Assembly (NCBI GenBank): GCA_024276605.1
Contig: JAJRWX010000009.1
Coordinates: 149,839-213,838, forward strand
Source of the DNA: Planctomycetota bacterium
Lineage (GTDB): Bacteria; Planctomycetota; Phycisphaerae; UBA1845
Direction of reading: 5' to 3'
DNA length: 64,000 bases
Shown: positions 1 through 64,000 of the stretch, piece by piece
Position numbering within the stretch: the stretch's first letter is position 1
How the letters are laid out: every line of letters starts with the position of its first letter
Position numbers and translations under genes: made by a program
The notes under the pieces: model-generated
Databases searched by the model: none
Seen by the model: only the letters and a program-made list of their open reading frames with translations
Told to the model about the DNA's origin: nothing

Positions 1-177
1 CACATTTCCCTGCTGCATCACATAGCTAGCCTTTTGGCGATTGCCCGTTTCCAATCCCATTTTAGCCACCGGCTTAAAGCCAAATGTTTTGTCGTAAAAA
101 TGGGCAGCCTGTTTGGCATTGCCAACATAAAATTCAATGTGGTCGTACCCCTTAACGGGAAGAAAGTCATTACCCAC
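1..177 (-). CDS. hpd: 4-hydroxyphenylpyruvate dioxygenase, N-terminal part (truncated by window edge)
   Basis: Reverse strand from GTG at 177 reads MGNDFLPVKGYDHIEFYVGNAKQAAHFYDKTFGFKPVAKMGLETGNRQKASYVMQQGN, the HPPD N-terminal VOC signature; AGGAGAT RBS upstream. Confidence 0.8.
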   Translation of the reverse strand, partial: MGNDFLPVKGYDHIEFYVGNAKQAAHFYDKTFGFKPVAKMGLETGNRQKASYVMQQGNV

Positions 178-543
178 GGGATATCTCCTGTACTTCACCA
201 GTTCTAATAACACACCGCCTAACCCGGGTGAGGCGGGCTGCTCGACGGGCGATGTGCGTATTCAAAGCTTTATGGTGGTATTATATACAGTCCGGCTACC
301 CCACGCCAGAAATTGCGGGTCAGTGGCTACATAGCAGGAGTGGCTGGGAATTTTGGCATCGAATTGACAAGGCCGACGTTGCTTGCATCTTCGCCGTTGC
401 TGCGTAAGCCGTCGTTCTCCACGCAGGTGGGAACCCAGTTACATGCTGTACGCACACCGGGCTCCCGATGTACATCGGAATTGGATTACCCCTGCACAGA
501 AATGACGAAACACCTGCGCGCGAATGATAGATGTGTTCCAGTA

Positions 544-939
544 TCAGTCAAAGTAATCGGGAATTAATTCGGCCCCGATCTCGACAATAGACGCAGATAT
601 CTCTCGGGTGCGCATGATAATAATATCACGTTCAACGGCACCGGATGTTACATAACGAGGGAGTTGAATCGTTAATCTTTGACCGTGGTTCAGATGATTA
701 ACATGCAGAAAACAAATACCCGTAGGGGAGATATTGCAGATAGGTACATCGAAAAACTCGGGTGTATCGGTTTCGTCATACACGGTGATAACACCCCAAT
801 CGCGCATCAAGGATCGCTCCATTCGACGTTTGGAGGGTTTGGCCGTTTCACGCTCTTGGTCCATTCGACCAAGCAATGCTTGGACCTGCATATCCGTCAA
901 CGGAAAATTATGAGTATGAGAAGTAGATTCCATGTCCAT
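544..939 (-). CDS. PilZ-domain-like protein
   Basis: 131 aa; FFDVPICNISPTGICFLHVNHLNHGQRLTIQL resembles the PilZ core. Confidence 0.5.
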   Translation of the reverse strand: MDMESTSHTHNFPLTDMQVQALLGRMDQERETAKPSKRRMERSLMRDWGVITVYDETDTPEFFDVPICNISPTGICFLHVNHLNHGQRLTIQLPRYVTSGAVERDIIIMRTREISASIVEIGAELIPDYFD

Positions 940-1285
940 TCACCATATGCAGCCATGCGACTGCGTTTAATCAAACTTCAATGGATGGCTAGAAGTTTTC
1001 TTAGAATCCATCCAATATGAAGTATACGATTTGTAGTATTCGGAACCAACTACCGGTCAAAAGTATTTACACGCGGCGTCTCAACTCTGATATGGCCTTG
1101 ATTTTAGGACGTATAAGCTTTTTGATTATTCATGTTGCTCACCGCACAAATCATATCGTACGGTATCAGATGCAGCGGTGTTTGCATGTAAGATGCAACC
1201 AGTAGCTATCTGCTGTCGTGCGTGTCGACGAGTTAGCCGCGCTGCACTGGCCAACATCAATTCCCTGGCCGGCGAGGGGATAATC

Positions 1286-3154
1286 ATGTTTCGTTCCAAC
1301 CGCGAGGTTCCATCGAGAAAAAAAGGTGTCATCGCAATTCAAGTGATGGTGTTACTTCCTGTCATTATCGGATTTGCTGCACTGACTGTAGACGTCGGTG
1401 TCATGTACAATGCCAGGTCGGATCTTCAAACAGTCGCAGACGTCACAGCCCTGGCCACAGCAGCTGCCTTGGCTGACTATTCCGGAAATGACATGATTAC
1501 TACGGCGCGCAGTGCAGCCGACACTTACGTCACAAAAAACAAAGTTCTCGGTCGTACCATGCAACTAGACGCTTCGGATGTGGAGTTTGGCCGGGCGACC
1601 TACAACCCAGCCACAGGAAAATATGATTTCACTGTCAATAACACGATCCCGGATTCCGTTCGTATTACCGTAAGAATGACCGATGGTTCGTCCAACGGTC
1701 CACTAGGTTTGTATTTTGCCAGTGCGCTCGGTTTTACAAATGCACAGATATCCGCCAGCGCGATTGCAAGAATGGTGCCGCGTGATATCGCCATAGTGGC
1801 TGACCTCTCAGGCTCGCAGAACGATGACAGTGAATTGCGACACATCGGCATAACCGACATCAACATCTTTGACGTATGGGCGAGTATGTCAGTCACCAAT
1901 GGGGTTAATGGCATAGGCGATGGCAAGAGTGCGCCGCCTATTGGCGATCCCGCAAATCCTATCGCACCACCAGCAATCGGTCCGAGCAGTGCGGGCAATG
2001 TATTCACCGATGGCCAAGCCGCAGCAGGTAACGGTCAGGCCGGGCCAACGTGGGGATGGATGTATTACTGGGGCAACGACGTCAATGCACCGAGTTACGA
2101 TCCTGTATCTGACCCGGGATTAATAGACCTACCCCGAAACGCAACCTGGAATGATGCAAATTTGGATACATGGTTAGCGAATATCGGCTACTCACCGGAG
2201 GAAATCGCGGCATTGAACAGCCCCGCGTACGACGGGAATAGGGATTCGCAGGGCCAATATGCATGGACTAACCGCGTAGCTGTCGCGTTGGGACTTGCCA
2301 GATGGGATAGCGGCATCCCTGGGGGACTCTGGGAGTCCATACCACCAGCCGAGCGTAATGCGGGCAATGGCAATAATTGGCCTGGCAGTGGCGAGATTAC
2401 CTATCTCGTACAATATCCTTTTGAATCCGGCTCATGGAATGATTACATTTATAATTACGTTCGTAAAAATAACACACGGATGGCTGTCGCCAATGGTGAT
2501 TTCCAATACAAGTTCGGCCCCAAGACCCTGGTCAACTATCTGCTGGAAAGAAAGCCCGGCAACAACCAAACTTCAGCGCTGGCTGGCACACCGGCACAAC
2601 CACTCCAGGCGGTAAAGGATGCGGCGGGGCACATGGTTTGGTTGCTTGATTCTCTTCAAACCAACGATCAATTGTCCCTGGAAATTTACGCGACGACATC
2701 CAACCATGAGGTCGACCTTACCAATAATTTTCCAGTTGTAGGTGACCGTATCAATGCCATGCAAGCCGGTTACTACAACACCCTGACTAATATGGGGGCC
2801 GGCATCAACGAAGCGATTGCGGAATTAACGAGTAATCGCGCACGAACCATCTCAAAGAAAGTCATGATTCTATTGACCGACGGAAAGGCGAACGTTGACG
2901 CTTCTGGAAACTACTCCCAATCCGGAGGCGCAGCTCATGCGATAGCCCAAGCCCAGCTTGCCGCCTCTATGGGTATCCAGGTCTTTGCCGTCAGCGTTGG
3001 TGCGAATTCTGATCAAGCGCTCATGGCCAACATCGCTGCCATCGGGAACGGTGAGCATTTCCATGCCCAAGGCACGATAGACCAGTATAGCGTTCAATTG
3101 GAACAAATTTTTCAGGCACTTGGCGGGAAACGACCCGTTGAACTCATCCAATGA
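1286..3154 (+). CDS. TadG-like pilus-associated protein with von Willebrand factor A domain
   Basis: KKGVIAIQVMVLLPVIIGFAALTVDVGVMYNARSDLQTVADVTALA is TadE/TadG-like; DIAIVADLSGS (MIDAS) and MILLTDGKAN; GGCGAGGGG RBS before ATG 1286. Confidence 0.8.
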   Translation: MFRSNREVPSRKKGVIAIQVMVLLPVIIGFAALTVDVGVMYNARSDLQTVADVTALATAAALADYSGNDMITTARSAADTYVTKNKVLGRTMQLDASDVEFGRATYNPATGKYDFTVNNTIPDSVRITVRMTDGSSNGPLGLYFASALGFTNAQISASAIARMVPRDIAIVADLSGSQNDDSELRHIGITDINIFDVWASMSVTNGVNGIGDGKSAPPIGDPANPIAPPAIGPSSAGNVFTDGQAAAGNGQAGPTWGWMYYWGNDVNAPSYDPVSDPGLIDLPRNATWNDANLDTWLANIGYSPEEIAALNSPAYDGNRDSQGQYAWTNRVAVALGLARWDSGIPGGLWESIPPAERNAGNGNNWPGSGEITYLVQYPFESGSWNDYIYNYVRKNNTRMAVANGDFQYKFGPKTLVNYLLERKPGNNQTSALAGTPAQPLQAVKDAAGHMVWLLDSLQTNDQLSLEIYATTSNHEVDLTNNFPVVGDRINAMQAGYYNTLTNMGAGINEAIAELTSNRARTISKKVMILLTDGKANVDASGNYSQSGGAAHAIAQAQLAASMGIQVFAVSVGANSDQALMANIAAIGNGEHFHAQGTIDQYSVQLEQIFQALGGKRPVELIQ

Positions 3155-3213
3155 TATAGGCCATGAGTTCAACCATGCAGACTAGGTTAATCGGTTCATT
3201 CTGACATATATGC

Positions 3214-3252
3214 AAAACGATCGCATCCTCGTCGGAAGGATGCGATCGTTTT
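3214..3252. terminator. Rho-independent, probably bidirectional terminator
   Basis: Perfect 16-bp stem AAAACGATCGCATCCT/AGGATGCGATCGTTTT, 7-nt loop, then TT; between convergent genes. Confidence 0.9.
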
Positions 3253-3276
3253 TTCTACTTTATATTTAATCTACAA

Positions 3277-4776
3277 CTACGACTCTTTCACCGCAGCGGT
3301 GATTTCCACGAATGCTTTCTTGCCATCCGAAAAGAACATCAACGTGTTATCTTGCGCAAACAAAGGGTTCGGAATGCCCGCAAAACCCGGGCTTAAACTT
3401 CGTTTGATCACCACAACCGTTCGACACTTATCTATATCAATGATGGGCATACCAGCAATAGCTGATGTTGGATCGGTTCGGGCTACGGGATTGACCACAT
3501 CGTTGGCACCAATCACCAAAGCCACATCCACCGTATCCAACGTGGGGTTAATGACGTCCATCTCCAACAACTTATCATAGTCGATGTCAGCTTCAGCTAA
3601 TAACACATTCATATGACCCGGCATTCGACCGGCTACCGGGTGAATGCCAAATTCTACGGTCGCACCTCGTGACTCAAGCAGATTCGCTAAATCGCGCACC
3701 GCATGTTGCGCCTGAGAAACAGCCATGCCATAACCGGGAACAATGACGACACGTTGGGCACCATCAAGCATCATAGCAATTTCATCCGCCGAGGTGGACT
3801 TGATCTTGCCGGCATAAACATCATCTGCAGATGGCCCATCCGCCGTCGGTCCCATCGTGGCAAAAATGACATTGGCCAGCGATCGATTCATCGCCTTGCA
3901 CATAATGGCTGTGAGAATCAGACCCGATGCACCCACCAAAGAGCCGGCAATAATCAGCACGGTGTTGTTAATCACAAAACCGGTCGCACAAGCGGCCAAA
4001 CCGGAATAGGAGTTAAGCAGCGCAATAACCACCGGCATATCCGCGCCGCCAATAGGTATGGTAATCAATATGCCCAACACCGCAGCGGCCACAACGAGTA
4101 ACCAATACCATAGGGACGTGGTAGGGTCTGCTACTACCGCTACACATAGACCAATGGTCGCCAGGGTTACTAATATGCTAATGACATGTCGTCCAGGCAG
4201 CAGCAGTGAGTTGCTCAACCAGATTTTTTTGCCACCCCATGTGATCTTGTATTCAGCAAGTTTGACAAATGCAATCAGACTTCCTGTCAGCGTGACGGCC
4301 CCGATCAAGCCTGATAGCGAAATAGCCACAGTGAACTGGGCATGGATAGCCTCATGCCCGATCGATGCCGCACCGGCATCCGCCGCGGAAACCTTGGCTA
4401 GCGTAATAAACAATTCACCACCAGCGACGAGAAAAGATGCCGCGCCGCCAAAACCGTTAAAAATAGCCACCATCTGCGGCATACCGGTCATGGGTACTTT
4501 AACGGCGAGGACGGTACCGACGATTGACCCGACAACCAAGCCCGCAATAAGCCAAGGCCATGAGACGATACCTCCCGCCCAAAGCGTAGCCACGACAGCC
4601 AGCAACATACCGCATGCACCCATGAGGTTGCCACGAACTGCGGTACGCGGATGCGTCAAACCTTTAAGCCCACGAATAAACAGAATCGAGGCAACCAGAT
4701 AGGCAACGTTGCGAATCATCGTAACCGTTGCAGGATCTAAGGCACCCTCTATAGTTTTAACCGTTGATGGTTCCAC
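3277..4776 (-). CDS. pntB: NAD(P) transhydrogenase subunit beta
   Basis: 499 aa; multiple TM plus VIVPGYGMAVSQAQHAVRDLANLLE and FGIHPVAGRMPGHMNVLLAEA signatures. Confidence 0.95.
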   Translation of the reverse strand: MEPSTVKTIEGALDPATVTMIRNVAYLVASILFIRGLKGLTHPRTAVRGNLMGACGMLLAVVATLWAGGIVSWPWLIAGLVVGSIVGTVLAVKVPMTGMPQMVAIFNGFGGAASFLVAGGELFITLAKVSAADAGAASIGHEAIHAQFTVAISLSGLIGAVTLTGSLIAFVKLAEYKITWGGKKIWLSNSLLLPGRHVISILVTLATIGLCVAVVADPTTSLWYWLLVVAAAVLGILITIPIGGADMPVVIALLNSYSGLAACATGFVINNTVLIIAGSLVGASGLILTAIMCKAMNRSLANVIFATMGPTADGPSADDVYAGKIKSTSADEIAMMLDGAQRVVIVPGYGMAVSQAQHAVRDLANLLESRGATVEFGIHPVAGRMPGHMNVLLAEADIDYDKLLEMDVINPTLDTVDVALVIGANDVVNPVARTDPTSAIAGMPIIDIDKCRTVVVIKRSLSPGFAGIPNPLFAQDNTLMFFSDGKKAFVEITAAVKES

Positions 4777-4779
4777 GGA

Positions 4780-5064
4780 TTAGCCCTTCTTACGAAACAT
4801 GGCCAACATACGATGCGACACGAGAAACCCGCCTACAGCGTTAACTGTGGCAAGTACGACTGCGAAAAAACCCAACATAGTGGGCAACGTACCTTCACCG
4901 GCACCGGACACCACTAACGCACCGACAATGGCAATACCGGAGATCGCATTCGACCCGGACATCAACGGCGTGTGCAAGGTAGGTGGCACCTTGGTAATAA
5001 TTTCAAAGCCCACGAAAATAGCGAGCATCAAAATCGTAATGAGAGGCATCAATTCCATGAGCAT
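4780..5064 (-). CDS. pntAB: NAD(P) transhydrogenase alpha subunit, membrane part
   Basis: 94 aa, PLMSGSNAISGI motif, adjacent to pntB. Confidence 0.92.
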   Translation of the reverse strand: MLMELMPLITILMLAIFVGFEIITKVPPTLHTPLMSGSNAISGIAIVGALVVSGAGEGTLPTMLGFFAVVLATVNAVGGFLVSHRMLAMFRKKG

Positions 5065-5085
5065 TCCCTTTAATAAGTGATTAAT

Positions 5086-6276
5086 TTACGAGGTAGAAGT
5101 AGACTCTGCGACAGGTTCCATTGGCGCCATACCCAACAAATCACGAATACGCGGATGTACTACTTCTCCGTCGTGTGCCACAAGCGTTTCTCGTAGCACT
5201 TCGTTTTCCATATCCAACGCCAACGCGCTATCTTTAGTTAGCTCAGCCAGAAAAGTGGTTAGATTTTTCGAGAACATCTGACTAGCGTGAAACGGAATGG
5301 TGCTAGCCAGATTTAACGGCCCCATGATCGTGACACCATGCTCGACGACCGTCTCCCCGGGCTTGGTTAGTTCGCAGTTGCCACCCCGTTCGGATGCGAG
5401 GTCGACAATAATGGCCCCGGGCATCATATGGGTGACCATATCCGCCGTCACAAGAATCGGAGATTTTTTACCAGGTATAGCGGCCGTCGTAATGACTACG
5501 TGGCTTTCCGCCAACGTTTCAGTCATCAACTCCCGTTGTTTACGAAGGAACTCGTCGCTCATCTCCTTGGCATAACCGCCTTTGGTTTCCGCGTCGCCGG
5601 CGTCCAAGTCCATCTCGACGAATTTCGCCCCAAGACTTTCCACCTGCTCTTTCACCGCAGGCCTCACATCGTAGGCTTTGACTATCGCACCCAGTCGCCG
5701 CCCCATCGAAATCGCCTGCAACCCGGCCACCCCCACACCCATAATAAACACACGGGCCGGGGTAATGGTTCCCGCAGCCGTCATAAACATAGGGAACATG
5801 CGATTGGCAGCATCCGCGGCCATCAACACCGCCTTGTATCCGGCGATCGTGGCCATGGAGGATAGAATGTCCATGCTCTGGGCACGGGTAATACGCGGCA
5901 TCAACTCCATCGCAAACACCGTTACCTTTGCAGCAGCCAGTTTTTCCACCGCCTTAGGCTCAGACAACGGATCTAAACCGGCAATGACCACTTGCCCAGG
6001 TTTCATCAAATCAATATCAGCCTGACCGGCCTCGAGATTCGACCCCAGGCCTCTGACTTGAAATACAGCGTCAGACCATGAGAAAAGCGCCGCCCGGTCC
6101 ACGGCCAATGTGACGCCTTTCTCCTCGTAGGCACTATCAGAATACCCGGCTCTAACACCCGCGCCACGCTCTATTTGCACCTCATGACCGGCTTTTTTCA
6201 ACAAAGCTGCGGTATCAGGAACCAGCGCAACGCGTCTTTCGCCGGGAAACGTTTCGGTAGGTATACCAACCTTCAT
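5086..6276 (-). CDS. pntAA: NAD(P) transhydrogenase alpha subunit, soluble part
   Basis: MKVGIPTETFPGERRVALVPDTAALLKKAGHEV...GVGVAGLQAI...YDVRPAVKEQVESLGA. Confidence 0.95.
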   Translation of the reverse strand: MKVGIPTETFPGERRVALVPDTAALLKKAGHEVQIERGAGVRAGYSDSAYEEKGVTLAVDRAALFSWSDAVFQVRGLGSNLEAGQADIDLMKPGQVVIAGLDPLSEPKAVEKLAAAKVTVFAMELMPRITRAQSMDILSSMATIAGYKAVLMAADAANRMFPMFMTAAGTITPARVFIMGVGVAGLQAISMGRRLGAIVKAYDVRPAVKEQVESLGAKFVEMDLDAGDAETKGGYAKEMSDEFLRKQRELMTETLAESHVVITTAAIPGKKSPILVTADMVTHMMPGAIIVDLASERGGNCELTKPGETVVEHGVTIMGPLNLASTIPFHASQMFSKNLTTFLAELTKDSALALDMENEVLRETLVAHDGEVVHPRIRDLLGMAPMEPVAESTSTS

Positions 6277-6464
6277 ATGTGTTTTTCCGTCTGTACAGTG
6301 AATCCGTGGCCATCATGCCCACATAAAATGCAGGCACGCTGCGTGCCAGAAGCTTACTCCCTTCCACCAACACTGCCAAGATAAGGCCATGCTGTTCACC
6401 TCAAGCCTACTTCTAAAGCTAACTGCACACAAGCTAAGCCCGCAGCTCTATGGAAATAAATCAA

Positions 6465-6494
6465 AAGCCCGTAGGCCATAAGACCAACGGGCTT
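6465..6494 (-). terminator. Rho-independent terminator of the DUF4097-like gene
   Basis: Stem AAGCCCGT/ACGGGCTT continuing with GG/CC after one mismatch; minus-strand readout ends GGGCTTTTGATTT. Confidence 0.65.
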
Positions 6495-6543
6495 CTTGTA
6501 AGGAAGTGGGGAATCTTATTTAGTAACGACGCTAGCTATCGCC

Positions 6544-7395
6544 TCATTGGATGTTGATCCCGCCGTTGTGGGTAGTCAGATTGAGTCTGCCGCCGCCATT
6601 ACCCAGGGTACCGGATAGATGTCGCCGCGAACGATTTTTCACGTCGATAGGTAAATCACAGGAGATTCGTCCATTGTAGGTTTGAGCATCAACAAACGTA
6701 GACGCTCGGTCACCCAAAGTCACTTTCACGCTACCGTTGTGCGTCACCATCTTCCCTTGTATCTCTTGACATTTATTCAACCGGGCGCTGATCGATCCGT
6801 TGTGCGTCACCAACGTCACATCCTCACCATCATAATCAGCCTCAATTCGACCGTTGTGCGTTTTGGCGTAAAGCTTACCTTGTGCAGCTGATACAATGAT
6901 CCGCCCGTTGTGGGTCACCGTGGTGACCGATCCCTGTACGCCGGAAACTTCTATGCGACCATTGTGCGTCTCGACCTCAAGATTCAACTCCGCGGGACCG
7001 GTCATTTCAAAACTAACCTGACCTCGCCATGAATGTCTCTTTTTAGGATTCCATCGCCAACCCAAAAGCTGTCGACCTTGCTTACCCGGCTCGACAAAAA
7101 CCTCGATCGCATCGAGTGCGTTCTGCGCTTCTTCCATAGACCTGGCCCCACCCTTCAAGTGGACCTGTGCGGTCACTTGTGTAGAGTTATTCGCACCGGC
7201 ATACGTGACCCTACCATTGTGGGTCTGTACGTCCAAGGTCTGCAGCCCGTCTATGCCAACAGTAACGTTTTGTTCAGCCTCTACCCATACGGTAGACCGA
7301 CACCCGCCCCATCCGCCACTCACGATCACGCAACCGGAAGAACCCACACATACCAACAACAATAAGGTGCTACATACAGTTCGTCTCATGTTCAT
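6544..7395 (-). CDS. DUF4097-like (putative adhesin / beta-helical) protein with THNG repeats
   Basis: Signal peptide and lipobox-like CVGSSGC; recurrent THNGRI/THNGSI repeats about every 20 residues. Confidence 0.7.
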   Translation of the reverse strand: MNMRRTVCSTLLLLVCVGSSGCVIVSGGWGGCRSTVWVEAEQNVTVGIDGLQTLDVQTHNGRVTYAGANNSTQVTAQVHLKGGARSMEEAQNALDAIEVFVEPGKQGRQLLGWRWNPKKRHSWRGQVSFEMTGPAELNLEVETHNGRIEVSGVQGSVTTVTHNGRIIVSAAQGKLYAKTHNGRIEADYDGEDVTLVTHNGSISARLNKCQEIQGKMVTHNGSVKVTLGDRASTFVDAQTYNGRISCDLPIDVKNRSRRHLSGTLGNGGGRLNLTTHNGGINIQ

Positions 7396-7559
7396 TATTT
7401 GTGCTCCACATTCTGCTCATCAAGACAAGAATAGTCGAATAATCCGAACGCTACCCTCCCAGACCATGATATTCGACATAGGTTAGCCATTATTTACTAC
7501 CAATACTATAAGCTCGACGAAAATCGACAATCCAATTCCGTATCAAAGGTAACAACCCC

Positions 7560-8702
7560 TCATGCACGCAATCGGCCTAGTTTGGTACGCAGCAGTATGA
7601 GGAAAAGGGGAACACCGACAATAGCTGTAATAACGCCAATAGGCAGCGTCGCACTGCCAACATCCCGGTCCGTGATCCAGCCGGCAAGTCGCATGGTCAA
7701 CTGTGCACCCCAATCGCAAACAATAAGAAATCCACCGCCCAGCAGACCGGCTACCGGCAACAAGATGCGACAATCGCTGCCCACCAATAGCACAGCCATA
7801 TGAGGAACAACCAATCCCACGAAGCCAATCGGCCCGCAATAACCCACAACACCCGCCGTGGCCAACGTACAAAGCACCACACTCACCCCCTGTAACACCA
7901 CCACGTTGACACCACGGGTCTGAGCTAACTCTTCACCTAACCGATACTGGTTCATGGCGCGCGACATGACCATCAAACCTATCCATGCGGGCACCAACAT
8001 CGGAAGCAGCGATAATTGTTCCAATGCAGATATAGGGTCTAAGGAACCCATCATCCATCGAACGGTCGCAAACGTAACGCGCTCATCCGACACGGAAGTA
8101 ATAAACATCATCATCGCAGAACAAAATAATCCCATAGTCACACCGGCCAGGAGTAACTCATTGGACGTCAGGCGGCGCGAACCACGCACGAATACAAATA
8201 CTGCAACGACAATCAGCAATGCGCCGCCAAAAGCCGATATCGCAATCGAAGAAACCCCACACACCATAACCGTCCAGCCCAACCGTATAGCTAGCAATGC
8301 CCCCAGCGATCCGCCGTTCGCAATACCCAACGTATAAGGCGTGGCTAATGAATTGCGAAAGAGTATTTGAAAGGTCGCCCCGCACATCGCTAGGGTGATT
8401 CCAACTTGCAATGCTAGCAAAGTGCGCGGAAACCTAAGCCCAAAACCGATGTGCTTAGCCAGTGCGACAAAGCCGGCTAGCTCGTCCTCGGAAACCCGGC
8501 CATCACCATCCGTATCAACAAAAGGTCGATCTACCAGCGTCGTAGCATCGATCGGCAGACCCAACTGCGCCCGCCACGCATCCGACCAGCCAAACGAAGC
8601 AGACTCCGTTCCGATGCCCGGACTCACGATCACCAGCACAACAAGAAAAACAACACACAATGTGAGTCGAATGACAAATTTTCCACGGCTAAGTGATGTC
8701 AT
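7560..8702 (-). CDS. btuC: FecCD/BtuC-family ABC transporter permease with EF-hand insertion
   Basis: GFGLRFPRTLLALQVGITLAMCGATFQILFRNSLATPYTLGIANGGSLGA and GFVGLVVPHMAVLLVGSDCR; ATGA overlap with upstream ATPase gene. Confidence 0.85.
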   Translation of the reverse strand: MTSLSRGKFVIRLTLCVVFLVVLVIVSPGIGTESASFGWSDAWRAQLGLPIDATTLVDRPFVDTDGDGRVSEDELAGFVALAKHIGFGLRFPRTLLALQVGITLAMCGATFQILFRNSLATPYTLGIANGGSLGALLAIRLGWTVMVCGVSSIAISAFGGALLIVVAVFVFVRGSRRLTSNELLLAGVTMGLFCSAMMMFITSVSDERVTFATVRWMMGSLDPISALEQLSLLPMLVPAWIGLMVMSRAMNQYRLGEELAQTRGVNVVVLQGVSVVLCTLATAGVVGYCGPIGFVGLVVPHMAVLLVGSDCRILLPVAGLLGGGFLIVCDWGAQLTMRLAGWITDRDVGSATLPIGVITAIVGVPLFLILLRTKLGRLRA

Positions 8703-9511
8703 GACGTCGTTCCAGCATGTCGAATCGTTGGCACCACCCAAGCGGCACTTCCATCTCCCGTCGAAGCCACAGCCAGCTCAACACCATACACTTGCGAAAG
8801 CACGTCAGGCGTCACCACGCGAAGGGGCGTATCACATGCCGCTACTTTCCCGTCATGAAGAAGGAGGATACGGTCGCAGTATCGTGCCGCAAGGTTGACG
8901 TCATGCGTAACCACGACGGCGGATAGCTGACCATCATCTACTTTTTGTCGTATCATATCGAAGATAGCTATCTGATGATTCAAATCCAAACCCGTCGTCG
9001 GTTCATCAAGCAGCAATACTGCCGGTGCCTGCGCAAACGCCGCAGCCAGATGCACGCGCTGAGCTTCTCCACCGGAAAGCGTGGAAAGTCGTCGCTGAGA
9101 AAACGAGGTGATTTTCGTAGATTGCATCGCAGAGGTTGCCACCAAGCGATCCTGTTTTGACTCGAACAGCCCCAGCGTTCGATGTGGGAATCGCCCCAAC
9201 AACACCACATCTTCAACCAACATATCCACATCAACCGGTGGGTGTTGCGGCAAAAATGCAATTAACTTGGCAAGCTGCAACCTGGGCACCTGAGATAACG
9301 GTACCTCTTGCCAAAGAACATCGCCGATACGTGGTTGAAGCAGGCCGGCTAATAAGCGCAGCATCGTACTTTTGCCTGCACCGTTAGGCCCCACCAAGCC
9401 CCAGCACTGCCCCGCACAAACGTCCAGACTCACCGGCCCCAAAAACGTCGATTGAGAGGGAAAGCCAAACGAAACGTCGCGTGCCGATAATAAAGGCTGG
9501 TCACTTTTCAT
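8699..9511 (-). CDS. btuD: ABC transporter ATP-binding protein (FecE/BtuD type)
   Basis: GPNGAGKST Walker A, LSGGEAQRVHLA signature, VLLLDEPTTGLD Walker B. Confidence 0.88.
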   Translation of the reverse strand: MKSDQPLLSARDVSFGFPSQSTFLGPVSLDVCAGQCWGLVGPNGAGKSTMLRLLAGLLQPRIGDVLWQEVPLSQVPRLQLAKLIAFLPQHPPVDVDMLVEDVVLLGRFPHRTLGLFESKQDRLVATSAMQSTKITSFSQRRLSTLSGGEAQRVHLAAAFAQAPAVLLLDEPTTGLDLNHQIAIFDMIRQKVDDGQLSAVVVTHDVNLAARYCDRILLLHDGKVAACDTPLRVVTPDVLSQVYGVELAVASTGDGSAAWVVPTIRHAGTTS

Positions 9512-10478
9512 CTGAAAATAGCCCTGGATGAAGCATACGTGCTAGTTTGTCTGCTATGAGTACACACCTCGTCGAAGGGATTAGCGCATAATCGTCATCG
9601 ACAAAATAAATCCGCTGCCCGCCAACAGCCGGCAACGTCTCAAACTTATGCCACTGCGACAATAAGGCCCGACGGCGAGGCTCGTCCACATCGATCTCCG
9701 GTAACAGTTCAATAATCACCTCCGGACGACGCGACAGAATAGTCTCCATACTTACCTGTGGATATGGCGCATCCACGTCACCGAAAATATTCTCACCACC
9801 GGCTAATTCGAGTAGTTGATTCAAAAAAGTCCCCCGACCAACCGTGAGAATATCTCGCAGTCGATCGGGCTGGCGCATCACGGTCAGTAAGACCCGAGGC
9901 CTAGCAACACCCGCCATGCGCTCGCGCACGAGGTTGAGGTCTTTTTGAAATTTTTCAATAAGCTGCGTCGCTTTCTCTTCTACATTAAGCTTCGCACCCA
10001 AATCACGCATACACTTTTCGATACCTTCCAGTGAATCAGTTTCATCGTAATACGTATCAATATGCAACGTACGACACAATCTCTCCAGCGATTCATTCCG
10101 GCCACGCAACACAAGCAGGTCGGGACGTAACATGACGATACGTTCGAGGTCCGGATCCATCAGGCCGCCGACTTGTGGGCGTGAAGATAGCTCCGGCGGA
10201 AAAATACAAAACTTCCCTACGCCGACAATCCGATCACACGCACCCAGCAAACAAACAATCTCCGCAGCATTAGGTGCAATAGTCACAATGCGCCGTGGCC
10301 ATGTGTGATGATCTCCATCTGCACTATGACGAACCTTAGGCGAGACTACATCCTGACTAGCCAGCGTGGGTGATTGAGCTTGAGCAGACGCTATCAAGAG
10401 AACTACGACTGATCGCAGTAGTACATACTGACATAACACGCGCAACTCGTTAAGAAGTGACAAAAATTTATAGAACAT
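9501..10478 (-). CDS. btuF: Periplasmic substrate-binding protein (BtuF/FepB-like)
   Basis: RIVTIAPNAAEIVCLLGACDRIVGVGKFCIFP...VGGLMDPDLERIVMLRPDLLVL. Confidence 0.85.
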   Translation of the reverse strand: MFYKFLSLLNELRVLCQYVLLRSVVVLLIASAQAQSPTLASQDVVSPKVRHSADGDHHTWPRRIVTIAPNAAEIVCLLGACDRIVGVGKFCIFPPELSSRPQVGGLMDPDLERIVMLRPDLLVLRGRNESLERLCRTLHIDTYYDETDSLEGIEKCMRDLGAKLNVEEKATQLIEKFQKDLNLVRERMAGVARPRVLLTVMRQPDRLRDILTVGRGTFLNQLLELAGGENIFGDVDAPYPQVSMETILSRRPEVIIELLPEIDVDEPRRRALLSQWHKFETLPAVGGQRIYFVDDDYALIPSTRCVLIADKLARMLHPGLFSDEK

Positions 10479-10641
10479 GCTTGCATGATAAGGGAGTTGC
10501 GATCACACGTGAAGCGGACAGTCCAATAGGATACGTGACGAAAATAGCGTCGATCATGGTCATAGTTCACGGTGGAAGCCGCATGGATACTTTCGTACGG
10601 AGTCCACCAGCTCACGCCGTGCAGTTTTGGTATTGCGAATC

Positions 10642-10671
10642 AATCAGAGCACCTGGCGCAAGCCTGGTGAC
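10642..10671 (+). repeat. REP-like hairpin, GCAA loop
   Basis: AATCAGAGCACCTGGCGCAAGCCTGGTGAC; see finding. Confidence 0.5.
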
Positions 10672-10751
10672 TAGTCGTACTACGTGACAAAACTCACGAT
10701 ACGCTTGTTTTCGTGATGTAATAACCGCGACGTTAGCAATTATACGCCGGT

Positions 10752-10782
10752 GTCCGCAGGCTTGCGCCGTGCGGCTCTGATT
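10752..10782 (-). repeat. REP-like hairpin, GCAA loop (inverted relative to 10642)
   Basis: GTCCGCAGGCTTGCGCCGTGCGGCTCTGATT is the reverse complement of the 31461 repeat unit. Confidence 0.65.
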
Positions 10783-10843
10783 GGATGCACCTATCTCGAC
10801 GAAAGTGTCATGGACCTGGTCCAAGTCGATTTGAGAAGGATCA

Positions 10844-12667
10844 CTACACCGAAACCGGCGGACACTCAGGCACTAAACAAACGTCCTGAATACTTCGGCT
10901 ACAAAGGGCACCAACCGCTATGGTCGCCTTTGGTCGAGATGGGTCTGAGGGAGACCAGCATATCAAACGATCACGCAACTCCGTTGTCGCCACAATTACA
11001 TCACCAGCTACATCCACACGCCGAAGCGTCTGACCACCTGCTTCATAGCGGCAGACAAAACTATCACCCACCACCAGCGCATAGACAGCTAATGACGTAT
11101 CAGTAAACACCAATCGATCGACACTATGCGCAGAAGTAAGCCAAAGCGACTCCGCCGGTCGCTGCATACCACGGTGGATCGTCTGCGGTTTATCAGTCAC
11201 ACCGACCGGCCAATGCAATATATCGCCCTCAGCATTTCCGGCGTACAACCCTCGGCCACTCGGACAAATCGCAGTGATCGTAGATGTACTACCGGTAAAA
11301 ATCTCGCCCGGCTTGCCATCCACGGATCGGTTGGACCAGCTTACAATTTGTGCATCAACAGCGCAGTACATCATAGATGCCATACGAACGACACTACGCA
11401 CGGCTTTAGCTTGGCTGGTTAAGGATGAAAAAAGTTCAACGGCATCCGCCGCATCTTGCCGCGACCATGACCAAATCCCCAGTTCCGAATGACTAGCGAT
11501 GATACGATCGTCCGTACCGACAACAGCGTTGAAACCGCCACGTACCGCTGGAGCTTCAGGCACCAGCCACGTCGCATCCGGCTCGATGGCATCCACCGGC
11601 AAACGATATACCCCCGTTGCGGCACCAAGCAGAAGTGAAACACCGGAGTTATTATCCATCACTTGGATAGATCGGACCGCGCCGGCTTCACCGGCGATCG
11701 AAACGCGTCTTGGTGCAGTATCCGTCGCATGAGGATCAAAAAACAATATCTCCTGCCCGGCAGCTACCGCAATCCATCGCGTACGCGCTTCATGCGTTTG
11801 GGTGGCGAAAACCGCTTCATAAATATCACCACGCTGTTGTTGAGAAAATGCGCGAAGCAGTTCGGGCAACGCCGTATCCGGCGACTTCGCCGCGATGTGA
11901 TGGATGCGAGACAACGTTTCTGCTAACTGTTCGATCCTTGCCTCTTGTGCATCACGTCGCGCTTCACCTAGCTTTCGGTTGATTTCCTGCTGCGCCTGCA
12001 CCAGTGCACCGTGCTGACGCACCTGTTGCAGTTGACGATGCGACTGGGATTCCCACTTCACCTGCGGCTCACCCATCAATTGCAATCCCGCCAGAAAGCA
12101 CGGTTGCTTAAGCGCATCTTGTATACCTTGTAACACCAACGCTGTACTACGCCCCTCCACTAGCGCAGCCGCTTCTTGACCGGCTGCCACATCAATCAGT
12201 GACTGCTTCATCGCCATCTGTACATGTCGAACGATGTTGTCTACCTTGATGACCCGATGACTGCCTAGCAGCGTCTTCTGAAAAGATTCCAACTCACTAC
12301 GCTCGGGGATCACACCCACCTTGATGCTGACGGAAGCACGGCATTGGAAACCATCTTTTGAGGTTACTTCTTCGATAACACTCACGTCGAGCGGCGTCAC
12401 GCGCACGAACATCAGGCTATCTATATCCGTAGCCTCGATCTGACCACCAGGCCCAACCAACACAAGGTCTCCGGTTTCTCGCGTCAATAGCGCCGCCCAG
12501 GACGGTGGAAGATCAAACGAACGGCGTAAAAAACCAAAAACTTCTTCAGCGGCTACGCTAAGCGCAACATGATCTACCTGTTGCAGGAATTGTTGTGGGT
12601 CGAACTTGCCGGAGATCATCATAACTTCCATCGAGACGTTACCATTGAGTACGCTTATCCTATACAA
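10844..12667 (-). CDS. SPFH/band-7-like N-terminal region fused to C-terminal beta-propeller-like repeats
   Basis: 607 aa; N-term VIEEVTSKDGFQCRASVSIKVGVIPERSELESFQKTLLG plus coiled coil (RQHGALVQAQQEINRKLGEARRDAQ), then WD/YVTN-like blades; start may be an internal ATG near 12619. Confidence 0.5.
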   Translation of the reverse strand: MYRISVLNGNVSMEVMMISGKFDPQQFLQQVDHVALSVAAEEVFGFLRRSFDLPPSWAALLTRETGDLVLVGPGGQIEATDIDSLMFVRVTPLDVSVIEEVTSKDGFQCRASVSIKVGVIPERSELESFQKTLLGSHRVIKVDNIVRHVQMAMKQSLIDVAAGQEAAALVEGRSTALVLQGIQDALKQPCFLAGLQLMGEPQVKWESQSHRQLQQVRQHGALVQAQQEINRKLGEARRDAQEARIEQLAETLSRIHHIAAKSPDTALPELLRAFSQQQRGDIYEAVFATQTHEARTRWIAVAAGQEILFFDPHATDTAPRRVSIAGEAGAVRSIQVMDNNSGVSLLLGAATGVYRLPVDAIEPDATWLVPEAPAVRGGFNAVVGTDDRIIASHSELGIWSWSRQDAADAVELFSSLTSQAKAVRSVVRMASMMYCAVDAQIVSWSNRSVDGKPGEIFTGSTSTITAICPSGRGLYAGNAEGDILHWPVGVTDKPQTIHRGMQRPAESLWLTSAHSVDRLVFTDTSLAVYALVVGDSFVCRYEAGGQTLRRVDVAGDVIVATTELRDRLICWSPSDPSRPKATIAVGALCSRSIQDVCLVPECPPVSV

Positions 12668-12694
12668 TGATAGTTGAGCAGACCGAAGAAATCC

Positions 12695-13813
12695 TTACTT
12701 TCCTTCCTGAGCAAACGTATCATAGCGCACGAGGTCCGACGAATGCACGGAAGGCTTCGTCTGATCGATCACCGCGCTTAGGTCCGCGAGGTTAATAGGA
12801 CGCGGCTCTTTACCGCCGACAGCCTCCATGAACGGTCGTTGTGCCGCCTGTAGGGCGATGTTTTTAATGTCTGCACCACTATACCCCTCAAGCCGATCGC
12901 AAAGATCACCAAACTCAACATCGTCTGCCAACGGCCTATCACCGAGATAAATCTCAAGCAACCGAAATCGCGCCGGCGCGTCAGGCAAGCCCACGTAAAT
13001 TTTCGCATCCAAACGCCCAGGACGTAGCACCGCTTCATCCAGCATCCAGGGTTTATTGGTCGCACCAACAAAAAGTAGCGCGTGATCACCGCTACGATCG
13101 AATCCTTCCAACTCCTGCAGAATCTGCGGAACAACCCGCTGCATCACGGAAGACGAATCACTCTTTCGCTTAGGCACCAGCGCTTCAGCTTCATCCAAAA
13201 AAATGATCGATCTTGTCTGTGCTTTAGCGGCCTCAAATAGTTTACGAATATTCTGTTCCGCTTCACCAACCCATTTACTCAGCATCTGCGCCGCACTGAC
13301 CACGTAAAACGAAGCGTCGATTTCATGGGCTATCGCCCTGGCAATCATTGTTTTTCCCGTACCCGGCGGGCCGTAAAGCAACACACCGCCACCCGTGGCA
13401 ATGCCATAACGTTTAGCTAATTCAGGATGACCAAAGGGGTAGATCATTTTCACACGGATTTCGTCTTTGACATCCTCCAACCCGGCTATGTCATCGAAAC
13501 TGATGTCAGGCTTTTCACTCACCAACCAATCCGAAGCATCAGCGCCGGAGTCCTCCTCATTCTCCGATTGCTTTACCCGCCCCCTGCGCACCGCCCCCTG
13601 TTTCGCATCACAATCTTTAGCCAAGTCAATCAGCTCTGCCGCTAGCTCTTCATGTTGACGCTGCGTTTCAGGCGTCTTAGCCGACTCCGCCAGTTCAATC
13701 ATACATTCGGCGGCATCAACCAAATATGTCTTAGCCGCTAGAAAATCACCACTTTTATACGAGGTAATTCCCTTGCGTTTGAGTCGATCAAATGTTGCAA
13801 ATGAAACAGCCAT
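12695..13813 (-). CDS. Vps4-like AAA ATPase with MIT-like N-terminal domain
   Basis: FDRLKRKGITSYKSGDFLAAKTYLVDAAECMIELAESAKTPETQRQHEELAAELIDLAKDCD (MIT-like); GPPGTGKT, IIFLDEAEAL, LRPGRLD; C-term INLADLSAVIDQTKPSVHSSDLVRYDTFAQEGK resembles the Vps4 tail. Confidence 0.8.
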   Translation of the reverse strand: MAVSFATFDRLKRKGITSYKSGDFLAAKTYLVDAAECMIELAESAKTPETQRQHEELAAELIDLAKDCDAKQGAVRRGRVKQSENEEDSGADASDWLVSEKPDISFDDIAGLEDVKDEIRVKMIYPFGHPELAKRYGIATGGGVLLYGPPGTGKTMIARAIAHEIDASFYVVSAAQMLSKWVGEAEQNIRKLFEAAKAQTRSIIFLDEAEALVPKRKSDSSSVMQRVVPQILQELEGFDRSGDHALLFVGATNKPWMLDEAVLRPGRLDAKIYVGLPDAPARFRLLEIYLGDRPLADDVEFGDLCDRLEGYSGADIKNIALQAAQRPFMEAVGGKEPRPINLADLSAVIDQTKPSVHSSDLVRYDTFAQEGK

Positions 13814-13991
13814 AACCAATTTTTTCAATATTAACTAACAACCTAATGCTCCGTCACTACTGAGGTGACGGATTAGACCAAACCGAGCCGCGCCCGTCAG
13901 AAAGCGGCTTACTCGCTACAAGGTAAATTCGATGGCAAGCTCCCGCTCGATCGCAGCGCTGACCATGCATCAACTGATGCGTGATCGAAAT

Positions 13992-15503
13992 TTAGCGAGG
14001 CCTTCTTTGTCCTACTTTCGCCGGAGGAACCATAAAGACACAATCAGAAGCCGCGAAGCTATCTCCGGAAAAAGTACTACCTGTAAGCACTAATTCAATG
14101 GTTCGCCTCGGCTGCAAGGCATCAATCATAAACGCTGCACGGGCCTCAACCAATGAAAAAGGAATCACTAAGTCCAACATGCCGTCCGTCATCGCGCGGT
14201 GACAAACACATGGTTGAAAACCCGAAAAACTAATCACATCATCCTCTATAAACCGCGGCCCGCGTGATCCAACAAACGGCGCCAGCGACTGACCCACACC
14301 ATCCGCTCTGGTCAGCAACAGTGAAGACCTATCCACGTCTGCTGGTGAAAGATCAAATGTACCCGTTAATGCCACACGAAAGAAACCGCGCTTAAAACGA
14401 TGGAGGCGATTCGGACAACGACCCGGAAGAATATCGATTTCCACGGGCAGACCGACCGTAGGTAGGCAACCATTCACCTCATCACAAATATCGCCTGGAA
14501 AACAGGGATTAGGTCCATCCTGACAATCATTTACGACATCGCAAAATTCTTCCCCGTCGCAGAATAGACCGTTATCGCATATCGCATCGTCCGCTAGGTT
14601 CTGGCAATCATTGATGGGGTCGCAACTATCCAACGTACAGCCAACCGCATCATCGCACGCGGCGTCATCAGGTACATTCAGACAATCACTATCAACATCA
14701 CAGGTATCCACAGTACATCCAACGCCATCATCACACACCGTATCATCGGGAACATACGTGCAATCGTTTATCGCATCGCACACATCCGTCGTACAGTCAA
14801 TCAGGTCATCACATCGCGCATCGTTGGCCACCGACTGACATCCATTGGTCACATCACAAACATCATCCGTACACCCCACGCCGTCATCACACACCGTGTC
14901 ATCCGGTGTCACGCTACATTCACCACTCGTCAAATCGCAAACGTCCACCGTGCAACTAATGCCGTCGTCGCAATCCGCATCTTGTGTGCATCCCGGCGGC
15001 GTTCCGATGGCATACACATGCACGTCGTAGTTGAATGTTTCGCTATGGCTTCCATTGAAACCGGCATCACTGCCACCGGTAATACCAATGCCAAAGATCG
15101 CACCAGTAGGCGTGGTCCCTAGACGTACCACAGAATCGGTTGTTAGGCCGCCCCCGCCGCAATTAAGATCAATGGCGGAGTTGCCATCGTCGTTATTAGA
15201 ACCGCTCGACCCACTGGAAGAAGATGCTAATAGACGACTGCTCCCGCTACCCGACGTAATATCCACATCCACGATCACCTCATCGGTGTCGAAGGGGATC
15301 AATAGTTGGATCCAGTCCACATCTCCCGCCACCACCTCCCCGCTGGCCAGCCAAAAACATCCCTGGCCGGAATGAGTAGCTGCGGGGTCCGGTGAACCAT
15401 TTGGAAACGTGTCAGAAAAGTCCGGTGGTTCGATCAGTACGGGTTGGGCCATAGCCACACTAGCGCCTACGACAACCCACGTTAAGCAATGCAGTAGCTT
15501 CAT
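13992..15503 (-). CDS. Secreted Cys-rich repeat protein (CDDGxxCTxDxCD repeats)
   Basis: Signal peptide MKLLHCLTWVVVGASVAMAQ; repeated CDDGVGCTVDTCD units. Confidence 0.75.
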   Translation of the reverse strand: MKLLHCLTWVVVGASVAMAQPVLIEPPDFSDTFPNGSPDPAATHSGQGCFWLASGEVVAGDVDWIQLLIPFDTDEVIVDVDITSGSGSSRLLASSSSGSSGSNNDDGNSAIDLNCGGGGLTTDSVVRLGTTPTGAIFGIGITGGSDAGFNGSHSETFNYDVHVYAIGTPPGCTQDADCDDGISCTVDVCDLTSGECSVTPDDTVCDDGVGCTDDVCDVTNGCQSVANDARCDDLIDCTTDVCDAINDCTYVPDDTVCDDGVGCTVDTCDVDSDCLNVPDDAACDDAVGCTLDSCDPINDCQNLADDAICDNGLFCDGEEFCDVVNDCQDGPNPCFPGDICDEVNGCLPTVGLPVEIDILPGRCPNRLHRFKRGFFRVALTGTFDLSPADVDRSSLLLTRADGVGQSLAPFVGSRGPRFIEDDVISFSGFQPCVCHRAMTDGMLDLVIPFSLVEARAAFMIDALQPRRTIELVLTGSTFSGDSFAASDCVFMVPPAKVGQRRPR

Positions 15504-15548
15504 AACATTTCCCCCTATCCGGTAGTGAATAGATGCCTACCTTAGCCG

Positions 15549-16160
15549 CTATTTTTGCTTCTCGCTGGACTCGTCCTTGAGCGCGTTAAGCTCCGCCCGA
15601 AGCCCGGCTAACTTGTCCAACTCCTTTTGATGCGCCGCCTCAGCTTCGGCATCGATCAATCGATCCACATCTTCATTGCTGATGACCTCATCCGACGCAC
15701 TCATCTCTGCATCCTGAGAGGCGATATCCTCAACACTATCCAGGAACATATTCATACGCTCTTCCATGGACTGCGACTGCACCATCGCTTTTTCCCAGTC
15801 CGTCTGCGTTTTGACCAGGTCCGTCTCGCCAAACAATTTGCCAATCTCCGCAGCCATCATGCCCATCGCCTGGGAGAAATCAGCCGAAGCCTCAGCTTGG
15901 CGCTTGATCACGAGCGCATTTTTCACCGTGAGTAATTGACGCTCTAGCATTTTCCGAATCGTCGCCGTCTTCTTTAGCGAATTGCGAATGAAATTGTACT
16001 GCTGCGTATCGCCGATTTTCCGCGCTTGCTGGGCGTTCTTGATGAACTCATCCTGAAACTTGCCCTGTTCGCGAATGGATTTCTCAATCCGCCGAATCCC
16101 CTGGCGAATCTTGATGTCGCGTTCGATACGTCTCTCTTGAGCTGATTTGAATAATCCCAT
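15549..16160 (-). CDS. ESCRT-III/Snf7-like coiled-coil protein with C-terminal MIM1-like motif
   Basis: 203 aa: basic N-terminal helices, FSQAMGMMAAEIGKLF, TDWEKAMVQSQSMEERMNMFLDSVEDI, acidic C-term ending LAGLRAELNALKD. Confidence 0.65.
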   Translation of the reverse strand: MGLFKSAQERRIERDIKIRQGIRRIEKSIREQGKFQDEFIKNAQQARKIGDTQQYNFIRNSLKKTATIRKMLERQLLTVKNALVIKRQAEASADFSQAMGMMAAEIGKLFGETDLVKTQTDWEKAMVQSQSMEERMNMFLDSVEDIASQDAEMSASDEVISNEDVDRLIDAEAEAAHQKELDKLAGLRAELNALKDESSEKQK

Positions 16161-16236
16161 CGATTCATTCCAGACTGTTGTAGATCGAAAAGCTTATCGC
16201 ACAACGCCACAAATACAGGATACGCTTTAGTAAAAC

Positions 16237-16482
16237 CTAATAATATTCCCGTTCGGGAATCAGCACCCACAGAAGTATGTAAATCAAGGTTCCGGGAAAG
16301 CCTGCTGAGAGAACAGACAGTAGCACGTAAATAATGCGTACCACAGTCGGGTCCAAATCGAAATACTCACCAATCCCGCCACAGATACCCGCCATCCAAC
16401 GGTCGTGAACACTTCGTCGCAATCGCCTTGAATAGCCGCTCAAAATAATCGGTTCCTCTCTGGGCCTATCGAGCCAAACCAT
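16237..16482 (-). CDS. PspC-domain protein
   Basis: RRSVHDRWMAGICGGIGEYFDLDPTVVRIIYVLLSVLSAGFPGTLIYILLWVLIPE; start ATG at 16482 avoids overlap with upstream gene. Confidence 0.85.
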   Translation of the reverse strand: MVWLDRPREEPIILSGYSRRLRRSVHDRWMAGICGGIGEYFDLDPTVVRIIYVLLSVLSAGFPGTLIYILLWVLIPEREYY

Positions 16483-16489
16483 GCCATAC

Positions 16490-17143
16490 TCACGCTTCCG
16501 GTGCCGCTTGGCGATCACGTACACTGCGATCCGCTTCTTCAAATGCTTCCGCGGTATCGGTGATCGCGCCGGTATCCATCTTGTCCCACACGTTCATCAC
16601 CGTCTGCCCTGCATTATTCAAACCCGCAGCCCCTTCATCAACTTCTGCGCCCAACGACAGAATATCATCGAGACGCTCCTGATAGACCTCCGACTTGATC
16701 GAATCGGCTTCGATAAGCTTACCCAACCGAAGCAGATCACCCGGTGTAATCAGCCCCAACTTTCCAGTTTGCCCCATACGATCCGCATTTTCTCGCAGCA
16801 TACGAAGCCGGGAAACGGTCATCATCTCTTTACTGCGGATGTTGAGTTGTCGCGCGAGCATGAGTTGCTCAGAAGTCCTCAATTCAAATTCCTGGGCTAA
16901 CATACGTCGCACTTCCGGCGTCTTTTCCTGCGCGCCTCTATCGAAAATCTCCTGCTTTTCCTTAGCTAACTTCGTCACTTTAGCTAGCAATCTGCCGCGA
17001 TCCTTTTCCAACAGTAACTCCTGACGACGAAGTTCCGAACGTGTCATTTGCGACAACGTTTTCTTGCGCTTCGTTAGCCAATCAAACAACGATTGCGGTA
17101 CGCTGTTTTTACCGGAAAAAAGTTTGGCGAAAATACCGCTCAT
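16490..17143 (-). CDS. ESCRT-III/Snf7- or PspA-like coiled-coil protein
   Basis: MSGIFAKLFSGKNSVPQSLFDWLTKRKKTLSQMTRSELRRQELLLEKDRGRLLAKVTKLAKEKQEI, charged amphipathic helices; AGGGAAACG before ATG 17143. Confidence 0.6.
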   Translation of the reverse strand: MSGIFAKLFSGKNSVPQSLFDWLTKRKKTLSQMTRSELRRQELLLEKDRGRLLAKVTKLAKEKQEIFDRGAQEKTPEVRRMLAQEFELRTSEQLMLARQLNIRSKEMMTVSRLRMLRENADRMGQTGKLGLITPGDLLRLGKLIEADSIKSEVYQERLDDILSLGAEVDEGAAGLNNAGQTVMNVWDKMDTGAITDTAEAFEEADRSVRDRQAAPEA

Positions 17144-17168
17144 CGTTTCCCTATCAACTCTAATCGTA

Positions 17169-18632
17169 TTACGAAGGTTCAGGATCAACTTTACGCGCAT
17201 CGGGAGAGTCCGGCGCATCAGGCTCCGAATCGGTCGTGATCGGTGGCGAGTCACTCGCCACCCGTGTAGAAGACTGCGGTGGCGTAATCACTGAAGGCGG
17301 AATCGCAATCGTCTCTGATCCCGTATCATCTTTCTCGAATTCTTTGAGAATAGCCATCTCCTCTTCACTTATCAGCGTTTGCTCAATACCAGCCTCCAAG
17401 CCACCCACCATATCAGCATCCGCTTTGAGCGATTCCAACATCTCCTCAGCTTCGACCGCATGAGAGGTCAACTCCTCCGTATCAGGAAGCTGGGCTAACT
17501 CGCCTTGCTTAATCAACGTCAGATTATGGATGTCCGTGCTGATAATGTTGATCTGCTGGTTAAGCATGGCGCCCGTCGTGTTATGTCGAGCGATGTCTTT
17601 ACGAAGCTGTGCCACCTGGGCAGCAATGCGGCGACGAGGCACCTCCGACTTGGCGTTCTTGCCCTCTTCGATAAGTTCGGCTTCCTTCTTTTCCAGCTTG
17701 GCAATGTCATCATAAAAACGATCACGCCGCTGGGAAAGTGTGGCCCGCCGCTCAGCCAGAAGATTAATCTTCTCCGTTTCATCACCCTCGCCGGAAAAGA
17801 GCTGTTTAATTTTGTCCATCATATTCATTGATTTCTTCTCCGCACGCTCTCCAGAAGCCCCGCGATACATCAGGAGTTGACCGTCCCGATCAACCAGTCT
17901 CAACTCCGCATCACTGCTTGCCAGTTGGCGAAAGCTCTTTCGTACAAGATGTTCCGGCAAGTTGGCCTCTTTGGCAACGGCTGACGCGGCAAGGCTCCCC
18001 GTCAACAGGTCGGCACTGTAGGATGCAATCAAGGCACGTGCCCGATCGACCTTATCGCTTTCCTTTTCCGGATCGAATAGTTTCACAAGCCGCTCGTCCA
18101 CGGCATCACCTGCGGCATGAACACGCCACCCCCCCTGTCCGTCAGGCTCGATCAATACCACCGAAACTTTCGGTATATTAAACTTAGCCTCGCGCGCCTG
18201 TGGGGTAAAACCTGTCGTACTGCAAACGCCGATCACATGGGACATGGTGACATCACCCATGAGCTTATTCACATGGTCGTGCAGTTCACCCAAACCAATC
18301 GCTGGGCCGGCTTCTTCCGGTGTACGTACCAGCGCAGCCAGTGGCGACATCACAGACGCAATCGCCACACCCGTCCGGCGGCGTCCGAAGAAAAATCGCT
18401 TTTCGTAACCATGCAGCGCCAAGCGTCGATTCGCCGGTAGGGTCTTGAGGCGTTGACGATCATAGGTTCGATTCTCTGCCAGTAGCGCCCGCAACCGATC
18501 TTCATCATCGAGCCGAGCCGTCTGCCAGATCGAGCCACGCAACAGCCCACCCTCCGCAGCGTGGAGATTATACTCCACACCCGCAAGAAAATCAGCCTCC
18601 AGTTGCATCGCTTGTTCAGCATTCGCGCTCAT
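17169..18632 (-). CDS. Winged-helix-like domain fused to Snf7-like domain and Pro/Ser-rich tail
   Basis: 487 aa; ARALIASYSADLLTGSLAASAVAKEANLPEHLVRKSFRQLASSDAELRLVDRDGQLLMYRG (wH-like) then MNMMDKIKQLFSGEGDETEKINLLAERRATLSQRRDRFYDDIAKLEKKEAELIEEG. Confidence 0.6.
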   Translation of the reverse strand: MSANAEQAMQLEADFLAGVEYNLHAAEGGLLRGSIWQTARLDDEDRLRALLAENRTYDRQRLKTLPANRRLALHGYEKRFFFGRRRTGVAIASVMSPLAALVRTPEEAGPAIGLGELHDHVNKLMGDVTMSHVIGVCSTTGFTPQAREAKFNIPKVSVVLIEPDGQGGWRVHAAGDAVDERLVKLFDPEKESDKVDRARALIASYSADLLTGSLAASAVAKEANLPEHLVRKSFRQLASSDAELRLVDRDGQLLMYRGASGERAEKKSMNMMDKIKQLFSGEGDETEKINLLAERRATLSQRRDRFYDDIAKLEKKEAELIEEGKNAKSEVPRRRIAAQVAQLRKDIARHNTTGAMLNQQINIISTDIHNLTLIKQGELAQLPDTEELTSHAVEAEEMLESLKADADMVGGLEAGIEQTLISEEEMAILKEFEKDDTGSETIAIPPSVITPPQSSTRVASDSPPITTDSEPDAPDSPDARKVDPEPS

Positions 18633-18670
18633 CAGACGATTTCACCTAAAAACCTGGTCATAACATCAAT

Positions 18671-18943
18671 CTACATTAACCGTGCGCCGCATTGGCTACA
18701 AAAACGTGCCGGGCGATTTTCAACTTTTCGACATCCTTCACGCGGACAGATAAGCCCGGCTGATGCCCCATGGCCTATCGGCGTTCGCCGGCCCGATCCT
18801 CCCAACATGCGACCCAGGCCGCTGAAAACAAAGCCTACTACGCGAGCTAAGATATACAAAATACTAAAAAAGAACGCCGCCAATCCAAGGATAAGCACGA
18901 CAATAAAAATAAAGGGCTCGCCGGGCATAATGCCAGTCCTCAA
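18671..18943 (-). CDS. Small membrane protein with C-terminal zinc ribbon
   Basis: N-terminal TM; ICPREGCRKVENRPARFCSQCGARLM. Confidence 0.65.
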   Translation of the reverse strand: MRTGIMPGEPFIFIVVLILGLAAFFFSILYILARVVGFVFSGLGRMLGGSGRRTPIGHGASAGLICPREGCRKVENRPARFCSQCGARLM

Positions 18944-28986: not shown

Positions 28987-31293
28987 TTATCCGCCGTAAT
29001 AGCTACGAAGAATCTCGCTGGCTTGGTTATTGCTCAGGTTCATCGCACCGAGCGCTTCACTAGCAGCCGTGCGAATCACGAGATCACCATCTTTAGCAGC
29101 CGTTTCCACCAAGGCATCAATCTGAGATGGCTCTAACATGTTTCCATGCCCCTTGGCTGACTCCGCTAGAGAGCGAAAAGCAGCTACACGCAATGAGGTG
29201 CTACGACCGTCATCCAAAGCTACCGCAGCAATACCATGTTGCGCGGATGAAAATGATAATAGCGCCAATACGGAAGCAGCTGATATTTGCAATGATTCAT
29301 CGGTCGCTTCCAATGCGGCCAGCAATGCGGGCTGGGCTACCGAAACATCAAATACCGTTCGACCATCCTCAGCTAAGCGGCGCAAGGTATCGACCGACTG
29401 CTTCGCCAGCGACAGCGCAAGCGCATCATCAATCGTAGCACGACCCGTTTTCGATTGAAGTCGCATCAGCGCATGCTCAATCGCTGTATCATCCGCATCG
29501 CTACTTACCATAGTTACATAGGGGAAACGATCGGCTAAATCCTCAGCCATCAAATCGTGCGTCGGTTTCGTAAGTAGCACGACCGGCGTCTTAGCATACT
29601 GAAATTCTGCACGGAACTGATCGATCACCCGGGCCACACCAGGCTCACCAACATCCGTCGATACCAGCATGGCTGCGATGGATTGCGTCTCGACCCGAGC
29701 GCGTTCCATAGCCGGATAATAACTCGAATCCGCAATCACCGCCCTTCCGCTGCTTCGTAGAATTTCCGCCACGCGATTACGATTTTGCTGGTCTGTATCG
29801 AGCACTATCATTTGACTGCGACCACTTAGCGTAACCGCCTGCGCCAACATCGGCGTCACAAACTCCGCATCTGCAAATGGCGCTGTCGGTAGCGCAGCCC
29901 CCAAAGCTAAAGCCGCCCGGATACGAACCAGCAAATCCGGAAAACGCAGTGCCTGCACCAGGGGTTGTTTAATATCCTCACTGCCCACCAGCGAACTCCG
30001 CCCCGCGGTAATACGCAGCGCTTCGATCGCCCCTAGAGCCACCGCTGTGTCACTTTCTTTAATTGCACGAGCTAATACCATATGGGCATATCGAGGCCCC
30101 GCCGCCTGGGAAAAATACAGCGCACGAGGAAAAGCGCTTGGTCGCGTCGGATCGGGATCACCAACTTCGCCGGGGTCACCACTTTCCACATCCATACCCA
30201 ACCGACCTTCTCGACGAATATTCGCCGCTAGCCATAACGCAATCGCCGGTGCATGATCGTTCTCCAAGTGAAGCACTTCCTCACAACATCGCATGGCCAT
30301 CACCTGACCGAAAATCGGACGGGATACGACGACCGCATGGAGCATTTGCTCCGCATGATCCCAATACCAGATATTCGCTTCACGGAGTCTTGGATCAGCA
30401 CGAACAGCCGGGTCTTCGTGATAAAACCACTCAGCCAACCCTAAGAACTGATCCTTCGCGCCGCCGGAAATCGTTCGACCTGAAATAGCTTCAATGCGAG
30501 AAATCGCCGCACCCGCAGCCTGCTTACTCTCGCCCGGCATATCCTTGTTGACGATGAGCCGACTTAAATACGGCACAGCCTGGGGATAACCAATTTCGCC
30601 TAATGCCCGGATCACATGGATTCGGACATCGTTATTGCGCATACGTAAGGCCATCACCAACGGGCGCACGGCACCTTTACCTAACTTGGTCAACGACACA
30701 ATAACACGAGGCCAAAGCGCTTGCTGCTCCTTATCGAGCAACGTTTCGATCATCAACGGTACCGCATACTCGCCGGATTCGATCAGCCGTTGCTGGGCGA
30801 AGAATTCCTGCTGTGGGTTGCCACCTAGAAGCGCGATGTTCTCACGAATGCGATCGCTTTGTTTACGCCCGACATGCTCACCCTGTTGAATCAGATCCAG
30901 CACGCGTGTGGCACTCTCGCCGATCGACGAGTTGGCTATAATGATAAGTAGAGTGTTGAGACTATCCTTATCGCGGTTAGCGATTTTCATCACCTTAACG
31001 GGATCAAGCTCTGGGTGGGCTAATAGCGCTTTGGCATAGGCATCCGCAGTACTGAACCTTCCCATGCGTGCGTAATGCAGAAAATCGGTAAAGAGCGACT
31101 CGACCGTAGCCCCAGCGGGCACAGCCACAGTTGTTTTGTCAGTATCCTGCGCGCGTGCCGGCACGGTCCAAGCCAATCCGACGGATAGCATCGCACCAAC
31201 GACCAACACCTGCCGACTAAGCCGACGACGGCTAGGTACCTGAAATGACGCCAATAGCATTAAGACCTCCCACGATTTGGAAAGTAGTTTCAT
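28987..31293 (-). CDS. Exported HEAT-repeat protein with embedded receiver-like domain
   Basis: Signal-like RQVLVVGAMLSVGLAWTVPARAQ; HEAT-like helices; internal QMIVLDTDQQNRNRVAEILRSSGRAVIADSSYYPAMERARVETQSIAAMLVSTDV. Confidence 0.7.
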   Translation of the reverse strand: MKLLSKSWEVLMLLASFQVPSRRRLSRQVLVVGAMLSVGLAWTVPARAQDTDKTTVAVPAGATVESLFTDFLHYARMGRFSTADAYAKALLAHPELDPVKVMKIANRDKDSLNTLLIIIANSSIGESATRVLDLIQQGEHVGRKQSDRIRENIALLGGNPQQEFFAQQRLIESGEYAVPLMIETLLDKEQQALWPRVIVSLTKLGKGAVRPLVMALRMRNNDVRIHVIRALGEIGYPQAVPYLSRLIVNKDMPGESKQAAGAAISRIEAISGRTISGGAKDQFLGLAEWFYHEDPAVRADPRLREANIWYWDHAEQMLHAVVVSRPIFGQVMAMRCCEEVLHLENDHAPAIALWLAANIRREGRLGMDVESGDPGEVGDPDPTRPSAFPRALYFSQAAGPRYAHMVLARAIKESDTAVALGAIEALRITAGRSSLVGSEDIKQPLVQALRFPDLLVRIRAALALGAALPTAPFADAEFVTPMLAQAVTLSGRSQMIVLDTDQQNRNRVAEILRSSGRAVIADSSYYPAMERARVETQSIAAMLVSTDVGEPGVARVIDQFRAEFQYAKTPVVLLTKPTHDLMAEDLADRFPYVTMVSSDADDTAIEHALMRLQSKTGRATIDDALALSLAKQSVDTLRRLAEDGRTVFDVSVAQPALLAALEATDESLQISAASVLALLSFSSAQHGIAAVALDDGRSTSLRVAAFRSLAESAKGHGNMLEPSQIDALVETAAKDGDLVIRTAASEALGAMNLSNNQASEILRSYYGG

Positions 31294-31460
31294 CCAACAG
31301 TCCCCACTAGGTAGGAGCCTTTAGCCGCAAACACAGACGCCCACTGCCCCACTCACTCGACAATCAGTATAGGGACTGTGAATTCACGGTCAACGAAACG
31401 CCCGTATACCACCACCCAGCCAGGCCCCTCTTATTCGCAACTGCGAGCCTGCGAAACCAC

Positions 31461-31527
31461 AATCAGAGCCGCACGGCGCAAGCCTGCGGACACACAATCA
31501 GAGCCACACGGCGCAAGCCTGCGGACA
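31461..31527 (+). repeat. Tandem pair of REP-like units, 35-bp period
   Basis: AATCAGAGCCGCACGGCGCAAGCCTGCGGACAC followed by AATCAGAGCCACACGGCGCAAGCCTGCGGACA. Confidence 0.85.
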
Positions 31528-31567
31528 AATAGGGCCTATCGCCAACAGCATCCTAAGTGCCCGCCGC

Positions 31568-31732
31568 CTAGATATTCTGCAAAATAGCCACGCTACCAGC
31601 CGCGGTAATACCCAAAAAGATGGTGTTCACGACTTCAAAAAAACCAGATGTATCACATCCCGTAGCCTGAAACACAATCGCCCCGGATACGACCGCCTTA
31701 CACAATCGCACTATCGAAGACTTTTTCATCGC
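31568..31732 (-). CDS. Small putative lipoprotein, 54 aa
   Basis: MKKSSIVRLCKAVVSGAIVFQATGCDTSGFFEVVNTIFLGITAAGSVAILQNI; lipobox-like QATGC. Confidence 0.5.
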   Translation of the reverse strand, partial: AMKKSSIVRLCKAVVSGAIVFQATGCDTSGFFEVVNTIFLGITAAGSVAILQNI

Positions 31733-31927
31733 AAAATCCTCCACCACACCTACACCAGCATATTGCCGCCAACCACAACCCCGCCCGCCACAAGCCAACG
31801 GGGAGAGGGAAAGTCTAGTCAGTCGAGTTGTAACGTCAATTTATCCGCCTATCACGTTGCACGGGCAGCAGACGGAACTGGAATTTAGCAAAATCCGATT
31901 CGGTAGCGCCAGCGCCCGACTGGGTGG

Positions 31928-31953
31928 CCCAGGTCCTTCTTTTTGGACCTGGG
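31928..31953 (+). repeat. Hairpin family CCCAKGTCC, copy 1
   Basis: CCCAGGTCC-TTCTTTTT-GGACCTGGG followed by GGCGTCGATGAT. Confidence 0.8.
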
Positions 31954-32017
31954 GGCGTCGATGATTTGCGCTCGTATCTATGCCCGCTCACTTACGCAGC
32001 CGTGTAGAGCAGGTCGT

Positions 32018-32045
32018 ACTTTCGCCAATGCCAATTGGCGAAAGT
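32018..32045. repeat. Perfect 11-bp inverted repeat
   Basis: ACTTTCGCCAA-TGCCAA-TTGGCGAAAGT. Confidence 0.8.
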
Positions 32046-32090
32046 TTGACCAGCCTTTCCCATCGGCACACGTGACTACCAGGAATGCCA

Positions 32091-32122
32091 AATCAGAGCC
32101 GCACGGCGCCAGCCTGCGGACC
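32091..32122 (+). repeat. REP-like unit
   Basis: AATCAGAGCCGCACGGCGCCAGCCTGCGGACC. Confidence 0.75.
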
Positions 32123-32369
32123 ACCGCATATCAACCAGCCCCACCTGTGCCAATCCGTCAGCGTGTCACCAGGCTGGCGTCAGGTGCTCTGACCATACTC
32201 GTCGCACGACCAGACATCGCAACCCAAAGAAGGTCGTAGCGTGATAGTTAAAGACGGTGCAACCAATTCGCCCGCGACCATCGTGTCCACCACCTCGAAA
32301 CGAGAGGACCACTCGTCAGAGTCACAAACCCCGTTTCCACGACAATTAAGCTCCTTATTACGAACACAA

Positions 32370-32398
32370 TTGACGAATGTTATAACATATGTTATAAT
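32370..32398 (+). promoter_or_regulatory. Sigma70-type promoter overlapping an 18-bp perfect palindromic operator
   Basis: TTGACG (32370-32375), 17-bp spacer, TATAAT (32393-32398); palindrome TTATAACATATGTTATAA at 32380-32397. Confidence 0.8.
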
Positions 32399-32422
32399 AT
32401 CAGAAGTATAGGAGGCTATTTG

Positions 32423-32647
32423 ATGACCACATTGAAGGTAACGACTGTCGGCAACTCAACAGGACTGGTGCTACCCAAGGAGATTCTTCAACATCTCCGC
32501 ATCAGTAAGGGTGACATTTTGTACGTCATTGAGACGCCCAACGGCATCGAACTAACGCCTTATGATCCCCAATTCGGTGCTCAAATGGATGCCGCGGAAC
32601 AAATCATGCGCGACGATCGCGATGTACTAAAAAAATTGTCTGAGTAA
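32423..32647 (+). CDS. AbrB/MazE-family antitoxin
   Basis: LKVTTVGNSTGLVLPKEILQHLRISKGDILYVIETPNGIELTPYD; AGGAGG RBS. Confidence 0.88.
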   Translation: MTTLKVTTVGNSTGLVLPKEILQHLRISKGDILYVIETPNGIELTPYDPQFGAQMDAAEQIMRDDRDVLKKLSE

Positions 32648-32652
32648 CTTCG

Positions 32653-33045
32653 ATGAGTGATCCAGTCTGGGTACGCATGGATGTGGTAATAGCCATCCAT
32701 AAACGACAAATAGCCGAGCATGGCGGCGATGAAGGTATACGCGATCAAGGACTTCTTGAATCCGCACTGGCGAGACCCAAAAACCGTATAGCCTATGCTG
32801 AAGTTACTCCCGATTTGGCTGAATTAGCGGCAGCCTATGGATACGGTATTATAAAAAATCATGCCTTCGTTGATGGAAACAAGCGAGTAGCTTATGTCGT
32901 TTGCATGACATTCTTGAAGCTTAACGGCATAGACTTGGATGTAGCCCTTGATGAAAAATACGCAACATTTATGAAGCTCGCTGAGGGAAGCATAGATGAG
33001 AAAGACCTAGCTGAATGGATACGGGCTAATGCTAAGACATGTTAA
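32653..33045 (+). CDS. doc: Doc/Fic-family (death on curing) toxin
   Basis: DQGLLESALARPKN; Fic/Doc motif HAFVDGNKRVA. Confidence 0.92.
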   Translation: MSDPVWVRMDVVIAIHKRQIAEHGGDEGIRDQGLLESALARPKNRIAYAEVTPDLAELAAAYGYGIIKNHAFVDGNKRVAYVVCMTFLKLNGIDLDVALDEKYATFMKLAEGSIDEKDLAEWIRANAKTC

Positions 33046-33084
33046 AGGCTGTTTCAAATATAGTTTCCTAGCCCAGCGGCGTGT

Positions 33085-33110
33085 CCCATGTCCTGTTTTT
33101 TGGACATGGG
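33085..33110 (+). repeat. Hairpin family CCCAKGTCC, copy 2
   Basis: CCCATGTCC-TGTTTTTT-GGACATGGG followed by GGAGTCGATGAT. Confidence 0.8.
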
Positions 33111-33220
33111 GGAGTCGATGATACACACCAAGTGCCATGCCCATGCACCTATTACGAATCATCGTCTTTCCCAACTCGAAAACGAGATAGGACACCCAAC
33201 AATAGTCGCGAGCCTTTGGT

Positions 33221-34381
33221 TTATATCTTGTTCAGCGCCTGGTCCAAATCCGCGATGAGGTCTTCTGTTGCTTCTATGCCAATGGATAGACGGACGAGAG
33301 CTTCGGTAATGCCGGAGCGTTTTTTTTCTTCGTCGCTAAGACCCGCGTGGGAGCTTACAGCCGGGCGGACGATGAGTGAGTCTACCCCGCCTTGGCTGGG
33401 TGCGTGGATAAATAGCTTAACGCTGTCCGCTATTTTCGCTGCGGCTTCACCTTCCCCCTTGGGTTCAAAACTTAGCATACCACTGCATCCGGAAAATAAT
33501 TCTCTGGCCCGTTGATAGTGTGGGTGGTTTTCCAGGCCCGGGTAATGCACGCGCTCCACCTGGCGATGGTTTTCCAGAAACTTAGCCACCTCAACTGCGC
33601 TCGTATTTTGCTGCCTGACGCGTAGCGCTAAAGTTTTCAGGCCACGATGCAACAGGAAGCAGGCGTGCGGATCGAGCGCACCGCCTAAGTGGTTTAACTT
33701 ACGGCGGATTTTATCTATGCCGGTAGATTTTCCCACGACACAACCCGCCACAATATCGTGATGGCCATTCATGTACTTGGTGCAACTGTGAAGCACATAA
33801 TCGAAACCCATCTCCAACGGTCGAAAGTTGATCGGCGAGGTAAAAGTGTTGTCGATCATGCTTACAATCTTGTGCTGTTGAGCGAAAGCGACGACGGCTT
33901 TGAGGTCGGCCACCTGCATCATGGGATTGGTGATCGACTCAACGTAGATAGCTTTGGTTTTAGGTCGAAGGTGAGATATCCAAGTGTCGGGCGCTTGGAC
34001 GTCAATGAAAGTGTATTCCATGCCACAGGCTGACAAGTCGTGGATGATGAAATCGTTGGTACCGCCGTACACGCAATCCTGAACCAGTAGATGATCCCCA
34101 GCAGAAAGCGTGGTCAGCAGCGTAGCGGAGATTGCCGCCATCCCGCTAGAGGCGACCAGCGCTGCTTCACCATTTTCCAGTGCCGCGATTTTGGCATGAA
34201 GAACATCATGGGTGGGGGTATTGTTAAGTCGGATATACCGAAGGTCGTGATAATTGGTTTCGCCGCGATATTCATACGTAGAGGACTGATGGATGGGCAT
34301 GACAACTGCCCCGTTGAGCCTGGGCTGAGGTTCGCCGGCGTGGATGAGTTTGGTTTCGATTTTCATATGCTCGTAAGACAT
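33221..34381 (-). CDS. Cys/Met metabolism PLP-dependent enzyme (cystathionine beta-lyase-like)
   Basis: YIRLNNTPTHDVLHAKIAALENGEAALVASSGMAAI; FDYVLHSCTKYMNGHHDIVAG. Confidence 0.85.
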   Translation of the reverse strand: MSYEHMKIETKLIHAGEPQPRLNGAVVMPIHQSSTYEYRGETNYHDLRYIRLNNTPTHDVLHAKIAALENGEAALVASSGMAAISATLLTTLSAGDHLLVQDCVYGGTNDFIIHDLSACGMEYTFIDVQAPDTWISHLRPKTKAIYVESITNPMMQVADLKAVVAFAQQHKIVSMIDNTFTSPINFRPLEMGFDYVLHSCTKYMNGHHDIVAGCVVGKSTGIDKIRRKLNHLGGALDPHACFLLHRGLKTLALRVRQQNTSAVEVAKFLENHRQVERVHYPGLENHPHYQRARELFSGCSGMLSFEPKGEGEAAAKIADSVKLFIHAPSQGGVDSLIVRPAVSSHAGLSDEEKKRSGITEALVRLSIGIEATEDLIADLDQALNKI

Positions 34382-34400
34382 TTTGGATTCCCTCGCTTAT

Positions 34401-34491
34401 ATAGTGTTTTGTCACACCTTGATTTTCGGGACTTGCCCGTGTTGTTTCGGAGGCCACCACGGGCAAAAAAAACCTTGCCCATGCCACCCTT
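34401..34491. mobile_element. Putative miniature element D (TAGTGTTTTGTCAC end plus GCCCGTG...CACGGGC body)
   Basis: TAGTGTTTTGTCACACC; GGGACTTGCCCGTGTTGTTTCGGAGGCCACCACGGGCAAAAAAAACCTTGCCCATGCCACCC closely matches 63931-63992. Confidence 0.6.
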
Positions 34492-34508
34492 CTCTGCCAC
34501 CCATCGTT

Positions 34509-34985
34509 TTATCTGCCTCGCGTAGCCCGGTCCATATCACGCTGGTGTTGCTTCTTGCGCGCGTCCTGGCGCTTGTCTGCGTGTTTTTTTCCGCTGGCTA
34601 GGGCAATGGTAATTTTAGCGATGCCGCGCTCGGTATAGTATATGCGCATGGGTACCAGCGTTTGGCCTCGCTGCTCGACTTTGGGTTTGAGTTTTCTCAT
34701 CTGTTGTTTATGCAAAAGCAACTTACGTCGTCGCCTTGGTTCGTGGTTAGTGGTATGCCCAAATTTATAGGCAGGTATGTGAGCATCCACGAGCCAGAGT
34801 TCGCCGCCGCGAATTTGGGCGTAGGACTCGTCGAGCGAAGCACCCTGATCACGTAAACTTTTTATTTCAGTCCCCAATAAAACCATGCCGCACTCGATTT
34901 TTTCAAGAATCTCATAGCGAAAGCCGGCCTTTTTGTTCCGGCACACCGTAGAATCGGGCTGTTTTATACTTGGTTTCTTAGCCAT
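34509..34985 (-). CDS. smpB: SsrA-binding protein
   Basis: CRNKKAGFRYEILEKIECGMVLLGTEIKSLRDQGASLDESYAQI; C-terminal basic tail. Confidence 0.95.
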   Translation of the reverse strand: MAKKPSIKQPDSTVCRNKKAGFRYEILEKIECGMVLLGTEIKSLRDQGASLDESYAQIRGGELWLVDAHIPAYKFGHTTNHEPRRRRKLLLHKQQMRKLKPKVEQRGQTLVPMRIYYTERGIAKITIALASGKKHADKRQDARKKQHQRDMDRATRGR

Positions 34986-35132
34986 ATTACATCGAGGCTG
35001 TAAAATATAAGTTCCGGCACTCGCAATGAACAACCTTCTGATGCTCAGGAGCTACCGAGCCGATTTTATAGGTGCTAAACTATGGGGCAACTTATCCGCT
35101 CAATGGGATATATAATAGAGGGAGGAAGGTAT

Positions 35133-35753
35133 ATGGTGAAATCAGTCGCTCATGAACATATCCGGGAGTTGGAGCGTAAGCTGATTGCCCGCGCACGCGC
35201 AGGGGATAGACTGGCACTACGCGAATTAGTGGATCAGCACAGGGATCGTTTGTTCGCGTTTATCTGGCGAATGATTCACAACCATCACGACGCTGAAGAA
35301 GTCTGCCAGGATGCCTTTCTGAAAGCCTTCGCCTCGCTCGATTCTTTTCGCGTTGAGTATCGCTTCAGTACGTGGCTGTTTACCATTGGTTATCGAATTT
35401 GCCTTAACCGATTGCGACGCAAGCAGACCATCCAGACTGATATGGATTTTGCTTCGATGCCACTGCAAAGTCACGAATCACCATCCGACCATGTGGAATC
35501 TGCTGAAGCTGCACAATTACGCAGCGCCGTATGGCAGGCTGTGGATCAATTAACACCGCAGCAACGTGCTTGCGTGTTGTTGTTTTATCGGCAAAGTATG
35601 AGTTGTCAGGAGATCGCACGCATCCTGGAGCTACCTGTAGCCACGGTGAAAAGCCATCTCCATCGGGCGCGTTTGCGGCTTCGGAATATACTGGAATCAA
35701 CCAGCGAAAAAGATTTGCAACAATTTCGCAATCTTTTAAGCCTAGCCGGGTAA
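35133..35753 (+). CDS. ECF-type RNA polymerase sigma factor
   Basis: DAEEVCQDAFLKAFASLDSFRVEYRFSTWLFTIGYRICLNRLRR; SCQEIARILELPVATVKSHLHRARLRLR; GGAGGAAGG RBS. Confidence 0.92.
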   Translation: MVKSVAHEHIRELERKLIARARAGDRLALRELVDQHRDRLFAFIWRMIHNHHDAEEVCQDAFLKAFASLDSFRVEYRFSTWLFTIGYRICLNRLRRKQTIQTDMDFASMPLQSHESPSDHVESAEAAQLRSAVWQAVDQLTPQQRACVLLFYRQSMSCQEIARILELPVATVKSHLHRARLRLRNILESTSEKDLQQFRNLLSLAG

Positions 35754-35827
35754 AAGCTATTGAACACTGGGGCGTTGGTGCCTTAGGTAAGTCGAAAGAT
35801 TGTCTATTTAAGCCATAGGAAATTGTC

Positions 35828-36475
35828 ATGCGTTGCGAAGCGGCGCAAAAATTGTTCGACGCCTACTTGGATGGTGAACTGTCACCGTCTCAACGGACGG
35901 AGCTTGGGGCGCACTGTGTGAAATGTGCCGAGTGTCGTCGGGCGTTAGCCCTGCTGGAGGTCAGCGGTCATATTGTCTCGTCTGACCAAGAGCCTGTGAC
36001 ATTGGATGCCGATTTCACGAATAGATTACTAGCTTGCATGGACAAGCGGGAATCTTCGTGGATGTATCGGGGCCGTCGATGGTTTTATGTGCTGGGTCCG
36101 CTGGCGGCGGCGGCGGTCGTACTGTTGGGATTTTTTGGGGTATTTGATACGAATAAGGGACGGGTGGCCGGCAAGTCGGAGACGGGGCAGATTCAGTCCA
36201 TGAGTGAGGATATTGAGATTCCCGAGCCATTTCTGGATGATGACGAAGACATATCCGAGGGTGAAACGCCGACAGGTGATCTTCAACATCTTTTTCAGCA
36301 ATCGCAAAGCAATTTTGACACCAAAAGGCAGAATGTCGAATCACTGTGGGAAAAAGTTGACTTGACGATTTTGCAAAAGCTCGATGTACTCGAACAAATG
36401 AACGAGCATGAACCGGCTGATACGTCTGACGAACCTGAGCAAGACGAATCGGCGTCAGAACAGCCTGACAACTGA
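35828..36475 (+). CDS. Membrane-spanning zinc-finger anti-sigma factor
   Basis: GELSPSQRTELGAHCVKCAECRRALALLEV (HxxxCxxC-type), single TM; follows ECF sigma gene. Confidence 0.75.
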   Translation: MRCEAAQKLFDAYLDGELSPSQRTELGAHCVKCAECRRALALLEVSGHIVSSDQEPVTLDADFTNRLLACMDKRESSWMYRGRRWFYVLGPLAAAAVVLLGFFGVFDTNKGRVAGKSETGQIQSMSEDIEIPEPFLDDDEDISEGETPTGDLQHLFQQSQSNFDTKRQNVESLWEKVDLTILQKLDVLEQMNEHEPADTSDEPEQDESASEQPDN

Positions 36476-36607
36476 CGTTTTTTAAGGCACGCGGAATCTA
36501 TTTTTCTCCTGCGGCACATTTCCGTCATATTATCCTCGTAGAACACGCACTGAGCCGATATTCTTACCAGAGTTGCGATTCGCATGGTGGAAATACTACC
36601 CAGTTCA

Positions 36608-38626
36608 ATGAGACTGAATCACATGAGAGTATGTCTATTCATGATGGCTGCCTGTTCGTTAGGGTTAGCCACACCTGTAACGGCGCAGACACGTCCCACG
36701 TCGGTTGTGCAGCGTCGCCTGATGGACATGGCCCGATTTGTCCCAGAATCCGCCGGTCTGTTTGTAAGTATTCATCAGCCAATTAAGTTGGACAAAGCGC
36801 TAGCCCGTACGCGTGCTGTTCGATTGTTACCGGCTATTACAGGGCAGATGACCTCCCCGGATACGACTTTAGACCTGCGTGACAGCCTACGAAAATATGT
36901 GCGTGTCAACAGTTCCATCGACGTGGACGAACTGATGAACACGGATGTAGCCCTCATTGCTCCTTCTTGGGATGACATAAGCCAAGCGCATTTTTTAATA
37001 CGCTTGAAGGATCCATCCGTACTAGACCGCTGGTTTCCACCGGAGAAGCGCCGGCGCGATAGTACGCTTGGTGAAGCGACGTTTATCAACCTTAATGACG
37101 GGTTGTTTGTATGTATACACGGCCAGTATATTGTTTTAGCGCGACGAAGCGCTTCGCGATCACTGCTTCGTGACACACAGCGTTTGATGATCCGTGCGAA
37201 ACGGCAAAACTTGGCGGCACTACCAGCTTTTCGCGAGATGCTTGTTGATCTGAAAGATCACCCTCTAGCCACCGTATTTCTGTCATCAAAGCCCATATCC
37301 CAAGGTAAGCCAACGCTGTCTTCATCCATTTGGCCAAGCTCGGGTTATAGCATGTTGTCGCTTTATGAAGGTGACGATCAATTGGACGTGGTATTACACA
37401 CCACGCCGATCGCTAAAACTAATACGCCATCGCTTTCTGCGCAGGCGTTAATGGCTTTTCGGCGATTGCCACATTCGACGCTTTTTGCCGCTGCGACGAC
37501 GGTTGATTTCGACTCATTTTTTGACTCCATGCAGGAAAGTAAAGGTAATCAATGGGTGCAACGCTATTTGTCACTGCTTTCCGGCGTGGCTGGCGAAGAA
37601 ACACCGAGTCGTACACTGTTTGATAATCTTGGCGAGGATGTCATGGTCGTTTGGGGGCAGACGTTAACGGTCGAAGGGACCATACCACAGATAGCGTTAA
37701 TGATGCGGACTAAGAACGCGCGCAAAGCCCGTGCCGAAGTTACCCGCACCATTGCAAATGTCCTTAAACTGGCTGCCCTTTTAGACCCTGTTGACCAACG
37801 GCGTTCCCCTTTATTCAAATTGAAAACTCATTTGGGATCACCCATTGTGTATATCCCGCTGAGTGAATATGCCAGCCAATCTCGATTTTCATTTTTGTCA
37901 CTATTGCGAAATGCGGATCCCGCATGGGCAACTTACGAAGATTGGCTCATTGTGGCGTTATCGTCGAATCATATCGAAAGTATTTTGGATGCCCAACTCG
38001 GTTTAGCGCCCCGTTTGTCATCGGTCCCCAGTATGGCTAATGCCCTTCCCGTCAAGCCCGGCCAACGTTCGCTAGCTGTAGCACAACTTGAGTTAGCCTC
38101 GTACGAGTTGGACTGTTGGCTAGATGCACTGGACGCCGGTGCACCATCGCTACTGAGTCCAAGTTGGTGGAATATCCCCGTGTCCAAGCAGGGTTGGCCT
38201 AATGTATTGGGTATCGAAGTTGATGATCGCGGCGAGGATGGGGCGATTTGGGTGATGGGCGTCCGTCCGGGAAGTACCGCGGCTAAGGTTATCTTAAAAA
38301 ATGATCGTATTTTAGCCGTCGACGACGAAGTACTGAATTTGAAACAACCTTACCAAGACTTTCAAGATCGCTTAAGCCAGGTTGGTGTAACAGCGCCTTA
38401 TACATTTCGCATACTGCGTGGCAGTGCGATAATAGAAGTACAGGTCGCAGCTAATCAGGAAATGGATCACACGAATAGTCGGTCATTTGTTCCAGCCGAT
38501 GCCGTTCGTGCCATCGCAAGCATTGGGAAAGCACTTCACACCGCTACGCTTTCCGTGCAAACGACGACCATTTCCCGCCAGACTACCCGCGTGTCACTGC
38601 ACTTTACAGGTGCGCCTACGCCTTAG
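36608..38626 (+). CDS. Exported protein with C-terminal PDZ domain
   Basis: Signal peptide ending ATPVTAQ; VMGVRPGSTAAKVILKNDRILAVDDEVLN (PDZ). Confidence 0.6.
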   Translation: MRLNHMRVCLFMMAACSLGLATPVTAQTRPTSVVQRRLMDMARFVPESAGLFVSIHQPIKLDKALARTRAVRLLPAITGQMTSPDTTLDLRDSLRKYVRVNSSIDVDELMNTDVALIAPSWDDISQAHFLIRLKDPSVLDRWFPPEKRRRDSTLGEATFINLNDGLFVCIHGQYIVLARRSASRSLLRDTQRLMIRAKRQNLAALPAFREMLVDLKDHPLATVFLSSKPISQGKPTLSSSIWPSSGYSMLSLYEGDDQLDVVLHTTPIAKTNTPSLSAQALMAFRRLPHSTLFAAATTVDFDSFFDSMQESKGNQWVQRYLSLLSGVAGEETPSRTLFDNLGEDVMVVWGQTLTVEGTIPQIALMMRTKNARKARAEVTRTIANVLKLAALLDPVDQRRSPLFKLKTHLGSPIVYIPLSEYASQSRFSFLSLLRNADPAWATYEDWLIVALSSNHIESILDAQLGLAPRLSSVPSMANALPVKPGQRSLAVAQLELASYELDCWLDALDAGAPSLLSPSWWNIPVSKQGWPNVLGIEVDDRGEDGAIWVMGVRPGSTAAKVILKNDRILAVDDEVLNLKQPYQDFQDRLSQVGVTAPYTFRILRGSAIIEVQVAANQEMDHTNSRSFVPADAVRAIASIGKALHTATLSVQTTTISRQTTRVSLHFTGAPTP

Positions 38627-38669
38627 ATCAATGCTCGATGAGTCGCTGTAAGCTTACATAAGTTAAGGG

Positions 38670-40121
38670 TTGTGTTGTCCGATAACTCGTTGGATGATGA
38701 CTACGCTTGATCATCAGCGAGCTGATATGACGCGTTGCAAGGTCTACCATTGGCTATGTACGCGAGGTTGTTCTGCGTACTTAAATACCGTGGCGCTGCT
38801 TGCGATACTTTTTACGCTAGTTCTACTGATCCAACATCGCGTAGACTGGGCCAATGCGCTATTTGCATATCGTAAGCGTTATATTTTATTGTGCGTACTC
38901 TTAGCTGCTCTTGCCATCACAGTGACATTTGTGATCTACAAGGGGAATCGGACGACGAACCGTTACCTGAGCCTTATCTTCGCCTGTGCTCTCGTGCTTG
39001 GTGAATATAGCGCACAATACGCTACGTTGATCCACCCATTCGGCATGAAGTTTCGGGAACCACATCCGTATATTGGTTTTACAGGTAAGGCCGGGCTACA
39101 AGAACGTAATTCTATTTTGGCAAAACGAATGGGTGGCACTGTTGCACAGGCCTCTATTCATCTGAACGATCTAGGTTATCGCGGCCCTCTACCCGACCAA
39201 GACAAACAGGGGTAATATCGCATTATCATGTTGGGCGGTTCCACGGTATTTGTAGGTTCACCGCTGGAAAAAACCATACCCGGTCAATTGGAATTGATGC
39301 TTACTGAAACGGGTGTGCGTGATGTACGTGTATACAATTGGGGCATGGTATCGGCTGTATCTGGCCAGGAGTTGGCGGCGATCACGCACCGAGCCATCGA
39401 CTACCATCCGGATTTGATCGTCGTATATGATGGGGCGAACGATGCCACTGTCCCCTATACGTACGATCCACGACCGGGATATCCATACAACTATTTTTTA
39501 ACTGAAGTGGGACAAAAGTATGTTGAGCGTCGCATCACCACGCTTCACATGTTTGCAACCCTTATCCAAAAAAGCCGCGCGGTGCGCGTGCTTATGGGTG
39601 ATTTGTTTTTTATAGAAGACAATCACTTAGCCCTGCTGCGTCACCAGTATGGTTACGGCACGGAACCTTGGAGAGATCATATAGCCAAGACCTATGGGCA
39701 AAATCTTTCACGTATGGCGACGGTCTGTAATGGTAACAGATCGAAGTTGGCCGTATTTCTACAACCCATACTCCTTTATAAGAACCATCTCCAGCAGACA
39801 GAATTAGCTATTCTTGACCGTGACATATCGCAGATGCATTGCAAGGATGTCTATCCACGCCTGGCATTGGCTGCTAGTCAAGTATTGGGCGGGCGAGAGA
39901 ACGAAGGCATTTACTTCTCAGACATGAGTCGCGCACTTGAGGATGTAGAAGAAGAACTTTTCTGGGATCATTTGCATGTCAATAACCACGGAAACGAATT
40001 GATTGCACGCGAAATGGTTAGACAATTGCTACCCATTATTCGTCAAGACACTGCTCGTATAGCAAGTGCCAATATTTCGTCACCTACGTCGTTTACACCA
40101 CCCGAACCACCACAACGGTAA
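38670..40121 (+). pseudogene. SGNH/GDSL-hydrolase-type membrane protein interrupted by one in-frame TAA
   Basis: ...NDLGYRGPLPDQDKQG*YRIIMLGGSTVFVGSP..., both halves in the same frame; stop at 39213-39215. Confidence 0.7.
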
Positions 40122-41901
40122 TATCGTCCGACTGCTCAGCAAGCCCTGCAAAGCGGCGTACATCCCAAAGAATCTCTTTCGCCAACGCTGATGCGGATAA
40201 GGACCGATGCTTCCATATAGACGCCTTCAAACGCTCCTGTCCATATTCTTCACCTTCGAAATTATTTGCTTCAAATACACCATCATAATAAAGTACCAAC
40301 AAATCTCCTTTGTTGATGGGCTGCGTTGAGAATTCAAACTCGGCTGAGCTGTCAATACCAATGACCGTGCCCCCCTCGCCCAACTCGATCATGTGATCTC
40401 CGCGTAACAATAAAGCGGGAGGATGACCTGCACAGCTATAGGTGAAATGTCTCCCGTTGGGTTCAAAAAATCCATATATCAACGTAGCAAATTCTCGCGC
40501 TGGTGTTTCATTGCACAAATGACGATTCACGACGGACATGGTCGTCTTGATATCCGTACCACTCTGCGCTTGCACGCGCAAAGCGGATCGAACGGAAGCC
40601 ATCATTAAAGCCGCGGGGATCCCCTTACCCACAACGTCAGCTACGCAGATACCTATGAAGCCATCGGGGAGGTAGATAAAATCATATAAATCGCCGCCTA
40701 AATGAAACGAAGGTTCATACACACATCCAAACTGCAAATGTGGATGGCTACGAGGAATTCGCGGGAGCATACCCCGTTGAATTTCCGCTGCGTTGGTTAA
40801 TTGCCTCTCCACACGCATAGCGAGTATGTGTTCTTCGAGTAAGCGACTATTGGCTATGGCTGCCCCGGCTTGTGAACCTATCGAGCGAAGTAGGTTGGTT
40901 TCCGTTGGAGAAAACGCATATCGTTGCCCCGTATAAACGCGAAGTACGCCGTAACTTTGCCCTCGATAGGCAACGGGCACGCACAAACCGCTAACGATAC
41001 CTTCGCGCAACGAATTTTGCGGATAGCGACTACGTGGATCATTGGGGGCATCTTCGATATATACCGTTTCCCCTGCGAAGGCCGCTACGTCGATCTCGTT
41101 TTCACCCAACCTTACCGGGCCTTTGGCTAGATATTCGTCGGATAGATTACATACCGCCTTAACCACCAGCTCACCTGTAGCCTCATCAAGCAACCGAATA
41201 CCACAAGCTTTGACGGGCATGACCTCGACCACACGACGCACCGTTCGATCAAGCACCTCCTGCAAATCCAGCGTCCCTGCCAACAAATTTGTCAGATCAT
41301 GAACCACTTGCAGGTCGGCCAACTGTCGTTCAATGCGCGCCGCTTGGCCATATAACGTCGCTATAATACCCGCTAACACATCCGCAAATTTTCGAGTCGC
41401 CTCGGGTGTACCACCACTGTAAGGCGCGATGGTCATCGTCGAATGAAGCAGCGCATCCGCATCCAAGCTATAGATACGCGCAATCTCACGGACCTCTTGC
41501 TCGGGCGGACGAAGGGGTAGGCGTGTGCCAACTACAATCAGACCAAGCACCTGCGTCTCATGGTGTATGGTTGACGCATAGAGACTCATACCGTGATGAC
41601 ATGACACTGCCTTGTCAGTGTGGGTCTGAAGTGCGCGACGTTTTAAGGCAAGGTGGAATTCCTCTTGTCCTTGTGATGAGGTGCCGATCATGTCGGAATA
41701 CGGGCTACCCCATTTAGGATTTGTAATCGGTTCGCCATCCACCGTACATATACATACCGTCACCTGCCCCAGCGCAGCGAAACGATCCTGAAGCCGTTGC
41801 AACGCAGCCACATCAACGAACCGACTTAGCGGCACGCGGCCCAAAGTATCGGCGTTGCTTGGCTGGGGTGATCCTTCTCGTTCCACGTTGACATCTTTCA
41901 T
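40093..41901 (-). CDS. PocR-like/GAF/SpoIIE (RsbU-type) PP2C phosphatase
   Basis: N-term PocR-like sensor, GAF (ACGIRLLDEATGELVVKA), C-term QRGMLPRIPRSHPHLQFGCVYEPSFHLGGDLYDF...SDDITVVVVRV. Confidence 0.85.
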   Translation of the reverse strand: MKDVNVEREGSPQPSNADTLGRVPLSRFVDVAALQRLQDRFAALGQVTVCICTVDGEPITNPKWGSPYSDMIGTSSQGQEEFHLALKRRALQTHTDKAVSCHHGMSLYASTIHHETQVLGLIVVGTRLPLRPPEQEVREIARIYSLDADALLHSTMTIAPYSGGTPEATRKFADVLAGIIATLYGQAARIERQLADLQVVHDLTNLLAGTLDLQEVLDRTVRRVVEVMPVKACGIRLLDEATGELVVKAVCNLSDEYLAKGPVRLGENEIDVAAFAGETVYIEDAPNDPRSRYPQNSLREGIVSGLCVPVAYRGQSYGVLRVYTGQRYAFSPTETNLLRSIGSQAGAAIANSRLLEEHILAMRVERQLTNAAEIQRGMLPRIPRSHPHLQFGCVYEPSFHLGGDLYDFIYLPDGFIGICVADVVGKGIPAALMMASVRSALRVQAQSGTDIKTTMSVVNRHLCNETPAREFATLIYGFFEPNGRHFTYSCAGHPPALLLRGDHMIELGEGGTVIGIDSSAEFEFSTQPINKGDLLVLYYDGVFEANNFEGEEYGQERLKASIWKHRSLSASALAKEILWDVRRFAGLAEQSDDITVVVVRVV

Positions 41902-42959
41902 GTAGGAATGAACTTGGTCTTGCGATCGATTTTGGCTACGGCACCTGCGATAAGCTTCGCACAGTTCTCTAAATCATTCAGGCTAACCACTTCGACTTGG
42001 GTGTGCATGTATCGATTGGGGATACTAATGAGTGCCGTAGCCACACCGGATCGTGTCAACTGCATGACATTCGCATCGGTTCCCGTACCTCGTGGCGCAG
42101 CTTCCAATTGAAATGGGATCTTCTTCGCCTTCGCTGTTTTGATAAACAACGCTTCTAACGGCGGATTGATATTAGCGCCCCGAGAAATAGCCGGCCCGGA
42201 GCCGATCTCGACGTTTCCGTTGACACGTTTGTCAATATCCGGATAGTCCGTCGCATGTGTCACATCTACGGCGATACCCACCTGGGGATCAATGCCATAA
42301 CACGCCGTTTTTGCTCCGCGCAGGCCAACCTCCTCCTGTACGGTACTGACGGCACTTAAGCAACATTTGAGGTTCCCGGCGGCACATAGTCGAAGGGCTT
42401 CCATCACCACAAAAGTGCCGCTCTTATTATCAAACGCCGGGGATGTCACCAGATCATTTGCCAGTGAAATCATGTCCAACCGGAAGGTGACCGCATCGCC
42501 CACACGCACCACGGCTTCGGTCTCTTTGCGAGACTTGGTACCTAAGTCGATCCACATCTCTCTTAATTCTATTTTCGCACCACGTTCCTCAGGTTTAAGC
42601 AAGTGGATAGGTTTTCTTCCAATCACACCGTCTACCGGACCGTGTTGCGTATGTATCACCACACGGGAACCCGGCACAACGGAGGGATCTATGCCGCCAA
42701 TGGCGGTAAAAAAGATGAACCCTTGATCATCGATGTGGTTGACCATTAAGCCGATCTGATCGCAATGCCCTGCCAACATGACACGGGGGGAACCCTTAGG
42801 ATTTAACGTCACAATCACATTGCCATGTACATCCGTGTCGATGTTGTCCGCGATAGGTTTCATGCGTTTACGAACCACGCGCTGGATCGCTTGTTCAAAA
42901 CCTGATGGGGAAGGTGTTTCCTGTAGTAATTTTAGAAACTGATATGATTCCTTACGCAC
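41898..42959 (-). CDS. M42-family metallopeptidase
   Basis: LAGHCDQIGLMVNHIDDQGF; AFDNKSGTFVVMEAL; VQEEVGLRGAKTA; GTDANVMQL. Confidence 0.9.
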   Translation of the reverse strand: MRKESYQFLKLLQETPSPSGFEQAIQRVVRKRMKPIADNIDTDVHGNVIVTLNPKGSPRVMLAGHCDQIGLMVNHIDDQGFIFFTAIGGIDPSVVPGSRVVIHTQHGPVDGVIGRKPIHLLKPEERGAKIELREMWIDLGTKSRKETEAVVRVGDAVTFRLDMISLANDLVTSPAFDNKSGTFVVMEALRLCAAGNLKCCLSAVSTVQEEVGLRGAKTACYGIDPQVGIAVDVTHATDYPDIDKRVNGNVEIGSGPAISRGANINPPLEALFIKTAKAKKIPFQLEAAPRGTGTDANVMQLTRSGVATALISIPNRYMHTQVEVVSLNDLENCAKLIAGAVAKIDRKTKFIPT

Positions 42960-43382
42960 GTAATAATCTCCCTAAAATCCCAACAATAAGAATAGCGATA
43001 CACATCTTTCGGACCATGCAACACTAGTTTACATATAACGATAGAGTAGGCACACCGTGAAGTGTAGATGCAGGCCGCTACGTACTCAACCTTATCCTTA
43101 TCTCGGATATAGGATTTTCCAGCAAGATGATTCATAATATCATCCACCCGGTGAGCTATTCTGCGATGGCAAAATGTGCATTCAGTAGCTATGGCTATTG
43201 CTTCTGGCACAATAATTGCAGCCTTTATTCTTGAGTATAGGGTGTGGCTGATCGCCTTTTACGAGGGTATAAAGATCGTAGGTAATTGGCTGCTTGACGC
43301 GAAGGCAGGGCCTGCTTATGGTCCGTTGGCAGTGGTGCGGGCCTTACTTACAAGAAGAAAAGTGCTAAATTAGCGGGGTATC

Positions 43383-43973
43383 TTGGCGACCATGTCGTCT
43401 ATCAGCATATTACGACGCATATCCGGTAGAACAGCATTTTCGTGGCTGTACTGCCTTAAACGGCTCTTTTGGGCGGTGATGCTGATTCTACACACGGCCC
43501 CGATTCACGCCGTTACGCTTCGGGCACTCCAATCATCAAACAACCAGGCCGTCGTGGAATCCTGGTGGAGTCTTATAGGCCTGGGGCTTTCTGCGATCTT
43601 TTTTGTATTGAAAGTCGCGGATGTATCCTGGCTTCGCAGAAATCCCGGATGGCGATCTGCCGTCGCTTCGACCATGATCGTCGCGGTGGTGCATGTAGGC
43701 GTTCTAGAGCGCCTCTCCCCGGCAATCTCCCTATCCCAGGCTACGCCGATTGGCGTCATCATGTTCGCGACGCTGATGACAGACATGCCCCGCGCGTTAC
43801 GAGGGACGCTGCGTTCGTTGTGGCGTCAATTCTCGCAACGATGCGGTGAACAATTCAACTTAGCCGTGCTTCCCGCTTGGCGTGGATGGATCGACTATCA
43901 CTTCCACCTGTGTCAGCACTGGTTCCGCCTATGCTTACCTGCGCGCGCCCCCCCTGCGCTCATGCCTGCCTAA
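43383..43973 (+). CDS. Hypothetical membrane protein
   Basis: 196 aa with several hydrophobic segments; no family recognised. Confidence 0.35.
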   Translation: MATMSSISILRRISGRTAFSWLYCLKRLFWAVMLILHTAPIHAVTLRALQSSNNQAVVESWWSLIGLGLSAIFFVLKVADVSWLRRNPGWRSAVASTMIVAVVHVGVLERLSPAISLSQATPIGVIMFATLMTDMPRALRGTLRSLWRQFSQRCGEQFNLAVLPAWRGWIDYHFHLCQHWFRLCLPARAPPALMPA

Positions 43974-44119
43974 CTGACCCGATCAATTGAATAGCTTTTT
44001 ATCTGTGTCTGCGTGTTGCAGTCTGATCCGATCTGGAACTGATTTGCTGCAAGTTGACTTCGAGTAAATGCGCAACATTTATTGGCAACCCACAATGTGA
44101 GGTTCGTAGTGCCATTGTC

Positions 44120-44142
44120 GAATCTTTTCTAAAAAAAGATTC
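44120..44142. terminator. Hairpin GAATCTTTT-CTAAA-AAAAGATTC
   Basis: Perfect 9-bp stem in intergenic region. Confidence 0.4.
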
Positions 44143-44229
44143 TGCACTGCTACGCTCTGGGTATGCCTTGAAACCTAAAACTACCAGCCTTGATCTAATT
44201 CATCCAGGTTGGTTGATTGGAGAAATGAT

Positions 44230-44943
44230 ATGAATCGCCGAAACCCGAATACGTTTACTTTGCTTACCGTCGTATCCTTACTTGTTACTAGCTTATCAGC
44301 CAGTGTGACGACAGCGGCCATTGTGCCTTTTACGGAAGACTTCTCAACGGGCAGTGCCAACTGGACGGACAATACATCCGCCCCATTAAGTTGGAGTCCA
44401 GCGGGCAGCTTTAATGGCAGCTCATACGTCAGCAGCAGTTTCAACTTCGTTGGATTGACGACGGGCGATCCAGCTATTTTGTTCCGTGGCGAACAGGCGG
44501 TCAATCCGGTTGACAGTGCCAGTGGCGGTGCGTTTGTGGGTGACTGGATCAGCGACGGTGTAACGGAGCTTAGCTTTTTCATTCGCCACGATGCCGGCGT
44601 ACCCCTGGGATTTTTCTCACGTGTCACCCCGGCCAATCCGCCAGTCGGTGCTATTGGACTTAGCTTTATCCCTATCCCTTCAGACACGTGGGTGCCCATT
44701 ACAGTTGCCATTAACGCCAGTAATCCCGCGATTATCTACGAAACAGGTGATTTTTCCAGCATTTTTGACGGTATCGGAAATCTCCAGGTCGGTGTTAGCA
44801 CACCGGATGTGTTGGCCGGCGTGGATCAAGTCGTCAACTTCAGTTTGGACAATATATCCATCGTACCGGAACCCGCTTCACTGCTGTTGCTAACTGGGGG
44901 CGCGTTAGTCCTAGCGCGACACCGCAGACGTAAGGGGGTGTAG
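44230..44943 (+). CDS. PEP-CTERM sorted secreted protein
   Basis: Signal peptide; C-terminal IVPEPASLLLLTGGALVLARHRRRKGV. Confidence 0.9.
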   Translation: MNRRNPNTFTLLTVVSLLVTSLSASVTTAAIVPFTEDFSTGSANWTDNTSAPLSWSPAGSFNGSSYVSSSFNFVGLTTGDPAILFRGEQAVNPVDSASGGAFVGDWISDGVTELSFFIRHDAGVPLGFFSRVTPANPPVGAIGLSFIPIPSDTWVPITVAINASNPAIIYETGDFSSIFDGIGNLQVGVSTPDVLAGVDQVVNFSLDNISIVPEPASLLLLTGGALVLARHRRRKGV

Positions 44944-44944
44944 C

Positions 44945-46135
44945 GTGAAAACACTATGCGCTTTGATATGTTCAATCGCCATGCTCTCAAGTATGGCTGG
45001 TGCTACCGAGTTTGTATTTGACAAACCCAGCGACGACATCTGGCAGTATCCTTTCAACTTTACGCCCGGAGAAAGAGATACCGGGAAATTGTTCGGATCC
45101 ACCGGCAGTGTGACGTTCAATGGGTTCAATGACCGGGACGGCATCATCACTGCCGCCTGGGATACGAGCCTGCTCATCCCCATGGGCCAGGCCCCAAGTA
45201 GTTACCATATTGCTGCCATTACGGTGACCCTTACGCATGAAGATTGCCCTCCGGGTGACTGCGGATTATTTATCGCTCCCGCAGTTTGGCCAATCGATCT
45301 CACCGTTGACGAATGGTTTACATATGACGTCAACAACAACGGATTGATCGATGGCGTAGAGCAGCCGGACTCAGACCCCGGTCGTCCGTTTGAATTGTAT
45401 GGCACCGGCTTTGACATATTTCTATACGATAGCTGGACCGAAGAGGACAACTTCGTGATGTCAACTTGCCAAACCGGCGTAGACATCTGCAATTTCAGGC
45501 CGCGCGATCCATATCCCATGACGTATCGATTGGGAACGAATGAGGTATTACACGTCGAAGACAACGTTAACGGAGCCTGGAATCCATCATTCGCTACGGA
45601 TGTATGTGGTGATCCGGACGCCAGCTGTCCATTCACGCCCACACCTTGGGCAATCGGTCAACCGATCAACTATAACCCCGACGGCTCTCAGACGGACGCC
45701 TTTGAGGTTGTTTTCAATATAAATCTTAACCTGGCCGGTGGCCGGGTCCGGCAATATTTCCAAGAGCAGTTAGCCGGTGGTCGGGTGATTGTTTCGCTGA
45801 CGTCCTTATTTGAAATTGGTGAACAAGAAACAGGAAGCCCGACGTTTTGGCTCAAAGAAGCTACGGAATTCGTCGGTGGCTTTCCACCCATTCCTGGTGC
45901 GGTAGCACCGAAACTAGCGATCATACTCCAGTCGCCGGCCAGTGGAGATTTCGATGGTGACAATATCATCAACCTTCAAGATTACGTTTCACTGTCTGAA
46001 TGTCTAGCCGGACCGACAGTGGCTCCACTGCTCAATACCACAAAGTGTTTAGATGTATTTGACTTTAATCGTGACGACGACGTCGACATGCAAGACGCCG
46101 CCGTGTTTATCAATCGTTTCGAAGGAGACGGATAA
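44945..46135 (+). CDS. Secreted protein with C-terminal dockerin-like repeat
   Basis: Signal peptide; [21 protein letters not shown]...[21 protein letters not shown]. Confidence 0.8.
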
Positions 46136-46182
46136 TTCGGCTGCCATGCGGCGCGACACCGCAGGCCGGGAGATCAACTCAA

Positions 46183-46995
46183 ATGAACAAGAAACGCTAT
46201 GATCCTCGCGGATTTACACTCATCGAATTGTTGGTGGTTATCGCCATCATTTCACTGCTGGTATCCATCCTGCTTCCCGTATTAGGAAAAGCACGTGAAC
46301 AAACTAAGCAGGTCATTTGTCGTAATAACTTGCGCAATATATGGACGGGTGTCATTCACTATTCTCTGAATAATCGGGACCGGGCGCCTTTCATGGAAGA
46401 CATCAATATCAACGATCCGGACGCCGATCCGTTTGATCATGAAGTCAAAACCACCGTGGGTAACGTGTTGAAAGAATTCGTCCCCCAGGGAAGTTGGGTA
46501 TGCCCCTCAGCCATCACCGGCTTTCCAGCGAACGCCGCTGATAATCAATGGAAAATGACTTATTGGTTCCGCTCTGCGGGCGCTGTCAATGAAGGCATTC
46601 CATATAATCGAAAGCCAAAAAATCCAGCCAACCCATTATCCGCGCTGGTGAGTAATTACGTCAATTTCGACGGACGTCCCCTTTCGACCGTCAGTGGTCG
46701 GCGTCACACGCCAAGCAACAGGCGGGCACCGAACCGTGACAACATCGGCCCGTGGACATTTTCATTTCCTATCATTGCAGATTTGATATTAGGAGATGAA
46801 GCCGCAGGGAAACCGCGATATCCACATTTCGGCACGGTAGACCGGCGAACCGACCTCAAAGCAGCGCGTCCCATTTTTGAAGACAACGCCGGTACAGGTC
46901 AACTCCCGGCGCGCATGGAACTTCACGCAAACGGCGACAAAGATATCAACATCTTCCTAACGAGAAGCCCTTATCGGCACCAGGAGGGTTACTAA
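46183..46995 (+). CDS. Prepilin-type pseudopilin (type II secretion G-like)
   Basis: [45 protein letters not shown]. Confidence 0.92.
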
Positions 46996-47087
46996 AACGG
47001 TAGGCCATACTCAACGTAAAAAACGAATATCGTAACCGGTATGCTGCGATATTAATGATCTAATTTTTTTGATTCGGAGAACCCAAC

Positions 47088-47891
47088 ATGGAAAACACGG
47101 TAACCGAGCCTAGCCTCGTTCATTATATTCCCATTGTCACGACGATCCTGTCAGCTTTTTTTTGTGGCGTATTGTTAAATCGCTACCGCTTGAAAGGTTC
47201 GGGTACACACCTTCTTTGGTGGGCAACGGGCATCTTCTGCTACGGCGTGGGTACTGGACTAGAAGCAAGTATTACCTTATGGGGAAACTCCGCCGCACTG
47301 AATAAGGCATGGTATATCGCCGGGGCGATTTTCGGCGGCTATCCACTGGCACAAGGTACGGTTTATCTGCTCATGAAACGCCGTACCGCCCACATACTCT
47401 CTGCCATTAGCCTACCGGTGATTCTTATCGTATCGGTACTGGTTATCATGTCACCGACCAACTACGAGGCATTGGTGTCACACAAACCCGGCGGAGCTGC
47501 ATTGGGATGGCAAAGCGTGCGTCTTTGCACACCCATCATAAATCTCTATGCCGTGGTGTTCCTAATCGGTGGTGCCGCTTACAGCGCCATGCGCTACGCC
47601 AAAAATCGTATAACAGGGCATCTGGCGAGCGGGAACACACTCATTGCGATCGGCGCCATACTCCCAGGTATCGGTGGAAGTTTGGCCAAGGCCGGAATAG
47701 TTGAAGCGCTATATATCGGTGAGTTCCTTGGACTACTCTTGATTTGGGCCGGCTACGGATTCTGTGTGCAAAAGCGTAAGGTGAACCGGGTTGTGGCCAA
47801 GGCCAAGCAGTCACGTGAACTCGTCATGACCGTATCGCAGCCGACAGCGAGCGTTGAATCAGCCAAGGTCACGATAGGCTCCAGCGGATAA
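47088..47891 (+). CDS. Polytopic (about 7 TM) membrane protein
   Basis: Seven hydrophobic segments. Confidence 0.6.
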   Translation: MENTVTEPSLVHYIPIVTTILSAFFCGVLLNRYRLKGSGTHLLWWATGIFCYGVGTGLEASITLWGNSAALNKAWYIAGAIFGGYPLAQGTVYLLMKRRTAHILSAISLPVILIVSVLVIMSPTNYEALVSHKPGGAALGWQSVRLCTPIINLYAVVFLIGGAAYSAMRYAKNRITGHLASGNTLIAIGAILPGIGGSLAKAGIVEALYIGEFLGLLLIWAGYGFCVQKRKVNRVVAKAKQSRELVMTVSQPTASVESAKVTIGSSG

Positions 47892-47944
47892 ACCGTTATG
47901 CCCGTGCGGGAACAACAACTGGCGCGGGCACAACGGAGGACTGG

Positions 47945-47964
47945 ATGCCCGCCTTCGCGGGCAT
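47945..47964. repeat. Short hairpin ATGCCCGC-CTTC-GCGGGCAT
   Basis: Perfect 8-bp stem in CTGGATGCCCGCCTTCGCGGGCATGAC. Confidence 0.7.
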
Positions 47965-48027
47965 GACTGCTGGGCTTTATCAGCACAAAAATGTTAACGG
48001 GTGATTAAATTCATTACTCTGGAACGA

Positions 48028-50178
48028 CTATTGACGCCAATGATCCAAATCCATCTTTAGCGCACCAACCAAGAAAGACCAACGATCTGTGGCTTCATCA
48101 ATGCGCATGGACGTTGGTTTACCAGCGCCATGGCCAGCCTTAGTTTCGATTCGAATCAACACAGGCGCTGAACCGGAGTGTGCGGCTTGCAATGCTGCTG
48201 CGAATTTGAAACTGTGTGCCGGTACCACGCGATCATCATGATCCCCCGTGGTTATCAAAGTCGCCGGATAAGCCGTTCCCGGTTTCAAATTATGTAACGG
48301 CGAATAGGCACGTAGCGCTTTGAATTCTTCGGCATTATCTGAAGAGCCATAATCAGATGTCCAGGCCCACCCTATGGTAAATTTTTGAAATCTTAACATA
48401 TCCATAACACCAACCGCCGGAAGCGCTGCGCCGAATAGATCGGGACGTTGCGTCATACATGCACCCACCAGCAATCCACCATTACTTCCCCCGCCAATAG
48501 CAAGTTTGGGCGAAGATGTATATTTATTTTCGATCAGCCATTCGCCCGCAGCGATGAAGTCGTCAAACACATTTTGTTTGGTAAGTTTGGTGCCGGACTC
48601 GTGCCACTTCTTACCATATTCGCCACCACCGCGTATATTCGCCACAGCGTAAATACCACCCATTTCCATCCAGACGAGATTACTTACTTTGAATCGTGGG
48701 GTGATCGGGATGTTAAAGCCACCATAGCCGTACAAATAGGTTGGCGTGTTACCATCACGCTTTAATCCCTTCTTGTAATTCAAAAACATCGGTATGCGCG
48801 TGCCGTCTTTACTTTTGTAGAATACCTGTTCAGTAACATAGTCATCAGGATTAAACTTGAGCTTGGGTTGCTTGAAGATCGTATTCTCGCCGGTCTCAGC
48901 ATTGTATCGGTACACAATGCCCGGATCCGTAAAACTGGTGAACTTATAGAACGTCTCGGGGTCGTCATTGCGTCCGGTGAACCCGCTCACTGAGCCAATA
49001 CCTGGAAGTGTTACATCACGCACATAAGTTCCATCGGTCTCGAATACTTTAACCACACTATGGGCGTCTCTGAGATAATGGGCGATAAACTTACCGCCAA
49101 CAGCCGAGACCGATAGAAGGGTATCTTTCGATTCAGGTATCAACTCGGTCCAATGCTCACGTTTCGGCATGTCCGTGTTAATGGCCACAACACGCTTTCG
49201 CGGAGCATCCAAGTCTGTTAAGAACCAAAAAACCGGGCCGTCGTTGTCAATAAAACTGTATTGAGCCTCAAAAATATCAATCAGTTTGTAGAATATACGT
49301 CTTCCCTCGCGCAGATTGCGGTAGGTAATCATGTTTTGTCGAAGCGTACCACGCGTAAGTGGGATGATGAGATAGTGCCCATCGTCCGTCACCTGGGCAG
49401 ATATACCAATTTCCTTATCATCCGGTCTGTCAAACACCAGCCGATCTGCTGATTGTTCATTTCCCATCCGATGGTAGTACAGTTGTTGAAAGTAATTGAC
49501 ATCCTGGTATTTACCATCACTTTTTGGCTCATCATACCGACTATAAAAGAAACCATGACCTCGCTTCGTCCAAGTAACGCCTGAAAACTTGATCCATTTC
49601 AGATGATCGGTAAGGTCTTCGCCGGTGGCAATATCTCGTACGTGCCACTCCTGCCAGTCAGAACCTGACGCGGACAGGCCGTAAGCCACATGGCTGCCGG
49701 TCGTTGAAACAGATATTCCGCTGAGGGCCACCGTACCATCTTTAGAAAATGTATTGGGGTCGATCAGCATGATCGGTTCATCTTCGATGCCGTGGGCATA
49801 ATAGATGACGCTATGATTTTGTAGTCCGTCATTCTTGCTAAAAAAGTATCCTCCGGCCTTCTTGAATGGCACACCATATTTTTCGTAATCCCACAGCGCC
49901 TTCATACGGTTACGAATCTTCTGACGCTGTTTGATACTGTTAAGATAACCAAAAGACACCTTGTTTTCCGCTTCAATCCATGCCCGTGTCTCAGACGAAT
50001 CCGTATCTTCAAGCCATCGATAGGGGTCAGCTACCTTAACACCATGATAATCGTCTATCTGATTAGACTTGCGTGCTTTGGGATATGTCATACCCGCAGC
50101 CGCGGCACTGGTGACCACCATACCGACCAAGAGAACGCAAACCATCGAGCCATGAATACGAGCTAATTTCTTCATCAT
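48028..50178 (-). CDS. Prolyl oligopeptidase family (S9A) serine peptidase
   Basis: YPKARKSNQIDDYHGVKVADPYRWLED; AIGGGSNGGLLVGACMTQRPDLF; catalytic D/H region GDHDDRVVPAHSFKF. Confidence 0.93.
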   Translation of the reverse strand: MMKKLARIHGSMVCVLLVGMVVTSAAAAGMTYPKARKSNQIDDYHGVKVADPYRWLEDTDSSETRAWIEAENKVSFGYLNSIKQRQKIRNRMKALWDYEKYGVPFKKAGGYFFSKNDGLQNHSVIYYAHGIEDEPIMLIDPNTFSKDGTVALSGISVSTTGSHVAYGLSASGSDWQEWHVRDIATGEDLTDHLKWIKFSGVTWTKRGHGFFYSRYDEPKSDGKYQDVNYFQQLYYHRMGNEQSADRLVFDRPDDKEIGISAQVTDDGHYLIIPLTRGTLRQNMITYRNLREGRRIFYKLIDIFEAQYSFIDNDGPVFWFLTDLDAPRKRVVAINTDMPKREHWTELIPESKDTLLSVSAVGGKFIAHYLRDAHSVVKVFETDGTYVRDVTLPGIGSVSGFTGRNDDPETFYKFTSFTDPGIVYRYNAETGENTIFKQPKLKFNPDDYVTEQVFYKSKDGTRIPMFLNYKKGLKRDGNTPTYLYGYGGFNIPITPRFKVSNLVWMEMGGIYAVANIRGGGEYGKKWHESGTKLTKQNVFDDFIAAGEWLIENKYTSSPKLAIGGGSNGGLLVGACMTQRPDLFGAALPAVGVMDMLRFQKFTIGWAWTSDYGSSDNAEEFKALRAYSPLHNLKPGTAYPATLITTGDHDDRVVPAHSFKFAAALQAAHSGSAPVLIRIETKAGHGAGKPTSMRIDEATDRWSFLVGALKMDLDHWRQ

Positions 50179-50625
50179 TCACATCCTTCCACAGCACATT
50201 CCGAGCTACGCCTTTTAGCAAGCTCACTTATTGTGACGGTATTGGAACACCGGCGTGTCCCCACCCTTCTCGCGTTCGTGGTGATTCCACAAAAGCGAAA
50301 ACACTACAACGTTAGCATATTTACATCCAAACCTAAAACACTCTACCATGAAACAAGCCGTCGGCCAGTTTGAGTGAACTCGACGGTATCAGGATTGTCA
50401 CTTGTACACGAGTCGAAATGCGTAAACAAGTCCCTCAACTTCGCGTTCAGCAACCCCAGTAAGCTCCTTTTTCGTGGAACAGTCAAACTCCATTTCATCA
50501 AGAACGATAACCACAAAAAACGATACACCGTAACGCAACATGCCATATCCACGCGACGGCATCTCGCAGGGCTATCGCCTGGGGGTTAATATACACTGGG
50601 TCGTTGACTATAAGGATTCTCGGCT

Positions 50626-51999
50626 ATGGAAGAGCACATACTCACATCACTTAAGCAACAGATTGCCGGTTTCCCTAAATCTCCCGGTGTCTACCTCATG
50701 AAGAATGCCGAAGGGCGCGTACTCTATGTTGGCAAAGCCAAGGATTTGCGTAGTCGAACCGGTAGTTACTTCCAACCTTCCACCGATCTACTCAATACCC
50801 GAGGACCGGACATCTGTCGTATGGTAGACCAGGTACGCGACATCGACATTATCGAATGTGACAGCGAAGTCGATGCGTTGCTCAAAGAAAACAGGTTGAT
50901 TAAAGACATTCAACCGCCGCATAACGCGATGCTCAAGGATGGCAAAACCTTTCCCTACATCGAAATCACGACGGGCGATGATTTTCCCGGGGTCTTCGTC
51001 ACCCGCAAACCTCGTCTCAAAGGTAGCAAACTCTACGGACCGTTCATTTCAGCCCCCGCCATTAGAGACGCGGTCAACGCCTTGCAAAAGGCTTTCAAAT
51101 TTCGTACCTGCGAGATGGATATACGAGCCGACGATGAGTCACGGCGATTCTTTCGACCATGCTTACTGCACGCCATCAATCAATGTACCGCCCCGTGCGC
51201 TGATTTAATCAATCGAGAAGAATACAGAAAAGACATCGACCGCTTGAAAAAACTCTTAGCCAGCAAGCGACAGACACTTTTGCGCCAACTAAAAAGCGAC
51301 ATGGACGAGGCATCCCGACAACAGCTGTTTGAAGAGGCCGCCGTACTTCGTGATCGTATCAAAGCCATCAAGTCGCTATCGCTGTCAGGCGACGTACGCG
51401 AAGACGTTCAACCCGAACTGTTTTACGTCGATCCGCGCGTCGGGTTGGAAAAGCTGGCTTCACTACTAGATATGGAAACACCGCCACGCAGTATTGAGGG
51501 TATCGACATCGCCCACTTGGCCGGCAGTGATACCGTTGGGTCGCTCGTATGTTTTATCGATGGTAAACCTTTCAAAAACGGATACCGAAGATACAAAATC
51601 AAATCCGTCGAAGGGATAGACGACTATGCATCCATTCGAGAAGTCATCACGCGGCGTTACCGTTACGCGGCTGATGGAGAGGAACTATTCCCCGATGTCA
51701 TCCTGATTGACGGCGGATTGGGGCAGCTTCACGCGGGGATGGAGGCCTTTAGCCTCATGAACATGCGCCCACCTATGGTGATATCACTGGCTAAGCGAGA
51801 GGAAGAGATTTATATCCAAGCCCGCAGCGCCCCGGTTAGGTTGCTGCGAAACAGCCCGGCGCTGCGATTATTGCAGTCTATCCGTGACGAAGCGCACCGC
51901 TTCGCCCAACACTACCACCACATGCTTCGCAAAACCACGACATTCAACGATTACGAAAATCAAGGGAGAGGCATCCCCAAGCGGGATAAGGAGCACTAG
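50626..51999 (+). CDS. uvrC: Excinuclease ABC subunit C, apparently lacking the C-terminal HhH domain
   Basis: PKSPGVYLMKNAEGRVLYVGKAKDLRSRTGSYF (GIY-YIG); UVR motif; IEGIDIAHLAGSDTVGSLVCFIDGKPFKNGYRRYKIK; IRDEAHRFAQHYHHMLR. Confidence 0.9.
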   Translation: MEEHILTSLKQQIAGFPKSPGVYLMKNAEGRVLYVGKAKDLRSRTGSYFQPSTDLLNTRGPDICRMVDQVRDIDIIECDSEVDALLKENRLIKDIQPPHNAMLKDGKTFPYIEITTGDDFPGVFVTRKPRLKGSKLYGPFISAPAIRDAVNALQKAFKFRTCEMDIRADDESRRFFRPCLLHAINQCTAPCADLINREEYRKDIDRLKKLLASKRQTLLRQLKSDMDEASRQQLFEEAAVLRDRIKAIKSLSLSGDVREDVQPELFYVDPRVGLEKLASLLDMETPPRSIEGIDIAHLAGSDTVGSLVCFIDGKPFKNGYRRYKIKSVEGIDDYASIREVITRRYRYAADGEELFPDVILIDGGLGQLHAGMEAFSLMNMRPPMVISLAKREEEIYIQARSAPVRLLRNSPALRLLQSIRDEAHRFAQHYHHMLRKTTTFNDYENQGRGIPKRDKEH

Positions 52000-52105
52000 T
52001 GCTTTGTCACAGCTAAATCTTAGGGTTGTGTTTATCCGATCAGAGCCGCGACCGTGAGGGAGCGGACTTCGCGAACCCTAAACTTAAGGTGTGACACAGC
52101 ACTAG
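51996..52105. mobile_element. MITE-like near-palindromic element A with terminal inverted repeats
   Basis: Ends CTAGTGCTTTGTCACA/TGTGACACAGCACTAG (15/16), inner TTAGGGTT/AACCCTAA, central GAGCCGCGACCGTGAGGGAGCGG hairpin. Confidence 0.75.
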
Positions 52106-52130
52106 CGCACAGTTGATGATCATGTGACAA

Positions 52131-52997
52131 TTAAGCGCTGCGGCGTCGGATTGATTTGATCCACAAGATAGGTAGGGCAGCCAATAGCAACACAAGCACG
52201 CCCGGCTCGGGGACGACACTAAAAACGACACCATCCAAGCTGCGGCGGCTGAAATCGAGACCTGCATCAGATATGTCGTCGATGGGACCGTTCAAGAGTG
52301 GGTCGCCATTGGTTAAACGCGAGATCGTGACACTATCTTGTCCAGCAAGAATTTCCTTTAGTGCAGCCGCCCCGCTGAAACTCTCGAATGGATTAAACGT
52401 ACCCGCCGCGTCAAACAATGGATCGGTGACAATGGCAAGGACATCAGCAAAGATATTACCCGACACGCTGATAGGCCCGGCATCGAAATCGAATGTTTCC
52501 GTACCGTTAGAAAATCGCCCCTCACTATCGACTTGCTGCCGCGAGGAGAATGTGAAATTCACATCGTAAAAACCGAACCGATTAACCGACAAACCGGCAT
52601 CCATCAATACTGAGCCACTGATTTGAGTCGACTGCCCGCCAACGTCAGTTGTTAGCGAATACAACAAGGGAACGACTTGACTATCCCCATCCAAGGCCGT
52701 GCTGAGTGATACATCAAACGTAGGTAGAAACCGCCTACCGGTAGAAACATCCAACGAGATGGGGCCTTGCAGGGTGAGATCACCAATGCCGAAGTCTAGC
52801 GGATTACCGAAGAAGTTGTTGTTAATGAGCAAGTCAGCACCACCGCTCAGAATATTTCGCTGCCCCTGAACGTTGAAATTGGTGTAAGCCAAACCCGTGC
52901 CAACATTGTTGATCAAATCGCCGCGTACGTCGGGACTAACCCAACACATCACTACGAATAAAATGCAAATACATCTACGCCCAACATTCATGCGCAC
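52131..52997 (-). CDS. PEP-CTERM sorted secreted protein
   Basis: Signal peptide; C-terminal SVVPEPGVLVLLLAALPILWIKSIRRRSA. Confidence 0.88.
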   Translation of the reverse strand: MRMNVGRRCICILFVVMCWVSPDVRGDLINNVGTGLAYTNFNVQGQRNILSGGADLLINNNFFGNPLDFGIGDLTLQGPISLDVSTGRRFLPTFDVSLSTALDGDSQVVPLLYSLTTDVGGQSTQISGSVLMDAGLSVNRFGFYDVNFTFSSRQQVDSEGRFSNGTETFDFDAGPISVSGNIFADVLAIVTDPLFDAAGTFNPFESFSGAAALKEILAGQDSVTISRLTNGDPLLNGPIDDISDAGLDFSRRSLDGVVFSVVPEPGVLVLLLAALPILWIKSIRRRSA

Positions 52998-53524
52998 TTC
53001 CCTTACAACACCAACCCATTCACGGTGCAGACCACTACGCCGCCAAACGAAAACCCTACTTCCGGCGCATATTGAACCCTATAACCAACCGCTGGATGCT
53101 ATATCGGCAGCCCCCCTTAGCAAAGCTCGCTCATTCTTGCCCGCTTCCCTGACGCATGTCAACGTTTGGACCAACATTTCATATTATCGGACGTAACACT
53201 GGGAACTCGTCCAACATATGTGTATTAGCGCGTGATACGATTGGTTGCAACACAAACCGATGTGTCTAATCGAACCTGCGAACGACCTGGATACTTACCA
53301 CGCTAGTATAATAACCACATCCGATGTACGAGCGTAAGCAGCCCTTGTTTTGGAATGGTCACCAAGATCGTGCCATAGTACGCTGATTATCCCCATTACC
53401 TTTACCATACTGCTCCCTTGAGCGTCTGACCCTATGGACTTGGACTAGACATCTTCCCAGGATACGATTGAAAAGATACACTATCACAGCTACGACTGAC
53501 GACGGATTGTCATCACAAACCCTT

Positions 53525-54313
53525 ATGAACAAGAAAAATCATTATATTAGAGCATCCATCCGGTTATTGGCTATCACAGGCACATTGACCATCGCGGGTT
53601 GCGGATCAGTCGCAGTAGGTCCGGCCAATGTTGATCCGAATGTGCGCATCGTCTTATTCGGTGATTCCACCACTGATGGACCTTCTGAGATGAACTATGC
53701 CGAGTTTCTACCTGACTTGTTAAATGAACCCTCCAGCGCTTTTTCCAATCAAGGGAAAAGCGGCGAGAACACGACGGACGGACGGATCCGCCTGCACGAA
53801 TTACTTGAATCCGTAGTTTTCCCCAACGCCCATGTACTGCTGTATTGGCAGGGTGGTAATGATATTTCCGACTTCACGAAGGATATGGATCCCCTACTCT
53901 TTCGATCGCCGGACGATGACTCATACCCTTTCCAGGATGAACTAATAACCCAATTGGATACGGCACAGGCCAACATCGAATCAGCCATCGCTTCTGCTCA
54001 GCAAGCAGGCTATGAAGTTTTCGTCGCCACTTATTTCTTCATTCCCGATGCCATCCTTGAATGTGACTCCCTTTTGTTCGACATCATCATCCCCGGCCAA
54101 GCGCGTAACGCTAATGGATACCTGCGAAAACTAAACGAACGCATCCGTTTGGCTGCTGCGAACCGAAATGCTCAGCTTGTAGACATTGCCACGTTGGACG
54201 AAACGCTGCGCGCCACCCTGGACAACTACGATGATTGCAATCACCTCAGCGCAAGGGGTAACGAGATCGCCGCCCAATTCTTTGCCGGTGTTATCACCAA
54301 GTCACCACTTTAA
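53525..54313 (+). CDS. SGNH/GDSL hydrolase lipoprotein
   Basis: Lipobox TLTIAGCG; VRIVLFGDSTTDG; WQGGNDI; NHLSARGNEI. Confidence 0.85.
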   Translation: MNKKNHYIRASIRLLAITGTLTIAGCGSVAVGPANVDPNVRIVLFGDSTTDGPSEMNYAEFLPDLLNEPSSAFSNQGKSGENTTDGRIRLHELLESVVFPNAHVLLYWQGGNDISDFTKDMDPLLFRSPDDDSYPFQDELITQLDTAQANIESAIASAQQAGYEVFVATYFFIPDAILECDSLLFDIIIPGQARNANGYLRKLNERIRLAAANRNAQLVDIATLDETLRATLDNYDDCNHLSARGNEIAAQFFAGVITKSPL

Positions 54314-54397
54314 GTTCCCTCTCGAAAACTTCGCAATCAATCTATCACAAATGTGACGTCCGGACTCTTTTCTGCTATCGTCAAGACAGGAAAGCCT

Positions 54398-55576
54398 ATG
54401 AAAACAGCATACTTTGATTGTTTTAACGGTGCGGGGGGTGATATGATTGTGGCCTCGTTACTTGATGCCGGCGCAGAGGCCTCGTCTTTCAGAGAGGGTC
54501 TGTATTCACTAGGCGTCACGGGCTACGAAATTATTATCGAAAAAGTATGCAAACAAGGCTTCGCCGCGACTCGCTTTGATGTTCGTCTAGATGAATCGAC
54601 CGACCAGCCTCATCGCCACCTCAAGCACGTTGTGGAAATTATCAGCCAATCAGCGCTACCGGCATCGGTTAAAGATCAATCCATCCGCGTGTTTGAGCGC
54701 CTCGCCAAAGCGGAGGCAGCCGTTCACGGTAGTACGATTGAGCAAGTGCATTTTCATGAAGTCGGCGCGATCGACGCGATTGTCGATGTCACCGGAACGA
54801 TGCTCGCTTTGCATCTGTTGGGTGTGGATCGCGTGGTCAGCTCCGCAATCCCCGTCGGCTCGGGGACTGTCACATGCCAGCACGGCGTCATGCCCGTTCC
54901 CGCACCTGCCACAGCCGAGCTTCTTAAAGGCGTACCCTTGGCCGCAACAGACGAAACCGGCGAGCTTACCACGCCAACCGCCGCTGCTTTACTGACGACT
55001 CTGGCTGAGGACTTCGGGCCGCTTCCGTCGATGAGCCTCGAATCGATCGGCCTGGGCGCGGGCACGCGCGACGGCCAAAGGCGTCCCAACGTCCTACGCG
55101 TCATGCTGGGATGTGAGACCTGCCATACCACAATCCCCGGAACCGAAACCGACCTCATCACCGTACTGGAAACCAACCTCGACGATACCACACCTGAAAT
55201 CGTGGGTTATTGCATCGAACGATTACTCGACAAGGGTGCACTAGACGTCTACGCGATGCCGATACAGATGAAGAAGTCTCGACCGGGTTTAATCCTGACG
55301 GTTCTTTGCCCTGCGGATCGAGTGTCGGCGATGGAGCGGATTGTGTTCTCAGAAACGAAAACGCTAGGTATTCGCCGCATGGAAGCGCGGCGAACCAAGC
55401 TCATGCGTAGACAAGAAACGGTCAGTACACCCTTCGGCGAGATACGCATGAAAATCACGGCACTGGATGGCACGGCTCACGCTTCACCTGAATACGAAGA
55501 TTGTCGCAGCGCAGCCAAGCAACATCATGTGCCCATTAGTGAAGTGATGACCGCAGCCATGAGGGCTTGGTCATAA
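54398..55576 (+). CDS. larC: Nickel pincer cofactor biosynthesis protein LarC
   Basis: TAYFDCFNGAGGDMIVASLLDAGA; HFHEVGAIDAIVDVTG; ETNLDDTTPEIVGYCIERLL. Confidence 0.92.
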   Translation: MKTAYFDCFNGAGGDMIVASLLDAGAEASSFREGLYSLGVTGYEIIIEKVCKQGFAATRFDVRLDESTDQPHRHLKHVVEIISQSALPASVKDQSIRVFERLAKAEAAVHGSTIEQVHFHEVGAIDAIVDVTGTMLALHLLGVDRVVSSAIPVGSGTVTCQHGVMPVPAPATAELLKGVPLAATDETGELTTPTAAALLTTLAEDFGPLPSMSLESIGLGAGTRDGQRRPNVLRVMLGCETCHTTIPGTETDLITVLETNLDDTTPEIVGYCIERLLDKGALDVYAMPIQMKKSRPGLILTVLCPADRVSAMERIVFSETKTLGIRRMEARRTKLMRRQETVSTPFGEIRMKITALDGTAHASPEYEDCRSAAKQHHVPISEVMTAAMRAWS

Positions 55577-55648
55577 CCTACGTCGCAGCAAGAGCGTCGT
55601 GAACCAGGCAGATAAACGTCCAAGCATCACGACAGGGAGGTCGGTGTT

Positions 55649-56251
55649 TTGCCATATACACTTTTCATCCTAGCCCAAATCCCTTCATCGGATCAAGGCT
55701 TTAGCTCCATCAAATTGTTGTTACTCGGTGCTGGTATCATAGGCATATCGATCATCATGCGCTCAACAGCTAAGCGGGTCCGTGAGTCTCGAGAGCCAGG
55801 CTCACCCGCGCGGCAACGCTACGCAAAAATGACCCAAGAAATCACGGCGAAACGAGACCTGGAAGCGATCATGGTCGAGCTGGACGAACTAGCCCGGCAA
55901 ATTCATGGTCGTATCGACACGAAATTCGCCAAGCTCGAATCAATCATACGTGACGCGGATGAACGTATCGAGCGACTATCCAAACTCGCCGACACACCAC
56001 GACAACCATCCGCCTTGGATATTACGGTCGGTGATAACGAACCGGATGGCCCTTCAAAGCCTGCACAGCCCAGGCCGGCAAGCTCCGATCAGCCCCCCCA
56101 TATGCACGAGGAGATATACCGACTTGCCGATGCCGGTGTCTCTGCGGTGGACATTGCAGCTAAGGTTAGCCGCATGACCGGCGAAATCGAGTTGATCCTA
56201 TCTCTGCGTAAAACACAGATGCAAGCTAGCGCAAGCGCTACTCAACTGTAG
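55649..56251 (+). CDS. Membrane-anchored coiled-coil protein (DUF2802/DUF6115-like C-term)
   Basis: N-terminal TM, coiled coil, HEEIYRLADAGVSAVDIAAKVSRMTGEIELILSLRK; TTG start with GGGAGG RBS. Confidence 0.6.
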   Translation: MPYTLFILAQIPSSDQGFSSIKLLLLGAGIIGISIIMRSTAKRVRESREPGSPARQRYAKMTQEITAKRDLEAIMVELDELARQIHGRIDTKFAKLESIIRDADERIERLSKLADTPRQPSALDITVGDNEPDGPSKPAQPRPASSDQPPHMHEEIYRLADAGVSAVDIAAKVSRMTGEIELILSLRKTQMQASASATQL

Positions 56252-56459
56252 GATCCAGGGGGCTGTTTCAACTGAGATGACGCACGATTGAACATGGAAC
56301 TTGGGTTGAAAATACTCTAACAACTCGTCATACGCGACGAAGGATGTGTTTTAGGCGGAAATTTTTGTATAATCCCCAGCACAGGTGATAGTCGCCATTA
56401 AGAAAAAACGTATGATAAACCATGCGTGATATCGATGTCTCTCATACAGGAAGCAGTCG

Positions 56460-57278
56460 ATGGGCCTTCGCGTAACTTTTCTCAGTGGACCCAGACATAG
56501 TGGCAAGAGTGCCCTATCGCGCTTGATGATTACCCGCCTGTATAAACAAAAACCACACTACATTCGCCTAGTCGATCACTTGGTAGGGAAAAAAGCACCT
56601 AGTATCGAATTACAAGAACCGGCGTCAAAATACGGTGTCGAGACAGCCAGTTGGCTGGACTACGACCCGGAGCGTATCATTGAAATCCTTTCCGATACGT
56701 TAACCGCTATACACAAAAGGGATCGTTTCGGAACCGTGCTCATCGACGCCGATGCGGACGCCACACTACGCTGTGCTTATCCATATGACCATCGCATCTT
56801 CGTCATGCCGGTACCTTCTATGATCGAGGACGTATTCCGCGACCCGCAGCGGGCAGCCATTGAACTGCAGCGTGTGCTCGATGATACCGCAGCGTTCGCT
56901 TCGGAAATCTTCGGCCTATTCTCCAGCGACTCGATCAATGAGGTTGACCCTTCCGAGGAACGAGCCGACTTGAGCGACTCCCAAATGCGACACTTCCTCT
57001 ATTCTCCTCTGGGAGACGAATTAGCCACCCGCATTCAACTCCAGCCTGCCTATCATGGCTTGGTCGAAAGCGATGTGGTCATTGTCAATTCCGGCGTCGG
57101 CGTGCGCGGACCGAAAACGAAGGAGTGTTTGCGTCGTATATCCCATTTACTCGAAAGGACGCGCGGGCAAACCGATCGGCAACACGACCTCTTCGAATGC
57201 AACCTTAGCGACAAAGCGAGTAAGATCGAGCGCAGAATGTTACGCGCACTTCGCCCCATGTGCCTGGGCGGCAAGTGA
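56460..57278 (+). CDS. P-loop NTPase of unknown function
   Basis: LSGPRHSGKSALSRLM Walker A; TVLIDADADATLR. Confidence 0.6.
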   Translation: MGLRVTFLSGPRHSGKSALSRLMITRLYKQKPHYIRLVDHLVGKKAPSIELQEPASKYGVETASWLDYDPERIIEILSDTLTAIHKRDRFGTVLIDADADATLRCAYPYDHRIFVMPVPSMIEDVFRDPQRAAIELQRVLDDTAAFASEIFGLFSSDSINEVDPSEERADLSDSQMRHFLYSPLGDELATRIQLQPAYHGLVESDVVIVNSGVGVRGPKTKECLRRISHLLERTRGQTDRQHDLFECNLSDKASKIERRMLRALRPMCLGGK

Positions 57279-57409
57279 GCCTCAACCATCCTCACTTCAC
57301 TTATGGCAGCTAAGCAGCACTGTTCATCGCGCACTTGCGTGACCGTACCTGCTCTTCTACATTGCCGGAGACGATGACAACAATTTCCTTTTGATACGGG
57401 TGTAACATC

Positions 57410-58372
57410 TTGGCCATCATCGCAGGTATTGATGAAGCAGGTTACGGACCTACGCTAGGCCCCCTCGTCGTCTCGGCAACTGTATTTAGAATCCCTGACG
57501 AAAAGATCAACGAATCCATGTGGGATTTACTCCGCGATTCCTGCTCACCCGCCACCAAAAAACGGACTCAAAAACTAATTATTGCAGATAGTAAGAAACT
57601 TTACACTAAATCATCAGGGATTACCCCACTCGAACGTACAGCCCTGGTTATGTTGTCTCTCACCGACAAACTACCCACGACCTTTCGTGAATATATCAGC
57701 GCCGTGGCCCCGAACATCGTGGAGGAGTTAGCTGCCTACCCGTGGTATGCAGATGCCTCATTTAACGTTCCCCTCAGCGAAGGTGTAGGTGATATTGCCA
57801 CCCGTGCCAATGCGATCAAGCGTAACTGTAAACAACAAGGGGTTGAACTATTGGGCGTATACAGCACCCCGCTCCTAGAGGGTGCTTTCAATCAAATTGT
57901 CAGTCGTACCCACAACAAAGCAACAGCCTTATTGGGGCTAGTTCTCAAGCTTATGTCAACGATAATGCGTAAAGGGCGCCATGAACACGTGCGCATTTGT
58001 GTTGACCGGCTCGGCGGTCGGCAACGCTATCGTGACACACTCAGCACTTCCTGGCCTACACACACATTGAAAATCGTAGAAGAATCACCACAACGAAGTG
58101 CCTATCGTTTAGCGCGAGCCTCACAGATCGCTGACATTGATTTCACGACTAACGGTGAAGATCGCCACCTGCCAATTGCACTAGCTAGTGTATACAGCAA
58201 ATACCTTCGAGAAATGTGTATGCACGCATTCAACACCTATTGGGCCAAGCAGATGCCAGGACTTAAACCCACGGCTGGCTATTACACCGATGCCAAACGC
58301 TGGCTGGCAGATACGGACGACGCCATTAACCAGCTCGGGATCGATCGCAACATGCTGATTCGACTGCGATAG
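57410..58372 (+). CDS. Divergent RNase HII-like protein
   Basis: AGIDEAGYGPTLGPLVVSATVF; IADSKKLY; CVDRLGG; IALASVYSKYLREMCM. Confidence 0.65.
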   Translation: MAIIAGIDEAGYGPTLGPLVVSATVFRIPDEKINESMWDLLRDSCSPATKKRTQKLIIADSKKLYTKSSGITPLERTALVMLSLTDKLPTTFREYISAVAPNIVEELAAYPWYADASFNVPLSEGVGDIATRANAIKRNCKQQGVELLGVYSTPLLEGAFNQIVSRTHNKATALLGLVLKLMSTIMRKGRHEHVRICVDRLGGRQRYRDTLSTSWPTHTLKIVEESPQRSAYRLARASQIADIDFTTNGEDRHLPIALASVYSKYLREMCMHAFNTYWAKQMPGLKPTAGYYTDAKRWLADTDDAINQLGIDRNMLIRLR

Positions 58373-58495
58373 TAGTATTTATTTGTAGCTGCCATAAACA
58401 TTCTCGGCTTCCCCCATTATTCATTCAACATTGACACACGCACCCCCAAGGCGTATTCTGCGTTGCGCGAACGATTGTGTAACGGAGACGACGAC

Positions 58496-58861
58496 GTGTC
58501 CATTGAAAAATGGTCTGATGCGATTTTGGTTGTTGAATTGCAGGACGATCCTGCATTCACGGATGATCTCAACGCGCTGCTCGATCGCGCGGATAAAAAC
58601 CATAACATAGCCGTAGTCCTCAACTTCGTAGCCATCAATTACATCAACTCATCAAACATTGCCAAACTATTGAAACTACGCAAACAGTTATTGGTCGCCA
58701 AACAAAAAATGGTCCTATGCGAAATCAGCAATAATGCATGGGGTATCTTTCTGGTTACGGGTCTAGACAAAGTGTTTGAGTTTGCAGATAGCGTCGCCAC
58801 TGCCCTGGCATCCGTTCAACTCGCCGCGGAGTCTCCACCTTATACCAATTCTGAAAACTAA
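58496..58861 (+). CDS. STAS-domain anti-sigma factor antagonist
   Basis: AVVLNFVAINYINSSNIAKLLKLRKQLLVAKQKMVLCEISNNAWGIFLVTGLDKVFEFADS; GTG start with GGAG RBS. Confidence 0.85.
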   Translation: MSIEKWSDAILVVELQDDPAFTDDLNALLDRADKNHNIAVVLNFVAINYINSSNIAKLLKLRKQLLVAKQKMVLCEISNNAWGIFLVTGLDKVFEFADSVATALASVQLAAESPPYTNSEN

Positions 58862-58960
58862 GGAACCGCAACGGTGAAGTCACACCGCTACGATCGTTGG
58901 ATACGCGATAATATGCCATTCGCAGCGCTTGGCCTATTACAATACACCCTGGCAATTCGT

Positions 58961-64000: not shown

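Follow-up and report, generated by a model that had tools for sequence, protein, structure and literature searches.

The DNA analyzed in this work (the window) is a 64,000-nucleotide contig stretch from a 4.5-Mb genome, and on its minus strand lies a conserved gene cluster that encodes, among others, a 203-residue Snf7/CHMP-like protein with an ATG start (positions 15549-16160), here designated SNF, and a Vps4/CdvC-like single-AAA ATPase (12695-13813, the frame being also open from a TTG at 13828). In transcription order, the cluster is constituted by a small predicted membrane protein (20045-20452), a Ser/Thr protein kinase with a double zinc ribbon (18944-20038; Pfam Pkinase 1.5e-39, DZR 1.8e-9), a small membrane or zinc-ribbon-like protein (18671-18943), the proteins P487 (17169-18632) and P254 (16490-17143), a PspC-domain membrane protein (16237-16542; Pfam PspC 1e-23), SNF, a Cys-rich repeat protein in some loci (13992-15503), the ATPase, and a 607-aa protein (10844-12667), all on the minus strand. 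The small membrane protein and the kinase are both conserved in the cluster, the latter suggesting that the system is under phosphorylation control, and the PspC-domain gene is conserved in most loci. The 607-aa protein, conserved 3' of the ATPase gene, matched no Pfam family and displays a coiled coil and, as judged by eye, repeats suggesting a beta-propeller. The Cys-rich protein is probably secreted, carries CDDGVGCT-type repeats, and is found between SNF and the ATPase in this lineage only, namely in the window and two near relatives (loci L001 and L002).

Two further proteins are conserved partners of SNF. P254 is a helical protein whose gene adjoins that of SNF in nearly all loci (its reading frame is open to 17254, and the orthologues start near 17143), and a homologue occurs in deep families as well. 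P487 consists of an N-terminal domain with a possible winged helix and a C-terminal coiled coil, an arrangement that recalls CHMP7; family searches with it gave only weak HTH_40 and MarR_2 matches, each from a single member. In the same search of PDB sequences that was performed with SNF, the P254 and P487 profiles found no ESCRT-III chain, and profile tests of an ESCRT-III identity for P254 were negative. We do not claim three ESCRT-III paralogues in the cluster, as profile comparisons of SNF with P254 and P487 gave no support.

The SNF sequence of the window, used alone, had no significant family match, Pfam Snf7 and NCBIfam included, and a genome profile search of the window genome detected no match to Pfam Snf7 or to PspA_IM30. 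We retrieved 29 orthologues, 68-94% identical, from genomes of Planctomycetota/Phycisphaerae; further, among 29 diverse orthologues from across the phylum, 16 matched Pfam Snf7 (best E 2.7e-6), and any other Pfam family was found in at most 2 of the 29. When 201 Planctomycetota genomes were searched blindly with the Pfam Snf7 model, 18 genes were obtained, 16 of them being genes also found with the SNF family profile; 2 matches, in 2 genomes, exceeded the curated cut-off, and among the control genomes the sole match to this model came from Sulfolobus and fell below the cut-off. According to the family profile, SNF is present in 40 of 150 genomes of the class and in 57 of 395 genomes of a draw from the phylum, nearly all of these latter positives lying outside the class of the window. 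A profile of the diverse SNF family retrieved five matches from all PDB sequences, all of them ESCRT-III proteins (Snf7, CHMP3 and CHMP2A; E 0.016-0.3), the search having given no match with the close family only and a response once the family was widened.

Structural prediction is consistent with these profile results. The AlphaFold model of SNF, of modest confidence (pLDDT 71, pTM 0.52), is predicted to contain helices at residues 7-49, 52-110, 114-153 and 162-202, of which the first three correspond to the ESCRT-III core (residues 7-153; 15702-16142) and would build the long alpha1-alpha2 hairpin together with the helices that come after it. The top Foldseek matches of this model were CHMP2A (probability 1.00), CdvB (0.92), CHMP1B (0.87) and Snf7 (0.85), with Loki CHMP4-7 and Vipp1 also among the best, every E-value being above 0.001. 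The net charge is +12 over residues 1-100 versus -15 over residues 101-203, which agrees with the basic N-half and acidic C-half described in an earlier, sequence-only reading of this DNA; the Snf7-like identity proposed there was likewise supported, by the searches with the orthologues, the PDB search and the fold comparison. Taken together, profiles and fold comparison make it nearly certain that SNF belongs to the ESCRT-III superfamily.

The ATPase exceeded the Pfam cut-offs for AAA (1.9e-40) and for Vps4_C (26.4 bits, cut-off 21.3), a domain possibly not exclusive to Vps4. Its best NCBIfam model was CdvC (234.5 bits, versus 226.2 for CDC48), with a score under the CdvC model's own cut-off of 650, and its closest single-domain fold by rmsd was Vps4 of M. 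sedula (2.4 A, TM 0.88, 38% identity); p97/Cdc48 ranked first in whole-protein profile and fold searches, the p97 chains doing so by fold E-value. The N-terminal domain (residues 4-76, numbered from Ala1 after the initial Met; 13583-13801) is predicted by AlphaFold to form three helices, at residues 4-20, 23-42 and 47-76. Pfam MIT did not match it, TPR models scoring best, weakly; in a search of 61 genomes, the Pfam MIT matches obtained looked like TPRs and were discarded. A bridge to MIT domains is provided by a sister enzyme: in nine deep loci of the phylum, another AAA ATPase gene lies just 5' of SNF, encoding an AAA domain with the SRFEKK motif and other Vps4-like features. The window genome lacks this sister ATPase. 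Alignment of the sister profile to VPS4B starts at residue 3 and covers the MIT region; its N-domain profile is collinear with the VPS4A MIT domain, weakly (E 0.13-0.16); and the sister profile further matched that of N-domains of the type seen in the window (hhalign 94.5%, E 7.5e-8). The sequence-only reading had spoken of a MIT-AAA gene, and the three-helix domain and the profile bridge are compatible with this, although Pfam MIT recognizes nothing there; we regard a MIT identity as probable and name the domain MIT-like rather than MIT.

That reading had also placed SNF just upstream of the ATPase gene, which is correct as to the order and holds as direct adjacency in several orthologous loci, including L004, L005, L011 and L020, although in the window the 1.5-kb Cys-rich gene intervenes. 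In 17 of the 29 close relatives, SNF and the ATPase lie at one locus, and in many deep lineages they are neighbors. Among 150 genomes of the class, both SNF and the ATPase N-domain were found in 38, SNF only in 2, the ATPase only in 2, and neither in 108 (Fisher 1e-30, relatedness not being corrected for); that is, both genes occur in 38 of the 42 genomes having either, even when unlinked. For instance, in lineage f10 the two genes are unlinked yet co-occur, and in one genome they lie megabases apart on one contig. The conservation of the operon and the genome co-occurrence support a functional link between SNF and the AAA ATPase, and we consider it likely that the latter is the Vps4-like partner of SNF.

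The C-terminal predicted helix of SNF (residues 162-202) contains the motif LAGLRAELNALK at residues 184-195 (15576-15611), the segment LRAELNALK corresponding to residues 187-195 and being followed by 8 residues. The skeleton L..E[LI]..[LV]K is kept in all 30 close sequences, and so is the amphipathic helix with the spacing L...L..L[KR]; the sequence-only reading had named a lack of conservation in orthologues as a refutation of the motif, and no such lack was seen in this close set. When the 42-residue SNF tail was shuffled, the spacing arose in 1.0% of cases, and in related loci it is present in the tails of 1 of 464 other reading frames of at least 200 aa; the motif therefore exceeds chance expectation. 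The canonical MIM1 consensus is (D/E)xxLxxRLxxL(K/R) (PMC5141497). None of the 30 close SNF sequences meets it in full, two of the six consensus positions being mismatched, with L184 at the first acidic position and E190 in place of the Arg. Consequently, the label MIM1-like is applicable only in a loose sense, one that covers the hydrophobic skeleton and the terminal Lys and leaves aside the two failing positions. Both f10 and f13 have lost this spacing, as have the deeper lineages; in deeper Planctomycetota an amphipathic C-terminal helix persists with a different spacing, e.g., LDxEIxxGLxxIxxEL. Since 28 of 30 orthologues have no proline in the 42-residue C-terminal tail, docking through MIM2, a proline-rich extended motif, was rejected.

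In MIM1-MIT complexes, the Arg of the motif contacts acidic residues of alpha3, and the terminal Arg/Lys contacts an acidic residue of alpha2 (PMC5141497). We compared tail and N-domain charges in the 27 genomes with both SNF and ATPase sequences. In our provisional mapping of the ATPase onto VPS4A, we take K/R65 to correspond to VPS4 Glu68, D/E35 to the alpha2 acid, and the acidic D/E62 to VPS4 Asp65. E190 of SNF and K/R65 of the ATPase were each present in 27 of 27 genomes. K195 of SNF was paired with D/E35 of the ATPase in 23 of 23 genomes, and SNF proteins with another residue at this position were paired with K/R35 in 4 of 4, all four belonging to one clade (f10 and f13) in which SNF has lost K195 and gained an acid at 194, and in which the exposed residue 59 of the ATPase has switched from acidic to basic. 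A salt-bridged interface would be expected to leave such a pattern, but the pattern stems from the split of a single clade, i.e., from about one evolutionary event. The C-terminal helix is somewhat favored as the docking element of SNF; that it would occupy the alpha2-alpha3 groove, and do so with its polarity reversed, is a more tentative proposal and less likely than not, and D/E62 would repel E190, contrary to the pairing proposed.

The alternative that survives best retains SNF as an ESCRT-III protein and the ATPase as its partner, and assigns the helix a different task, either capping the filament in an autoinhibitory manner, as alpha5/alpha6 do in CHMPs, or binding P254, P487 or PspC, with the ATPase engaging another segment of SNF. 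The tail helix is indeed conserved, with other spacing, where the ATPase set differs (sister only, or both), and the linkage of SNF to P254 and P487 is no looser than that to the ATPase; against this, the charge changes of the tail parallel those in the ATPase N-domain where the groove is predicted to lie, and we regard this alternative as rather unlikely. It is less probable still that SNF is a PspA-type phage-shock protein acting in envelope stress with PspC, the ATPase having a side role. The PspC-domain gene immediately upstream of SNF would fit such a function, as would the membership of PspA in the ESCRT-III superfamily (PMC8281802) and the distribution of PspA_IM30, which is missing from the window genome and found in just 3 of 40 SNF-bearing genomes of the class (p 0.13), a rarity of co-residence that is not significant and makes the replacement of PspA by SNF a trend only. 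Conversely, Pfam PspA_IM30 never matched the SNF family and Snf7 did, the comparison of the SNF profile with that of planctomycete PspA was negligible (5%), and only Snf7/CHMP chains responded to the SNF profile among solved structures. Finally, a generic coiled coil resembling ESCRT-III by convergent charge and heptad pattern, which the lack of a significant family match for the window SNF alone and the Foldseek E-values would allow, is very improbable, given that the blind Snf7 search of 201 genomes singled out the SNF family, that the other helical proteins of the cluster did not score, and that it is specifically ESCRT-III structures that rank highest in the fold comparison.

On balance, we favor the reading in which SNF and the ATPase constitute a bacterial ESCRT-III/Vps4 pair in which a MIM1-like helix, its polarity partly reversed, would mediate docking. 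Family membership of SNF, motif conservation, operon and genome co-occurrence, and charge covariation were computed here; because of the homology to ESCRT-III/Vps4, we infer by analogy the polymerization of SNF into a membrane filament, its membrane binding, the binding of the motif that would recruit the ATPase to the tail, and ATP-driven remodeling. In the proposed mechanism, SNF would polymerize at the cytoplasmic membrane, on its inner face, via a basic alpha1-alpha2 hairpin, and the ATPase would remodel or disassemble the polymer, driven by ATP. The face L184/L187/L191/L194 of the tail helix may fit into the MIT-like N-domain at its alpha2-alpha3 groove, with the central salt bridge reversed, SNF E190 facing ATPase K/R65 where MIM1 has an Arg and VPS4 has Glu68, and the terminal one kept, between SNF K195 and ATPase D/E35. 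PspC would probably be the membrane anchor, and the kinase would probably serve regulation.

Several of these traits are shared with known systems. With the eukaryotic Vps2/Did2 class (CHMP2A, CHMP3 and CHMP1) and VPS4, SNF has in common the Snf7-type profile and fold, the basic N-half and acidic C-half, the tail amphipathic helix with L...L..L[KR], and an AAA ATPase with an MIT-like N-domain; in contrast to eukaryotic MIM1, SNF is bacterial and has Glu for the central Arg in 30 of 30 sequences and Leu at the first acidic position, and the planctomycete ATPase, by sequence inspection, seems to lack VPS4's long insertion between the lid helices. Archaeal CdvB/CdvC likewise comprise a filament gene and an MIT-type ATPase gene, CdvC being the best NCBIfam model and M. 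sedula Vps4 the closest fold by rmsd; CdvB, however, docks through a proline-rich MIM2 (PMC5840170), unlike the SNF tail, proline-free in 28 of 30 orthologues. Bacterial PspA/Vipp1, known members of the ESCRT-III superfamily (PMC8281802), also resemble SNF in its having a PspC gene next door, and differ from it in that SNF has no PspA_IM30 match, displays no profile similarity to them, and is accompanied by a dedicated Vps4-like ATPase. Neighborhoods joining Snf7-clade or PspA genes to AAA+ genes in bacteria, and bacterial Vps4-like ATPases, have been described in a survey of PSP systems (PMC11237479); for the Vps4-like ATPases, that survey reported an unrelated TPR/6TM gene in the place of snf7, whereas here both genes are found together across a phylum.

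Planctomycetes are known for elaborate inner membranes. FtsZ was found over cut-off in 0 of 150 genomes of the class, with or without the SNF system, and a few FtsZ/tubulin-like proteins were observed in f18 and f22. As the whole class lacks FtsZ, a link between SNF and FtsZ loss was rejected, and a role in division does not follow from this absence. We found no published description of the planctomycete SNF/ATPase system, preprints and most subscription journals being outside our search, and a 2024 survey reported vps4 together with ESCRT-III solely in archaea and eukaryotes (PMC10936438). That Planctomycetota possess a complete ESCRT-III/Vps4 machine, with a filament, an MIT-type ATPase (two ATPases in deeper lineages) and an interface of reversed polarity, old and spread over many families, is a proposition to which we give slightly less than even credence. 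If true, the combination of vps4 and ESCRT-III in one system extends beyond archaea and eukaryotes, and a phylum-wide bacterial pair of filament and ATPase would be relevant to how ESCRT originated. Furthermore, SNF and its ATPase would represent a divergent docking interface and are a candidate system for planctomycete membrane remodeling.
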